From the NCBI GenBank assembly GCA_947853665.1, contig CANTXF010000048.1, forward strand, positions 1-51,980: a stretch of DNA of 51,980 bases, in the 5' to 3' direction. The stretch comes from an uncultured Deferribacterales bacterium. GTDB taxonomy: Bacteria; Chrysiogenota; Deferribacteres; Deferribacterales; Mucispirillaceae. A program made the position numbers and the translations under genes. Shown piece by piece: positions 1 through 51,980 of the stretch. Each line of letters starts with the position of its first letter. Position 1 is the first letter of the stretch. The notes beneath the pieces are model-generated. The model saw nothing but the letters and a program-made list of their open reading frames with translations. It was not told where the DNA came from and searched no databases.

Positions 1-1
1 C

Positions 2-148
2 GGAACTAACGGTTCCGCAGGCTTCCACTGCCAGACAAGCTGTCAGCTCCCTTACGGAAGCTGGAAGAACACGCCTGCCAAAAACTGCATAGTGTGTCAT
101 AAAACAAGGCCCGTTCTTTCCACAGGAGCCTTGCACGCGATAAATTAA
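2..148 (+). CDS. C-terminal end of a c-type cytochrome-like protein (partial)
   Basis: The open frame enters from the left edge and ends at TAA 146-148. The 48 visible residues include a haem-attachment motif CIVCH and an upstream CQTSC, followed by a short tail ending LHAIN. This suggests the last haem of an exported, probably multihaem, cytochrome. The gene lies just upstream of the first MocR-like regulator, mirroring the exported protein next to the third regulator at the other end of the window. Substrate and full length cannot be seen. One CxxCH motif is weak evidence alone, but the Cys-rich context supports the call. Confidence 0.6.
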   Translation, partial: GTNGSAGFHCQTSCQLPYGSWKNTPAKNCIVCHKTRPVLSTGALHAIN

Positions 149-184
149 GACTACTGTACTTCCCATACAGTATGCCTCTATAAA

Positions 185-213
185 GTAAGGCGGCCGTTTT
201 TTGGCCGTCTTAC
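185..213 (+). terminator. Hairpin after the cytochrome fragment
   Basis: An 11-bp stem (GTAAGGCGGCC with GGCCGTCTTAC, one G-U pair) closes a GTTTTTT loop 37 bases after the stop codon. The T-run is in the loop rather than after the stem, so it is a weak terminator or a structured leader element rather than a textbook one. Its 3' arm touches an ACCGTAT sequence at 212, close to the repeats of the regulator promoter. Confidence 0.4.
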
Positions 214-228
214 CGTATTTCAGTATAT

Positions 229-287
229 ACCGTCCCCGTATGTTTTTATAAACCGTCCTTTGTAACATAAACCCCCGATTTTATAAT
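229..287 (+). promoter_or_regulatory. Promoter of the first MocR-like regulator with paired ACCGTCC repeats
   Basis: ACCGTCC occurs at 229-235 and again at 252-258, a pitch of 23 bp (two helical turns). The second copy abuts a -35-like TTGTAA (260-265), 16 bp from a perfect -10 TATAAT (282-287). The start codon follows at 305. Paired direct repeats are the known operator form of MocR proteins such as GabR and PdxR, so autoregulation is inferred. The same pair recurs at three other promoters in the window. Confidence 0.6.
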
Positions 288-304
288 CTCCGAACGGAGA
301 CTTT

Positions 305-1729
305 ATGAATAAAGAGCTTATGCCTCATAAATATCTTCAAGTGGCGGGCTTGATAGAAAAATATATCAGGAGCAATCGTCTTCTGCCCGGTTCCAAACTG
401 CCCGGCGGCCGAAAACTGGCGGAAATTCTTTGTGTGAGCAAAAACACGGTTTATGAGGCTCTCGAACTTCTTCAAAGCAACAGTAAAATTGAAATAATAA
501 AGGATTCCGGCTCCTATGTATCTAAGGAAGCATGGTTTGGCGGCGAAACAAATTCTCCGGATTGGGAAAAATATGTGCGTCTTGGCTATCAGAGGCCTGT
601 AAGGAGTTCTTTTAAGCATCTTTGCCATAAGGTAAGCGGCCGGGATACCATTTATCTAAGCCTGACATCTTTTGCCGACGAGTTTGGGTGGAACGAGGTG
701 CTTTCCGAGGCTATAGGGTCTTTGGTAAACGATGCCGTTACGGTTTCGTCTTTAGGCTCTTACGATGTGCGCGGGCCTTATTCTTTGCGGCGCGAGGTAG
801 CTTCATATCTTAAGCATAAGGGAATAGTTGTTTTGCCGGATGAAATAATACTGGCTCCGAGCGTAAGCATCGCTTTTGATATCGTATCGAGGGGGCTTTT
901 CAGCAGCGGAAGCACTCTTTATCTGCCGGAAAGCTCCGGGGCAAACGGTATTGTCGGTTTAAAATCTCTGGGAGTGGATGTGGTGTGCGTACCTGAAGAC
1001 GGAGACGGTATAATGGTGGATATGCTTGAAAATATAGGCACGTCTTATAAACGTTCCGCGGTAATCGCGGCCCCTTCCTCCGAAAGCCTTAAATGCCGAA
1101 CAATGAGCGCCGCTCGTAGACGGAAGCTGCTTAATTTATGCGTTTCTCAGAAAATGCCTTTAATAGAGTGTGACGTAATGAGTGATTTTTATCCCGAATC
1201 GCCGCTTTCTATTAAAGCTATCGATAAAAACGACTGCGTTATATATATGGGTTCTCTTCCTCAGCAGTGTTTGTTCGGCGTTAATACTGCCTGGATTGTG
1301 GCTAATGAATATCTGGCCGACAGATTTTCAGAAGTCGCGGCAAATATATATCACTACCCGTTTAATATAAACTATGCGGTTATTGAAAAATTACTTGCAA
1401 GTGGTGCATATTACAGATTTATAAAAAATTTTCTTACCGATATGGAAAGGCGTATCGCTGTTACTAACGATTTGCTGGACGAATATCTTTATAAATACGC
1501 CCGCTGGAACCGTAAACCGCGGTACGGCATGTTTGAGCTTGATTTCGGAAATGAAACCATTGTGAAAAGAATGTTTTATTCTGATTCTCCGGTAGTTTTT
1601 CTTACGGATATCAGGCTCGATTCTTCCGATAAATCCAGTATTTATATCGCTCCTTTAGGAATTCCCGAAAATAAATTAAGGGAAGGAATAAAGATCCTGG
1701 GCAGTCTTGCCGCCGAGTGTTCTATTTAA
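305..1729 (+). CDS. MocR-like transcription regulator without the PLP lysine (copy 1)
   Basis: The 474-residue protein has a GntR-type winged helix at about residues 8-75, with recognition-helix core VSKNTVYEALE, then a fold-type-I aminotransferase-like domain. Canonical MocR proteins bind PLP through a lysine in a GSFSK-type motif. Here that stretch reads GSLPQQ, placing Gln320 at the lysine position. The EDD motif that contacts the pyridine ring reads ECD. The domain is therefore probably a sensor or dimerisation scaffold that does not form a PLP aldimine. The ATG has GGAGA 5 bases upstream. It lies directly upstream of a molybdopterin reductase operon and shares repeat-type operators with it, so local control is inferred. 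Regulator identity is secure; the ligand is unknown. Confidence 0.88.
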   Translation: MNKELMPHKYLQVAGLIEKYIRSNRLLPGSKLPGGRKLAEILCVSKNTVYEALELLQSNSKIEIIKDSGSYVSKEAWFGGETNSPDWEKYVRLGYQRPVRSSFKHLCHKVSGRDTIYLSLTSFADEFGWNEVLSEAIGSLVNDAVTVSSLGSYDVRGPYSLRREVASYLKHKGIVVLPDEIILAPSVSIAFDIVSRGLFSSGSTLYLPESSGANGIVGLKSLGVDVVCVPEDGDGIMVDMLENIGTSYKRSAVIAAPSSESLKCRTMSAARRRKLLNLCVSQKMPLIECDVMSDFYPESPLSIKAIDKNDCVIYMGSLPQQCLFGVNTAWIVANEYLADRFSEVAANIYHYPFNINYAVIEKLLASGAYYRFIKNFLTDMERRIAVTNDLLDEYLYKYARWNRKPRYGMFELDFGNETIVKRMFYSDSPVVFLTDIRLDSSDKSSIYIAPLGIPENKLREGIKILGSLAAECSI

Positions 1730-1737
1730 AGCTTAAA

Positions 1738-1784
1738 ACCGGCCTATGATATTTTTTTGAAGCGTCCTTGTAAAAATACCCTCC
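1738..1784 (+). promoter_or_regulatory. Repeat cluster upstream of the first molybdopterin reductase
   Basis: ACCGGCC (1738-1744) and AGCGTCC (1761-1767) sit 23 bp apart, the same pitch as in the regulator's own promoter. A third related copy, ACCCTCC, is at 1778-1784. The second copy is followed by TTGTAA (1768-1773). A TATAAT is present at 1798-1803, but no good -35 stands 17 bp before it; the third repeat covers that place. This would suit an activator-dependent promoter. The copies are less perfect than at the other sites. Confidence 0.45.
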
Positions 1785-1841
1785 CGATATGCAAATATAT
1801 AATCATACCGGTACAGCAATAATATTATTTGGAGGGAGCCG

Positions 1842-4484
1842 ATGAATATTAAAAAATTTTTAGAACGGGGGGCTCTTTCGAGGCGTAATTTGTTGAAAAG
1901 CTTCGGGGGGGGGATAGCTGTCGCTGCTTTTCCCGGTTGCAGCAAAGATGACGATGGAGACGCGCTTATTTTCGAAACAGCCGATTCGAACCCGCCTTCC
2001 GTTCTGCCTGAAAAGACCTTTAAGGGCGCTTGCAGGCCTAATTGCTGGAACTCCTGTATGCTGGATGTTACTGTCAGGGGCGATAAGGTTGTCAGAACAA
2101 AGAGAGCCAGGCTTGGAACGGATGAAACCGGGTTGAACGGTCTCAATGAGGAAGGTTATTACGACAGGATATGTCTGCGGGGCTTGTCTCATGTGCAGAG
2201 GATGTATAGCCCGGATAGAGTATATTATCCGCTTAAACGTATGGATGACCGTGAAAGGGGAGATCTTAACGGCTTTAAGCGGATATCATGGCAGGAGGCA
2301 ATGAATACCATATCCGGTAAATTTCATGAAATAATTTCGGCTTACGGCAGTCGGGCCGTGGCTTTTATTACCGGCTCCCAGGCATACGGTGAAACTACCG
2401 GCGTAGGGCCTTACGGCAGGCTTGCGTCCTCGCTTAATGCTTCGAGCATAGCGTCAAACGTAGATATGGCTCTTACTCTCGGGCTTCATAGGGTATTCGG
2501 CCCGGATAGGTTTCCGTTTTTCGATTCCAACGAGCTTTCCGATATGCCTAACGCGCAGACTATATTTGTATGGGGTTCAAATATTTCTGAAACTCAGGTT
2601 CAGTCATGGCATTTTCTCGCCGATGCCCTTGACGAGGATAAACGTCGTAAAATAGGCAAAACCGGAAGGGCGACAATGGTCGCCATAGACCCTATGTTTA
2701 CCGTAGCCGCTTCAAAAGCGGATTATTACGTTTCTCCCAGGCCAGGTTCCGATACGGTTATCGTTCTTGCCATGCTTCGGGAGATAATGCATGTCCGCCG
2801 GGAATGGACGGATTGGGAGTATCTCTTTAACGATACGGTAGCGCCATTTCTCATAAGGGAAGATACGAAAGATTTTCTTAAGCAGTCCGATATAACCGGC
2901 TCAGATTCCGATAACGGCTATGTTGGCCTTACAATTGACGGTTCTTTTAGTTATACGTCTCCGAATGAAAAAGGCAAACCGGTGTTTTCCGGCACATATT
3001 CCGATTATGATCAGGAAGGGGATAATATATCCGTTAGTCTTGCGAACGGCGGGGCCGTTAATGTTTCCACAGCATATGCGCTGCTGAAAAATCATGTGGC
3101 GGAATGGACTTACGATAAATGTATGGAGTACGCCAACGTTAACGAGGAAACACTTAAAAAGCTTACGGAGCTTTTCGCGGCTCCCGAAAACAAGCCTGTA
3201 ACCGTATATCCCGGTTTCGGCACAGATCACTACAGCAACGGCCATCATTTTGCCCACGCTCTTGCTACGCTGTCCTGCATTACAGGCAACGTGGGCAAAC
3301 CTGGTGCGTCCTGCGGTCTTTTTATTCCGTTCGGTTTTGTTTTGAATACCGTTCCTCTTGCGAGCGGCGGTGCGTCTTCAAATATCCCTTATCTCCAATG
3401 GCGGGATGTTATGGATACGGGAAAATTCCGCGGCGAGGATTATCCCATAAAGGGCCTCTGGATGGCTGGCGGCAATCAGATAAGCAATATGGGCGATCAG
3501 AAGCAGAATTTTATCGACGGAATAATCCCTAAGCTGGATTTTATAGTATGTTCCGAAGTGGTAATGACGGATTCCGCCAGATACGCCGATATAATTCTTC
3601 CAGCCGCCTACTGGTTCGAGGCTCCCGATATCGTTGCTAAAGCCAACCACCCCTTTGCCGTTATTAACGAGAAAGCCGTAGAGCCTGTCGGAGGAGCGGT
3701 AAGCGACTGGAAAATAACCCAGCTTTTTGCCCAGGCTATGGATAAAAACGGAGCTTATAACATTTACAGGGATTTTGCGTATACGGAAGAAGAATATCTG
3801 GCAGAGCGTCTTAAGGGATCTGTGGACTATAAAGGGGACCCTATCACTTACGAGCGCCTTAAAGAAGAAAAATCAATAAGGTATCTCAGCAATCTTGCTA
3901 AAAACGGGCCCTTTATTTTCGGGGAGGACGGTATCTATAAAGGCAACGCCACAATGAGGGCCGAGTTTTATGCCAATAATATGAATTTAATGATGCTTAC
4001 CCTTTATTATATGAACCTCGGCAGGGATTTTACCGAGGAGGAACGGGCCTTTGAACGTCTGCCAAGCTGGGAAAAACCCATAGAGGCCTGGGACGGCCCG
4101 GGAAAGGACGACGCTCTTACGGCAAAATATCCTCTTGCTTACCAGCAGGAGCATACCAGATGGCGCGTTCATTCCCAATGGTTTCACGTGGAGTGGCTTA
4201 TGGAGCTTGCAGGCGAGCCTTTCGTTATGATTAATCCGCAGGACGCCGGGGATATTAAAACCGGCGATATGGTAAAAGTTTATAACGACCGCGGTTACGC
4301 TCTTGTTAAAGCCAGAGTTACGGAAAAAATGAGGCCGGGCCAGGTCAGCATACCCAAAGGGTACCAGCGAAGCCAGTTTAAAGGCGGCGGGTATCAGGAG
4401 CTCACAACCGTTAAATATCACCCGGCAGCAGTGAACCAGGCTTTCTATGACGCGCGGGTAAAAATTGAAAAAGCTGATATATAG
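1842..4484 (+). CDS. Exported molybdopterin oxidoreductase, catalytic subunit (DMSO reductase family)
   Basis: The 880-residue protein starts with a twin-arginine signal (SRRNLLKSFGGG) ending in FPGC-SKDD, which resembles a lipobox, so it is probably a TAT-exported lipoprotein. A [4Fe-4S] motif C-x3-C-x3-C with a fourth Cys in RICLRGL follows at about residues 63-110, then the molybdopterin domains and a C-terminal dinucleotide-binding domain (about 755-880). The family reduces or hydroxylates small molecules using the bis-MGD cofactor; the N-terminal region looks DmsA-like but the substrate is not predictable. The Fe-S subunit gene begins 12 bases downstream. No membrane anchor gene of the DmsC or NrfD type follows. 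GGAGGGAGCC precedes the ATG. Confidence 0.88.
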   Translation: MNIKKFLERGALSRRNLLKSFGGGIAVAAFPGCSKDDDGDALIFETADSNPPSVLPEKTFKGACRPNCWNSCMLDVTVRGDKVVRTKRARLGTDETGLNGLNEEGYYDRICLRGLSHVQRMYSPDRVYYPLKRMDDRERGDLNGFKRISWQEAMNTISGKFHEIISAYGSRAVAFITGSQAYGETTGVGPYGRLASSLNASSIASNVDMALTLGLHRVFGPDRFPFFDSNELSDMPNAQTIFVWGSNISETQVQSWHFLADALDEDKRRKIGKTGRATMVAIDPMFTVAASKADYYVSPRPGSDTVIVLAMLREIMHVRREWTDWEYLFNDTVAPFLIREDTKDFLKQSDITGSDSDNGYVGLTIDGSFSYTSPNEKGKPVFSGTYSDYDQEGDNISVSLANGGAVNVSTAYALLKNHVAEWTYDKCMEYANVNEETLKKLTELFAAPENKPVTVYPGFGTDHYSNGHHFAHALATLSCITGNVGKPGASCGLFIPFGFVLNTVPLASGGASSNIPYLQWRDVMDTGKFRGEDYPIKGLWMAGGNQISNMGDQKQNFIDGIIPKLDFIVCSEVVMTDSARYADIILPAAYWFEAPDIVAKANHPFAVINEKAVEPVGGAVSDWKITQLFAQAMDKNGAYNIYRDFAYTEEEYLAERLKGSVDYKGDPITYERLKEEKSIRYLSNLAKNGPFIFGEDGIYKGNATMRAEFYANNMNLMMLTLYYMNLGRDFTEEERAFERLPSWEKPIEAWDGPGKDDALTAKYPLAYQQEHTRWRVHSQWFHVEWLMELAGEPFVMINPQDAGDIKTGDMVKVYNDRGYALVKARVTEKMRPGQVSIPKGYQRSQFKGGGYQELTTVKYHPAAVNQAFYDARVKIEKADI

Positions 4485-4496
4485 GGAGAATAAATC

Positions 4497-5189
4497 ATGC
4501 CTCAACTTGTAATGGTAATAGATCAGAAACGTTGCATAGGCTGTCATTCCTGTTCCATAGCCTGTAAGCTTGAAAATAACCTGCCTAAGGATATGTTTTA
4601 TACGCGGGTTTATACCAACCGGGTCGCCTATGCAGGTGAAAATGAGCTTGGTATGGACGAACCGGAGGGTTCACACGTTATTTCCGGCGGCGGTTTCGTC
4701 AATACGCCGGACCGCAGGAGCCTTATGCTGAAATATTATACAAAAGGCTGCCAGCAATGCGCCAAACCGCTGTGTGTGGATGCGTGCCCTTATGAGGCTA
4801 CTTATAAAAGAGAAAAAGACGGTGTAGTAATAGTTGATTATGATAAATGTATCGGCTGCGGACAGTGCGTTACCGCGTGCCCTTATAATGCCCGGGTATC
4901 GGTAACGGGTGATGAGGAATATTATAAAGGCGCGCAGGATACGCCTGTCGGCGGTCAGGGTATACCGCCTCATAAAAAAAATACCGTTGAAAAGTGTACC
5001 TTCTGCTCTCACAGACTTGACGCGGGACTGAAGCCCGCCTGCATAGAGGCTTGCCCGGCAAGGGCCAGGTTTATAGGAGAGGAGGATAATCCGTCGAACG
5101 AAATTTATCCTATGCTGAACGGCGCCAGAGAAAAAGAGTGTCTTTTGCCGGAAAAGAATACGGAGCCATCCGTTTATTTTCTGAAATAG
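4497..5189 (+). CDS. Four-cluster ferredoxin-like electron transfer subunit of the first molybdopterin reductase
   Basis: The 230-residue protein has four Cys groups of the DmsB/PhsB type: CIGCHSCSIAC, CQQCAKPLCVDAC, CIGCGQCVTAC and CTFC...CIEAC. All sixteen cysteines expected for four [4Fe-4S] clusters are present. It has no signal peptide, so it would travel across the membrane folded with its TAT-bearing partner. The start follows AGGGAGA with good spacing, 12 bases after the catalytic subunit. A terminator follows, so the operon ends here with no quinol-oxidising membrane subunit. Confidence 0.93.
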   Translation: MPQLVMVIDQKRCIGCHSCSIACKLENNLPKDMFYTRVYTNRVAYAGENELGMDEPEGSHVISGGGFVNTPDRRSLMLKYYTKGCQQCAKPLCVDACPYEATYKREKDGVVIVDYDKCIGCGQCVTACPYNARVSVTGDEEYYKGAQDTPVGGQGIPPHKKNTVEKCTFCSHRLDAGLKPACIEACPARARFIGEEDNPSNEIYPMLNGAREKECLLPEKNTEPSVYFLK

Positions 5190-5203
5190 CCTAAAAGTAA
5201 AAT

Positions 5204-5232
5204 AAAAGCTCCGTTTTAAGCGGAGCTTTTTT
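5204..5232 (+). terminator. Rho-independent terminator of the reductase operon
   Basis: AAAAGCTCCG pairs with CGGAGCTTTT around a TTTTAAG loop, followed by a T-run. It ends the two-gene operon. The next 110 bases up to the opposing methylase gene show no further signal. Confidence 0.85.
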
Positions 5233-5346
5233 CTTATTTTCTTAAAAGTTTGTGTATCTGATATTCCGCTATTAAGCGTTATTAAAAATCTGTACGTTGT
5301 CTGCCATAATGTTTGCGCAGATGCGGTATACGGACCTTCCGTGGGT

Positions 5347-6039
5347 TTATTTTTTTATCATAGTCACCGACATATATACGTTTTCAGTATCGGGGAACCC
5401 TTTAGTAAGGTCGAATGTCCGCTGATTATCCATATAAGCGTTCAAAACCATAAATGCCGCGGACGGGTTATATTCCGCTAAATATTCTTTCAGTACCTTT
5501 CCCTTATCCTGAATTTTCATTATAAGCACTGTGTTGAACATGCTGGCGTACCTGTCGATTTCTTCCGCTTTTTCCGGCATACATATAACGCAGAAACCTT
5601 CTTTCCAATCGGCGACAGCTATCCCCGCCAGAGCTGCCGGAGCCATAAAAGACGATACTCCGGGCACGGCTTCTAGGGTTATGCCTCTTTCTCTGAAAAT
5701 CTTAAATAAAGCGCCGTAAGAGGTAAATACCGTTATATCTCCGAAGCCGGCATACGCCACCTTTTTACCCTGATTTAAAAAATCCTCGGCCGCCCGGACG
5801 ATTTTGAGATTAAATTCGGCGTGGGCTTTTTCGCCTGAATTTTCCGGAATTTCAAAGGATTTCAGCTTATGGCCGCAGTTTATTTTTTCCAATATGCTCC
5901 TGGAATCCGCTTCTCCGCCGTAGCCTCCCACTCCGGACGTAATTATTATATCCGCACTGTTCAGGATTTCAGCGGCTTTTATCGTCATATACTCGTAATT
6001 TCCCGGGCCCAGACTAACTGCGTAAATTACTTTTTTCAT
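5347..6039 (-). CDS. Tetrapyrrole methylase, CobI/CbiL-like (precorrin-2 C20-methyltransferase type)
   Basis: The 230-residue protein has the SAM-binding start VSLGPGNYEYMTIKAAE, then GFGDITVFTSYG and EAVPGVSSFMAPAAL, which match the GDP and PGxSS motifs of precorrin methyltransferases, most like CobI/CbiL. No other cobalamin gene is nearby. The gene instead diverges from modABC, and its promoter carries a ModE-type operator, so molybdate-linked regulation is inferred. ATG 6039 is preferred because GGAAAG lies about 8 bases before it; an in-frame GTG at 6045 is too close to that site. It may act on a tetrapyrrole other than precorrin-2. Confidence 0.75.
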   Translation of the reverse strand: MKKVIYAVSLGPGNYEYMTIKAAEILNSADIIITSGVGGYGGEADSRSILEKINCGHKLKSFEIPENSGEKAHAEFNLKIVRAAEDFLNQGKKVAYAGFGDITVFTSYGALFKIFRERGITLEAVPGVSSFMAPAALAGIAVADWKEGFCVICMPEKAEEIDRYASMFNTVLIMKIQDKGKVLKEYLAEYNPSAAFMVLNAYMDNQRTFDLTKGFPDTENVYMSVTMIKK

Positions 6040-6087
6040 AGACACTTTCCGTTATATGTGATAAAAATAAAACGTTTCTGATAGAGG

Positions 6088-6169
6088 CCCGCTCCCTCCG
6101 CCCCTGCGTATGGGAACAGGGGCGGAAGCAAGCAGCGATTTTGAAGGAGGTACCGGATGGGAGCCGGTA
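6088..6169 (-). ncRNA. Structured 5' leader of the tetrapyrrole methylase mRNA (riboswitch-like)
   Basis: On the minus strand the predicted transcript opens with a hairpin (TACCGG, 7-base loop, CCGGTA; 6151-6169) and then a 9-bp hairpin (CCGCCCCTG with CAGGGGCGG; 6098-6125). A third, competing pairing is possible between 6159-6167 (CCGGCTCCC) and 6088-6096 (GGGAGCGGG), with one mismatch. Both hairpin loops contain CCCAT. Mutually exclusive pairing suits a regulatory leader. I could not match it to a known riboswitch class. Confidence 0.4.
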
Positions 6170-6173
6170 AATA

Positions 6174-6203
6174 CGTTATATATTATTATGAATAACGTGT
6201 CAA
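6174..6203 (-). promoter_or_regulatory. Methylase promoter overlapped by a ModE-type operator
   Basis: Read on the minus strand, TTGACA (6203-6198) is 17 bp from TATAAC (6180-6175). The space between and the -10 are filled by a 24-bp dyad, 6174-6197, with arms CGTTATAT and GAATAACG separated by 8 bases. This matches the known ModE operator form CGTTATAT-N4-12-ATATAACG, including the 8-8-8 layout of the Escherichia coli modA site. Repression by a molybdate-sensing ModE protein is inferred; no modE gene is in the window. Confidence 0.65.
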
Positions 6204-6221
6204 TAGATTTTATCAAATTTA

Positions 6222-6251
6222 TTGACATTTTATGTTTTAATTTATATAACG
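6222..6251 (+). promoter_or_regulatory. modABC promoter with a ModE half-site on the -10
   Basis: TTGACA (6222-6227) is exactly 17 bp from TATAAC (6245-6250), the same hexamers and spacing as the divergent methylase promoter. The -10 forms the half-site ATATAACG (6244-6251). The opposite arm of a dyad is degenerate (TTTTATGT). Joint control of both promoters by molybdate is inferred. Confidence 0.7.
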
Positions 6252-6292
6252 TACTTGCGTCTTTAAAATAATATAGGGAAGGTGAGATTCTT

Positions 6293-7054
6293 ATGAAGAA
6301 ATTTATCGTTTCTTTTTTTTGTATTTTGGCCGTTGCCGTTTCTCCAGCCGCTTTTGCGGCTGAAAAAGTAATGGTATTTGCCGCCGCGTCCACGACCAAC
6401 GTGATGGACGAGGTTCTTGCCATTTATAATAAGCAGGGCGGGAACGCCTCCGGTTCTTACGACAGCTCCGGCAATTTGGCCAGGCAGATAAAAGCCGGCG
6501 CTCCGGCCGCTATTTTCATATCAGCGGACCAGAAGTGGATGAACGAGCTTGAAAATGAAAAGCTGATAGAACCTGGAACGCGCGTAAATCTTCTGGGCAA
6601 CTCTATCGTGCTCATAGCCAGGGCCGACAGCAAGCTGCCTGAAATAGACCTTTCTAAAAAACCTGACCTTGCCAAAATGCTGGGAGATGGCAGGCTTGCG
6701 ATAGGCAATCCGGAAAGCGTGCCTAACGGTACCTATGCCAAAGAAGGCTTTATAAAACTCGGCCTTTGGGACAGCATTAAAGACCATCTTGCCATGGCTC
6801 AGAATGTTCGCGTTGCACTTTCTTATGTTTCTATGGGAGAAACTCCCCTCGGAGTCGTTTTCGGTACGGATGCGGCCGCGGATAAAAACGTAAAAGTTCT
6901 TTCCGTTTTTCCGGCCGGAAGCCATGCCGACGTAAGCTATCCGTCGGCGATAGTCAAGGGCAAGGCTTCTCCGGAAGTGAAAAAGCTTTACGAATTTTTA
7001 CAGAGCCCGGAGGCCAAAGCCGTTTATAAGAAATACGGGTTTTCGGTAAATTAG
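6293..7054 (+). CDS. modA: Molybdate ABC transporter, periplasmic binding protein
   Basis: The 253-residue protein has a Sec signal peptide ending near AAFA-AEK and the ModA start VFAAASTTNVMDEV. SYDSSGNLARQI carries the Ser that binds the oxyanion, and the protein ends in a typical YKKYGFSV segment. It captures molybdate (or tungstate) for ModBC. GGAAGGTGAG precedes the ATG. It is the first gene of a tight modABC operon that would supply the molybdopterin reductases in this window. Confidence 0.95.
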   Translation: MKKFIVSFFCILAVAVSPAAFAAEKVMVFAAASTTNVMDEVLAIYNKQGGNASGSYDSSGNLARQIKAGAPAAIFISADQKWMNELENEKLIEPGTRVNLLGNSIVLIARADSKLPEIDLSKKPDLAKMLGDGRLAIGNPESVPNGTYAKEGFIKLGLWDSIKDHLAMAQNVRVALSYVSMGETPLGVVFGTDAAADKNVKVLSVFPAGSHADVSYPSAIVKGKASPEVKKLYEFLQSPEAKAVYKKYGFSVN

Positions 7055-7068
7055 GCCGATATCCTAAA

Positions 7069-7767
7069 ATGGAGTGGTTCTCTCTTGCTCCCGCTGAAAT
7101 AGAAGCCATAAAATTAAGCCTGCTGGTAGGTTTTTGGTCGGTAACGGCCAGTCTGCCGGCAGGCATATTTTTTGGCTGGCTGCTGGCGAGAAAAGATTTT
7201 TACGGCAAGTCCCTTCTCGACGGTATTCTTCATTTGCCTCTCGTTATACCCCCTGTTGTTACCGGTTTTATACTGCTTATTCTTTTCGGCAAGAGGGGTA
7301 TTATCGGAGCCTGGCTCGAACAGGTTTTCGGGTTTACTTTCGCTTTTAACTGGAAGGGCGCGGCTCTTGCAAGCGCCATAATGTCATTTCCTCTTATGGT
7401 CCGCGCTGTGCGTCTTTCCGTAGAAGGCATAGATACCGGGTTGGAGCAGGCTGCGAAAACGCTTGGCAGATCTCCCGCGGGGGTATTTTTCAGCATAACG
7501 CTGCCGTTGGCTGTCCCCGGTATTATCGCAGGCATAGTTTTGGCGTTTGCCAGAAGCTTGGGCGAGTTCGGTGCGACCATTACTTTCGTATCCAATATCC
7601 CAGGCGAGACCCGCACGCTTCCCATAGCTCTCTATTCACTGCTTCAGATTCCCGGAGGAGAGCCCGCCGCCGCGAAGCTTTGCGTTATATCCATAATTTT
7701 AGCTTTCGGAGCTCTTATAGTGTCGGAATATTTTGCGAAGCGTTCCAGGAAAACCAGGGAAAAATAA
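7069..7767 (+). CDS. modB: Molybdate ABC transporter, permease
   Basis: The 232-residue protein is an inner-membrane permease with about five to six membrane segments. The ABC-contact loop EAAKTLG-type motif is present as EQAAKTLGRSPAGVFFSITLPLAVPGI. The N-terminus MEWFSLAPAEIEAIKLSL matches ModB. There is no clear Shine-Dalgarno site before ATG 7069, so translation probably couples to modA, whose stop lies 14 bases upstream. modC starts immediately after its stop codon. Confidence 0.95.
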   Translation: MEWFSLAPAEIEAIKLSLLVGFWSVTASLPAGIFFGWLLARKDFYGKSLLDGILHLPLVIPPVVTGFILLILFGKRGIIGAWLEQVFGFTFAFNWKGAALASAIMSFPLMVRAVRLSVEGIDTGLEQAAKTLGRSPAGVFFSITLPLAVPGIIAGIVLAFARSLGEFGATITFVSNIPGETRTLPIALYSLLQIPGGEPAAAKLCVISIILAFGALIVSEYFAKRSRKTREK

Positions 7768-8862
7768 ATGCTCGAACTTAATATTAAAAAAAAATTGGGC
7801 GACGTTAATATAGACGTGGCTTTTTCTGCCGGAGCAAAGGGCGTTACCGCCGTTTTCGGCCAGTCCGGAGCCGGAAAAACGAGCGTGATAAATATGATAG
7901 CGGGGTTAATAACGCCCGATGAAGGGTTTATACGCTTTAACGGAAAGCCGCTTTTCGACGCGTCTCAAAAGATAAACGTTCCCGTACATAAAAGGGCGGT
8001 AGGGTATGTTTTTCAGGATGCGCGCCTTTTTCCCAACATGAACGTAAAAAGAAACCTTATGTACGGCTCCGGCAGGAGTTCCGGCCATGCCATAGCTCAC
8101 GGAATGGACGACGTCTGCTCTCTTCTTGGAATAGGGCATCTTCTTGACAGAATGCCGTCCCGCCTTTCCGGAGGGGAGAAACAGCGCGTAGCCATAGGCA
8201 GAGCGCTGCTCTCCAATCCTGATATGCTTCTTATGGACGAGCCTCTCGCTTCTCTCGACAGAAACAGGAGGCATGAGCTTCTGGACTATATCAGCGTCGT
8301 TTCACGGGATTTCGACATACCTATCATATACGTTACCCATGCGGTTGAGGAAATAGTAAAGCTGGCCGGTAATATGGCTCTTATGGAAAACGGCAGGCTT
8401 AAAAAATTCGGCGGCGCCGTAGATATTCTTAACGACCTTAATATATCTTCCGGGTATGAAGGCAGGGATTTCGGCGTTATATGCGAAGGCAGTGTAACAT
8501 CCTACAATCCGGAAACGGAGCTTGCCGTTATATCTTTTGGCGGAGGCAGCGTCGAAGTATCGTCCGCGCCGGTGGAGCCGGGCTCTGGCGTGCGTTTTAA
8601 GATAAACGCCATAGACGTTGTTTTATGCGCTTCAAAGCCGCCTGCGACAAGCGTGCGCAATATATATTCCGGCCCGATTCTTGATGTGGTGGAAAGAAGC
8701 AATCATTTTTCCGACGTTCTTATGGATATCGGAGTTCCTTTATGGGCGCGGGTATCCGGCCAGTCTTTAAGGGATTTGTCCATTAAAAGGGGTAAAAATA
8801 TTTACGCTCTTGTCAAAAGCGCGGTAATATCCGCCGGAATGGTGATAAATCCGCCGGAGTAA
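7768..8862 (+). CDS. modC: Molybdate ABC transporter, ATPase
   Basis: The 364-residue protein has Walker A GQSGAGKTS, the Q-loop VFQDARLFP, the signature LSGGEKQRVAIGRALL and Walker B LLMDEP followed by the H-loop TH. A C-terminal regulatory region of about 130 residues resembles the TOBE/Mop domain of ModC proteins. It powers molybdate import through ModB. Its ATG directly follows the modB TAA. No strong terminator was seen after it. Confidence 0.95.
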   Translation: MLELNIKKKLGDVNIDVAFSAGAKGVTAVFGQSGAGKTSVINMIAGLITPDEGFIRFNGKPLFDASQKINVPVHKRAVGYVFQDARLFPNMNVKRNLMYGSGRSSGHAIAHGMDDVCSLLGIGHLLDRMPSRLSGGEKQRVAIGRALLSNPDMLLMDEPLASLDRNRRHELLDYISVVSRDFDIPIIYVTHAVEEIVKLAGNMALMENGRLKKFGGAVDILNDLNISSGYEGRDFGVICEGSVTSYNPETELAVISFGGGSVEVSSAPVEPGSGVRFKINAIDVVLCASKPPATSVRNIYSGPILDVVERSNHFSDVLMDIGVPLWARVSGQSLRDLSIKRGKNIYALVKSAVISAGMVINPPE

Positions 8863-9243
8863 AAAATTCCGACGCCCTGCTTTTATTTTATAAGTCTGTA
8901 TATTTTTTAGCGCGGCTAACGGTAAGGTTATGGAAAATATTTATAATGCGGAGGCTTGCTCACGCCAATAAATAGTCTTGCCATAAGCGTTATCATATGG
9001 CGTTGTATGACGGCTTAGTCTTGATTTTGCTTTGCCCGCTGGTTTTATTACGAATGATTGTGACGCCTGATGAGCCGGCATTATAATTATCTGCAATAAC
9101 TGCCTGCGTCAGGATATAGCCGCGTTTTTTTATATCCCTTATTTCTTTGCTGCGGGCCGTTCTTTTTATCGTCAAAAAATATTGATTTAAATAAATTATG
9201 CTGTATCATCACTAAAACTACGGCGGGAACCGGAGCTGTTTAA
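8863..9243. other. Intergenic region without a supported gene
   Basis: About 380 bases between modC and ribBA. A 60-residue minus-strand open frame (8993-9175) has no clear ribosome site or recognisable motif and is not accepted. A short inverted repeat GCCATA/TATGGC lies near 8981-9003. A possible ribBA promoter, TTGATT (9182-9187) and TATCAT (9204-9209) with 16-bp spacing, is the only other signal. No FMN riboswitch was seen. Confidence 0.4.
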
Positions 9244-10332
9244 ATGAGTTACAATGCCAGAGCCAGCATAGAAGAAGCTTTAGACATAATAAAAAACGGC
9301 GGCATGGTCATACTGTGCGACGATGAGGACAGGGAAAACGAAGGCGACCTTGTTATTGCCTCCCAATTCGTTACGCCTGAAAAGATAAATTTTATGGCAA
9401 AGTACGGGCGGGGCCTTATATGCCTTGCCCTTACTCCTGAAAGGTGCGATAAACTCAATCTTCCTCAGATGACGGGAGATAACGGGTGCCGTTTCGGCAC
9501 AGCGTTTACCGTTTCCATAGAAGCCAAAGATGGCGTTACCACCGGTATATCGGCCTATGACAGAGCGAAAACGATAAAGGCCGCGGTTGACCCGGAAGCT
9601 TCCGCTTCGGATTTTGCAAGGCCCGGGCATGTTTTTCCGTTAAGGGCTAGGGAAGGGGGCGTTTTGGCGAGAGAGGGCCAGACGGAAGGTTCCGTGGATC
9701 TTGCAAGGCTTGCCGGGCTTTATCCTTCCGGCGTAATATGCGAAATAATGGACGACGACGGCAGTATGGCCCGTATGCCGGCTCTTGAAAAATTTGCGGA
9801 AAAGCACGGGTTAAAAATCGTTACCGTTGCCGATTTGATAAAATACCGCCTTGAGCATGAAGATATTGCGGAAAAAACTGAAACGGCGAAAATGCCTACC
9901 GCTTACGGCGAATTTACCATTACCGGATTCCTTAATAAGGCGGACGGCAGGGAAGCCGCCGCTTTGGTCAAGGGAGATATTTCCGGGGACGAACCGGTGC
10001 TTGTACGCGTCCATTCCCAGTGCCTTACGGGGGACGTTTTCGCTTCCGGCCTGTGCGATTGCGCTGAAAAGCTGCATAGCGCTATGAAAAAAATAGAGGA
10101 AGCGGGCAGGGGCGTTGTTCTTTATCTTTATCAGGATACTAGCAAAGCCGGTTTTTTAAGCACTCCGGAAGGCAATATAAACCCCCACGAACACAGGGAA
10201 AGGCGGCTCAAGGACTACGGCTTCGGCGCCGTTGTGCTTAAAAAGCTTGGGTTAAGCAAAATAAGACTGCTTACCGACAGTCCTAAAATAATGAAGTGTA
10301 TTTCGGCCTACGGGCTTGAAATAGTGGAATAA
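9244..10332 (+). CDS. ribBA: RibBA-type riboflavin protein with intact DHBP synthase and degenerate GTP cyclohydrolase II half
   Basis: Residues 1-200 match 3,4-dihydroxy-2-butanone-4-phosphate synthase, with the acidic motif DDEDRENEGDL and RPGHVFPLRA. Residues about 215-362 match GTP cyclohydrolase II: zinc ligands HSQC...CDC are kept. However, the EGRGIGL stretch reads DTSKAGF, the following segment is shortened, and the catalytic DxR before the DYG motif reads RLK. At 362 residues the protein is shorter than the usual 400. RibB activity is expected; RibA activity is doubtful. No other riboflavin gene is nearby and another GTP cyclohydrolase should exist elsewhere. Confidence 0.88.
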   Translation: MSYNARASIEEALDIIKNGGMVILCDDEDRENEGDLVIASQFVTPEKINFMAKYGRGLICLALTPERCDKLNLPQMTGDNGCRFGTAFTVSIEAKDGVTTGISAYDRAKTIKAAVDPEASASDFARPGHVFPLRAREGGVLAREGQTEGSVDLARLAGLYPSGVICEIMDDDGSMARMPALEKFAEKHGLKIVTVADLIKYRLEHEDIAEKTETAKMPTAYGEFTITGFLNKADGREAAALVKGDISGDEPVLVRVHSQCLTGDVFASGLCDCAEKLHSAMKKIEEAGRGVVLYLYQDTSKAGFLSTPEGNINPHEHRERRLKDYGFGAVVLKKLGLSKIRLLTDSPKIMKCISAYGLEIVE

Positions 10333-10341
10333 ACCTTTTTA

Positions 10342-10370
10342 AGGACGCCGGATACGCGTCCTGTTTTTTT
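10342..10370 (+). terminator. Terminator after ribBA
   Basis: AGGACGC pairs with GCGTCCT around a CGGATAC loop and is followed by seven T residues. Confidence 0.85.
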
Positions 10371-10398
10371 ATATACGCAGTAAGGAGAGTTTATTTTT

Positions 10399-10863
10399 AT
10401 GTTTACGGTGAGAGAATTCACTCGGGAAGATTTTGATTGCTATTGCCAAATGTCCGACAGATTTTACCGGAGCGGGGCCAGCATGACTACCGTTCCTCCG
10501 GAAAACTATGAGCATACCTTTGAAGCCTGTATGGCAAAATCGCCTTATTTAAAAGGATTTATTATCGAGTACGAAGGCAGGGCCGCAGGGTATCTTATAC
10601 TTACTTACACCTGGTACAACGAATACAGCGGCGAAACCGTTACGATTGATGAAATATTTATAGACGACGGATTCCGCGGGCTCGGAATAGGCACTAAAGT
10701 AATAGAGTGGGTGTACGATACGCATAAGGATTATAAGGGCATACAGCTTGAAGTCAAAAAAGACAATAAGCGGGCCATAGAGCTTTATCAAAAGCTGGGG
10801 TTCGAATTTATGGAATACGAGCAGATGGTGATAAAGCCTAAAGAAATATATCATAAAAAATGA
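10399..10863 (+). CDS. GNAT-family N-acetyltransferase
   Basis: The 154-residue protein has the GNAT acetyl-CoA motif A as IDEIFIDDGFRGLGIGTKVIEW, and motif B as EVKKDNKRAIELYQKLGFEF. This arrangement resembles acetyltransferases acting on amines or protein N-termini, but the substrate cannot be named. AAGGAGAG lies before the ATG. It sits alone between two terminators, so it is a single-gene unit. Confidence 0.88.
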   Translation: MFTVREFTREDFDCYCQMSDRFYRSGASMTTVPPENYEHTFEACMAKSPYLKGFIIEYEGRAAGYLILTYTWYNEYSGETVTIDEIFIDDGFRGLGIGTKVIEWVYDTHKDYKGIQLEVKKDNKRAIELYQKLGFEFMEYEQMVIKPKEIYHKK

Positions 10864-10870
10864 TTTTGCG

Positions 10871-10899
10871 CCGCCGGGTTTAGCCCGGCGGTATTTTTT
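10871..10899 (+). terminator. Terminator after the GNAT gene
   Basis: A perfect 8-bp stem, CCGCCGGG with CCCGGCGG, with a TTTAG loop, is followed by TATTTTTT. Confidence 0.88.
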
Positions 10900-10939
10900 A
10901 AAAATATCCAGACATATCAATAAATTACCAAACAGAATA

Positions 10940-10974
10940 TTTCCGCGGAAAAATATACCGTAACTATATGGTAT
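10940..10974. promoter_or_regulatory. Two dyads upstream of gadB
   Basis: A perfect 12-bp palindrome TTTCCGCGGAAA (10940-10951) is followed by arms ATACC and GGTAT (10955-10974) separated by 10 bases. They lie 115-150 bases before the gadB start in a 190-base intergenic region. They are candidate operators for acid or growth-phase control. No acid-response regulator gene is adjacent and no clear core promoter was identified. Confidence 0.3.
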
Positions 10975-11088
10975 TTCAGTATAAAATAAAAAATATCTTA
11001 TCTGTCAAAGTAATAGACCGCAAATAATCATTGAAAAATCTCAGCCGGCAGACACAATTAACCTACTAACCAGACAGGAGGTTAATAA

Positions 11089-12486
11089 ATGTTACACTTA
11101 AAAAAATCTATCAGGTACAACCTTAAAGATCAGCCTTACGGTTCCGAAGGAACGTCCGCCCCTCTCCCGAAATTTAAAATGCCTCAGGAGGAAATGACGG
11201 CGCAGGATGCGTATATAGGCGTTCATAACGAGCTGGTTCTGGACGGCAACGCTTCGCAGAACCTTGCCACCTTTGTCCAGACATGGGAAGAACCGCAGGT
11301 TCATAAGCTTATGGACGAATGTATAATAAAAAATATGATAGATAAGGACGAATACCCGCAGACGGCGGCTCTTGAGGAACGCTGCGTTCATATGATAGCG
11401 GATCTCTGGAACTCGCCTGAAGCCGCGAATACTCTGGGCACTTCCACCACCGGCTCTTCGGAAGCGGCTATGCTGGGCGGTCTTGCAATGCTCTGGAACT
11501 GGCGGGCGAAAATGAAAGCCAAAGGCAAACCGGCCGATAAGCCTAATATGGTTACCGGGGCCGTGCAGGTATGCTGGGAAAAATTCGCGCGCTACTGGGA
11601 TATAGAGCTGCGCCAGATTCCCATGGAAAAAAATCAATATACGATAACCCCCGAAAAGGTTCTTCAGTACGTCGACGAAAACACTATATGCGTAGTGCCT
11701 ACTCTGGGGCTTACTTTTACTCTGCAATACGAGCCTGTGGAGGCTATCGTCAAAGCGCTTGATAAGCTTCAGGCGGAAAAGGGCCTTGATATACCTGTCC
11801 ATGTGGACGGCGCCAGCGGAGGTTTTCTCGCTCCGTTTATAGAGGAGCAGAAAAACCTGGTATGGGATTTCAGGCTTCCGAGGGTAAAATCCATAAACGC
11901 GTCGGGCCATAAATTCGGCCTTGCTCCCGTCGGGGTAGGCTGGGTCGTATGGAGAGATAAAGCCGACCTTCCCGAAGGGCTGATATTTAACGTAAACTAT
12001 CTTGGCGGAAATATGCCTACCTTCAATCTTAATTTTTCCCGCCCAGGCGGGCAGATAGTAGCTCAGTATTACGATTTTATCCGTCTCGGCAAAAACGGTT
12101 ATTCCAAAATACAGAACGCTTCCTCCAAAACAGGCCGGTGGCTTGCCAAGCAGATTGTGGACATGGGATTATTTGAAATGCTTTATGACGGAAACGGCGG
12201 GATTCCGGGCTGCACATGGCGTTTTAAGGACGGAGTCAAAGCCGGATATTCCCTTTACGATCTCGCGGACAGGCTCCGTTCCAGAGGCTGGCTCGTGCCC
12301 GCTTATTCTCTGCCTTCTAACGCTCAGGATATAGTTGTGCAGCGCGTTCTCGTAAAGCAAAACTTTACTATGGATATGGCTTCCCTCCTTGTGGACGATA
12401 TTAAACGCTGCATAGATTATTTTGACAAGCATCCCGTAAGCAAGCCCCTTACCGAGCAGGAAGCCGGTTCTTTCAAACACAGCTGA
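11089..12486 (+). CDS. gadB: Glutamate decarboxylase
   Basis: The 465-residue length equals the bacterial GadB family (466 in Escherichia coli). The PLP lysine is Lys275 in SGHKFGL, with [14 protein letters not shown] and HVDGASGGF as substrate and cofactor motifs. The protein ends SFKHS, keeping the penultimate histidine that closes the active site at neutral pH in E. coli GadB. It converts glutamate to GABA, consuming a cytoplasmic proton. A strong site AGGAGG precedes the ATG. gadC follows about 100 bases later. Confidence 0.97.
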
Positions 12487-12519
12487 TATACGCGGAAGCT
12501 TTATACTCCGATTTTATAG

Positions 12520-12566
12520 CCGGGAGCGCGCGCTCCCGGGATTTTTATGCCGTCCGCATAGGACGG
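12520..12566 (+). terminator. Two hairpins between gadB and gadC
   Basis: A perfect 10-bp stem CCGGGAGCGC/GCGCTCCCGG (12520-12539) is followed by ATTTTTA. A second stem CCGTCC/GGACGG (12550-12566) lies before the gadC ribosome site. The first has the look of a leaky terminator or mRNA-stabilising element that would lower gadC relative to gadB. The immediate tetraloop-less centre means the inner base pairs open into a loop. Confidence 0.55.
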
Positions 12567-12585
12567 ATATCAAAGGTAGGTACTT

Positions 12586-14049
12586 ATGGCTACATCATCA
12601 AATAAGACGCTGAGCGTGTTCACTCTCGCCATGATAAACGTGGCGGCAATAGTGAGCCTGCGCGGATTGCCTGCGGAGGCGGTTTACGGCTTATCGTCGA
12701 TATTTTATTACGTTTTTGCCGCGGTATGTTTTCTTATACCGGTTTCTTTGGTCGCAGCGGAGCTTGGCACCGGCTGGCCCCAGAAAGGCGGCGTTTTCCG
12801 CTGGGTAGGGGAGGCATTCGGTCCCGGATGGGGATTTCTCGCTATATTTCTCCAGTGGATACAGAATACCATCTGGTTTCCCACGGTTCTGACTTTTGCA
12901 GCCGTTTCACTGGCGTTTATAGGAGTCGACAAAAGCTTCGACGTGGCTCTTTCCGGAAATAAATACTATACGCTTGCGATAGTTTTGCTCGTATACTGGG
13001 GCGCCACCATAATGAATTTTTACGGCGTCAAGCTTTCCGGCGCCATAAGCAAGTGGGGCGTTATAGTCGGAACCCTTGTTCCCGGAGCGATAATAATAAT
13101 TTTGGGGTTTCTCTACTGGATAACCGGTAATCCCGTTCAGATGCCGCTGCATGCCGGGGATCTTATTCCAGACCTTACTCATTTCGATAATCTTGCTCTG
13201 GCTGTCAGCATATTTTTGTTTTACGCCGGTATGGAAATGTCCGCGGTGCACGTTACCGAGGTGAAAAACCCTCAGGTAAATTATCCGAAAGCTATTTTTA
13301 CTGCGGCTATAATCACCGTGGTGCTTTTTATACTGGGTACTCTGGCCATAGGCTTCGTTATTCCGGAACAGCAGATAAACCTTACCCAGAGCCTGCTTGT
13401 GGCTTATGACGACGTTTTCTCTATATTCCACCTGAAATTTCTAGGGAGCATAATAGCGGCGTTTCTCGCTTTCGGCGTTTTCGGTCAGGTTTCCACCTGG
13501 ATTGCCGGCCCGAGCAAGGGCCTTTTGGCTGTGGGAAGGGCGGGTTACCTCCCTGTATGGCTGCAAAAGCGCAATTCACACGGAGTGCAGGTGAATATAC
13601 TTATCGTGCAGGCCTGCATAGTAACGGTTCTTTCCGTTATGTTCGTTCTCTTGCCTTCCGTTCAGGCCGCTTATCAGATACTTACCGCCTTGTGCATAAC
13701 TCTGTATCTTATAATGTATATTATTATGTTCTGCGCGTTTATCAAGCTGCGTTTCAGCCAGCCGGACGTTAAAAGGACGTTTACCGTTCCGGGCGGCGAA
13801 GCCGGTATGTGGATAGTAGGCGGCCTTGGCTTTCTCGCGTCGCTGACGGCTTTTATTTTCGGCTTTCTCCCTCCTGGGCAGATCGCCGTAGGCAGCCCGG
13901 CTAAATGGATTATTCTGCTAGTATTTGGCAACGCCGTAGGTATAGCTATTCCTTTTATAATATACGCGCTGCGCAAGCCTTCGTGGAAATCCTCCGACCC
14001 GGACGACCAGTTCGAGCCTTTTTCATGGGAAAAGCAAAAGAGCAAATAA
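12586..14049 (+). CDS. gadC: Glutamate/GABA antiporter
   Basis: The 487-residue APC-superfamily transporter has about twelve membrane segments, with GadC-type sequence such as GLPAEAVYGLSSIFYY and GWPQKGGVFRWVGEAFG. It exchanges external glutamate for GABA from GadB, exporting a proton equivalent. After the last membrane helix only about 25 residues remain, shorter than the C-terminal plug of E. coli GadC (511 residues), so pH gating may differ. AAAGGTAGG precedes the ATG. A bidirectional terminator follows. Confidence 0.95.
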   Translation: MATSSNKTLSVFTLAMINVAAIVSLRGLPAEAVYGLSSIFYYVFAAVCFLIPVSLVAAELGTGWPQKGGVFRWVGEAFGPGWGFLAIFLQWIQNTIWFPTVLTFAAVSLAFIGVDKSFDVALSGNKYYTLAIVLLVYWGATIMNFYGVKLSGAISKWGVIVGTLVPGAIIIILGFLYWITGNPVQMPLHAGDLIPDLTHFDNLALAVSIFLFYAGMEMSAVHVTEVKNPQVNYPKAIFTAAIITVVLFILGTLAIGFVIPEQQINLTQSLLVAYDDVFSIFHLKFLGSIIAAFLAFGVFGQVSTWIAGPSKGLLAVGRAGYLPVWLQKRNSHGVQVNILIVQACIVTVLSVMFVLLPSVQAAYQILTALCITLYLIMYIIMFCAFIKLRFSQPDVKRTFTVPGGEAGMWIVGGLGFLASLTAFIFGFLPPGQIAVGSPAKWIILLVFGNAVGIAIPFIIYALRKPSWKSSDPDDQFEPFSWEKQKSK

Positions 14050-14062
14050 GAAGTAATATAGA

Positions 14063-14087
14063 AAAACGGCCCTTAAAGGGCCGTTTT
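14063..14087. terminator. Bidirectional terminator between gadC and the exchanger gene
   Basis: AAAACGGCCC pairs with GGGCCGTTTT around TTAAA. A- and T-runs on both sides let it serve both convergent genes. Confidence 0.88.
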
Positions 14088-14089
14088 AT

Positions 14090-15313
14090 TTATAACTTTT
14101 TAGGCGTTTTTATTCCGTCTATCAGATGATAAAACTTTTTCGGATGGCGTATTATCAGGATAACGGAAAGCGCTATATAAATACCGCTGAAGATCATAAG
14201 CACAGAATCCCTTGCCTGCATGGCTCCGAATACCCCGTCGAACAGGTGGGCGTAAAGAGGTGACGCAAACTGGGCGAAAAACAATATTAAAAGGGAGAGG
14301 GCCGCTTTACGCCCTATAACAAGACCGCTGATTAAAGCAATGGCAAAAGCCGATTGAGACGCTGTAAGAAGCAGCTCATGCATTTGGTTGGTTCCAAGAG
14401 GCATATGGGTTACGGAGCCTGATGAAACCGCGTATACCATAGGTATCATGCCCACAAGCAGAGTCCACTGGTTCAGCTTGGAGGAGACAAGGCTTCCGAG
14501 GGCAATTCCGGCCTGGCCTCTCAATGCGAATGTTATGGCGATTATAAATTCCGGCGCTTCGGAAGCTATGGGAGCAAGCCACTGAACGAGAAGAAACTCG
14601 TTTATTCCCAAAAGTTTTCCGGAAGCTACCAGGCTTTCGCTGAATATTTCCGCATCCGCCAGTATTACGAGAGCGGCTATTGCAAAAAGGCCCCATGTTG
14701 CGGCTATCCGTTTCTTTTTTGGCAGGTTCGCTATGGCGAGAGCCGGCCCGGTTATTTCCTCGTCTACCACCGGTTTTTTTATGATAAGCCTTATATACAA
14801 TATAAATATGCCTATAAGTATAACCGAGTCGAAAAGATTGAGGCTTCCTTTAATCGGTATGGTAAAAGCGTAGCAGGTAGCTGCGGCCAGAAAGAATATT
14901 TCCGTTTTATGGTCTTCCTCCAGCTTAATTTTTTTGCGGTATTTCATCATAAATATAAGTATTACTACGGACCAGCCCACGCCTATAAGCAGCCTGTTAG
15001 CCCCTGTCATGTTGGCTATTGCGTAATGCACGTAATCGCTTTCCGGGTGCTGGCCCGCCATCCATGTAAAATACATATCTACGGCGTATTCCGGAAGGAC
15101 CGCTATAAGAGCCACGGCGGCTACGGCCACAGCCTGGGGAATATCCAGCTGCATTACTTCACAGCTCCACGTAAGTATAAACGACGCGCAGAAAATGGCT
15201 ATGGCGGTCAGCACTGTCATGGTAATAGGGTCTAGGTGGATATCGAATATCCTCAGGCATACTCCCGGTATCGTAGCCGCTACCGCCAGCATAAAGGGCA
15301 TAAAACCTTTCAT
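14090..15313 (-). CDS. NCX-family cation exchanger, probable manganese exporter
   Basis: The 407-residue membrane protein contains the two alpha-repeats of the Na+/Ca2+ exchanger superfamily. The first is ALIAVLPEYAVDMYF with GANRLLIGVGWS; the second is ASEAPEFIIAITFALRG with GSLVSSKLNQWTLLVG. Each keeps the ion-binding Glu. About eleven membrane segments are visible, with a cytoplasmic loop around residues 190-205. The gene sits behind a yybP-ykoY element, the Mn2+-sensing riboswitch, so Mn2+ efflux is more likely than Ca2+ transport. It is a single-gene unit. Confidence 0.85.
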   Translation of the reverse strand: MKGFMPFMLAVAATIPGVCLRIFDIHLDPITMTVLTAIAIFCASFILTWSCEVMQLDIPQAVAVAAVALIAVLPEYAVDMYFTWMAGQHPESDYVHYAIANMTGANRLLIGVGWSVVILIFMMKYRKKIKLEEDHKTEIFFLAAATCYAFTIPIKGSLNLFDSVILIGIFILYIRLIIKKPVVDEEITGPALAIANLPKKKRIAATWGLFAIAALVILADAEIFSESLVASGKLLGINEFLLVQWLAPIASEAPEFIIAITFALRGQAGIALGSLVSSKLNQWTLLVGMIPMVYAVSSGSVTHMPLGTNQMHELLLTASQSAFAIALISGLVIGRKAALSLLILFFAQFASPLYAHLFDGVFGAMQARDSVLMIFSGIYIALSVILIIRHPKKFYHLIDGIKTPKKL

Positions 15314-15353
15314 CTATCGCTCCGTAGAAATTTTTTGAGACGGAAGAGGCCAC

Positions 15354-15387
15354 AAAAAAAGACCTCCGGCATAAATGCCGAAGGTCT
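15354..15387 (-). terminator. Expression-platform terminator of the Mn2+ riboswitch
   Basis: On the minus strand AGACCT-T-CGGCAT pairs with ATGCCG-G-AGGTCT, followed by seven T residues. The 5' arm shares AGACCT with the 3' end of the aptamer, so metal binding would pull this arm away and allow transcription. Confidence 0.8.
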
Positions 15388-15472
15388 TGCTGTTGATGTC
15401 GTATCAATGGCAAAGCCAGCGTTTTACGCGAGTTTGTTGACTTTGCCCCGAGAGCTACTCCCCTTCAATCTG
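15381..15472 (-). ncRNA. yybP-ykoY family manganese riboswitch aptamer
   Basis: The minus strand reads AAGGGGAGTAGC, then GGGGCAAAGTCAACA, then GATACGACATCAACAGCAAGACC. These are the conserved parts of the yybP-ykoY motif, an Mn2+ sensor. It lies 65-160 bases upstream of the exchanger start and overlaps the terminator arm, giving an ON switch at high Mn2+. Confidence 0.85.
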
Positions 15473-15479
15473 TGGTATT

Positions 15480-15508
15480 TAATTAATTTATTATTTTTAT
15501 ATTGTCAA
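15480..15508 (-). promoter_or_regulatory. Promoter of the riboswitch-exchanger transcript
   Basis: A consensus -35 TTGACA (15508-15503) lies upstream of the aptamer. The -10 is AT-rich and not sharply defined; TAATTA stands at 17-bp spacing. Confidence 0.5.
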
Positions 15509-15624
15509 CGTATTTTTGGCTGTTTCCATAACCGTATGATATATAAGACTCTTTTTAATATGCTTCGATAGGTTCTTTGACATTTTAAAAAAGGCGTATA
15601 TGTTGAATCTGCGAGGTGTTTTAT

Positions 15625-16098
15625 ATGAAGTATCATGTTCGAGACTGGCTGAACGTTTTTATCATACTGATTTTCGCGCCGTTCTTTTTCGGGATATTAT
15701 ATATGGTGTTAAGCAGCTCCGTGATCGGGGCCGAAAGCGGCATGGTATATCTGTATATAATTTTTGCCGCGTTTTTATGGATTCTGGTAAATACCGCTGT
15801 GGGATATACGGTGGATAAAGAAAGTATGACCGTATCTTTTCCCGACGCATTTAATCTTTTGCGCAGAAAGGTCTGCCTGAAGGGACTTACATGCTACGAA
15901 ATATTGGGATTCGACGAATATGCCGTTTCCGACAGGGGCGTAGGTTTCAGAAAATTTAAAATCATACTTAAAGGAGATTTCGGCTCCGTTTATCTGATAT
16001 TCAGCAGGGAGGATACGGCCAGAGCGGTATATGCCGCTTTAAAGGAGTCTGTTCCCAGCTTCGGAGTGCGTGAAGGCGGCTGCCTGGTAAAAAACTGA
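15625..16098 (+). CDS. Small membrane protein with a PH-like C-terminal domain, function unknown
   Basis: The 157-residue protein has two membrane segments at about residues 10-30 and 37-58. A soluble region follows that resembles bacterial PH-like domains of membrane proteins (TVDKESMTVSFPDAFNLLRRKV ... VGFRKFKIILKGDFGSVYLIF). The ATG at 15625 is preferred over the GTG at 15616, because GAGG stands 8 bases before it. It is transcribed alone and ends before a terminator shared with the padR gene. No specific role is suggested by the neighbours. Confidence 0.65.
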   Translation: MKYHVRDWLNVFIILIFAPFFFGILYMVLSSSVIGAESGMVYLYIIFAAFLWILVNTAVGYTVDKESMTVSFPDAFNLLRRKVCLKGLTCYEILGFDEYAVSDRGVGFRKFKIILKGDFGSVYLIFSREDTARAVYAALKESVPSFGVREGGCLVKN

Positions 16099-16132
16099 AA
16101 CCGGTCCCCTAAAAAGGACTATTATCATAGAT

Positions 16133-16158
16133 AGGCGCGGCTTTTTTAGGCCGCGCCT
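16133..16158. terminator. Terminator between convergent genes
   Basis: AGGCGCGGC pairs with GCCGCGCCT around TTTTTTAG. It abuts the padR-like stop codon and ends the membrane-protein transcript as well. Confidence 0.65.
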
Positions 16159-16764
16159 TTACTTTTGGAATCGCTCGTGGAGATAATCCACGAATTTGTA
16201 ATCGTAGTAATTCGTTACGTTTTCTTTGTTCAAAAGCTCAAGAACCCACTCTCCAAAAGCCATTTCGAGACTGAGCATCGTGTTGGTGGCTTCGCTTACT
16301 ATATGGGCGGTAAAATATTTTGTCTGATTGTCCGAAACTTTGCCGTTCGCTTCTTTTTTGATTTTTTGGAAAAGTTTTTCCAGTTTTTCTTTTTCCTTTC
16401 CGGTTTCCTTTATCCTTTCTTTTATTAATTTTTCCCTGTTTTCTTTATCTAAAAGATGCTGGCACAAAACTTTCAGAAGGCCTTCGTCTTTTTTGACCGG
16501 ATGAGATGTTTTCGTTGTAAGCCATTGTTTTAATACTTCTATACCCCCCCCCGTGATAGTGTATATTTTTTTATCCGGTTTATTATCCTGCTTCAAATGC
16601 TCATATTCGACCAGGCCGAGTTTTTCTAATTTTGCAAGAACCGGATATACCCTGGAATGGGTGGTTTTCCATATTTCCTGAAGCCGGGCGGTTATGTCAT
16701 ATCCTGAGAGTTTGTCGTCTGCCAGTATGGAAAGCACCGCGTAATCCAGCTTGATAAGTCTCAT
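16159..16764 (-). CDS. PadR-family transcription regulator
   Basis: The 201-residue protein has the PadR winged helix at about residues 5-80 (LDYAVLSILADDKLSGYDITARL ... YPVLAKLEKLGLVEYEH) and a long helical C-terminal dimerisation domain of the VirR/AphA type. AAGGAGTAAGC lies upstream of the ATG. PadR proteins often respond to aromatic acids or drugs and repress an adjacent gene, but here the neighbours are transcribed away from it, so the target is not obvious. Confidence 0.9.
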   Translation of the reverse strand: MRLIKLDYAVLSILADDKLSGYDITARLQEIWKTTHSRVYPVLAKLEKLGLVEYEHLKQDNKPDKKIYTITGGGIEVLKQWLTTKTSHPVKKDEGLLKVLCQHLLDKENREKLIKERIKETGKEKEKLEKLFQKIKKEANGKVSDNQTKYFTAHIVSEATNTMLSLEMAFGEWVLELLNKENVTNYYDYKFVDYLHERFQK

Positions 16765-17263
16765 AGCTTACTCCTTCAAAAGTAAATATATAAAATAATA
16801 AAATTTGCGTCATGAGAGGGTTATGGTATTTTTATATCCAAACAAACATAATACTATCACTAAATATATTAAAAAGAAACATGAATATATTTTTTGTTAA
16901 GATATAGGCAAAATGTTGCCGGTTTCAGTAATTATCAAATGCTTATGCTTTACACGGCGTAATATTATCCGGCGTATAACCGGCATATACCGGGACTATT
17001 AAAAACAAATAAGAATACGGCCTGTTATGAAAGATAAAAAATGGCGCTTGTCCCCGGCGGATAGCTGCGTAAAATAATTATAGCACCGGCTTCCCCCACG
17101 TTACGTCATTCGTGATAATGCCTGCGCTGTAAATAAATTCCGGCCCGGGCCCTAAAGACCGCCGCCTTGCCTGATGTTCAGGGTGAGATTCTTGATTGCC
17201 GCGAGCGGATCCCCATATTATAAATATTTCCAGTAGTTTTATGCCAGTCTATAATATCAGGGT
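16765..17263. other. 500-base AT-rich intergenic region, no gene seen
   Basis: The stretch holds the padR upstream region and many AT-rich tracts. No coding frame with a ribosome site, RNA gene or repeat family was recognised. The only clear signal is at its right end, a -10 TATAAT (17250-17255) with a weak -35 TTTCCA (17227-17232), directly before the methyltransferase ATG. Confidence 0.4.
17227..17255 (+). promoter_or_regulatory. Promoter positioned for a leaderless transcript
   Basis: TTTCCA and a perfect TATAAT are separated by 17 bp. Transcription would start near 17262, at or next to ATG 17264. No Shine-Dalgarno site with useful spacing is present. Confidence 0.5.
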
Positions 17264-18013
17264 ATGGCTGTGAAGAAAAATTATTACGGAAGTTTATGTA
17301 CCGAAATGTACGAAATATTACATGAAAAAGCCCCGGAAGACGAATTATATTTTTATCTGTCCTACGCAAAAACAGGGCATAAGATTCTGGAAGCCTTATG
17401 CGGAAGCGGTAGATTTCTCATTCCGTTTCTGGAAAGAGGATTTAATATCAGGGGAATAGACAATTCCCGTGAAATGCTTAATAAGCTAAAGCTGAAATTG
17501 CCGGACGCGGTTGTAATAAATATCGATATCGAACGGTACCAGCCTGACGAGCGGTTCGATTATATATTTATTTCCTCCGGCTCCGTGTCTTTATTTACGG
17601 ATATGGAAATATGCAGGTCTGTTCTTAAAAAGTTAAACGCGATGCTTGGAGACGGCGGTAAATTTGTCTTTGCCGTCGATACGGTAGCAAGCCGCCGCGC
17701 GGAGGATGCGGAATATAAATTATCCGTTTCCGTAAAAACTAAGGAAAATTACGACTTAATTTTAAAAAGCAAAAATCATTATGATGAAAAAACAAATACG
17801 CAGTTTTCTCCCGGCATATATGAATTATATAACGGCAAAAGGCTGCTGCAAAGAGAGCGTATGGATTTTCAAACCCATCTTTACCGGCTTGGGGAGATGG
17901 AAAACCTTCTGAAAGAAGCGGGATTTACTAAAGTTGCCGTGTATTCTTCCTTTGATAAATCAATCGCGGCGGATAATCGGGCGGAAATGTTTTTATATGA
18001 ATGTGATAAATAA
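17264..18013 (+). CDS. Class I SAM-dependent methyltransferase
   Basis: The 249-residue protein carries the SAM-binding motif I as ILEALCGSGRFLIPF, the acidic residue of motif II in IRGIDNSREML, and motif IV as FDYIFISSGSVSLF. The substrate is not predictable. The start is chosen from the -10 box 8 bases upstream, which suggests a leaderless mRNA. It stands alone between two long gaps. Confidence 0.85.
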   Translation: MAVKKNYYGSLCTEMYEILHEKAPEDELYFYLSYAKTGHKILEALCGSGRFLIPFLERGFNIRGIDNSREMLNKLKLKLPDAVVINIDIERYQPDERFDYIFISSGSVSLFTDMEICRSVLKKLNAMLGDGGKFVFAVDTVASRRAEDAEYKLSVSVKTKENYDLILKSKNHYDEKTNTQFSPGIYELYNGKRLLQRERMDFQTHLYRLGEMENLLKEAGFTKVAVYSSFDKSIAADNRAEMFLYECDK

Positions 18014-18331
18014 AATAAAAATACTCTGTCCGTCCCAGGGATAATTATGTGAAATAACTGCTGGCGCGCTGCATACAGTGGCCGCCCAGTTTTTATAATG
18101 TCTGTTCCTATACGTTATAATATTTCTCGCCAGGCGGCCTGCAAAGGCAAGGGGAGGTCCCGCGGCAGACGGCCACTTTCTGCCGGGCTTTTAATCTGCA
18201 CTGCAAAAGACGCTCCGCCGCAGATATTGCTCATTGTACTCGTTCATATATGTAAACAAATCCAGGCCGTCTTGCTTAAAGGCATATTTTCTGATAATGT
18301 TACTGACGTTTTAAAAATAAGGGAGAAAATT
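18014..18331. other. Intergenic region upstream of the isochorismatase-like gene
   Basis: About 320 bases without a convincing gene. An in-frame extension of the next gene back to 18098 has no ribosome site and reads as low-complexity Arg-rich sequence. TATAAT occurs twice near 18096-18122. Inverted GGCCGCC/GGCGGCC and ACGGCCA segments could fold, but no known RNA family was recognised. Confidence 0.35.
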
Positions 18332-18883
18332 ATGTATAAATTGAGCAGAAAAAACACGGCCCTGGTTGTTATTGATATGCAGGAAAAGCTTGCGGACGTT
18401 ATGGACGAAGATATGTTCGACACGGCCCTGCGCAATACTGCTATTTTGGCCGAATCTTTTCGTATTATGGGGCTTCCGGTTATAGAGACGCGCCAATACC
18501 CTAAAGGGCTGGGAAATACTGTGGAGGAACTGCGGGATAGTCTTGAACCGGGGCTTATTATCGAAAAAACAGCTTTTTCCGCTTGCGCAGACCAAAGATT
18601 TGTTGGATTTTTAAAAGAAAATGCCGTTGAAAATGTTATTCTTACAGGCATGGAGGCCCATATATGCGTGCTTCAGACCGCTCTTGATTTGATTGAGGCC
18701 GGTTTTAACGTGCATATAGCCGCCGACGCGGTTATTTCACGAAACGATTTTAATTGGGAAACGGGTCTCGATATGATGCAGAACGCGGGGGTGGTGGTTT
18801 CCGTAGCGGAAACGATAATTTATCAGCTTATCGGAGACAGCTCCGCCAAAGAGTTTAAAGAGATACAAAGGCTTATGAAGTAA
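18332..18883 (+). CDS. Isochorismatase-like cysteine hydrolase
   Basis: The 183-residue protein has the family triad: Asp in VVIDMQEKL, Lys in IEKTAFSA, and the nucleophile Cys in GMEAHICVLQTAL. It resembles YcaC-type hydrolases of unknown substrate. The start at 18332 follows GGGAGAAAATT and matches the usual family N-terminus; the longer open frame is not supported. It is followed by a strong terminator. Confidence 0.9.
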   Translation: MYKLSRKNTALVVIDMQEKLADVMDEDMFDTALRNTAILAESFRIMGLPVIETRQYPKGLGNTVEELRDSLEPGLIIEKTAFSACADQRFVGFLKENAVENVILTGMEAHICVLQTALDLIEAGFNVHIAADAVISRNDFNWETGLDMMQNAGVVVSVAETIIYQLIGDSSAKEFKEIQRLMK

Positions 18884-18942
18884 AAAAACAGGTATATTAA
18901 CGCCGAAGCATTACGCCGCGCTTTTGGCGTTTCTTTAGTATT

Positions 18943-18979
18943 AAAAACGGCGGCCTGTTATAACGGGCCGCCGTTTTTG
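18943..18979. terminator. Bidirectional terminator
   Basis: AAAAACGGCGGCC pairs with GGCCGCCGTTTTT around TGTTATAACG. It separates the isochorismatase-like gene from the convergent reductase operon. Confidence 0.88.
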
Positions 18980-19028
18980 TAAGGCTCTTTATTGCCTGGC
19001 TTATAAACGCTTCGTCAGGCAGGCGTGT

Positions 19029-19631
19029 TTAAACCCTTTTTTTAATATACAGGTTCGGAGAGGTATGCTGGGAGCCGTAGCTGTCGTCGGGGATGCCGTC
19101 CGTTTCGAGGGCGGGCACGGCTTCCGGGTATCTTTGCAGTATGTAGTCTTTAGGCCCGGCGTCCAGCGCTCTCTGGGGGCAGCTCATTACGCAGACCGGT
19201 TTTTGGTCCGCGTTCCACCTGTCCAGGCAAAATGTGCATTTCTGCGCCGGGTGCGGGGTTTTCCAGCCATCCAGGGCCGTTTCCTGCTCGTCTCCTGCTA
19301 TCTGTACCGCTCCATAGGGGCAGGCGTCCACGCAGGATTTGAGGCCCTGGCACTTATTCCTGTCCACAAGGACTATGCCGTCATCATTACGCTTGCTTAT
19401 GGCTCCGGCTCCGCACGCCTGCACGCACGCCGGTTTTTCGCAGTGCATGCACGAATATACGAGAGGTTTCAGCTTTATATCGGGGAAAGTTCCCGTTTCT
19501 CTGTTTTTATGGTCGAACACTCTGCGCCATTTAACGTCGCCGGGTTTTATATTGTTCCAGTCCTTGCAGGCTACCGTACATGTGCCGCATTCCGAGCATC
19601 TGCTTTGGTCGAAATAAAATACGTATTGCAT
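19029..19631 (-). CDS. Electron-transfer subunit of the second molybdopterin reductase, one cluster lacking a Cys
   Basis: The 200-residue protein has four ferredoxin-like Cys groups: CSECGTCTVAC, CMHCEKPACVQAC, CQGLKSCVDAC and CTFC...CVMSC. In the third group the second Cys is Leu. The same position is Trp in NarH, where the site holds a [3Fe-4S] cluster, so one [3Fe-4S] and three [4Fe-4S] clusters are inferred. AAGGAGGC lies before the ATG, 12 bases after the catalytic subunit stop. No membrane subunit follows. Confidence 0.92.
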   Translation of the reverse strand: MQYVFYFDQSRCSECGTCTVACKDWNNIKPGDVKWRRVFDHKNRETGTFPDIKLKPLVYSCMHCEKPACVQACGAGAISKRNDDGIVLVDRNKCQGLKSCVDACPYGAVQIAGDEQETALDGWKTPHPAQKCTFCLDRWNADQKPVCVMSCPQRALDAGPKDYILQRYPEAVPALETDGIPDDSYGSQHTSPNLYIKKRV

Positions 19632-19643
19632 TTTTGCCTCCTT

Positions 19644-22600
19644 TTAAGCCAGTTCCACAGAAGCAATTTTCTGTATTCTTATACGTTGGTAGGAGCCGTA
19701 CCCGGAAGCCTGGCATATACGGGACGGGCGCTGAGTGGCAAGGCTGTTTGCGGAGCCAGCCACGTCTGCGTTTATGACCTGCCGCGTTCCGTCGGGGAAG
19801 GTTACCGCGCAGTCCATAAAAGACGACCAGGCGCCTTCGCCCATATAGGTTATTTCCTTCCTTGTGGAATTCGTTACGTTGGCGCACATAAGAACGGCCG
19901 CTCTAGGCGAGGTTACGAGTATTGTGTCTCCCGTTTTCAGAGACAGGGCGTCCGCGTCCTCCGGAGATATGTAAAGAGGTTCGTAAACGCCCAGCTCTCC
20001 GGCCGGCATAAGGCCTTTTCCTGCGGTTATGGTATTTCTGCCTCTGTTCATGCTTCTGAAAGCCTGGCCGCCTTTGCCGTTTAACTTGTATGTTTCCGTG
20101 GCGTAGGAGTTGTTATCCCCGCATGTGTGTGCCCTGTGTATGGAATGATGGTTTCCGCACAGATATGGATATTCCGTTTTAAGCCCGGCCGGGTCGGGAT
20201 GCCGCATATTTTCTATCGACGGATAGTCGGAGCCGTAATCGCCCTGAGTTTTGCCGTCGCAGGCGTGGCAGCCTTCGATAAGGGGGATATACATCGGTAT
20301 GGGATATACGAAGCGGGCTTTTTTCATATTGGCCTTGACTTCGCTTTCCGTTCCCTGCTTCAGACTGAAAGTATCGTAGCCCGGATTTGTGGGAATATCT
20401 TCTTTATTGTTCGTATATTCGCAGGCGGCGGTATATATGCCTTCGACCTGCACCCCGTCGCGGAAGGTTTTTCCGATGTGCTTAAGCTCCAAATCCGCCT
20501 CAGGCACTCCGTATCTTGCCGCGTCGTCGTCGAAATTGTACCAGCGCCTCGATTCGTAATCTTCCACCATACCCTGGCTGTATATTTCAAATTTGCCGGA
20601 CGTCGTCATAAGCGGCGTACCGTCCGTTCCGCCGGAGGTAAGGTAGGTCCTGAAATTTTTAAAAACCGCGTTCAGGGTCTCGTCGTTCCTTCTGGCAAAG
20701 TCGATATATCCTTTTTCTTTAAATTCTTCAAAGGTCATATCGGTTCCCGATTCCGCCTTTATGGTTTCGAAAGCCTCCTTCTGTATTTCGCCGCAGGTTT
20801 TTAATCCGCATATTTCTTTTTCGTATGCCGGGTTTATATTTTTTGCGATGCCTTCTATTATATGCATATCGGGCATACATTCGCCGGGCGCGTCCACGGC
20901 TTTCGGCACGCAGATAAAGGCGCTTTTGCCGTTTGTGAAACTTTCCATCTCAAAAGGCATCGCCGCTGGAAGAACGTAATCCGAATATTGGGCGGTGGGC
21001 GACATAAATATATCCATAGATACCACAAGGTCTATTTTAGACCTGTCCTTCATGGTTTCCATAGAGCGTTTGTTGTCTCCGGACTGGTTTACAGGATCGC
21101 CTCCCGCTATAAAAAAAGAGCGTACAGGCGGGCAGAATTTTATTTGAGGGTCGTTCCACCATGATTTACCCGTTCCTCCGTTAGCGGCCATATCGGCCCA
21201 TTCGGCTATCTGGGAGGATTTATTTTGCGGAGTTACATAGGGGAAGGACATTTTTGCGTTATAACGGCGGTAATTTATTATATCGTTTTCTATCGCAGTC
21301 GCCTGCGCCGTAACGGAAGACGACATCGTGCTGGTATTGAAGGCCGGCAGCTTGGAGAAATAGGCGTTATTATTCATAGTCATATGGGTGGAGCCCCAGA
21401 ATTTGCCGTAATCTCCCCAGCATCCCAGCACCGCAGCCAGGCTGTTTATGGCGAAGGGCGCCTGTTCTCCTTCCACGGTGCGGTTTGAGCCCCATCCCGT
21501 AAATATGCCTACGTTTTTAAGAGTTCCCAGCGTCTCTGCCAGCTCTTTTATATCCTGAGCCGGAACGCCCGTTATCATTTCCGCCCATTCGGGGGTTTTG
21601 GGCGCCTGGCCGTAAACGGGAACGCGTTTCCTGTAAAGCTCGTCTTCTTCTCCGTCGGGAGATTCTTCCGCAGAATTTACGTTATATCCTATCGTTTCAG
21701 GATAAATCGACGGGGCGTAGTTATATCCGGCGGTTATAAGATCCTCTTCGTTGCCTAATATATATGCGGAAAGGGACGCTCCGGCGGGCACTCTATATTT
21801 TTCCGGGTTGGTTGCTCCAGGGCCTGTGTTTTCCGAAAAATTTTTGTAAATATAAAAGTCCGCTGTTGTAGGATTTGGCATATCGAAGAAACCGTGGCAC
21901 GATTTTTTTATAAATTCAAAATCCAGATATCTTCCGTTGGTTATATTGGTTTCCTTTAGCTGAAGCTTTATAAGGTGATAGAGTATGGCGAATACGAGAG
22001 CGGAATCCGTGCCGCCTATGGGCGCCAGATGCTTGGCTCCCAGAGTAAGGGACGTTCTTGTTACGTGAGGGTCTATTACCGTTATGGGGATTCCTTTCTC
22101 TTTGGCTTGTATCAGCAGATACATGGTGTTCGTATCCATTATGGAGTCCGCCGGATTAAAACCCCAGAGGACGATATGCTTACAGTTGAACATATCCCTT
22201 CTGTCGTTCGGCTCGGTGATAAGCATATTATGTATTGCATACATTCCGGGAATCAGCATACTTGTGGAGTTATTGGTATACTTATCGACAAAATTCGTGG
22301 CGGGGTAGCTCATGGCCGTCATGTTGGTCGGTATTGTGCCTCCGACGCATTTGTTAAGCCTGCTTGAAAAATTATAGCTTGCCAGAGCGTGGGTAGGGCC
22401 GCCGCCGAAAGGAGCGAACATGGTGCCTTTACCGTATATGCTTTTTTTGTCCGGCTCGTTGAAATACGGGTCCGTGCCCTGGTATTCCCTGTTAAGGCTT
22501 GCCTGAAGCTTTTCGGCTATTTCTTTGAAAGCCGTTTCCCATGAAATTCGTACGAAACCGTTTACGTCTCCTCTTTCGCCGTCCTGGCGCAGAGGGTAGA

Positions 22601-22970
22601 GCAGTCTGTCGGATTTATATATCTCGCTGCGTTTGCCCCTGCATTTGAGGCAGGCTCTTTTCTGAGGCTTTATTATTTCGTCCCCCGTTCCTTCCGGGGT
22701 TTCGTCGCTGGTAAAACGTTTTATTACACCGCCCGATATATGGGCGCGTATGATACATTTTCCGCCGCAGTTATTTCCCATTGTTCCGCTGACTATTTTT
22801 TCATCGGCGGGAATGGTAATGTCCAGATTCCCCCCCCCGGAATTTTCGAGATAAAGCACTTCGCCGTCGTCTTTACTGCATCCTGCAAGAGAGACCGCAG
22901 CCGCTGCCGCTCCGGCGGATTTCAGCAAACCCCGCCTTGACAGCACGATACTTTGTTTTAATTTTCCCAT
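19644..22970 (-). CDS. Large exported molybdopterin oxidoreductase, catalytic subunit
   Basis: The 1108-residue protein is longer than most of the DMSO reductase family (about 750-900). It has a TAT signal (LSRRGLLKSAGAAAAA) ending in the lipobox LAGC, so it is a probable TAT lipoprotein. The N-terminal Fe-S motif reads MGNNCGGKC ... RACLKC, with Met in place of the first Cys and an additional Cys near the fourth. The molybdopterin domains and a C-terminal MGD-binding domain follow. ATG 22970 is chosen because AAAGGAGG stands just before it; 14 extra upstream residues are not used. Its promoter faces the second MocR-like gene. Substrate unknown. Confidence 0.88.
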   Translation of the reverse strand: MGKLKQSIVLSRRGLLKSAGAAAAAVSLAGCSKDDGEVLYLENSGGGNLDITIPADEKIVSGTMGNNCGGKCIIRAHISGGVIKRFTSDETPEGTGDEIIKPQKRACLKCRGKRSEIYKSDRLLYPLRQDGERGDVNGFVRISWETAFKEIAEKLQASLNREYQGTDPYFNEPDKKSIYGKGTMFAPFGGGPTHALASYNFSSRLNKCVGGTIPTNMTAMSYPATNFVDKYTNNSTSMLIPGMYAIHNMLITEPNDRRDMFNCKHIVLWGFNPADSIMDTNTMYLLIQAKEKGIPITVIDPHVTRTSLTLGAKHLAPIGGTDSALVFAILYHLIKLQLKETNITNGRYLDFEFIKKSCHGFFDMPNPTTADFYIYKNFSENTGPGATNPEKYRVPAGASLSAYILGNEEDLITAGYNYAPSIYPETIGYNVNSAEESPDGEEDELYRKRVPVYGQAPKTPEWAEMITGVPAQDIKELAETLGTLKNVGIFTGWGSNRTVEGEQAPFAINSLAAVLGCWGDYGKFWGSTHMTMNNNAYFSKLPAFNTSTMSSSVTAQATAIENDIINYRRYNAKMSFPYVTPQNKSSQIAEWADMAANGGTGKSWWNDPQIKFCPPVRSFFIAGGDPVNQSGDNKRSMETMKDRSKIDLVVSMDIFMSPTAQYSDYVLPAAMPFEMESFTNGKSAFICVPKAVDAPGECMPDMHIIEGIAKNINPAYEKEICGLKTCGEIQKEAFETIKAESGTDMTFEEFKEKGYIDFARRNDETLNAVFKNFRTYLTSGGTDGTPLMTTSGKFEIYSQGMVEDYESRRWYNFDDDAARYGVPEADLELKHIGKTFRDGVQVEGIYTAACEYTNNKEDIPTNPGYDTFSLKQGTESEVKANMKKARFVYPIPMYIPLIEGCHACDGKTQGDYGSDYPSIENMRHPDPAGLKTEYPYLCGNHHSIHRAHTCGDNNSYATETYKLNGKGGQAFRSMNRGRNTITAGKGLMPAGELGVYEPLYISPEDADALSLKTGDTILVTSPRAAVLMCANVTNSTRKEITYMGEGAWSSFMDCAVTFPDGTRQVINADVAGSANSLATQRPSRICQASGYGSYQRIRIQKIASVELA

Positions 22971-22996
22971 TTTTTCCTCCTTTATCGGAATAATCA

Positions 22997-23058
22997 AATA
23001 TATAAAAGACAATGTACCCGGTCAACGGCCAGTTTGGAATAATCGACAAGCCAGTTTG
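22997..23058 (-). promoter_or_regulatory. Promoter of the second reductase with paired GCCAGTTTG repeats
   Basis: Read on the minus strand, CAAACTGGC occurs at 23058-23050 and 23036-23028, a pitch of 22 bp. The proximal copy lies 2 bases upstream of the -35 TTGACC (23025-23020), which is 17 bp from TATATT (23002-22997). The layout matches the MocR operator form and the other repeat-bearing promoters here. Control by the divergent MocR-like gene is inferred. Confidence 0.6.
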
Positions 23059-23205
23059 TCTTACAGGTAAAAGTATGCTAGAAAAGAATTGCGGCCTTTT
23101 ATTCGTATTTATCCGGCGCCCAAGTATCTTACGCGGCGTATGCGTAAAAGGGTAAAAGGCGCGGAAATATCCGTTAATTAAATACCGTTTGCCGGAAGGT
23201 GATAA

Positions 23206-24585
23206 ATGTCTGCTTCGGCTTATATAAAAATTGCTTCTCAGCTCAGAGAGCTTATACGCAAAGGGCTGCTTCCCGTTAATTCGGTTTTATCGGAACGGAA
23301 GCTTGCGGCTGAATACGGCACCAGCCGGGCTACCGCGGCGGCGGCTCTCAAAATATTAAAGGAAGAAGGCTTCGCCGAATCCGTGCCTAAATCCGGCACG
23401 CGGGTGTCCGCGGCTTCGGCCGGATTTGCCGGTATATGGGAAAAGCTGGTTGCGGGCGGCATGAGCGTTGCCGGCACCAGCAATTATAAAAGCACCAACA
23501 GGTATCTTACCAGCAGCGGCAAAAAAGGCGTTACATTCGGCTTGCATGAAGAATTCGACCCCTACGGTCCTCTGCGTAAAGCGTTTAAGTCCCTGGCAGG
23601 CAAAAAAGATATAAGCGGGTATCTCAATACTTTCGACGATAAGGGGCTGCCGATGCTTAGAGCTGCCATTGCGAAACATCTTGAAGGCTGCGGCATTAAA
23701 ACCGGGCCGGATAATATTATAGTTTTCCACGGTTATCTTGAGGCGGTCTACACGGTTTCGGCCGCGCTGCTTAACCGCGGCGTTAATCTGTATTACGCCG
23801 CAGGAGACATGATAAGCGGCATGGGCACCATGAAATCCACTGGCGTAAATATGTGCGAGATAGCTTCCGATAAAGAAGGGCCTTCCGCCGCGGGCTTCGA
23901 GCGCGTTATAAAGCCCGGCAGGAATCTTTTTTACGCCAATCCGGTAAACTCTTTTCCTTCCGGCGTTACTTATACCGAAAGCCGTATGAAGGCCTTAATG
24001 AAAATATGCGTGGATTATAACGTGCCGGTGCTTGAAAACGATTTTTTAAGGGATTTATGGATAAATCCCCCTCCCGCGCCTTTTAAAGCCCGCAAAAGCG
24101 ACAGCGTAATATATATAGGCTCCATGGCCAACAGCTACGTTACCGGCATACGGACGGCGTGGGCTGTGGTTCCCGATTATGCGGTGCCCAGGATTTGCGA
24201 AGTTAAAATGCAGATGAATTCCGGCAGCAGCGGCGCTGAACTGATAGTAAACGAAATACTTGCGGAAGGGTATTATTACGAATTTTTGGATAATATAAGA
24301 AGGAAACTGCCGGAAAGGATTGAAAAGACCGACGCCGTTTTTAATAAATATCTTAGAGGATACGCGTCCTGGAATCCTGAAAATATCATTTACACGGCCC
24401 GGCTGGAATTTGACGGCAATATCGATACCGACAGGCTCATATTGGAAAATCCTTATTTTATTATGAAGGACGCTTTGATAAAAGATAAAAAAGCCTTATA
24501 TACAAACGTACTGGGAATGAGTATGGAAGATATCGAGGAACTGGCGATTTCACTTGGCCGCAGCGTAAAAAGTCAGATGAAATAA
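23206..24585 (+). CDS. MocR-like transcription regulator without the PLP lysine (copy 2)
   Basis: The 459-residue protein has a GntR-type winged helix (about 6-68) with recognition-helix core TSRATAAAALK, unlike copies 1 and 3. An aminotransferase-like domain follows. The Schiff-base motif reads GSMAN, so Asn309 replaces lysine, and the pyridine-contact motif reads END. The SPDW segment after the winged helix that copies 1 and 3 share is missing, so it is a more distant paralogue. GGAAGG precedes the ATG. It diverges from the large reductase operon and converges on the cytochrome gene. Confidence 0.87.
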   Translation: MSASAYIKIASQLRELIRKGLLPVNSVLSERKLAAEYGTSRATAAAALKILKEEGFAESVPKSGTRVSAASAGFAGIWEKLVAGGMSVAGTSNYKSTNRYLTSSGKKGVTFGLHEEFDPYGPLRKAFKSLAGKKDISGYLNTFDDKGLPMLRAAIAKHLEGCGIKTGPDNIIVFHGYLEAVYTVSAALLNRGVNLYYAAGDMISGMGTMKSTGVNMCEIASDKEGPSAAGFERVIKPGRNLFYANPVNSFPSGVTYTESRMKALMKICVDYNVPVLENDFLRDLWINPPPAPFKARKSDSVIYIGSMANSYVTGIRTAWAVVPDYAVPRICEVKMQMNSGSSGAELIVNEILAEGYYYEFLDNIRRKLPERIEKTDAVFNKYLRGYASWNPENIIYTARLEFDGNIDTDRLILENPYFIMKDALIKDKKALYTNVLGMSMEDIEELAISLGRSVKSQMK

Positions 24586-24613
24586 AAAGGGCCGCCTAAA
24601 AACCAGGCGGCCC
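24581..24613 (-). terminator. Terminator of the flavoprotein-cytochrome operon
   Basis: GGGCCGCCT pairs with AGGCGGCCC. The U-run (TTTTTATT) follows on the minus strand only, so it serves the cytochrome gene. It overlaps the last codons of the convergent regulator. Confidence 0.8.
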
Positions 24614-24625
24614 GGATAGCGAAGC

Positions 24626-25051
24626 TTATTTGATTTTTACGTCAAACTGGTGGCAATAGTTGCAGTAAATATTTTTGTTATCAGGCGCTTTGTGCGATGT
24701 ATGGCACAGGGTGCAGCGCAGTTTGCCAACGTGAGAGTCGTGCATGGCGGCCATTTTGGTTTTGCGGCTTTCGGAATATTCTTTTTCTATTCCGTTGCCT
24801 TTATCGTCCAGTTCGCCGCGGTATGTGCCGTCCGAATTTGCGTGGCAGTTCAGGCAGGAAGCGTAGATTTTAGCCTGATCCGCTTTAGTCGGATTTTTTT
24901 CTCCGTGGCAGTCCTCGCATTGCAGACCTTCTTTTTCGTGCAGCTTCATAGAAACGATTTTTTTATCCGCCTGGGCGGCATATACCATCGTAGCGCCGGC
25001 AAAAAGGGCCGTAAGGGCCATTACTATCAGCGGCAATATGGATTTTTTCAT
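24626..25051 (-). CDS. Exported tetraheme cytochrome c
   Basis: The 141-residue protein has a Sec signal peptide (KKSILPLIVMALTALFAGATMVYA) and four CxxCH motifs: CEDCH, CLNCH, CTLCH and CNYCH. Size and spacing resemble the tetrahaem domain of flavocytochrome c fumarate reductases, here as a separate polypeptide. It should pass electrons to the flavoprotein encoded just upstream. ATG 25051 is favoured because GAGGTG lies 6 bases before it; GTG 25060 and ATG 25057 overlap that site. Confidence 0.93.
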   Translation of the reverse strand: MKKSILPLIVMALTALFAGATMVYAAQADKKIVSMKLHEKEGLQCEDCHGEKNPTKADQAKIYASCLNCHANSDGTYRGELDDKGNGIEKEYSESRKTKMAAMHDSHVGKLRCTLCHTSHKAPDNKNIYCNYCHQFDVKIK

Positions 25052-25068
25052 TATCATCACCTCTTACT

Positions 25069-26631
25069 CTACTTTTTCAAACGGGTATCAACGATATGTT
25101 TCACGGCCATACGTCCGGAGGTCAGCGCGAATCCGGAAGCCGAGCCTTCAAGAAGCAGGTCGTATGAGCTGTCGTAAAGACCTCCCATATCCTGACCGGT
25201 AACATAAAGGCCGGGGATTACGTTATTTTTCATATCGAGAGCCTGCAGTTTGTTGTTGATTTTAACGCCGCCGAGGGTAAGAAAATACGCTCTTATGCCT
25301 TCCACTGCGTAATAGGGACCTTTATCGCTGAACGTGAACAGATGCTCCGGTTTACGTCCGAAATCCGGGTCGTGTTTTTCTTTTGCGTATTTGTTCACTT
25401 TGGCTACGGTTTCTTTAAGGGCCGCGGGGTTTATGCCTATTTTTTTTGCAAGCTCGTCCAGAGTGTTGGCTTTAAAGAGCCAGCCTTCTTTCTGGCCGAT
25501 TTCTATCGCTTCGTCAAGGGCTTTCATTGGCATTCCGGGAACGACTATCGCGTTAAAAGGAGTAACCGGGCCTTCCTTTATCATTTTTTTACGCATATTG
25601 TCGTCAAAAATGGAATACATTATGCCGCCGTTCATAGTCATTGCGTTATAAACGTCGGAAAAGTTGGAACCGGCCGATTCGTTGTAAAAACGTTCTCCCT
25701 GCTTGTTTACCCACAGGAAAGGCTGGCTGAGAGAGGTACGGGCCTGCTTTTGATAGTCGGCGCCGTTAAACTGTCTGATGGGAGGATCCTGATTTACATA
25801 AGGGCTGTTTCCCGCGATGGTCTGCATACCGGCAAGCTGAGCGCCTACTTCGAGGGCCATATTGATACCGTCGCCCGTGCGTCCGTCTATTAATGGTCCG
25901 CGCAGTTTAACGTCTACCATTCCGGGGGCCTGAACGTCGGTAATGTATTTGTGTATCATTTCCTTATTGTTTGCGAAGCCGCCGGTGGCAAGTATAACGC
26001 CGCCTTTAGCGTTGACGGTTATTTTTTCTCCGGTAAGCAGGTCTACCGCTTCCACGCCGGTTATTTCACCTTTTTTGTTTTTTATCAGTTTTTTTACGGG
26101 AGTTTCAGTGTATATCTGACCTCCGCCGGCAAGAATTTTTTTATAAAAGTTTTTTATAACGGAAGCGCCGTTTTTCTGATAAATGTGCCATGTCCATAAG
26201 GTTTTTTCAGGCGGAAACGCCGTTTTCAGACCTTTGAATGCCACGCCTTCGTTGCGTACCCATTCGTGGGTTTCGCCGGAATTCTGGAGCAGTGCCATAA
26301 TGGCTGCCGCGTTTACCCGCCAGTGGGCGTATTCTACTATTTTATCAAGAGCGTCCAGAGGAGTGCGGTTGCCTTTTCCTTCCTCTTTCTGCATCCTTGT
26401 GCCTATGGCCAGCGAACCTTCGGGGTAGTTCCCCGCTCCGCCAAGGCTGGGCAGTTTTTCGAACACAATTACTTTCGCGCCGCTTTGTACGGCGGTAAGA
26501 CCCGCCGACATGCCGGAAAGACCGCCGCCTACAACCACTATGTCAGCTTCCATGGTTTTGTCCGCCATGGCGCCTGCGGGCACCAGAGCGACGGCGGCAA
26601 GAATAAAAAACAGCTTGCTCAACAGTCTCAT
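25069..26631 (-). CDS. Exported flavoprotein reductase of the flavocytochrome c family, substrate unknown
   Basis: The 520-residue protein has a Sec signal (LLSKLFFILAAVALVPAGAMA), the FAD motif VVVGGGLSGMSAGL, ATGGFANN and a C-terminal FAD segment GLYDSSYDLLLEGSASG. The fold is that of fumarate reductase flavoproteins. However, the family's fumarate-binding His (HPT and HTMGG motifs) and catalytic Arg (NELTTRD) align with other residues. It is therefore probably a respiratory reductase for another small organic acceptor, fed by the tetrahaem cytochrome downstream. ATG 26631 follows GGAGGG; an upstream ATG is inside that site. Confidence 0.9.
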   Translation of the reverse strand: MRLLSKLFFILAAVALVPAGAMADKTMEADIVVVGGGLSGMSAGLTAVQSGAKVIVFEKLPSLGGAGNYPEGSLAIGTRMQKEEGKGNRTPLDALDKIVEYAHWRVNAAAIMALLQNSGETHEWVRNEGVAFKGLKTAFPPEKTLWTWHIYQKNGASVIKNFYKKILAGGGQIYTETPVKKLIKNKKGEITGVEAVDLLTGEKITVNAKGGVILATGGFANNKEMIHKYITDVQAPGMVDVKLRGPLIDGRTGDGINMALEVGAQLAGMQTIAGNSPYVNQDPPIRQFNGADYQKQARTSLSQPFLWVNKQGERFYNESAGSNFSDVYNAMTMNGGIMYSIFDDNMRKKMIKEGPVTPFNAIVVPGMPMKALDEAIEIGQKEGWLFKANTLDELAKKIGINPAALKETVAKVNKYAKEKHDPDFGRKPEHLFTFSDKGPYYAVEGIRAYFLTLGGVKINNKLQALDMKNNVIPGLYVTGQDMGGLYDSSYDLLLEGSASGFALTSGRMAVKHIVDTRLKK

Positions 26632-26720
26632 TTTTCCCTCCATCTTAAAGTTATATAGAAATGAGTCAAAATAAAAATATATTTTATTAAATCATTTTTC
26701 ATTAACGAATATGGAAAGTA

Positions 26721-26776
26721 TATATCATGTGATATAACAATAAACTATTTTTATAAAAGGTATATCTTGTGATATA
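26721..26776. promoter_or_regulatory. Twin CRP/FNR-type dyads between the flavoprotein and regulator genes
   Basis: TATATCATGTGATATA (26721-26736) has perfect 7-bp arms around TG. TATATCTTGTGATATA (26761-26776) matches with one arm mismatch. Their centres are 40 bp apart, about four helical turns. The TGTGATA half-sites suit a CRP-family dimer, likely the protein encoded at 26904. Confidence 0.6.
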
Positions 26777-26822
26777 TAAAAGGGCGGCAAAAGATAAAAC
26801 GATGTTATCGTTTATTTTGATT

Positions 26823-26851
26823 TTGATGTTAGCTATTGCCTATTGGATAAT
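26823..26851 (+). promoter_or_regulatory. Promoter of the CRP/FNR-type regulator
   Basis: TTGATG and GATAAT are separated by 17 bp, about 52 bases before the first start codon. The twin dyads lie upstream of it. Confidence 0.5.
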
Positions 26852-26903
26852 TTTTCTGCTAATATCCCGAAACCGGATTATTAAATTTTTGTAACGTTTA
26901 TCT

Positions 26904-27653
26904 GTGGTGAAAAGCATGAGAATGAGGTATCAGGCCGTTCCCTGGATAAGATACAGGGCGGAAAAAGACATTCAGCAGTTTCTTTCCGAGCACGGCCGTT
27001 TAAGAGTTTACGAAAAGGGTCAGTGCGTTATGCCTGCCGGAGAAAAATATCCTTATCTTTCTCTTATAATAAGCGGTATGCTGAGCAAATCCTTCGCTGT
27101 TCACAACAGCTCCAAGGATTTTGCCATGAGCGTGCTTCTGCCCGGAACCATGGTGGGGGATTTTCATTTTATGTCTAAGCGGGTATGCAATCTGCAGGTA
27201 ATCGCTCTGAGGGAGTCTTCCCTTATCGAATGTCCTCATGACACTGTGGAAAAAGCAATGTTCGCCGATTATTCTTTTTACAGAAAAATTATGAACCAGC
27301 TTATGCTTGATATGGAGTCCGATTCGGAGGGTCTGGCCACAATTACCGCCCGGCCTGCGGACGAGCGTTTAAAAATTTTAATGAAAATTTTACTGGTTCG
27401 TTATAATGTGGTTCCCGATAAAGACGGCTGGTATAAATTGCCCGTTTATATGACGCATAACGAAATGAGCAGGATAATATATTCCACACCGCTTACCGTC
27501 AACAGGCTTCTTTTATCTTTTAAGGAGGACGGCCAGTATATTCGGGGCAAAAGCGGTGAAAGGCTTGTTAATATAAGGCTTTTCGACGGTATATACGATT
27601 GGTGTCCCGACGATCCTCTTATAAAGCTTACGCGTTCCGGGGAAGCGTTTTAG
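26904..27653 (+). CDS. CRP/FNR-family transcription regulator
   Basis: The protein of up to 249 residues has a cyclic-nucleotide-binding-like beta-roll (about 30-130; LSLIISGMLSKSFAV, LPGTMVGDFHFM) and a C-terminal winged helix (YMTHNEMSRIIYSTPLTVNRLLLSF). The N-terminal region lacks the FNR cysteine cluster, so the signal is not an FNR-type [4Fe-4S] cluster. Starts GTG 26904, GTG 26907 and ATG 26916 are all possible; none has a strong ribosome site. It diverges from the flavoprotein-cytochrome operon, and twin dyads between them suggest it controls that operon. Confidence 0.85.
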   Translation: MVKSMRMRYQAVPWIRYRAEKDIQQFLSEHGRLRVYEKGQCVMPAGEKYPYLSLIISGMLSKSFAVHNSSKDFAMSVLLPGTMVGDFHFMSKRVCNLQVIALRESSLIECPHDTVEKAMFADYSFYRKIMNQLMLDMESDSEGLATITARPADERLKILMKILLVRYNVVPDKDGWYKLPVYMTHNEMSRIIYSTPLTVNRLLLSFKEDGQYIRGKSGERLVNIRLFDGIYDWCPDDPLIKLTRSGEAF

Positions 27654-27710
27654 TTTTTTCCTTAAAGATAAACGCGGCAGTTTCCCTGCCGGCCTTGAAA
27701 AGAGGGGAAA

Positions 27711-28979
27711 ATGTCCGTTTTTGAAAAAAATCCTGTCCTGAAAGCCGTTTTCGATTTTTCTGCGGAAGATACGGCGCGCGCCGAAGATATGAAGCGCGAG
27801 AAAATAGTTTCTCTTATGGAAGAAGGCAGGGCCGTTCTGCTTGGAAATCCCAACCATAAAAACGTAAAGCCAGTGCTTGTCGGAGGCGGAGCCAGGGTCA
27901 AGGTAAACGCCAATATCGGCACGTCTCCTTTGGAATGTTCGCCCGAGGCCGAATTTAAAAAACTTAAAATTGCTGAAGAATCCGGAGCGGATACCGTTAT
28001 GGACTTATCCATAGGGGGCGATCTCGACGCAATACGCACGAGGATGCTTTCAATGACCCGCCTTCCCGTGGGTACGGTGCCGATTTACGCCGTGGCGAAG
28101 AGATACGCGGATAAGGGCCGTAAGCCGGAAGACATAGACATGTCGGAAGTGTTCGAGGAGATGGAGAAGCAGGGAGAGCAGGGCGTCGATTTTATGACGG
28201 TTCATACGGGAATCGACCTTAAGGGCGCCTATTACGGCGATAAATGCGGCAGGACGCTGGGCATAGTGTCGAGAGGCGGTTCCATGCTTGCCCGCTGGAT
28301 GCTTAAAAACGGCAGGGAAAATCCTTTGCTTACAGATTTCGATAAAATTTTAAATATCGCGTTAAAGTACAATATAACCTTATCTCTGGGCGACGGTCTG
28401 AGGCCTGGGGCCTTGTCGGACGCCGGCGACGCGGCCCAGTGGCAGGAAGTGATAAACCTGGGCCGGCAGGCCGGCGAAGCTGCGGCGCGCGGTGTTCAGT
28501 GCATGATAGAAGGCCCGGGGCATGTAAGCCTCGATTTGGTGGAAGCACAGATTAAAGGCATAAAATCTCTTACGGGAGGAGCGCCGTTATATATACTGGG
28601 GCCTCTCGTAATAGATAATTCTCCCGGATACGACCATATTTCCGGAGCCATAGGAGCCGCGGCGGCGGTAAGAGCCGGAGCCGATTTTCTGTGCTATCTT
28701 ACCCCGGCGGAGCATCTGACTTTGCCGGATGAGAACGACGTGAAACAGGGCGTTATGGCTTCCCGCATAGCTGCCGCCGCCGGTGAAGCGGCCATGGGCA
28801 GAAAATCCGCTTTGAATATACAGAAAAAAATGTCTCAAGCCAGGCAGAAGCTGGATTGGGAAGCCATGAAAGAAGCGGCTGTCGACCCGTCGGAAATAGA
28901 CAGGCGCAGGAAAACGCATAAAGACAAAAAGGAATGCGCCATGTGCGGAGAATTTTGCTCCGTAAAACTTCAGCATTAA
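27711..28979 (+). CDS. thiC: Phosphomethylpyrimidine synthase
   Basis: The 422-residue protein matches the short bacterial ThiC form. It contains NANIGTSPLE, DLSIGGDLDAIR, EGPGHVSLD and the C-terminal radical-SAM cluster motif CAMCGEFCSVK. It converts aminoimidazole ribotide to the thiamin pyrimidine. AGGGGAAA precedes the ATG. No TPP riboswitch fits in the 57 bases upstream and no other thiamin gene is nearby, so thiamin control here is not evident. Confidence 0.96.
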   Translation: MSVFEKNPVLKAVFDFSAEDTARAEDMKREKIVSLMEEGRAVLLGNPNHKNVKPVLVGGGARVKVNANIGTSPLECSPEAEFKKLKIAEESGADTVMDLSIGGDLDAIRTRMLSMTRLPVGTVPIYAVAKRYADKGRKPEDIDMSEVFEEMEKQGEQGVDFMTVHTGIDLKGAYYGDKCGRTLGIVSRGGSMLARWMLKNGRENPLLTDFDKILNIALKYNITLSLGDGLRPGALSDAGDAAQWQEVINLGRQAGEAAARGVQCMIEGPGHVSLDLVEAQIKGIKSLTGGAPLYILGPLVIDNSPGYDHISGAIGAAAAVRAGADFLCYLTPAEHLTLPDENDVKQGVMASRIAAAAGEAAMGRKSALNIQKKMSQARQKLDWEAMKEAAVDPSEIDRRRKTHKDKKECAMCGEFCSVKLQH

Positions 28980-28986
28980 TAATAAC

Positions 28987-29006
28987 GGCGCCCTTTAAAG
29001 GGCGCC
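28987..29006. terminator. Bidirectional terminator after thiC
   Basis: A 20-base palindrome, GGCGCCCTTT with AAAGGGCGCC, lies between thiC and the convergent binding-protein gene. Confidence 0.7.
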
Positions 29007-29011
29007 TGCTT

Positions 29012-30079
29012 TTATTGCCGCGCGGCGGGCGTCAGGATGTTTTCCGCCGTTTTCCTGCTTATGTCCTTGTCAAAAAAGACTTTTATAAATTTTATCGTTT
29101 CTTCGGCCATGTCTGCGCCGCATTTATCGGGATAGAATCTGCATGAAAAATACTGAATTCCTAAAAGCGCCGTGTAAAGGCCGTGCATATTCCAGCGGAA
29201 CGGCTCGTTCGGCATAAGGATAAAGCGCCCGTTTTTCAGCGCGTTAAGATTTTTCCACTTATCGTCCTTTAAGGCGTTTTTATAAAAGTCCTTATTTTCA
29301 GTTACTATAAAATCCGGGTCAAGAGCGGCGAGCTTTTCCATAGTTAAAGAAGGGCCGCTGTGTTCGCTGGATTTTTCACTGCATTCATAGGCGTTTTTCC
29401 CTCCGGCTTTGTATATTATTTCAAAAGCCCCGGAGTTGCCGCAGACCGTTCGCAAGCCGTTTTTGCCAGCCGCCATGAATACCGACAGCCTCTTTTCTTC
29501 GGGAATGTCCTTCCAGGGCGCAGCTGCTTTGGTTATGGCTTCTTCCGCGTATTTGCTCATAGCTTCGGCTCTCTTTTCCACGCCGAATATTTTTCCCAGG
29601 GCGAGGAACGCTTCCGGATAGTCGTCCAGGGTTTTTATATTTACGGCGGCAAGCGGGATGCCCAGCTCTTTTAAATAATCTTTCATTTTTTTAAAGCTGT
29701 TCTGGTCCGGCGAACCGTAGGAAAAGGCTATATCGGGCCTGGCGCGGAGCAGCGCTTCTTTATCGGGCGACGCCCCGCCTGACCAGCAGCCAAGCACTGG
29801 AAGACCTAAGTATTTTTTATCGATATAGCCGGTTTCGTAGTCCCTTAAAGGGTAGCCCCATCCGGCAAGTCTTTCCGGAACCAGCGCGTAAAGCAGAAAT
29901 GTAGTGTGGACGGTGGCTCCGTATATTTTTGAGTTTTCTGGTAAAGGCAGTTTTACATTTTCTGCGGGCATGATAACGGAGTTTCCAGCAATTGCCGCAT
30001 TTTCCGGCTTCTGCGCCCGCGAAACGGCTGGGGAAACAAAAAGAGCTAAAAACGCTGCGAACGCGATAAATCTTTTCAT
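29012..30079 (-). CDS. Metal-chelate ABC transporter, periplasmic binding protein (first copy)
   Basis: The 355-residue protein has a Sec signal (FIAFAAFLALFVSPAVSRA) and a FecB/BtuF-type two-lobe fold. Shared marks with the second copy are IYGAT, LLYALVPERLAGWGYPLRDYE and a C-terminal SCRFYPDKC Cys pair. It binds an iron, cobalamin or other metal complex for the FecCD-type permease encoded 2.5 kb away. GGAGG lies before the ATG. It is transcribed opposite to the transporter genes, after the DUF364-type gene. Confidence 0.85.
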   Translation of the reverse strand: MKRFIAFAAFLALFVSPAVSRAQKPENAAIAGNSVIMPAENVKLPLPENSKIYGATVHTTFLLYALVPERLAGWGYPLRDYETGYIDKKYLGLPVLGCWSGGASPDKEALLRARPDIAFSYGSPDQNSFKKMKDYLKELGIPLAAVNIKTLDDYPEAFLALGKIFGVEKRAEAMSKYAEEAITKAAAPWKDIPEEKRLSVFMAAGKNGLRTVCGNSGAFEIIYKAGGKNAYECSEKSSEHSGPSLTMEKLAALDPDFIVTENKDFYKNALKDDKWKNLNALKNGRFILMPNEPFRWNMHGLYTALLGIQYFSCRFYPDKCGADMAEETIKFIKVFFDKDISRKTAENILTPAARQ

Positions 30080-30143
30080 AGTATAACCTCCGGTTCTATT
30101 TGCATTTTATTTAAATCCTCCGGCATAAATAGCATTAAATATA

Positions 30144-30881
30144 TTAAACCATGTGCCGGCGGCTTTCGTATTTTGGCAGGAATTTATATTTTACTATGCC
30201 GCCTCTTAAGCATTTTCCCGCCGATACCGCTTCAAACGCCGCGTTTTTATCAGTTATTTCCGCCCCGGAAAGGTTAGCGTATTTTCTAAGCTCGTCGGAA
30301 AAGGGGACGGACGGGCCCATAAACATGGCTTCGGCCTCTTCTGGAATAAAAGGTAGATACTGTTCCGCGGTTTTATTGGCCAGCACGGCGCCTGTTATTA
30401 TTATACCGGCACATTCCGGAAATATTTCTCCGGCTTTTTCAGGTTTGAGCGTTCCGGGGATATCCTTTAGCTCGAATATATTAAGAACCCCGCCTTTGGC
30501 TTTTATTTCGTCCATCAACGGGGAGAAATAGCCGACCATAGCCACATTTTCCGCGGAGATTATGCTGTTATAAAGCTTCTTATCATCCGGTTCTCCGCGC
30601 GCGCCTAATACGCTGTTTATTGCCGCAAGAGCCAGACACGATTGGAAGGGCGAGCCTTTTGCATAGTTCCCGGCAAAAGAACCGGCCTCCGCTTCAAGGT
30701 ATTTTTTAAAGCCTTTTTCCGACGCTTCGGCATACGCTTCGGATGAAATATAGGCGGCTCCGCATCTCCCGTCCGTTTCCACGGCCGCGTAATTGGAGCC
30801 AAAAGCTATATCCTTTATCTTCATTCCGGATAAAAGAGCCTCTCCTTCCCCGGCTATTTTTTCGTAAATATTTTCCTTCAT
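30144..30881 (-). CDS. DUF364/DUF4213-type putative metal-chelation protein
   Basis: The 245-residue protein resembles the DUF4213-DUF364 pair. An N-terminal region contains GSPFQSCLALAAINSV. A Rossmann-like C-terminal part follows (NVAMVGYFSPLM, IIITGAVLANKT, MFMGPSVPF). Such proteins are described as possible heavy-metal chelators and often lie beside FecBCD-like transporters, as here. It is cytoplasmic. GGGGGAA precedes the ATG. It is transcribed with the first binding protein and diverges from the NTPase gene over only 75 bases. Confidence 0.7.
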   Translation of the reverse strand: MKENIYEKIAGEGEALLSGMKIKDIAFGSNYAAVETDGRCGAAYISSEAYAEASEKGFKKYLEAEAGSFAGNYAKGSPFQSCLALAAINSVLGARGEPDDKKLYNSIISAENVAMVGYFSPLMDEIKAKGGVLNIFELKDIPGTLKPEKAGEIFPECAGIIITGAVLANKTAEQYLPFIPEEAEAMFMGPSVPFSDELRKYANLSGAEITDKNAAFEAVSAGKCLRGGIVKYKFLPKYESRRHMV

Positions 30882-30956
30882 TATTTCCCCCTTGTTGTGT
30901 TATATATTTATGATTATATTACGGATATTATTGCTTGCAAGCTATTTGAGGCTTTT

Positions 30957-31484
30957 ATGGATATTTTTATAATAACCGGCTCGCTTCACGGCGGAAAAAC
31001 AAGCTTTGCCGCCCGTCTTGCCGAGGCGCTTAAGAAGGCCGGCCGTTCCGTCGGAGGGTTCGTAAGCCCGGGATTATGGAACGGGGGAGTTAGAAGCGGC
31101 TTCGACATAAGGGATGTTTTTTCCGGGGAAACGGTTCCTCTTGCCAGAACGGAGGCGGTTTCCGGTTATCGCTTCAGGCAGTTTTCCTTTTTTCCCGAGG
31201 GAATAGAGTTCGGATTTTCTTCCGTAAAGGCTTCTCTTGGGCGCCCGGACGATTATGTGTTTATCGACGAAGTGGGTAAAATGGAAACTCAAGGTATGGG
31301 CTGGGGGCCGCTGATTCCCGACGTTCTTTCGTCCCGATCGGCAGCCGTATTTGCCGTGCGTGCCGAATACGCCGGCCTTGTGGCGGAAACTTTTTCCATA
31401 AAGCGCCCTGTAATCATAGACATAGAGGCGCCTCTTGAAGCGGCTCTCGCTTTCATGGGCCTGGGGCCGTTATATTGTAATTAG
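30957..31484 (+). CDS. THEP1-like nucleoside-triphosphatase
   Basis: The 175-residue protein has a P-loop IITGSLHGGKTS, then GGFVSPGLWNGGVRSGFDIRDV and LART, as in THEP1/DUF2478-type NTPases. Walker B reads VFIDEVGKME. ATG 30957 follows GAGG with a 6-base spacing; the longer frame from 30897 has no ribosome site. It heads the plus-strand half of the metal-uptake island and may assist cofactor or metal handling, though its exact substrate is unknown. Confidence 0.75.
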   Translation: MDIFIITGSLHGGKTSFAARLAEALKKAGRSVGGFVSPGLWNGGVRSGFDIRDVFSGETVPLARTEAVSGYRFRQFSFFPEGIEFGFSSVKASLGRPDDYVFIDEVGKMETQGMGWGPLIPDVLSSRSAAVFAVRAEYAGLVAETFSIKRPVIIDIEAPLEAALAFMGLGPLYCN

Positions 31485-31567
31485 TAATTAATATTTATTT
31501 CGCTTGTATTTGCTTTGCAATACGTAATATATTTTGTTATATTTGATGTGCGGAGAGTTTTGATTTT

Positions 31568-32548
31568 ATGAAAAAAGCGGCGCTTTTGTCCATGCTGTTT
31601 TTTTTGATGTGCGGCAACGCCGTACATGCCGGGGAAGGCCGTATATACGGGGCTACTTTTTCCACAACTTATCTTCTTTACATTATGGCCCCGGATCTTA
31701 TTGCAGGCTGGAACGGCCCTTTAAGGGATTACGAAAAAAAATACATACCGGAGCGGTATCATAATCTGCCGGTTTTGGGCGGCTGGTACGGCCAGGGTAT
31801 GACTCCAAATAAAGAGACCCTGCTTTCAAGCGGCATAGATAAGGCTTTTATCCTGGAGCATGAAAGAATTGCTACGGATAAAATGAAAACCGCCCTCGAA
31901 GGCCTGAATATAAAAACCTACACCCTTAAAGCCTCGGGAATAAGCGATTATCCCGAATTGTTTTTGAATTTAGGCCGTATTCTGGGCAGGGACGGGCGCG
32001 GCAAGGAGCTTGCCGGCTATTCCGTTTCCGCTATGAAGCGGACGGCGGAGGCAGTTTCCGGTATACCGGCCGAAAAAAGAAAAAGGGTGTATCTTGCCAT
32101 AGACAACCACGGCCTTATAAGCCGGTGCGCTGGAACGGGCGCTTCGGAGGCCATAGAAATTGCCGGAGGCGTTAACGTGCACGACTGCGGCGGCAGGAAA
32201 AGGTCCTCCAATGAAAAGATTTCCCTCGAACAGGTGCTGCTTTACGATCCGGACGTTATCCTGGTAACTGATAAAACATTTTATAAAAATATCTTTAAAG
32301 ATTCCGGCTGGAAGAGAATAAGAGCCGTCAGGGAAGGGCAGGTGGTTTATATTCCCGGCGAACCTTTCAGCTGGCTGGATAAACCGGCAGGTTTCATGCC
32401 GGTCATGGCCGCCCAGTATCTTTCATGCAGGTTTTACCCCGATAGGTGCGCGATAGATATCGAAGAAGAAACGAAAAAGTTCCTCTCCCTGTTTTTCGGC
32501 TATGAAGCGGACGGCGGAACCGTTCGTGAAATTTTGGACGGCAAGTGA
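31568..32548 (+). CDS. Metal-chelate ABC transporter, periplasmic binding protein (second copy)
   Basis: The 326-residue protein is a paralogue of the one at 29012: signal peptide, IYGAT, LLYIMAPDLIAGWNGPLRDYE, PVLGGW and SCRFYPDRC recur. GGAGAG lies before the ATG. Its stop overlaps the GTG start of the permease by 4 bases, so it is the operon's own binding protein. The two copies could recognise different chelates through one permease. Confidence 0.87.
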   Translation: MKKAALLSMLFFLMCGNAVHAGEGRIYGATFSTTYLLYIMAPDLIAGWNGPLRDYEKKYIPERYHNLPVLGGWYGQGMTPNKETLLSSGIDKAFILEHERIATDKMKTALEGLNIKTYTLKASGISDYPELFLNLGRILGRDGRGKELAGYSVSAMKRTAEAVSGIPAEKRKRVYLAIDNHGLISRCAGTGASEAIEIAGGVNVHDCGGRKRSSNEKISLEQVLLYDPDVILVTDKTFYKNIFKDSGWKRIRAVREGQVVYIPGEPFSWLDKPAGFMPVMAAQYLSCRFYPDRCAIDIEEETKKFLSLFFGYEADGGTVREILDGK

Positions 32549-33558
32549 ACAGAAGATTAATCATAATAATATCTCTGGCCGTTTTATTAATATCGGCGGC
32601 GTTCGCTTTCTGCGCCGGACGGTATGAAATGAACGCCGGAGAAGTCTTTGAAATGCTCAGCGCCGTAATAAGCGGAAAAGATATAAGCGATAACGCGTCT
32701 CTTTCCAATCTGAAGCTCGTTATTTTTGAAATAAGGCTTCCCAGAATAGCGGCCGCTTTATTCGTTGGTTCTTCGCTCGCTATTGCCGGTGCTCTTATGC
32801 AGGGAGTGTTCGTAAATCCGCTTGTTTCTCCCAAGATAATGGGAGTGCTTTCCGGCGCGTCTTTCGGGGCCGCTCTTGGCATGCTGTGCTTTACAAGCTG
32901 GGTGTTCGTGCAGCTTTCTTCTTTCGCCTTCGGTATGCTGGGCGCTCTGCTTGCGCTGCTTATATCGAGAATATATAAAAGCACCTCCGTTCTTCTGCTT
33001 GTTTTGGGAGGTATGATAAGCGGAGCCTTTTTTGACGCGCTTCTTTCCTTCGTAAAGCTTGTGGCTGACCCTAACGACCAGCTGGCCGCCATAATTTTCT
33101 GGCTTATGGGGTCTTTGGCCATAGCGGACAACGCTACCGTGCTTTTTGCCGGAATACCGGCTTTTATTGTAACCGTTGGCCTGTGCTTTTTCGGCAAAGC
33201 GCTTAACGTTCTTTCCATGGGCGACGACGAAGCCATGACTATGGGACTGAACGCCGGCAGAATGAGAATAATAATATTGCTTCTGGCAACCTTTGTTTCC
33301 TCCCTTGCCGTAGTCATGGCGGGAAATATCGGTTGGGTAGGGCTTATAATCCCGCATATAGCCAGAATGACAATCGGGCCGGATAACAGATATCTGCTGC
33401 CTCTTTCGGCCATCTTCGGAGGAATATTCCTGCTTGCCGCCGATACTGTTACGAGAACGGTTTTCACAAGCGAGATTCCTCTGGGGATAATAACTTCTAT
33501 AATCGGCCTGCCTGTTTTCGCTTTTATACTTAAAAATACCCATAAGGGGTGGAAATGA
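32545..33558 (+). CDS. FecCD-family ABC permease
   Basis: The 337-residue protein has about ten membrane segments and FecCD motifs: RLPRIAAALFVGSSLAIAGALMQGVFVNPLVSPKIMGVLSGA near residues 55-95 and GNIGWVGLIIPHIAR. It starts with GTG, overlapping the binding-protein stop by 4 bases, and overlaps the ATPase gene similarly, indicating translational coupling. Confidence 0.93.
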   Translation: MNRRLIIIISLAVLLISAAFAFCAGRYEMNAGEVFEMLSAVISGKDISDNASLSNLKLVIFEIRLPRIAAALFVGSSLAIAGALMQGVFVNPLVSPKIMGVLSGASFGAALGMLCFTSWVFVQLSSFAFGMLGALLALLISRIYKSTSVLLLVLGGMISGAFFDALLSFVKLVADPNDQLAAIIFWLMGSLAIADNATVLFAGIPAFIVTVGLCFFGKALNVLSMGDDEAMTMGLNAGRMRIIILLLATFVSSLAVVMAGNIGWVGLIIPHIARMTIGPDNRYLLPLSAIFGGIFLLAADTVTRTVFTSEIPLGIITSIIGLPVFAFILKNTHKGWK

Positions 33559-34295
33559 TGATAAATGTGGATAATATTTCCTATTCGTATTCCGCCGGCA
33601 GAGACGTTCTTAAAAACGTTTCTTTTAAAATAAACGGCGGGGATATCGTCAGCATACTCGGCCCTAACGGGTGCGGCAAAAGCACGCTTATGAAAATCAT
33701 GATGGGGCTGATAAAACCGAAAAGCGGCAAAGTGGAGATAGACGGCCGCAGCGTTCACGCCATGAACAGGGCGGAAGCGGCCAGGGTTTTATGCTACGTT
33801 CCTCAGAACCATATTTCCGTGTTTCCGTATCTCGTAAGGGACGTTGTGCTTATGGGAACATCCGCCGGTAAAATGTGGAGTTCTTACGGAAAGCATGATT
33901 TCCTTCAGGCGGAAGAAAGCCTGGAAGCACTTAAAATAAGCCACCTTGCGGACAGGGCGTACTCCGCTCTGTCCGGAGGGGAGCGTCAGCTTGTGCTGGT
34001 AGCCAGAGCTATTGCCCAGAAATCAAAAATATTTTTTATAGACGAGCCTGTATCCGGCCTGGATTACGGCAACCAGTACCGTCTTATGGACCAGATACTG
34101 GAGCTTTCTAAAAATAAGCTGACGTTCATTATCACAACTCATCATCCCGACCACGTTTTTTATCTTTCCGGCAGGGCGGTTTTAATGAAAAACGGCTCCG
34201 TGCTGAAGTGCGGTTCAGTGGAAGAAGCCGTTACCTCCGAAAGCCTTTACGAGCTTTACGGAAGGTATATAAAAAAATGCGGGCTGGCGTCATGA
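33555..34295 (+). CDS. FecE/BtuD-type ABC ATPase
   Basis: The 246-residue protein has Walker A GPNGCGKST, Q-loop YVPQ, signature LSGGERQLVLVARAIAQ, Walker B IFFIDEP and the H-loop TTHHPDH. ATG 33555 is chosen because it overlaps the permease TGA in the usual ATGA manner and lies 5 bases after AAGGGG. GTG 33549 and ATG 33558 are alternatives. It couples to the tonB gene through another 4-base overlap. Confidence 0.93.
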   Translation: MMINVDNISYSYSAGRDVLKNVSFKINGGDIVSILGPNGCGKSTLMKIMMGLIKPKSGKVEIDGRSVHAMNRAEAARVLCYVPQNHISVFPYLVRDVVLMGTSAGKMWSSYGKHDFLQAEESLEALKISHLADRAYSALSGGERQLVLVARAIAQKSKIFFIDEPVSGLDYGNQYRLMDQILELSKNKLTFIITTHHPDHVFYLSGRAVLMKNGSVLKCGSVEEAVTSESLYELYGRYIKKCGLAS

Positions 34296-35047
34296 TAAAT
34301 TACATAAAAGAGCACCGGGCGATAATAACAGCGCTGATACTTTCCGTAGCCGTCCATTCGGTTCTTTTTGCCAGAGTGTCCTCCGCCAGGCCACAGGCAG
34401 TACAGCAGGCGGTAATGCTGGAGCTGCTTAGCCCCGTTCCCAAAACCGCTGCGGCTCAGATAACCGAAAATAAACCCGAGCCGCCTAAAAAAACTCCCCC
34501 AAAGAAAAAGACGGTAAAAAAGGAGCCGGTTAAAAAACCTGTTAAGAAGCCGGTAAAAAAGCAGGTTAAAGCTCCCGAAATACCTGCGGAAAAACCGAAG
34601 GAAACGCCGGAAGAAAAGCCGGCTCCCGTTAAAGAACCTCCCGTCGAAACGGCGGAAGAAACTCCCGAACCTGCGGAAGAAACGGCCGCTCTCCCTGACA
34701 ATACGGCGGCGGAAGCGGAGAAATCGTCCGTATCGGGGGCTTCCGATATGTCGTCGTCTCCGGAAGCCGTTTATATAAGCGCCAATTACGATTCCATAAG
34801 GCGGCTTTTCATGAAAGAGCTGGAATATCCCGATAAGGCAAGGCGAATGGGCCTTGAGGGAAAAGGAGCCGTAATGCTTACCATAGATAAGGACGGCAGG
34901 ATAAAAAGCGTTTCTCTTTCCGACGAATTCGGAAACCGCCTTCTTAACGACGCGGCCCTAAAAGCCGGAAAACGTGTGCGAAAGGTTACGGCTCCGGGAG
35001 TGGCGGAAGTTCGCGTGGTGATACCGGTTACCTTCTCTCTTTACTGA
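34292..35047 (+). CDS. tonB: TonB energy-transducing protein
   Basis: The 251-residue protein has one N-terminal membrane segment (about 8-26). A long Pro/Lys then Pro/Glu-rich periplasmic spacer follows (about 60-135). The C-terminal TonB domain reads LEYPDKARRMGLEGKGAVMLTIDKDGRI. It transmits proton-motive force to outer-membrane receptors, showing a Gram-negative envelope. ATG 34292 overlaps the ATPase stop. No exbBD or TonB-dependent receptor is present in the window, so partners lie elsewhere. Confidence 0.92.
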   Translation: MINYIKEHRAIITALILSVAVHSVLFARVSSARPQAVQQAVMLELLSPVPKTAAAQITENKPEPPKKTPPKKKTVKKEPVKKPVKKPVKKQVKAPEIPAEKPKETPEEKPAPVKEPPVETAEETPEPAEETAALPDNTAAEAEKSSVSGASDMSSSPEAVYISANYDSIRRLFMKELEYPDKARRMGLEGKGAVMLTIDKDGRIKSVSLSDEFGNRLLNDAALKAGKRVRKVTAPGVAEVRVVIPVTFSLY

Positions 35048-35065
35048 AAAAGGATAGGCTGCGCC

Positions 35066-36196
35066 CTACGCCTTAGTATCCGGCACCACCACGGTTATGT
35101 TGCGGCTTTCTAGCATAAGCCTTTCCGCTATACTTTTTTCTCCCGCCAGCCTCCTTAAAAAAGGAACGCTTTTGCCCGGCGTGCCGATAACAATATGGCC
35201 GACCCTGTATTCCGATGCGAATTGGAGCAGGGCCTTTACTATGTCGTCCCCCTTATACGTAAAAACCTGAGCTCCCAGGCGGTTTGCCAGCGTGAGCGTG
35301 TCTGAAAGTATACGATGGGTGGAAGCGTCTATTTTTTCCGGCTTTTCTTTGGAAGTCTGCACATATACTGCGTACCAGTTTCTGTTAAGCCTGCCGGCAA
35401 GCCTTGAAGCGTATCTCAGCAGTTTTTCGCTGTTCGGCCCCCGGGAGCTTAAGCATACCATTACCTGGTCCGGGCTTTCCGCCGTATTTTCCGAGACTGA
35501 GTCGCGCCTGCGTGAATCGATCTGGGCGGCAAGCTCTCTCAAAGTCAGCTCCCTAAGCTGCTCCAGATTGCTTTGCCTGAAAAAACATTCGAGAGCCGTG
35601 TTTATCCTTTCTCCCGGATATATTTTACCGTCCCGCAGGCGTGTGCGCAGATCCTCGGCCGTTATGTCGACGTTTATTATCTGGTCGGCCTCGGCGACGA
35701 CTCTGTCGGGTATCCTTTCCCTTACTTTTATTCCCGTGGCGCGTTCCACTATTTCATAGAGGCTTTCGAGATGTTGGAGATTAAGGGTCGTAATAACGTG
35801 TATTCCCGCGTCCAGTATGTCCTCCACATCCTCGTAGCGTTTTCTGTTTTTGCCGCCGGGAATGTTAGTATGGGCCAGCTCGTCTATAAGCACAATTTCA
35901 GGACGCCGCTTTAAAACGGCGTCCAGGTCCATTTCTTCTATCTCTATACCTTTATAGGATATTTTTTTCCCGGGTATTATTTCAATCCCTTTAGTCAGCT
36001 CTTCCGTCTCCCTGCGGCCGTGGGTTTCCACGATTCCGGCGGCGACGTCTATACCTTCCTCCTTAAGCCTGATGCCTTCGCGCAGCATCTGGCATGTTTT
36101 GCCGACTCCGGCGGCATAGCCAAGATATATTTTAAGCTTGCCCCTTTTCGAGCGTCTTATCAGTTTTAAAAAATTGTCCGCCCGGCGGCTGTTCAT
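35066..36196 (-). CDS. Kinase-less KdpD (sensor and universal-stress domains only)
   Basis: The 376-residue protein contains only the KdpD N-terminal ATP-binding domain (Walker A GYAAGVGKT, Walker B IVLIDELAHTN; about 15-225) and a universal-stress-type domain (about 245-375). The membrane, GAF and histidine-kinase parts are absent and the stop is normal, not a frameshift. Stand-alone short KdpD proteins are known in several phyla. Its ATG overlaps the kdpC stop, so it is made with the pump. Confidence 0.92.
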   Translation of the reverse strand: MNSRRADNFLKLIRRSKRGKLKIYLGYAAGVGKTCQMLREGIRLKEEGIDVAAGIVETHGRRETEELTKGIEIIPGKKISYKGIEIEEMDLDAVLKRRPEIVLIDELAHTNIPGGKNRKRYEDVEDILDAGIHVITTLNLQHLESLYEIVERATGIKVRERIPDRVVAEADQIINVDITAEDLRTRLRDGKIYPGERINTALECFFRQSNLEQLRELTLRELAAQIDSRRRDSVSENTAESPDQVMVCLSSRGPNSEKLLRYASRLAGRLNRNWYAVYVQTSKEKPEKIDASTHRILSDTLTLANRLGAQVFTYKGDDIVKALLQFASEYRVGHIVIGTPGKSVPFLRRLAGEKSIAERLMLESRNITVVVPDTKA

Positions 36197-36786
36197 TGTT
36201 TTTCTCCGGTCTTATCCAAAGCGATATTGAGCACGAGTACGTTTACCAAAGGTTCCGGAGTAAAAAAGCCTCCGGTTTTTACCGCGTGTTTTTCTATCAG
36301 CTTCTTTACTTCTTCCGCAGGCAGATTTCTTGCTTTTGCCACGCGGTCCGCCTGAAATACAGCGGCTTTTACGGTTATATGCGGGTCCAGTCCGCTTCCG
36401 GAGGCGGTTAACATATCGGCGGGCACCCGCTCCTGCGTAAAGGTGCTTTCCTTTTCTATTATCCCGGCGGCTCTTTCCCTTACGGACGGGCTTGTGGGGG
36501 ACAGGTTGGAGCCTGCCGCTCCCATTGCGTTATAATCCACGGCGGATGGGCGCGGATGAAAATATTCCGGCTTTTCAAATTTCTGGGCGAGCATTTCGCT
36601 TCCGATTATTTCTCCGTTTTCGTTTTTTATCAGGGAACCGTTCGCAGTATAGGGAACGAATATCTGTCCTATGGCGAGTATGGCCGCCGTATAGCACACG
36701 CAGCATACGGCAAGAGTTGCGGCCCAGCAGCGCAGAGATGTCAGCATCAGACGCGGCAAACCTGTTTTTTCAATGTTTTCAGTCAT
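36193..36786 (-). CDS. kdpC: K+-transporting ATPase, subunit C
   Basis: The 197-residue protein has one N-terminal membrane segment (about 15-38) and the KdpC motifs FHPRPSA, AAGSNLSPTSP and PADMLTASGSGLDPHI. It assists K+ binding by the KdpA-KdpB pump. GGAG precedes the ATG, 9 bases after kdpB, and it overlaps the short kdpD. Confidence 0.96.
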   Translation of the reverse strand: MTENIEKTGLPRLMLTSLRCWAATLAVCCVCYTAAILAIGQIFVPYTANGSLIKNENGEIIGSEMLAQKFEKPEYFHPRPSAVDYNAMGAAGSNLSPTSPSVRERAAGIIEKESTFTQERVPADMLTASGSGLDPHITVKAAVFQADRVAKARNLPAEEVKKLIEKHAVKTGGFFTPEPLVNVLVLNIALDKTGEKQ

Positions 36787-36795
36787 TTTCTACTC

Positions 36796-38865
36796 CTAGC
36801 AGACGCCCGCGAGGGTCAGTCCCATATCTATAAGTTTTATTCCCGCAAACGGCGCTATAACTCCGCCGAGACCGTATACGAGCAGGTTTCTTTTTAAAAG
36901 CCTGTCCGCCCCCATGGGCATATATTTTACGCCTTTGATGGCTATTGGTATAAGTATGGGAATTATTACGGCGTTGAATATCAATGCGGACAATATGGCG
37001 CTTTCCGGCGTCGAAAGGCCCATTATATTAAGGGCGGAAAGCTGCGGAACGGCCAGCATGAACATTGCGGGTATTATCGCAAAATATTTGGCTATGTCGT
37101 TTGCAAGCGAAAACGTGGTAAGAGAGCCTCTTGTCATAAGCAGCTGTTTTCCTATTTCAATAACTTCAATCAGCTTAGTGGGGTCGCTGTCCAGATCCAC
37201 CATATTTCCCGCTTCTTTGGCGGCCTGGGTCCCCGAGTTCATAGCTATGCCTATATCCGCCTGGGCAAGGGCGGGAGCGTCGTTTGTGCCGTCTCCCATC
37301 ATGGCCACGAGTCTGCCGTTTTTCTGCTCCTTTCTTATATATGCGAGCTTGTCTTCGGGCTTGGCTTCCGCGATAAAGTCGTCAACGCCGGCTTTTTCCG
37401 CTATAGCCTGCGCCGTAAGCGGGTTGTCTCCCGTTACCATAACTATTCTCAGCCCCATTTTCCTGAGCCTTGCAAATCTTTCGCTTATGCCTTCCTTCAA
37501 TATGTCTGATAGGGCGACGGCTCCGAGAACGGCGTTACCGGCGGATACGACTATCGGCGTATCTCCCTTTTTGGCTATTTCGTCGGTTATTTCCTTCAGC
37601 TCTTCGGAAACTTTTCCGCCGTTTTGCATTATATATTCCTTCATGGAATCGCACGCGCCTTTTCTGTATCTTGTTCCGTCGGCGGCATCCAGGCCGCTCA
37701 GCCTGGTCTGGGCCGAAAAGGGTATTATCCGGCCTTCCGGGCGTTCTTTCGCGCCCGTTCCTAAAATTTTCGCGCCTAGTTCCGCGATGGAGCGTCCTTC
37801 AGGAGTTTCATCCCCGAAAGAGGCGGTTACGGCGGCCCGGGCCAGATCTTCAAGTTTTACTTCTTTCAGAGGGAAAAAGGCGCTCGCCTGTCTGTTGCCT
37901 ATCGTTATGGTGCCTGTTTTATCAAGAAGCAGCGTGTCTATATCTCCTGCAAGTTCCACCGCTTTGCCGCTTTTGGCTATAATATTGGCGGAAAGGGCTC
38001 TGTCCATGCCGGCAAGGCCTATCGCCGCCAGCAAAGCTCCTATCGTGGTCGGTATCAGGCATACCAAAAGGGCGGCGAGAGTGGGAACTGGCAGCTCTAT
38101 ACCGAAATACAGCCCTATGGGATAAAGCGTTACGGTTACCATGAGAAATGCCAGAGTGAGACCGGCCAGAGTTACGGTAAGGGCCAGCTCGTTAGGCGAT
38201 TTCTGCCTTACGGCTCCTTCTACGAGACTTATCATTCTGTCCAGGAATGATTCCCCGCTGCCAGCCGTAATTCTTATTTTAAGAGAGTCGGAAAGCACGC
38301 GGGTTCCTCCGGTTACGCCGGACCTGTCTCCGCCGACTTCCCGCACCACCGGAGCCGATTCTCCAGTAATGGCGGATTCGTCCACAGAGGCGGCTCCTTC
38401 TACAACTTCACCGTCTCCCGGGATTATCTCCCCGGCCGAGACGATTATTATATCATCTTTCACAAGGGCGGAGGATGGTATGGTTTCGGTTTCTCCGTTT
38501 TCCTTTACACGTTTCGCATCCGAAGTTTTACGGGTGGATTTCAGCGCGTCTGCCTGGGCTTTTCCTCTGGCTTCCGCAAGGCTTTCCGCAAAATTGGCGA
38601 AAAGCACGGTAAGCCACAGTATTACAGCCACGGCGGCGGTGTAAGCCGTTTCTTTGCCGTTTATTACAGATTCGGCAAGTACGGCTGTCGTCATAAAGGC
38701 GCCAAGCTCCGTTACGAACATTACCGGGTTTCTTGCCATTATTTTTGGATTAAGCATTATAAAGGCGCGTTTTGCCGCCTGGATTACCAGGTCTTTCCTG
38801 AATATGCTTCCGCGCGCCGCTTTTTTCGCGCGGCTGTTTTTTTGTATGCTTTTATCGGTTTTCAT
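36796..38865 (-). CDS. kdpB: K+-transporting ATPase, subunit B
   Basis: The 689-residue P-type ATPase has the phosphorylation motif DKTGTIT, the actuator motif TGES, whose Ser is the inhibitory phosphorylation site in E. coli KdpB, and [10 protein letters not shown] and [10 protein letters not shown]. It drives high-affinity K+ uptake through KdpA. Length and order match the family. Confidence 0.97.
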
Positions 38866-38877
38866 ATAGTTTCTCCG

Positions 38878-40551
38878 TTATAATGTCAGATATTCCGCGA
38901 TTGGGCCGAGCGCGGCCACCGGCATAAAAAGCAGGGCTCCGATAAATATAACGCTGCCAAGCAGAACCACTGCAAAAAGCGGCGTATCCGTATGAAGCGT
39001 GCCGGAGGTTTCCGGAACCGCCGTTTTTTCGGACATCATTCCCGCCGCCGCTATGCAGAAGATTATCGGCAGGAAGCGCCCCAGAAGCATTACGAGGCCC
39101 GTCGCTATATTCCACGGAGCCGTGTTGTCGCCCAAACCTTCGAAGCCGGAGCCGTTATTAGCGGCCGAAGATGTAAATTCGTAAAGTATTTCCGAAAATC
39201 CGTGTATTCCAGGGTTGGCGACGGTTTCCGCTCCCCACGGAGTGGCTGCGAAAAGGGCCGTCCCTCCCAAAATGAAAAACGGATGAACGAGCAGGGCGAG
39301 AAGAGCCAGTTTCATTTCCGGAGTTTCTATTTTTTTGTTCATATATTCCGGCGTCCTGCCTACCATCATACCGCAGACAAATACGCCTATTATGATAAAA
39401 ACAAACATATTTATGACTCCGACGCCAACCCCTCCGAATACTACGTTAAGCCACATGCCTATCATTGCCGTAAGTCCCGTTATCGGGTTTAGGCTGTCGT
39501 GCATATTGTTTACCGAGCCGTTGCTCGAAGATGTGGTCAGTATTGTCCATAAGGGGGCGGCAGAGCCTCCGAAGCGCAGCTCTTTGCCTTCCAGATTGCC
39601 CGACGCCGACTGTTCGGCGTTAAGGCCTGCCAGGGCTTTTGTGGGCTCTGCTTCAAAATGCACGGCCGCGGCAAGGTTACATACAAGTATCAGCAGCATG
39701 ACGGCAAATATTACGCCCGCGTGCTTGAGCCTGCCGGTAATGCGCCCGAACATCCATACGCTTGCCATCGGTATCGCTATTAAGCTGAGGGTCTGTATTA
39801 TATTCGTAAAAAATGTCGGGTTTGAAAAAGCGTGGGTTCCGTTAGGTCCGAAAAATCCTCCGCCGTTTGTTCCCAATTGGGTAATAGCCGCAAATGTGGC
39901 TACCGGCCCCCTTGCGATGGTCTGTACTGCGCCCTCCAGGGTGTGGGCGGTTACGGGGCCTCCGAAAGTCATTACCGTTCCGCCCAGAACAAGAAGCGCT
40001 GCAGATACGAAAGCCACCGGAAGCAGTATGAGAAACGACGCTCTCATCATATCGGAAAAGAAATTGCCCGCCGTCTTTTTTCCCGCCAGGCTTCTGCTCA
40101 TGGCGGCAAGAGCCGCTATGCCTGTCGCCGCGGAAACGAATTGAAGCCACATAATAGCAAAACTCTGGGAAAAATAACTTAGGCCGTTTTCTCCGGAATA
40201 ATGCTGCAGGTTCGTATTGGCGGTAAAAGACGCGGCGGTGTTGAAAGCCAGGGAAGGCTCCATTCCCGCTATCTGCGCCGGGTTCAGAGGCAGTTTATCC
40301 TGGAACAGGAAAATAGTGTAAGTGATAACGAACATTACAGCGTTGAAAGCGAGCATGGAGAAAAGATAGCTTTTCCAGCCCTGGCCGTTTTCTCCGGCTT
40401 TTCCTATTATCAGCGCCAGCAGCTTTTCAAAGGGCCTTCTGAACAGCCCCGGGTTTCCGGCCGGCTCCATGGCCCATGTCATCATTTTGCCGAGAGGCCA
40501 CGAGATGGCGACTGCGGCGGCTATCATCAATATTAAAAACGTTATGGACAT
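38878..40551 (-). CDS. kdpA: K+-transporting ATPase, subunit A
   Basis: The 557-residue membrane subunit has about ten membrane segments and the four pore-loop regions of the SKT superfamily, including SFTANTNLQHYSGE, QLGTNGGGFFGPN and SSAANNGSGFEGL. It forms the K+ pathway. AGAGGAGAA precedes the ATG. kdpB follows 12 bases downstream. Confidence 0.97.
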   Translation of the reverse strand: MSITFLILMIAAAVAISWPLGKMMTWAMEPAGNPGLFRRPFEKLLALIIGKAGENGQGWKSYLFSMLAFNAVMFVITYTIFLFQDKLPLNPAQIAGMEPSLAFNTAASFTANTNLQHYSGENGLSYFSQSFAIMWLQFVSAATGIAALAAMSRSLAGKKTAGNFFSDMMRASFLILLPVAFVSAALLVLGGTVMTFGGPVTAHTLEGAVQTIARGPVATFAAITQLGTNGGGFFGPNGTHAFSNPTFFTNIIQTLSLIAIPMASVWMFGRITGRLKHAGVIFAVMLLILVCNLAAAVHFEAEPTKALAGLNAEQSASGNLEGKELRFGGSAAPLWTILTTSSSNGSVNNMHDSLNPITGLTAMIGMWLNVVFGGVGVGVINMFVFIIIGVFVCGMMVGRTPEYMNKKIETPEMKLALLALLVHPFFILGGTALFAATPWGAETVANPGIHGFSEILYEFTSSAANNGSGFEGLGDNTAPWNIATGLVMLLGRFLPIIFCIAAAGMMSEKTAVPETSGTLHTDTPLFAVVLLGSVIFIGALLFMPVAALGPIAEYLTL

Positions 40552-40567
40552 GACGTTCTCCTCTTAA

Positions 40568-40648
40568 TTAAAATTTTTCCGGTTTTATTATTGCGTATAT
40601 AAGATATACGGCCGCCGCAGCGGACAGCAGTATCGCCAAATAAATCAT
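40568..40648 (-). CDS. kdpF: K+-transporting ATPase, small subunit F
   Basis: The 26-residue peptide is one membrane helix followed by KPEKF, the usual KdpF ending (AVYLIYAIIKPEKF). It stabilises the KdpABC complex at the membrane. GAAGGAGGA stands before the ATG, and kdpA starts 16 bases after the stop. Confidence 0.88.
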   Translation of the reverse strand: MIYLAILLSAAAAVYLIYAIIKPEKF

Positions 40649-40663
40649 ATTGTTATCCTCCTT

Positions 40664-40744
40664 CTATCTGCCGATAGCCTTTACAAGCAGCGCCAGGCCT
40701 GCGAATACCGAAATGCCCAAAAACAGGCATATAAATCCGAACAT
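40664..40744 (-). CDS. 26-residue membrane peptide of the kdp operon, undescribed
   Basis: The peptide MFGFICLFLGISVFAGLALL plus VKAIGR is a single predicted membrane helix with a basic end. A near-perfect ribosome site AAGGAGG lies 7 bases before the ATG, and the gene stands between the histidine kinase and kdpF with short gaps. It lacks the PEKF end of KdpF. It may be a second small Kdp subunit or a modulator of the membrane-bound kinase. Confidence 0.65.
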   Translation of the reverse strand: MFGFICLFLGISVFAGLALLVKAIGR

Positions 40745-40767
40745 TTGAGTTCCTCCTTAAAGTTTAT

Positions 40768-42582
40768 TTATAGGTTTGCTTTTTTCAGTGAAAACGAAAA
40801 AACCGACCCGGCTCCTGGTTCGCTGGAAGCCTTTATTTCTCCGCCGTGGGCGGATACTATTTCTCTGGCTATGGCAAGGCCCAGCCCCACGCCTGATTTT
40901 TCGCTCTGGCCTTCCGACCTGTAAAAAAGGTCGAATATGCGCGGCAGGTCCTTTTTCTCTATACCTGTGCCGGTATCTGATATGTGAAACCATACGAAGC
41001 CGTCCTTTTCTTCTCCTTTTATTTCTATTTCCCCGCCGGGCTGCGTAAACCGCAGCGCGTTGGCCAGGATATTGGCAAACACGTGGGTTATTTTATTTAC
41101 GTCGGCCTCAGCCTCGGGCAAATCGTCGGGAACGCTGTTTTTCAAGGTTATGCCTGCGTCGCGGGCTTCCGCCGATACGGCTTCAAGCTCCTCTCCGGCA
41201 AGCGCCCTGGGGTTAACCGGCGCCGTCTTTATCAGCGTTTTTCCCGATTCCATACGGTTTATGTCGAGAAGATCGTCGATAATGCCGGCAAGACGTTCGC
41301 TGTCGTCTCTGGCGGTAATCAGCAGCTCTTCCTGCTTTTCGTTTACAGGTCCGGTAGTCTCGTTAAGCAGCAGATGCACGGACATCCTGAGCGATGTAAG
41401 CGGCGTTCTGAGCTGGTGGGATACGGTGGCGACCACGCTTTGTTTAAGCTCTTTCATTTCCCTCAGCCTCGTTACGTCGTCCAGTATCAGGGCCACGCCG
41501 AAAGTTTCGCCTTTTTCGTCTTCTATCGGTACGGCGGAAGGGCTGAAAAAATGCTCTTCGCCGTTTATAAATTTCTGTATGTCAGCGTTTTCTCTGGAGT
41601 GAAAGGGCTTGTCGTTCAGGGCCGCGTCCCTTACTTTCCCATACATATCGGGCAGCAGGGAATCTTTAACGGATTTCCCCTTTGACAGCCCGAAATATTC
41701 CGCGGCTTTTTCCGTGGCGAATTCCACATTCCCCTCGTTATCAAGAGCCGCCACCACAACCGGCAATGCCTTAAAAACTTCCTCCGTGGTGCGCTTTGTC
41801 CGCATCAGGTTCAGCCTGTCAGACTGCCGGGCTTCCCTCAGGGCTGCGGCCATTTCGTTGAAGGTTTCGGATAGTTTTCCTATTTCGTCTTTATTTTCGT
41901 TGTTTATTACAAGGTCAAGGTTGCCTCCGCGTATTTCCCGCGCGGAATCTATAAGCATATCGACCGGCCGCAGAACCCACTTGGTTATCAGGATGCCCAG
42001 AATAACTAAAAACGCAGCGGCGGAAACTATTGCCATAAGCAGCGTGTTATAAGCCTTTTCCGCCATTTCTCTGGCCGCGTTATTAGCGTCGTTCATATTG
42101 TTTTGATTCATTATCAGTATTTCGTCCGCAAGAGAGCGTATCTTTTCGGAAAGGGGCATAAGTATCTGAAAATACAGCTCCGCTTTCTTTCCTTCCGGCG
42201 ATGCGTTTTTTATAAGGCCGGCCGTTTCCTCGTAGTCGGAAAAAAGCTTTCTTATTTTTGAGGCCGTTTCTTTTTCGCCGGGAAGGGTAAGTATGGCTTC
42301 CTCTGTTTTTAATGCTTTTTTGAAATTCTCAAAGCTTTGACGTACGGCGTATTTATCGGCCCCGGACAGGCCGGATATATAATAGAGGATGTTTCTGTCG
42401 CTGTTATCTATGGATTCGGACATTTCAAGGCTTGCCCTGACGCTCGAATAGTTTTCTTTTAATATGACGTCTATGGCCGCGCCCAGTCTGTTTATCTGGG
42501 ACATTACCATAAATCCTATCGCAGCGATTATCGCCAGAGTGATTCCCTGGCCCAGAAGCAGTTTCTTTCTTATGCCAAACAC
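40768..42582 (-). CDS. Membrane histidine kinase of the kdp locus
   Basis: The 604-residue protein has a membrane segment (about 8-28), a helical periplasmic sensor region (about 30-175), a second membrane segment (about 180-200), HAMP and PAS domains, the phospho-acceptor His389 in VSHQLRTP, and an ATP-binding domain with NALRFT, DTGTGI and GVGLGLAI. The layout resembles KinB-type kinases paired with AlgB-type regulators. GTG 42582 follows GAGGTG. It would replace the missing kinase half of KdpD. Confidence 0.9.
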   Translation of the reverse strand: MFGIRKKLLLGQGITLAIIAAIGFMVMSQINRLGAAIDVILKENYSSVRASLEMSESIDNSDRNILYYISGLSGADKYAVRQSFENFKKALKTEEAILTLPGEKETASKIRKLFSDYEETAGLIKNASPEGKKAELYFQILMPLSEKIRSLADEILIMNQNNMNDANNAAREMAEKAYNTLLMAIVSAAAFLVILGILITKWVLRPVDMLIDSAREIRGGNLDLVINNENKDEIGKLSETFNEMAAALREARQSDRLNLMRTKRTTEEVFKALPVVVAALDNEGNVEFATEKAAEYFGLSKGKSVKDSLLPDMYGKVRDAALNDKPFHSRENADIQKFINGEEHFFSPSAVPIEDEKGETFGVALILDDVTRLREMKELKQSVVATVSHQLRTPLTSLRMSVHLLLNETTGPVNEKQEELLITARDDSERLAGIIDDLLDINRMESGKTLIKTAPVNPRALAGEELEAVSAEARDAGITLKNSVPDDLPEAEADVNKITHVFANILANALRFTQPGGEIEIKGEEKDGFVWFHISDTGTGIEKKDLPRIFDLFYRSEGQSEKSGVGLGLAIAREIVSAHGGEIKASSEPGAGSVFSFSLKKANL

Positions 42583-42608
42583 TGGTTCACCTCGTTTTGC
42601 CTTATATT

Positions 42609-42627
42609 AAAGCAAAAGAGGTGCCAA
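42609..42627 (-). promoter_or_regulatory. Sigma-54 promoter of the kinase-kdp operon
   Basis: The minus strand reads TTGGCACCTCTTTTGCTTT. GG and GC stand 10 bases apart, exactly the -24/-12 layout TGGCAC-N5-TTGC. The transcript would start about 18 bases before the kinase GTG. The regulator encoded just upstream carries the sigma-54 contact motif GAFTGA. Confidence 0.85.
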
Positions 42628-42679
42628 TATGTAATTCTATTATTATCAATATGTTAGAAGATTAAAAGAAGATTGTTAT

Positions 42680-42725
42680 ATTGAATTAAGCAATAAACGC
42701 GGGAAAATATATTGCAAAATGCAAT
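42680..42725. promoter_or_regulatory. Twin upstream activator sites for the sigma-54 promoter
   Basis: ATTGCAAAATGCAAT (42711-42725) and ATTGAATTAAGCAAT (42680-42694) are 15-bp elements with the same ATTG...CAAT ends. Their centres are 31 bp apart, three helical turns, and 65-100 bp upstream of the -24/-12 element. They suit an enhancer for the neighbouring response regulator. Confidence 0.55.
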
Positions 42726-42729
42726 GTTT

Positions 42730-44076
42730 CTATATGCCGTACTGCTTTCTTTTGCGCCAGAGGGTGGTCTGGTCTATATTAAGCACTTCTGCCGCGTCCT
42801 GTAAAGATTTTGAAGAGTTTATCACAGCTTTTATGTGTTCCTCTTCTATTTTATCGAGGGGCACTTTGTCCCCTATGCGCAGGGTATGGCTTGCGGGGGA
42901 GATATTCTGCGGCAGGTGCTCCGGGCCAATAATATCGCTTTGGCTCAATATGGCTATTCTTTCCACCACGTTGCGAAGCTCGCGGATATTACCTTTCCAC
43001 GGATAGTTTTTAAGTATTTCCATTGCTTCGGGCGTGAAGCCTGTTATTTTTTTGTGATTCTGCGAGGAAAAAAACAGAAGCATTCTGTTTGCCATCGCTT
43101 CTATATCTTCCTTTCTGCCGGAAAGAGGCGGTATTTCTATTTGTATGACGTTCAGCCTGTAGTAGAGGTCTTCCCTGAATCTGCCGTCTTTAACGTATTC
43201 TTCCAGATCGGCGTTGGTGGCGGCGATTATCCTTACGTCTGCTTTTCTTGTTACCGGGTCTCCCAGCCGTTCATAAACTCTTTCCTGTATGAAGCGCAGC
43301 AGTTTCGGCTGTACCTGGAGAGGCACGTCGCCTATTTCGTCAAGAAACAGCGTTCCTCCCTCGCAGGCAGCCACGCGGCCTGCGGTATCTTTTACCGCTC
43401 CGGTAAAGGCGCCCTTAACGTGGCCGAACAGTTCGCTTTCAAGAAGCTCCGGGCTTAAAGACGGGCATGAAACTACCCCCATAGGCCCCATCGCCCGAGG
43501 GCTCCAATTATGTATCGCCTTTGCAAGAGCGGTTTTGCCCGTTCCGCTGGATCCTCTTATAAGCACTACCGCCTCCGAAGCAGCCGCCTGTTTTGCCGTT
43601 TCTACCGCAAGCTGCATTTCGGGGCTGGAAGATGTGAAATCTATTTCAGGATTTATTTTTTCCATATCCTCCTTAAGCCGGGCGATCTGCGATTCCATAT
43701 TTCTGATTTCGCCGATTTTTTCTGCGGCGATATAAATCTGCTCCGGGGCAAACGGCTTCGCTATATAATCGAAAGCGCCTCTCCGCATAGCTTCTACGGC
43801 CGTATTGACGGACGCGTAAGCCGTCATGACTATTATTTTCATCCACGGGCTGCGCGCGGTGAGGGCGCCTATTATGTCAAGCCCATTGTCAGCGCCGAGA
43901 CGCAGATCAAGAAACGCCATATCAAAAACCTGCCTTCCGGCTTCGTTTAAAGCGTCTTTGGCGCTTCCCGCAGCGGTGGTTCTGTGCCCGGCGGATTCGA
44001 GACACATTGAAAGGGTTTTTCTTATGTTTGCTTCGTCGTCTATTATAAGAATATTGAGAGATGCTTTTTTTACCAT
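42730..44076 (-). CDS. Sigma-54-dependent response regulator (NtrC/AlgB type)
   Basis: The 448-residue protein has a receiver domain (1-125, phospho-acceptor Asp57 in AFLDLR), an AAA+ domain (Walker A GSSGTGKT, GAFTGA loop, Walker B GGTLFLDEIG) and a C-terminal Fis-type helix-turn-helix (SLQDAAEVLNIDQTTLWRKRK). It is the evident partner of the adjacent kinase and should activate the sigma-54 promoter ahead of kdp. No ribosome site precedes ATG 44076; a TATAAT at 44088-44083 would start a leaderless transcript there. Confidence 0.93.
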   Translation of the reverse strand: MVKKASLNILIIDDEANIRKTLSMCLESAGHRTTAAGSAKDALNEAGRQVFDMAFLDLRLGADNGLDIIGALTARSPWMKIIVMTAYASVNTAVEAMRRGAFDYIAKPFAPEQIYIAAEKIGEIRNMESQIARLKEDMEKINPEIDFTSSSPEMQLAVETAKQAAASEAVVLIRGSSGTGKTALAKAIHNWSPRAMGPMGVVSCPSLSPELLESELFGHVKGAFTGAVKDTAGRVAACEGGTLFLDEIGDVPLQVQPKLLRFIQERVYERLGDPVTRKADVRIIAATNADLEEYVKDGRFREDLYYRLNVIQIEIPPLSGRKEDIEAMANRMLLFFSSQNHKKITGFTPEAMEILKNYPWKGNIRELRNVVERIAILSQSDIIGPEHLPQNISPASHTLRIGDKVPLDKIEEEHIKAVINSSKSLQDAAEVLNIDQTTLWRKRKQYGI

Positions 44077-44211
44077 GACGCCATTATAATTTATGAAGCG
44101 TATTTTTTCTATATGAAATGGCCTTTTTTAAACCGGACGGCTTTCTTTATAAAGCGGCGTATGTCAGGGCGCGTAAGCCGGCGCGCCGGAAAGCGTATAA
44201 CAAAAATATCC

Positions 44212-44241
44212 TTGACAACCCGAAGATATTGCGAATATCAT
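44212..44241 (+). promoter_or_regulatory. tpx promoter with a perfect dyad in its spacer
   Basis: TTGACA (44212-44217) is 18 bp from TATCAT (44236-44241). The perfect dyad GATATTGCGAATATC (44225-44239) fills the space and touches the -10, a place where a repressor would block polymerase. The responsible regulator is not in view. Confidence 0.55.
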
Positions 44242-44268
44242 TAAAAAAATAAAGGAGAGTAAAACTGT

Positions 44269-44772
44269 ATGAATAAAGTAACGATGAATGGAAGCGAAAT
44301 AGCTCTGAAAGGCTCGTACCCGAAAGCGGGGGATAAAATATCAGATTTTGCCTTAAGGGCTGGCGATATGAGCGTTAAAGGCTTAAAGGATTATGCGGGC
44401 AAGGTTCTTGTGATTCTTACCGTGCCTTCGATAGATACTCCCGTGTGCGATATGGAGCTTCAAAAATTTAATAAAGACGCGGGGGCTTTGCCGGAGGATA
44501 TAAAAATCATAGGCGTAAGCGCCGATCTTCCCTTTGCCCAGTCCAGGTGGGCGGCGGAAATGGGTGTTAAAAACATAACCATGCTGTCCGACCATTTCGA
44601 TATGGGGTTTGCCGAAAGCCACGGCGTTCATATGAAGGATTTAAGGCTTCTGGCCAGGGCTGTTTTTGTTTACGACAAGAGCGGAAATCTGGTTTACGAT
44701 GAACTTGTCGGGGAAGTTACTAAAGAGCCGGATTACGGCAAGGCGGTGGAGGCGGCTAAAAAAGCCCTCTGA
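44269..44772 (+). CDS. tpx: Thiol peroxidase, one-cysteine form
   Basis: The 167-residue protein matches Tpx throughout. The peroxidatic Cys60 lies in PSIDTPVCDME. The resolving Cys of E. coli Tpx (Cys95, in LPFAQxRFC) is Ala95 here, and Cys60 is the only cysteine in the protein. It reduces peroxides but must be recycled through an external thiol or an intermolecular route. AAAGGAGAG precedes the ATG. It is a single-gene unit. Confidence 0.95.
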   Translation: MNKVTMNGSEIALKGSYPKAGDKISDFALRAGDMSVKGLKDYAGKVLVILTVPSIDTPVCDMELQKFNKDAGALPEDIKIIGVSADLPFAQSRWAAEMGVKNITMLSDHFDMGFAESHGVHMKDLRLLARAVFVYDKSGNLVYDELVGEVTKEPDYGKAVEAAKKAL

Positions 44773-44825
44773 TTATGAAAGGCTGGGTTATTATTTATTA
44801 CGGCCCGTATTTTAAAGATTATAAA

Positions 44826-44850
44826 AAAGCCCCCGTTAACCGGGGGCTTT
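44826..44850. terminator. Bidirectional terminator between tpx and the molbindin gene
   Basis: AAAGCCCCCG pairs with CGGGGGCTTT around TTAAC, with A- and T-runs on both sides. Confidence 0.88.
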
Positions 44851-44868
44851 ATACGTTCTGCTGTTAAG

Positions 44869-45078
44869 CTATTCCACGCCTACCATTACGGAAGTGGCCT
44901 TGATTACGGCTATCGCTGCGGAGCCCTCTTTAATGCCCAGCTCTTTAATGGCGTCCATAGAGATTGTGGCGCTTATTACGTTTCCTCCGCCTATGTCTAT
45001 TTTGACTATGGCGTTGACTGCGCCTTTCTCGATTGCCACTACTTTACCTTTAAGCTGATTTCTTGCGCTTAATTTCAT
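44869..45078 (-). CDS. Molbindin (single Mop-domain molybdate-binding protein)
   Basis: The 69-residue protein is one TOBE/Mop domain: SARNQLKGKVVAIEKGAVNAIVKIDIGG and ISMDAIKELGIKEGSAAIAVIKATSVMVGV. Such proteins assemble as hexamers that store or buffer molybdate in the cytoplasm. GGAGGCATTG lies before the ATG. It fits the molybdate demand of the reductases here, though it is 36 kb from modABC. Confidence 0.93.
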   Translation of the reverse strand: MKLSARNQLKGKVVAIEKGAVNAIVKIDIGGGNVISATISMDAIKELGIKEGSAAIAVIKATSVMVGVE

Positions 45079-45242
45079 TACAATGCCTCCATGTATTTAA
45101 CATACGCTTTATCTTATCATCGGTCCGGCCGTTGTCAATATCTTATAGGGCGTAAATATTATTTGATATAAAGCCGATTTAGGCTATTATTTTGCAGAGT
45201 GCAGAGCTCTTTTGAATATAATAATAGGTTGGTTTAATTAAA

Positions 45243-46151
45243 ATGATAAATAAGGTTTTCGTCGCCGGAGGCACGGGATTTGTTGGCTCCCATGTGATAA
45301 ACGCGCTGTTTGCAAGGGGTTTAGGGGTTAAAGCCCTTTCTAAAAACGATTCCAGAGGATTTATGCCAGACGGAGCTGAGATCGTTCCCGGGGATATACT
45401 CAGCCCCGATGGCTGGAAAGATTCCGTTTCGGACTGCTCGGCTTTTATAAATCTTGTCGGCATAATAAGGGAATACCCGAAAGAGGGGGTCACTTTTGAT
45501 AAAATCCATGTGGAAGCCGTAAAAAATATAACATATATATGCCGTGAAGCGGGCATAAGCAGGCTTTTGCATATATCCGCCGCCGGAGCGTCTCCGGAGG
45601 GCGTGAGCAGGTACCTTGCTACAAAATATCAGGCAGAGGAGCTTATTATGGCTTCCGGCCTTAATTATACCATATTCCGGCCTTCTCTGATATTCGGGCC
45701 TGAGGATAAATCCGTAAATACTTTTGCGAAAGTAATAAGGTCTGTGGGGGCTTTTCCCGTATTCGGAAACGGAGGGTATATGTTTGAACCGGTGTATGTC
45801 GGCGATGTGGCGGAGGCGGTTGCAAAAAGCGTGGACAGCCCGGATTGCTATGACAGAACCTTTTGCCTTGGAGGGCCGGACACGATTAGTTACAGAGATA
45901 TAATAATAAGCGTTGCCTCCTCAATGGAGGAAAAGGTATATTTGCCCTCCGTGCCTGTAAGCGCAGCCAGAAAGATTACTTCTCTCATGGGCAGATTCAG
46001 ATTTTATCCTTTAACGAGAGATCAGCTTGAAATGCTTTTGGAGGGAAACGTCTGCAAAAGCTCCGAAATTTTCTCAATATTGGGCATAAAACGCAAGAGC
46101 CTGCATAAATATCTGGAAGAACGTTTTTCACATTTCAGAAACGGTCGTTAG
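45243..46151 (+). CDS. Atypical SDR / NAD(P)-binding epimerase-like protein
   Basis: The 302-residue protein has the Rossmann motif VFVAGGTGFVGSHVINAL, INLVGIIREYP, a RYLATKYQAEELI segment and FRPSLIFGPEDKS. This is the pattern of the complex-I NDUFA9-like group of atypical SDR proteins, often linked to quinone or lipid metabolism. The usual Ser-Tyr-Lys triad is altered, so catalysis is uncertain. The ribosome site is weak. No operon partner is visible. Confidence 0.82.
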   Translation: MINKVFVAGGTGFVGSHVINALFARGLGVKALSKNDSRGFMPDGAEIVPGDILSPDGWKDSVSDCSAFINLVGIIREYPKEGVTFDKIHVEAVKNITYICREAGISRLLHISAAGASPEGVSRYLATKYQAEELIMASGLNYTIFRPSLIFGPEDKSVNTFAKVIRSVGAFPVFGNGGYMFEPVYVGDVAEAVAKSVDSPDCYDRTFCLGGPDTISYRDIIISVASSMEEKVYLPSVPVSAARKITSLMGRFRFYPLTRDQLEMLLEGNVCKSSEIFSILGIKRKSLHKYLEERFSHFRNGR

Positions 46152-46390
46152 AAAGGTAGAAAGTTTTATGAAAAATTCTCCCGCAATTCATCCTTTTGCG
46201 GTAGTCGTAAGGTCGTGAGGTATGCTTATAACGGAGGATTCAAGGCGGAAAGGAAAATTTATCCTGATCGTTCGATAAACCTACCCCTAGCAGGCTAATT
46301 GCCTTTAATCCGTCCGCATTAGGCAGAAACGTTGAGATTAACGGCATGGACGCCTGTAAATCGTGTTATATTCTCCCATATCGCGGATTT

Positions 46391-48037
46391 TTATCTTTTT
46401 CTAAGTTCGGTACGGCGTATTTTTCCGCTTATGGTTTTAGGGAGCTTGTTTACAAAGTCTATGACTCTGGGGTATTTATAATTGGCCGTTACTGATTTTA
46501 CATAGTCCTGTATTTCTTTTGCGAGTTTTTTGCCGGCCAGATTTTTGTATTTGTCCGTAAGCACTATTGTGGCTTTTACCACCTGACCTCTCATAGGATC
46601 TTCCACTCCGGTAACGGCACATTCCAGCACGGCCTCGTGCTTCATAAGCACGCTTTCCACTTCGAAAGGGCTTATACGGTATCCGGCGCTTTTAATTATA
46701 TCGTCCGCTCTTCCGATAAACCATAAATACCCGTCTTTATCGCGCCACGCCACGTCTCCGGTGTAGTATATGTCGTTATGCCATACGCGGTTCGTGCGTT
46801 CAGGCTCTCTGTAATATTCCTTGAAAAGACCTATGGGTTTTTTATCTTTAGTATGTATAACTATCTGCCCGTGTTCCCCCACATCGGCAAGTCTGCCGTC
46901 CGACGTAAGTAAATCCACATGATACTGCGGGTTAGGAACTCCCATGGAACCGGGTTTAGGCTCTATCCAGGGAAAAGTAGCTACCGTAAGGGTAGTTTCC
47001 GTTTGCCCGAAGCCTTCTTTAAGTTTAATTCCGGTCAGCTTGCGGAAAGCTTCGTAAACCGCCGGGTTAAGAGCTTCGCCGGCGATTGTGCAATGCTCCA
47101 GTGAAGAAAGGTCGTACTTTGTGAGATCCTCTTTGATCATAAAGCGAAACACCGTTGGAGGAGCGCAGAAAGACGTTATTTTATATTTTTCGATAAGCTT
47201 CAGTATCTGCATTGGAGTAAACTGTTCGTGGTCGTATACGAATACGTTGGCTCCGGCTATCCACTGGCCGTACAGCTTTCCCCATACGGCTTTGCCCCAG
47301 CCGGTGTCGGCTATGGTAAGATGCAGGCTTTTTTCGTTAAGGTTGTGCCAGAAACATCCGGTCACTATGTGGCCCAAAGGGTACAGATAATCGTGGGCCG
47401 CCATTTTCGGATTTGCTGTCGTTCCGGAAGTAAAGTATATAAGCGAAATGTCGTCGTTGGAATTAGGGTGCTCGGGGCGTTTGAAAGGGGCGGCGTTCTC
47501 TATGCCTTTCTGAAAATCCTCCCATCCGTCCGGCACGAAAGGGCCTATGGACACGCGCCTTTTTACGGAAGGAGAGTATGGCATGGCGTTATCCACCTGC
47601 TCGGTTATCTGCTCCTCTCCCACGGTTACTATCATTTTGATCAGGGCCGCGTTGTTCCTGTAGACTATATCTTTACTCATAAGCATATGCGTGGCCGGTA
47701 TGGCGACGGCTCCCAGCTTATGAAGGGCCAGCATGCAGAACCAGAATTCGAACCTTCTTTTCAGTATAAGCATTACCATGTCCCCCCGGCCTATGCCGAG
47801 AGACTGGAAATAAGAAGCGGTCATGTCGGAATACTCTTTCATGTCCTTAAAGGTAAAATCTATGTGCCTGTCTTTATCGTTTACCCAGCAAAGAGCTTTT
47901 TTGCCGGGCTCCTGTTCGGCCCAGGCGTCCACGACGTCATAGGCGAAATTAAAGTTTTCGGGGGGATTTATTTTAAAATTCTTGATGAAATCTTCCTGAG
48001 AATCGAATTTTGTCTTTGTAATAAATTTTTCTACCAC
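46391..48037 (-). CDS. AMP-forming acyl-CoA synthetase (medium-chain/acetyl-CoA synthetase-like)
   Basis: The 548-residue protein has the adenylate motif YFTSGTTANPKM, GFGQTETTL, YTGDVAWRDKDGYLWFIGRADD and the C-terminal lysine in LPKTISGKIRR. It activates a carboxylic acid to its CoA ester; chain length cannot be told, although the sequence pattern resembles medium-chain ligases. It starts with GTG after AAGGAC. It is a single gene with long flanks on both sides. Confidence 0.92.
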   Translation of the reverse strand: MVEKFITKTKFDSQEDFIKNFKINPPENFNFAYDVVDAWAEQEPGKKALCWVNDKDRHIDFTFKDMKEYSDMTASYFQSLGIGRGDMVMLILKRRFEFWFCMLALHKLGAVAIPATHMLMSKDIVYRNNAALIKMIVTVGEEQITEQVDNAMPYSPSVKRRVSIGPFVPDGWEDFQKGIENAAPFKRPEHPNSNDDISLIYFTSGTTANPKMAAHDYLYPLGHIVTGCFWHNLNEKSLHLTIADTGWGKAVWGKLYGQWIAGANVFVYDHEQFTPMQILKLIEKYKITSFCAPPTVFRFMIKEDLTKYDLSSLEHCTIAGEALNPAVYEAFRKLTGIKLKEGFGQTETTLTVATFPWIEPKPGSMGVPNPQYHVDLLTSDGRLADVGEHGQIVIHTKDKKPIGLFKEYYREPERTNRVWHNDIYYTGDVAWRDKDGYLWFIGRADDIIKSAGYRISPFEVESVLMKHEAVLECAVTGVEDPMRGQVVKATIVLTDKYKNLAGKKLAKEIQDYVKSVTANYKYPRVIDFVNKLPKTISGKIRRTELRKR

Positions 48038-48491
48038 AATACGTCCTTGTTGTATAAGGAATTTTAAAAAGCCATATAGACGGATAAAACGCCCTGTCTA
48101 AAAATAACAATTATATCTTTTTCATATCCGTTGGCAAGGTGTTTTTTAGGCTGAAAACAAAAAGCCGGTGCCGCCCTGAAGTAATATTTTTCTTAAATAT
48201 TTAATATCCGGGCTCTGTTGAAAAGGGTTTGCCGCAAAGCTCCTTTTTCCGCCCGGCGGCGCGTATTTTTTTGTTTTTCATACTGCTTACGCTGCTTTTG
48301 AGGCTGGAAATACGCAGGACCGCCGTGCTGCCCGCGTCCTTTGAGGAAAATATATGTTAAGTTTATGATTACAGGCAGGGTATATGCGAAAGCGCCGCTT
48401 TCTGCCGGTTCCATGCTTTAACTTACCGCCGCCAGGTTTTTCTTAACTATTGGGGCGCTTCGTTTTTTATAAGCCTCTGTTAAACGCCGCG
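48038..48491. other. Intergenic region without a supported gene
   Basis: About 450 bases. A 73-residue minus-strand frame (48193-48414) lacks a ribosome site and domain features, so it is not accepted. Short GC-rich inverted segments occur near 48240-48260. No RNA gene, repeat family or insertion remnant was recognised. Confidence 0.4.
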
Positions 48492-49325
48492 TCAGCTTCC
48501 GTACGCTTCTCTTAATATCTTTATCTCTTCCGCATATCCGGGAAGTTCGTTGGGAGTTTCCAGAATAAAAGGAAGATGTTTTAACCTTGGGTTATTTATT
48601 ATGTTCTCAATGGCGGCAAGCCCTATCGTTCCTTTTCCTATTATTTCATGCCTGTCTTTGCGGCTGTCAAAAGGCATCATGCTGTCGTTTAGATGCATGG
48701 CTTTAAGTCTTTCGAGCCCTACGATTTTATCGAATTTATCAAGAACTCCGTCCAGGTCGTTTACTATATCGTACCCGGCAGAATAGAGGTGGCAGGAATC
48801 CATGCATACGCCCACCTTTTCCGGGACTTCAAGCCTGTCTATTATGGCCCTGAGCTCTTCGAAGGTGGAGCCCATTTCGCTGCCTTTTCCGGACATGGTT
48901 TCCAGCAGCAATATCGTTGCCTGGGAGGGATTAAGCACCTGATTAAGGGTGTCCGCTATAAGCTCTACGCCTTTTTCCGGCCCCTGGCCCACATGGCTGC
49001 CCGGATGTATGTTGTAATAATTGCCCGGCAGATATTCCATATTGGCCATGTCCTCTTTCATAGCGTTTCTTGCAAATTCCCTCAGCCCCTGGTCGGAAGC
49101 GCAGGCGTTAAGAGTATATGGAGCGTGGGCCACAAGGGGGGCGAACGAACGCTCTTTCATGAGTTTTACAAGGGCTTGGGCGTCCGGTATATCCATAGCT
49201 TTCGCTTTGCTGCCTCTCGGATTTCTGCTGAAATACTGAAAAGTGTTGGCGTTTATGCCTACGGCTTCTTTGCCCATATGTTCGTAGCCCTTTGAAGACG
49301 ACAGATGGCATCCTATATTTAGCAT
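48492..49325 (-). CDS. nfo: Endonuclease IV (AP endonuclease)
   Basis: The 277-residue protein matches Nfo, with zinc-site motifs [51 protein letters not shown] and ILETP. It cuts DNA at abasic sites in base-excision repair. GGGAGAAAC precedes the ATG. It precedes nothing in an operon; the tetR-like gene is 78 bases away on the same strand. Confidence 0.95.
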
Positions 49326-49403
49326 ATTTGTAGTTTCTCCCGTATTTTGTTTTTAATTAAACATCATGAAATGTTAAAAGACCAGCGGAAATTAAGCCTG
49401 AAA

Positions 49404-49958
49404 TTAGATTTTTGCGTTGACGGCGGCGATAAATGCCTTGATAAAGCGCTCTTTGGTAGTGTTTTCATCAGCTTCCGCGCATTGGAACACCTCGAAAATT
49501 AAAGCGTCTATTATTCCCATAATCATAAGGGACTTTATTTCCAGCTCTTCTTCTGAGTCGTCCGGTTTTACTATACGGGTTATTTCTTTATAGACGTTTT
49601 TGTTTCTGGAAGTGAATATCCGGTTGAAATTTTTGTCGGTTTCAAGCATCTCGTAAGCGTAGAGCCTTCCGAGAATTCTGTTTTCCCATACTTCTTCATA
49701 TGTTTTTTCGGCGGCGAGGTAAAGATCCGCTTCCGATTTTACCAAACCGGAGTGTAAAAACCTTTCTTCCAGGCCGTTGCCGATAGTGTTGCTCGCCTGA
49801 CGGAAACAATCCTCTTTGTTGGAGAAATAAAGGTAAAAAGTTCCTTTGCCTACTCCGGCCCGCTCGGTTATATCGCTTATCCTCATGCTGCGGTAGCTTT
49901 TTTCCCTGACGATATCAAGCATCGCGTTGAGTAGCTTTTCACGTTTATTTCCGCCCAT
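49404..49958 (-). CDS. TetR-family transcription regulator
   Basis: The 184-residue protein has the TetR helix-turn-helix at about residues 20-55 (ISDITERAGVGKGTFYLYFSNKEDCF) and a helical ligand domain. The neighbours do not include an efflux pump or obvious target. There is no ribosome site before ATG 49958, while the promoter -10 lies 7 bases upstream, so the mRNA is probably leaderless. Confidence 0.9.
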   Translation of the reverse strand: MGGNKREKLLNAMLDIVREKSYRSMRISDITERAGVGKGTFYLYFSNKEDCFRQASNTIGNGLEERFLHSGLVKSEADLYLAAEKTYEEVWENRILGRLYAYEMLETDKNFNRIFTSRNKNVYKEITRIVKPDDSEEELEIKSLMIMGIIDALIFEVFQCAEADENTTKERFIKAFIAAVNAKI

Positions 49959-49964
49959 TCGTGT

Positions 49965-49993
49965 TTAATATCAAAAAAAGCACGGGTTGTCAA
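49965..49993 (-). promoter_or_regulatory. tetR-like gene promoter
   Basis: TTGACA (49993-49988) and TATTAA (49970-49965) are separated by 17 bp. Transcription would begin at about 49958, the A of the ATG. Confidence 0.65.
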
Positions 49994-50296
49994 TTAAATG
50001 AAACGTGAACAGGGCGTTTTGTGCGGCTAATACATTTTTCAACATAGTGTTAATGTGACGTCTGCGGCCGGATTTCGTGCGCTGCTTGCGTTTATAGACC
50101 GCAACTATTCCTTAACATACCGCAAAATAGGATTATCATATTATATATTAGATATTTGCAATTATTTAAGTAAGCAATTTTTTAAAAACTTTTTTGAACC
50201 GTCCGGCAAGTTTATATACCAGCCGTCCCTGTTAAAAACAGCTTCTAAAAAATATTATAAACAAAAATATCATGGAAAAATAAACAGCACCGCAAA
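49994..50296 (+). promoter_or_regulatory. Upstream region of the third MocR-like gene with paired CCGTCC repeats
   Basis: In this 300-base gap, ACCGTCC (50198-50204) and GCCGTCC (50222-50228) stand 24 bp apart. The second is followed by CTGTTAA in the -35 region, 17 bp before a -10 TATTAT (50253-50258). The start codon is at 50297. No gene or RNA is seen in the rest of the AT-rich stretch. Confidence 0.6.
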
Positions 50297-51736
50297 ATGA
50301 AGAAAAACGACGGCAAATGGATTCCTAAATATAAGGAAATTGCCAATAAAATATATGACAGCATAATTAAAAATAAACTGCTTGGCGGTGCCAAACTGCC
50401 TGGAGGCAGAAGCCTTGCTTCTTATTACGGCGTCAGTAAGAATACGGTTTATGAAGCCCTGGAATACCTGGAAAGGGAAGGGGTAATAGAAATTAAAAGG
50501 GACCTTGGTTCTTTTGTAACTAAAGAAGCCTGGGCCGCCGCCATGAACGGAAGCCCCGATTGGGAAAGCTACATACACCACGGATGGCAGCGTATAAGAG
50601 ACCCGATACTCGACAACGTGTATTGTAAAGAAAGCTCCTCCCACGGCGAGGATATATACATAAGCATAGACTGCCTGCACGAAAGCTTCAACGCGGGCAA
50701 GTATGTTCTTGATACCCTTAAAGACGTATCTTTTGAAATCGCTTCAGATAACCCCCTTACGACGTATGAATTTCAAGGCTCCGTTAATCTGCGTAAAACG
50801 GTAGCTTCATATCTTTCCGGCCGATGGAAATGTCCGGATATAGATTACGGCAATATTATAATAACTCCCGGATTGCCCAATTCCATAGACGTTATATTTA
50901 AAGGCCTCAGCAGTCAGGGGGATATAATTTATACGGAAAATCCTATCTTTTGCCTGCCGATGCAGCAGCTTCTTTCTCTGGGGCAGAGAGTTATCGGCAT
51001 AGAAATGGACGATGAAGGCATAATCGTCGAAGACCTTTATAAAAATTTCAGAAAGTCGGAACGCCCCATGCTTATGGTATCTCCCAACGGTCATTATCCT
51101 ACCGGGCGCAGCATGAGTGTAGAAAGGCGTAAAGAATTACTTGAAATGTGCGCTGCCGTTAATCTGCCCATAGTGGAGATGGATTCGATGTATGATTTTG
51201 ACGAGCCCATGCCATCCTTAATGAGCATGGATAAACATAATCTCGTTATATATCTTGGTTCTATCGCCGTTCCATATGCTTTCGGCCTGGGTACAAGCTG
51301 GATACTTGCCCCTGATTATCTCGTCAAAAGATTAGGCGTGGTATCCATGGAAAGCAACCATTATCCGGCGCATATTACCCACGTAATAACGGAAAAGCTG
51401 TTGGCGAACGGCCATTACGACAGATTCGTAGCCGGATTTATGCCTATGATGAGAAAACGCATGGACCTTACCAATAGGCTTTTAAATAAATACTTTGCCG
51501 ATCTTGCCTCCTGGTACGGAGAGAGCAAAAGAGGCATTATTTATATTAAGATGAACGATAATATAAGCGTCAGAAAAATGTCAAGATATGCGGACGGCGT
51601 AAGGTTTGCGTCCGGAGCTATTTTTGATAAAGACGATAATTCACATATAATTTTAAATCCCTTTTCTATGTCCGAATCAGACCTTGAAGAAGGTCTTAAA
51701 CGCCTCCAAAAAGCGGCTTTTGCCGGCTATAAATAA
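50297..51736 (+). CDS. MocR-like transcription regulator without the PLP lysine (copy 3)
   Basis: The 479-residue protein is a close relative of copy 1. The winged helix (about 8-78) has the same core VSKNTVYEALE, and a shared SPDW...GWQR segment follows. In the aminotransferase-like domain the Schiff-base motif reads GSIAV, so Val325 replaces lysine, and the pyridine-contact motif reads EMD. YPTG of the N-terminal loop is kept. The ribosome site is weak. Paired repeats flank both its own promoter and that of the next gene, so it likely controls both. Confidence 0.88.
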   Translation: MKKNDGKWIPKYKEIANKIYDSIIKNKLLGGAKLPGGRSLASYYGVSKNTVYEALEYLEREGVIEIKRDLGSFVTKEAWAAAMNGSPDWESYIHHGWQRIRDPILDNVYCKESSSHGEDIYISIDCLHESFNAGKYVLDTLKDVSFEIASDNPLTTYEFQGSVNLRKTVASYLSGRWKCPDIDYGNIIITPGLPNSIDVIFKGLSSQGDIIYTENPIFCLPMQQLLSLGQRVIGIEMDDEGIIVEDLYKNFRKSERPMLMVSPNGHYPTGRSMSVERRKELLEMCAAVNLPIVEMDSMYDFDEPMPSLMSMDKHNLVIYLGSIAVPYAFGLGTSWILAPDYLVKRLGVVSMESNHYPAHITHVITEKLLANGHYDRFVAGFMPMMRKRMDLTNRLLNKYFADLASWYGESKRGIIYIKMNDNISVRKMSRYADGVRFASGAIFDKDDNSHIILNPFSMSESDLEEGLKRLQKAAFAGYK

Positions 51737-51745
51737 TACTTTCCC

Positions 51746-51776
51746 ACCGTCCGTCTTTTTTCGTATACTGCCGTCC
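51746..51776 (+). promoter_or_regulatory. Paired CCGTCC repeats before the exported-protein gene
   Basis: ACCGTCC (51746-51752) and GCCGTCC (51770-51776) are 24 bp apart, the same pitch as before the third regulator gene. The second runs into CTGTAA (51777-51782), with TATCTT 18 bp further on. The target gene starts at 51847. Confidence 0.6.
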
Positions 51777-51846
51777 CTGTAAAATTCATAGGAATATCTA
51801 TATCTTTAATTAAAGCGCGCTTTTAAAAAATAGTTTTGGAGGAAGT

Positions 51847-51980
51847 ATGGGAAAGGTAAATTTCGCGTTGATAATTTCCTTTTTGCTGACCGTATTGCTC
51901 GTTCCGCCGTTGTGTTTCGGCCAGAACGCAGCGTACGTAACGCCGGACAGCTGGAGCAAGCACATAACGGCAAACGGAGT
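51847..51980 (+). CDS. N-terminus of an exported protein (partial)
   Basis: The visible 44 residues begin with a Sec signal (KVNFALIISFLLTVLLVPPLCFG) and continue QNAAYVTPDSWSKHITANGV to the window edge. GGAGGAAG lies just before the ATG. No haem motif is visible yet. By position next to a MocR-like gene, and by analogy with the cytochrome fragment next to copy 1, it may be part of a respiratory module; that is inference only. Confidence 0.7.
   Translation, partial: MGKVNFALIISFLLTVLLVPPLCFGQNAAYVTPDSWSKHITANG

Follow-up and report, generated by a model that had tools for sequence, protein, structure and literature searches.

The promoter that diverges from modABC in this uncultured Deferribacterales bacterium is, with a probability that we put at about two in three, a ModE-repressed promoter of a trans-acting small RNA serving a molybdenum-sparing response. 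The elements that can be read from the DNA itself are a ModE-type dyad, the divergent promoters, a gene for ModE, conservation of the site, a hairpin-terminated RNA in relatives and complementarity to molybdoenzyme starts beyond that of control genes. With somewhat less assurance, yet still on the favorable side of even, we suggest that a dedicated small RNA beside modABC would give ModE control over a good part of the cell's many molybdopterin respiratory enzymes, through C-rich loops that pair with start codons.

The stretch of DNA analyzed, referred to below as the window, is 51,980 nucleotides long and corresponds to contig C48 of a genome of 2.43 Mb (68 contigs, 97% complete). Its features are collected in Table 1. 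For comparison we refer to relatives of one genus (g3), probably Mucispirillum, eight of which carry the dyad upstream of modA. Downstream of modC, two further features were noted by eye, namely a ribB-like gene (9244-10332) and, beyond it, a glutamate-decarboxylase-like and amino-acid-antiporter-like pair (11089-14049).

Table 1. Positions, strands and supporting evidence of the features considered in the window.
Feature	Position	Strand	Basis
Predicted target site, ribosome-binding site GGAGGGAGCCGAUG of molybdopterin oxidoreductase gene 1842-4484	1831..1844	+	Duplex of -25.5 kcal/mol
CobI/CbiL-like tetrapyrrole methylase	5347..6045	-	PF00590; TIGR01467 122.9 bits, below cut-off of 163.25
Predicted ModE-controlled non-coding RNA of about 80 nt, either a small RNA itself or a 5' leader yielding one	6088..6168	-	Fold and positional counterpart in relatives
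3' hairpin CCGCCCCUG-UUCCCAUACG-CAGGGGCGG	6098..6125	-	Loop (loop 2) UUCCCAUACG at 6107-6116
Linker ACCUCCUUCAAAAUCGCUGCUUGCUU, mostly unpaired, anti-Shine-Dalgarno-like seed	6126..6151	-	3' end pairs in extended second stem
5' hairpin ACCGG-CUCCCAU-CCGGU	6152..6168	-	Folding; loop at 6157-6163
ModE-type dyad CGTTATAT-N8-GAATAACG, 24 bp, full sequence CGTTATATATTATTATGAATAACG	6174..6197	.	Overlaps leftward spacer and -10
Leftward sigma70-type promoter	6175..6203	-	TTGACA 6203-6198, 17-nt spacer, TATAAC 6180-6175; same promoter in relatives
modA promoter TTGACA-N17-TATAACG	6222..6251	+	TTGACA 6222-6227, 17-nt spacer, TATAAC 6245-6250
ModE half-site ATATAACG within modA promoter	6244-6251	+	Sequence; TATATTACG half-site at same position in relatives
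modA, molybdate-binding protein	6293..7054	+	TIGR01256 and NF007958 above cut-off
modB, molybdate permease	7069..7767	+	NF006939 above cut-off
modC, molybdate ATPase with TOBE domain	7768..8862	+	TIGR02142 above cut-off; PF03459
Predicted target site AAGGAGGAAAAAAUGGGAAAA, second molybdopterin oxidoreductase gene, start 22970	22962..22985	-	7-nt matches to linker and loop 2

A ModE-type operator over the divergent promoters

The initial annotation described two promoters of the form TTGACA-N17-TATAACG, a 24-bp dyad that covers the spacer and -10 on the methylase side, and a half-site in the same position on the modA side. All three are present with the sequences and coordinates claimed (Table 1), and the leftward transcript would start near 6168. 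In a genome-wide pattern search, a dyad with intact arms (CGTTATAT-N6..10-WATAACG) occurs only once in 2.43 Mb and a reversed control pattern does not occur. When two mismatches were allowed, the search gave no information, as the reversed control pattern was then about as frequent or more so.

It should be noted that the dyad in the window matches ModE sites imperfectly, scoring 15 of 22 against the published 28-bp consensus (ATCGCTATATA-N6-TATATAACGAT; PMC2700814). In 0.31 Mb taken from elsewhere in the same genome, seven stretches score 16, and when the intergenic region was shuffled 2000 times, 69 of the shuffles reached 15, so that the score taken alone is unexceptional and would not convince. 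Stronger support for the ModE operator that had been proposed over the divergent promoter comes from the relatives and from the ModE protein. Orthologous dyads of near-perfect ModE type are found at the same place upstream of modA in eight relatives, most of them scoring 17-20 of 22, and the genome itself encodes ModE. The leftward promoter, with the dyad over its -10, is probably shut off by ModE.

The search for modE that the initial annotation had suggested revealed a full-length gene outside the window (C44:52047-52835), encoding 263 amino acids with a TIGR00637 score of 112.6 bits (cut-off 98.5). Residues 20-261 align with E. coli ModE structures (E 2e-34; 122 bits to 1b9m), and the protein has both the helix-turn-helix and the molybdenum-binding domains. 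An orthologue, 47-57% identical, is present in 10 of 10 g3 genomes examined. In genus g2, neither ModE nor the dyad was found, and modA differs. At Geovibrionaceae-like modA promoters ModE sites cover the -10, and no divergent hairpin RNA was seen.

Two side observations concern ModE-like sequences elsewhere. A 70-residue Mop/TOBE-like match to the C-terminal region of ModE lies on the minus strand of the window (44875-45084) and is perhaps a small molybdate-binding protein. In a relative, a molybdopterin-oxidoreductase gene whose G9 tract is out of frame is preceded at a short distance by a ModE-like dyad with one mismatch (G011:C1:20529-20552, locus L131).

A predicted hairpin RNA in the window and in relatives

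The RNA expected from the leftward promoter is 70-90 nt long, contains two hairpins and has no AUG. Its predicted fold has a z-score of -4.1 in the window, where none of 200 shuffles was as stable, and z-scores range from -3.4 to -4.3 over all examples tested. In eight g3 genomes the RNA would be about 85-90 nt long; its 5' stem varies and is followed by a linker CUUCCAAAUUUUGCUU, a hairpin (e.g., CCUCUACC-UUUCCUCCCAUUU-GGUAGAGG) and U-rich sequence, with metN as the next gene where the flank was read. The window RNA is more G+C-rich than these counterparts. By reading, the hairpin of the relatives resembles an intrinsic terminator, although a strict terminator scan listed none in the one relative scanned. 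One pair of a hairpin stem has changed from G-C to A-U with pairing kept, and a covariance model built from seven relatives finds the site in 8 of 8 genomes (E 1e-11 to 1e-17).

The relation of the window RNA to these RNAs has some weaknesses that need to be considered. The covariance model from the relatives does not recover the window RNA and yields only weak matches outside g3, and local alignment with the relatives is weak, being clearly above shuffles for two of them only. The equivalence of the window RNA thus rests mainly on position and anatomy. The hairpin in the window is not followed by a U-run, and no clear terminator was found between the RNA and the methylase gene; the RNA may therefore arise by processing of the methylase mRNA, or transcription may run on from it into the methylase gene. 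We also considered whether GGA loops on the opposite strand might act by CsrB-like titration, and rejected this, as no promoter is obvious on that strand and only on the minus strand does the hairpin end in a U-rich tail. A search for Hfq (PF17209) gave no match in the five genomes searched; Hfq is not a universal requirement, as seen for IsrR (PMC9410917) and HrrF (PMC4144887).

In g3, the divergent promoter, the dyad and the RNA hairpins stay beside modA, and the gene that they face is metN, a methionine-transporter gene, rather than the methylase. Where the flank was read, metN has promoter-like sequence of its own beyond the hairpin. These data bear on the possibility that the RNA is a cis-acting leader controlling the next gene (the methylase in the window, metN in the relatives), either as an attenuator or as a riboswitch that senses molybdate, Moco or some other ligand. 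In favor of such a leader is the hairpin, which is strong and conserved, has a terminator-like tail and lies immediately before a gene. We nonetheless regard this as improbable, given that the downstream genes differ and are unrelated, that metN has the promoter-like sequence mentioned, that the conserved parts are short C-rich loops and not a large ligand pocket, and that pairing with molybdoenzyme starts, described below, would be left unexplained. Rfam yielded no riboswitch match either; no family, the Moco riboswitch included, reaches its gathering score, and the three matches obtained are all far below it.

The methylase

The methylase beside modA had been taken as the target of the ModE operator. 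Its orthologues in g3 (40-46% identical) are found elsewhere, with a gene for a membrane protein and those of a polar-amino-acid ABC transporter as neighbors; at three loci (L038, L039 and L041) they lie directly upstream of the transporter permease and ATPase genes. No ModE-like site was found upstream of the orthologues in the g3 loci examined, and the methylase-modA pairing, which the initial annotation had suggested looking for, was seen in none of the relatives examined, where the dyad faces metN instead. Among the genomes examined, the position of the methylase beside modA is lineage-specific. As the relatives keep the dyad without the methylase, it is the dyad together with the divergent promoter and the adjoining downstream RNA that forms the conserved unit. 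The methylase does not belong to it, and its role as a conserved target of ModE is not supported.

These results also bear on a rival explanation, in which the leftward promoter is a ModE-controlled mRNA promoter that serves to express the methylase, with the hairpins as no more than an incidental 5' leader. In the window the methylase is indeed the next gene; it begins about 120 nt further on, and no obvious terminator intervenes. In the relatives, however, the two are separated: the dyad, promoter and hairpin RNA have no methylase beside them, the methylase has no ModE site, and the RNA stops before the next gene. We consider this explanation unlikely, if slightly less so than that of a cis-acting leader. 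As no clear terminator separates the RNA from the methylase in the window, read-through into the methylase, bringing some molybdate control, is possible, and a link of the methylase to molybdate would depend on this route only. No such link was found in the literature searched.

As for its function, the methylase is a divergent relative of CobI/CbiL; it fails the family cut-off, and its scores with other CobI/CbiL models are far below theirs. It is approximately 25-33% identical to CbiL-like genes of the order, one of which was read and lies among other cobalamin-type genes. A scan of genome contigs with the methylase gave one distant stretch only. The initial remark that no cobalamin genes lie nearby extends to the whole genome, where the three TP_methylase (PF00590) matches are the window methylase and two RsmI-like proteins. 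HemC is present. No SUMT/CysG-like enzyme that forms precorrin-2 was seen among the three PF00590 matches, and precorrin-2, which had been put forward for assay as a substrate, is thus an unlikely one.

Complementarity to molybdoenzyme translation starts

The genome contains 28 matches to PF00384, corresponding to about 26 molybdopterin-oxidoreductase genes. We compared their translation-initiation regions with those of 298 genes (a sample of about 300) from separate stretches of the same genome; it should be considered that the scan used predicted start codons, ignored mRNA structure and treated accessibility only roughly. Perfect complements of loop 2 of at least 7 nt were found in 14 of the 26 molybdopterin-enzyme genes and in 7 of the 298 controls (p 7e-13), and complements of at least 9 nt in 5 of 26 and 0 of 298, respectively. 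In two molybdoenzyme genes, the full 10-nt complement of the loop, CGUAUGGGAA, spans the start codon. The linker has complements of 8-11 nt in the ribosome-binding regions of six molybdoenzyme genes, as compared with 8 of 298 controls, and genes with no such match to loop 2 often match the linker instead, over up to 11 nt (TTTGAAGGAGG). For the 5' hairpin, GGGAGCCG at the ribosome-binding site of the gene starting at 1842 is an 8-nt perfect complement of CGGCUCCC in that hairpin.

These counts are not independent, as many of the targets are paralogues with a conserved ATGGGAAAA start. Such numbers are open to a reading in which ModE acts at the modABC promoter only, the leftward promoter and hairpins do not serve in regulation, and the matches arise from ordinary Shine-Dalgarno sequences and from the common ancestry of the paralogues. 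The targets do include a large paralogous family with near-identical starts, and the dyad score by itself, as stated above, is unexceptional. The enrichment, however, persists against Shine-Dalgarno-matched controls and shuffled RNAs and after families are collapsed. When the comparison is limited to genes with a strong Shine-Dalgarno sequence, molybdoenzymes have the stronger predicted duplexes (p 3e-4), and in this matched test only 1 of 200 shuffled RNAs, in which the anti-Shine-Dalgarno sequence was kept, separates the targets as well. With paralogues counted once, TGGGAG/ATGGGA, a motif chosen after inspection, occurs in 4 of 12 independent starts of the window genome against a control rate of 3% (p 8e-4). 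The same test in g3 gave 6 of 10 independent families and 5 of 350 controls, which came mostly from one genome (p 3e-8). In each of four species, duplexes with the species' own RNA are stronger for molybdoenzymes, and in each of two species among the relatives none of 120 shuffled RNAs did as well. In addition, conservation of the intergenic region among relatives is found in three blocks, namely the dyad, the promoter and the hairpin. We therefore hold this reading to be improbable, and the conserved seed shows complementarity to a coherent set of targets beyond chance.

Some other properties of the molybdopterin-oxidoreductase genes were observed. Many of the approximately 26 genes lie on short contigs, as if from a recent expansion of paralogues. 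Twelve contain tracts of 9-10 G in the 5' part of the coding sequence, after or within the TAT signal region (1905-1913 and about 22830-22838 in the window; L155, L156, L157, L158, L159, L161, L162, L163, L166 and L167 elsewhere); half of these 12 genes are in frame and the other six are not. Of seven such genes in two relatives, one is in frame (L114, L185, L186, L187, L131, L188 and L189). The tracts look like those of phase variation of respiratory reductases, and homopolymer sequencing error is possible in draft genomes.

Discussion

The preferred reading, of a small RNA repressed by ModE, can be phrased as follows for the window species, where ModE binding, transcription, action in trans and target repression are what we infer. 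When molybdate is sufficient, molybdenum-loaded ModE would sit on the dyad over the -10 and keep the RNA off; through the half-site modABC would be repressed too, more weakly than the RNA. When molybdate is scarce, ModE would be released, and modABC would be expressed together with the RNA, about 80 nt in length and C-rich in its loops and linker. This RNA would pair with the Shine-Dalgarno and start-codon regions of molybdopterin-enzyme mRNAs and block their translation, which may save the molybdenum cofactor for an essential few enzymes.

In its logic, the proposed system resembles IsrR, FsrA and RyhB, with no claim of a relation in sequence. In each case, a small RNA for metal starvation is repressed by a metal-sensing regulator and directs C-rich loops against the starts of metalloenzyme mRNAs, a repression and a pairing which here are predicted. 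For IsrR of Staphylococcus aureus, C-rich single-stranded loops pair with Shine-Dalgarno and start regions of targets that include nitrate reductase and formate dehydrogenase (PMC9410917). Here, in contrast, the regulator and metal are ModE and molybdenum, the targets would be molybdopterin enzymes, and the gene diverges from modABC. The E. coli and Geobacter ModE regulons (PMC2700814) share with the present system the ModE protein, a palindromic operator of 24-28 bp and modABC as a target; they differ in that the conserved second output here is a non-coding RNA and that the site lies over a divergent promoter. A small RNA that ties metal status to molybdate is also found in Haemophilus influenzae, where the Fur-controlled HrrF is stable without Hfq and lowers modABC itself (PMC4144887), whereas the window RNA would share its control with modABC and act to reduce the enzymes that consume molybdenum.

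No molybdenum-responsive small RNA was found in the literature searched. Iron-sparing small RNAs are known in several bacteria, and the finding, if true, would mean that such logic also exists for molybdenum, run by ModE rather than by Fur. Many enzymes would then be controlled by ModE from one operator, through specific pairings that are easily tested, in a group whose respiration relies on many molybdoenzymes and which, by inference, includes the common mouse-gut genus Mucispirillum.
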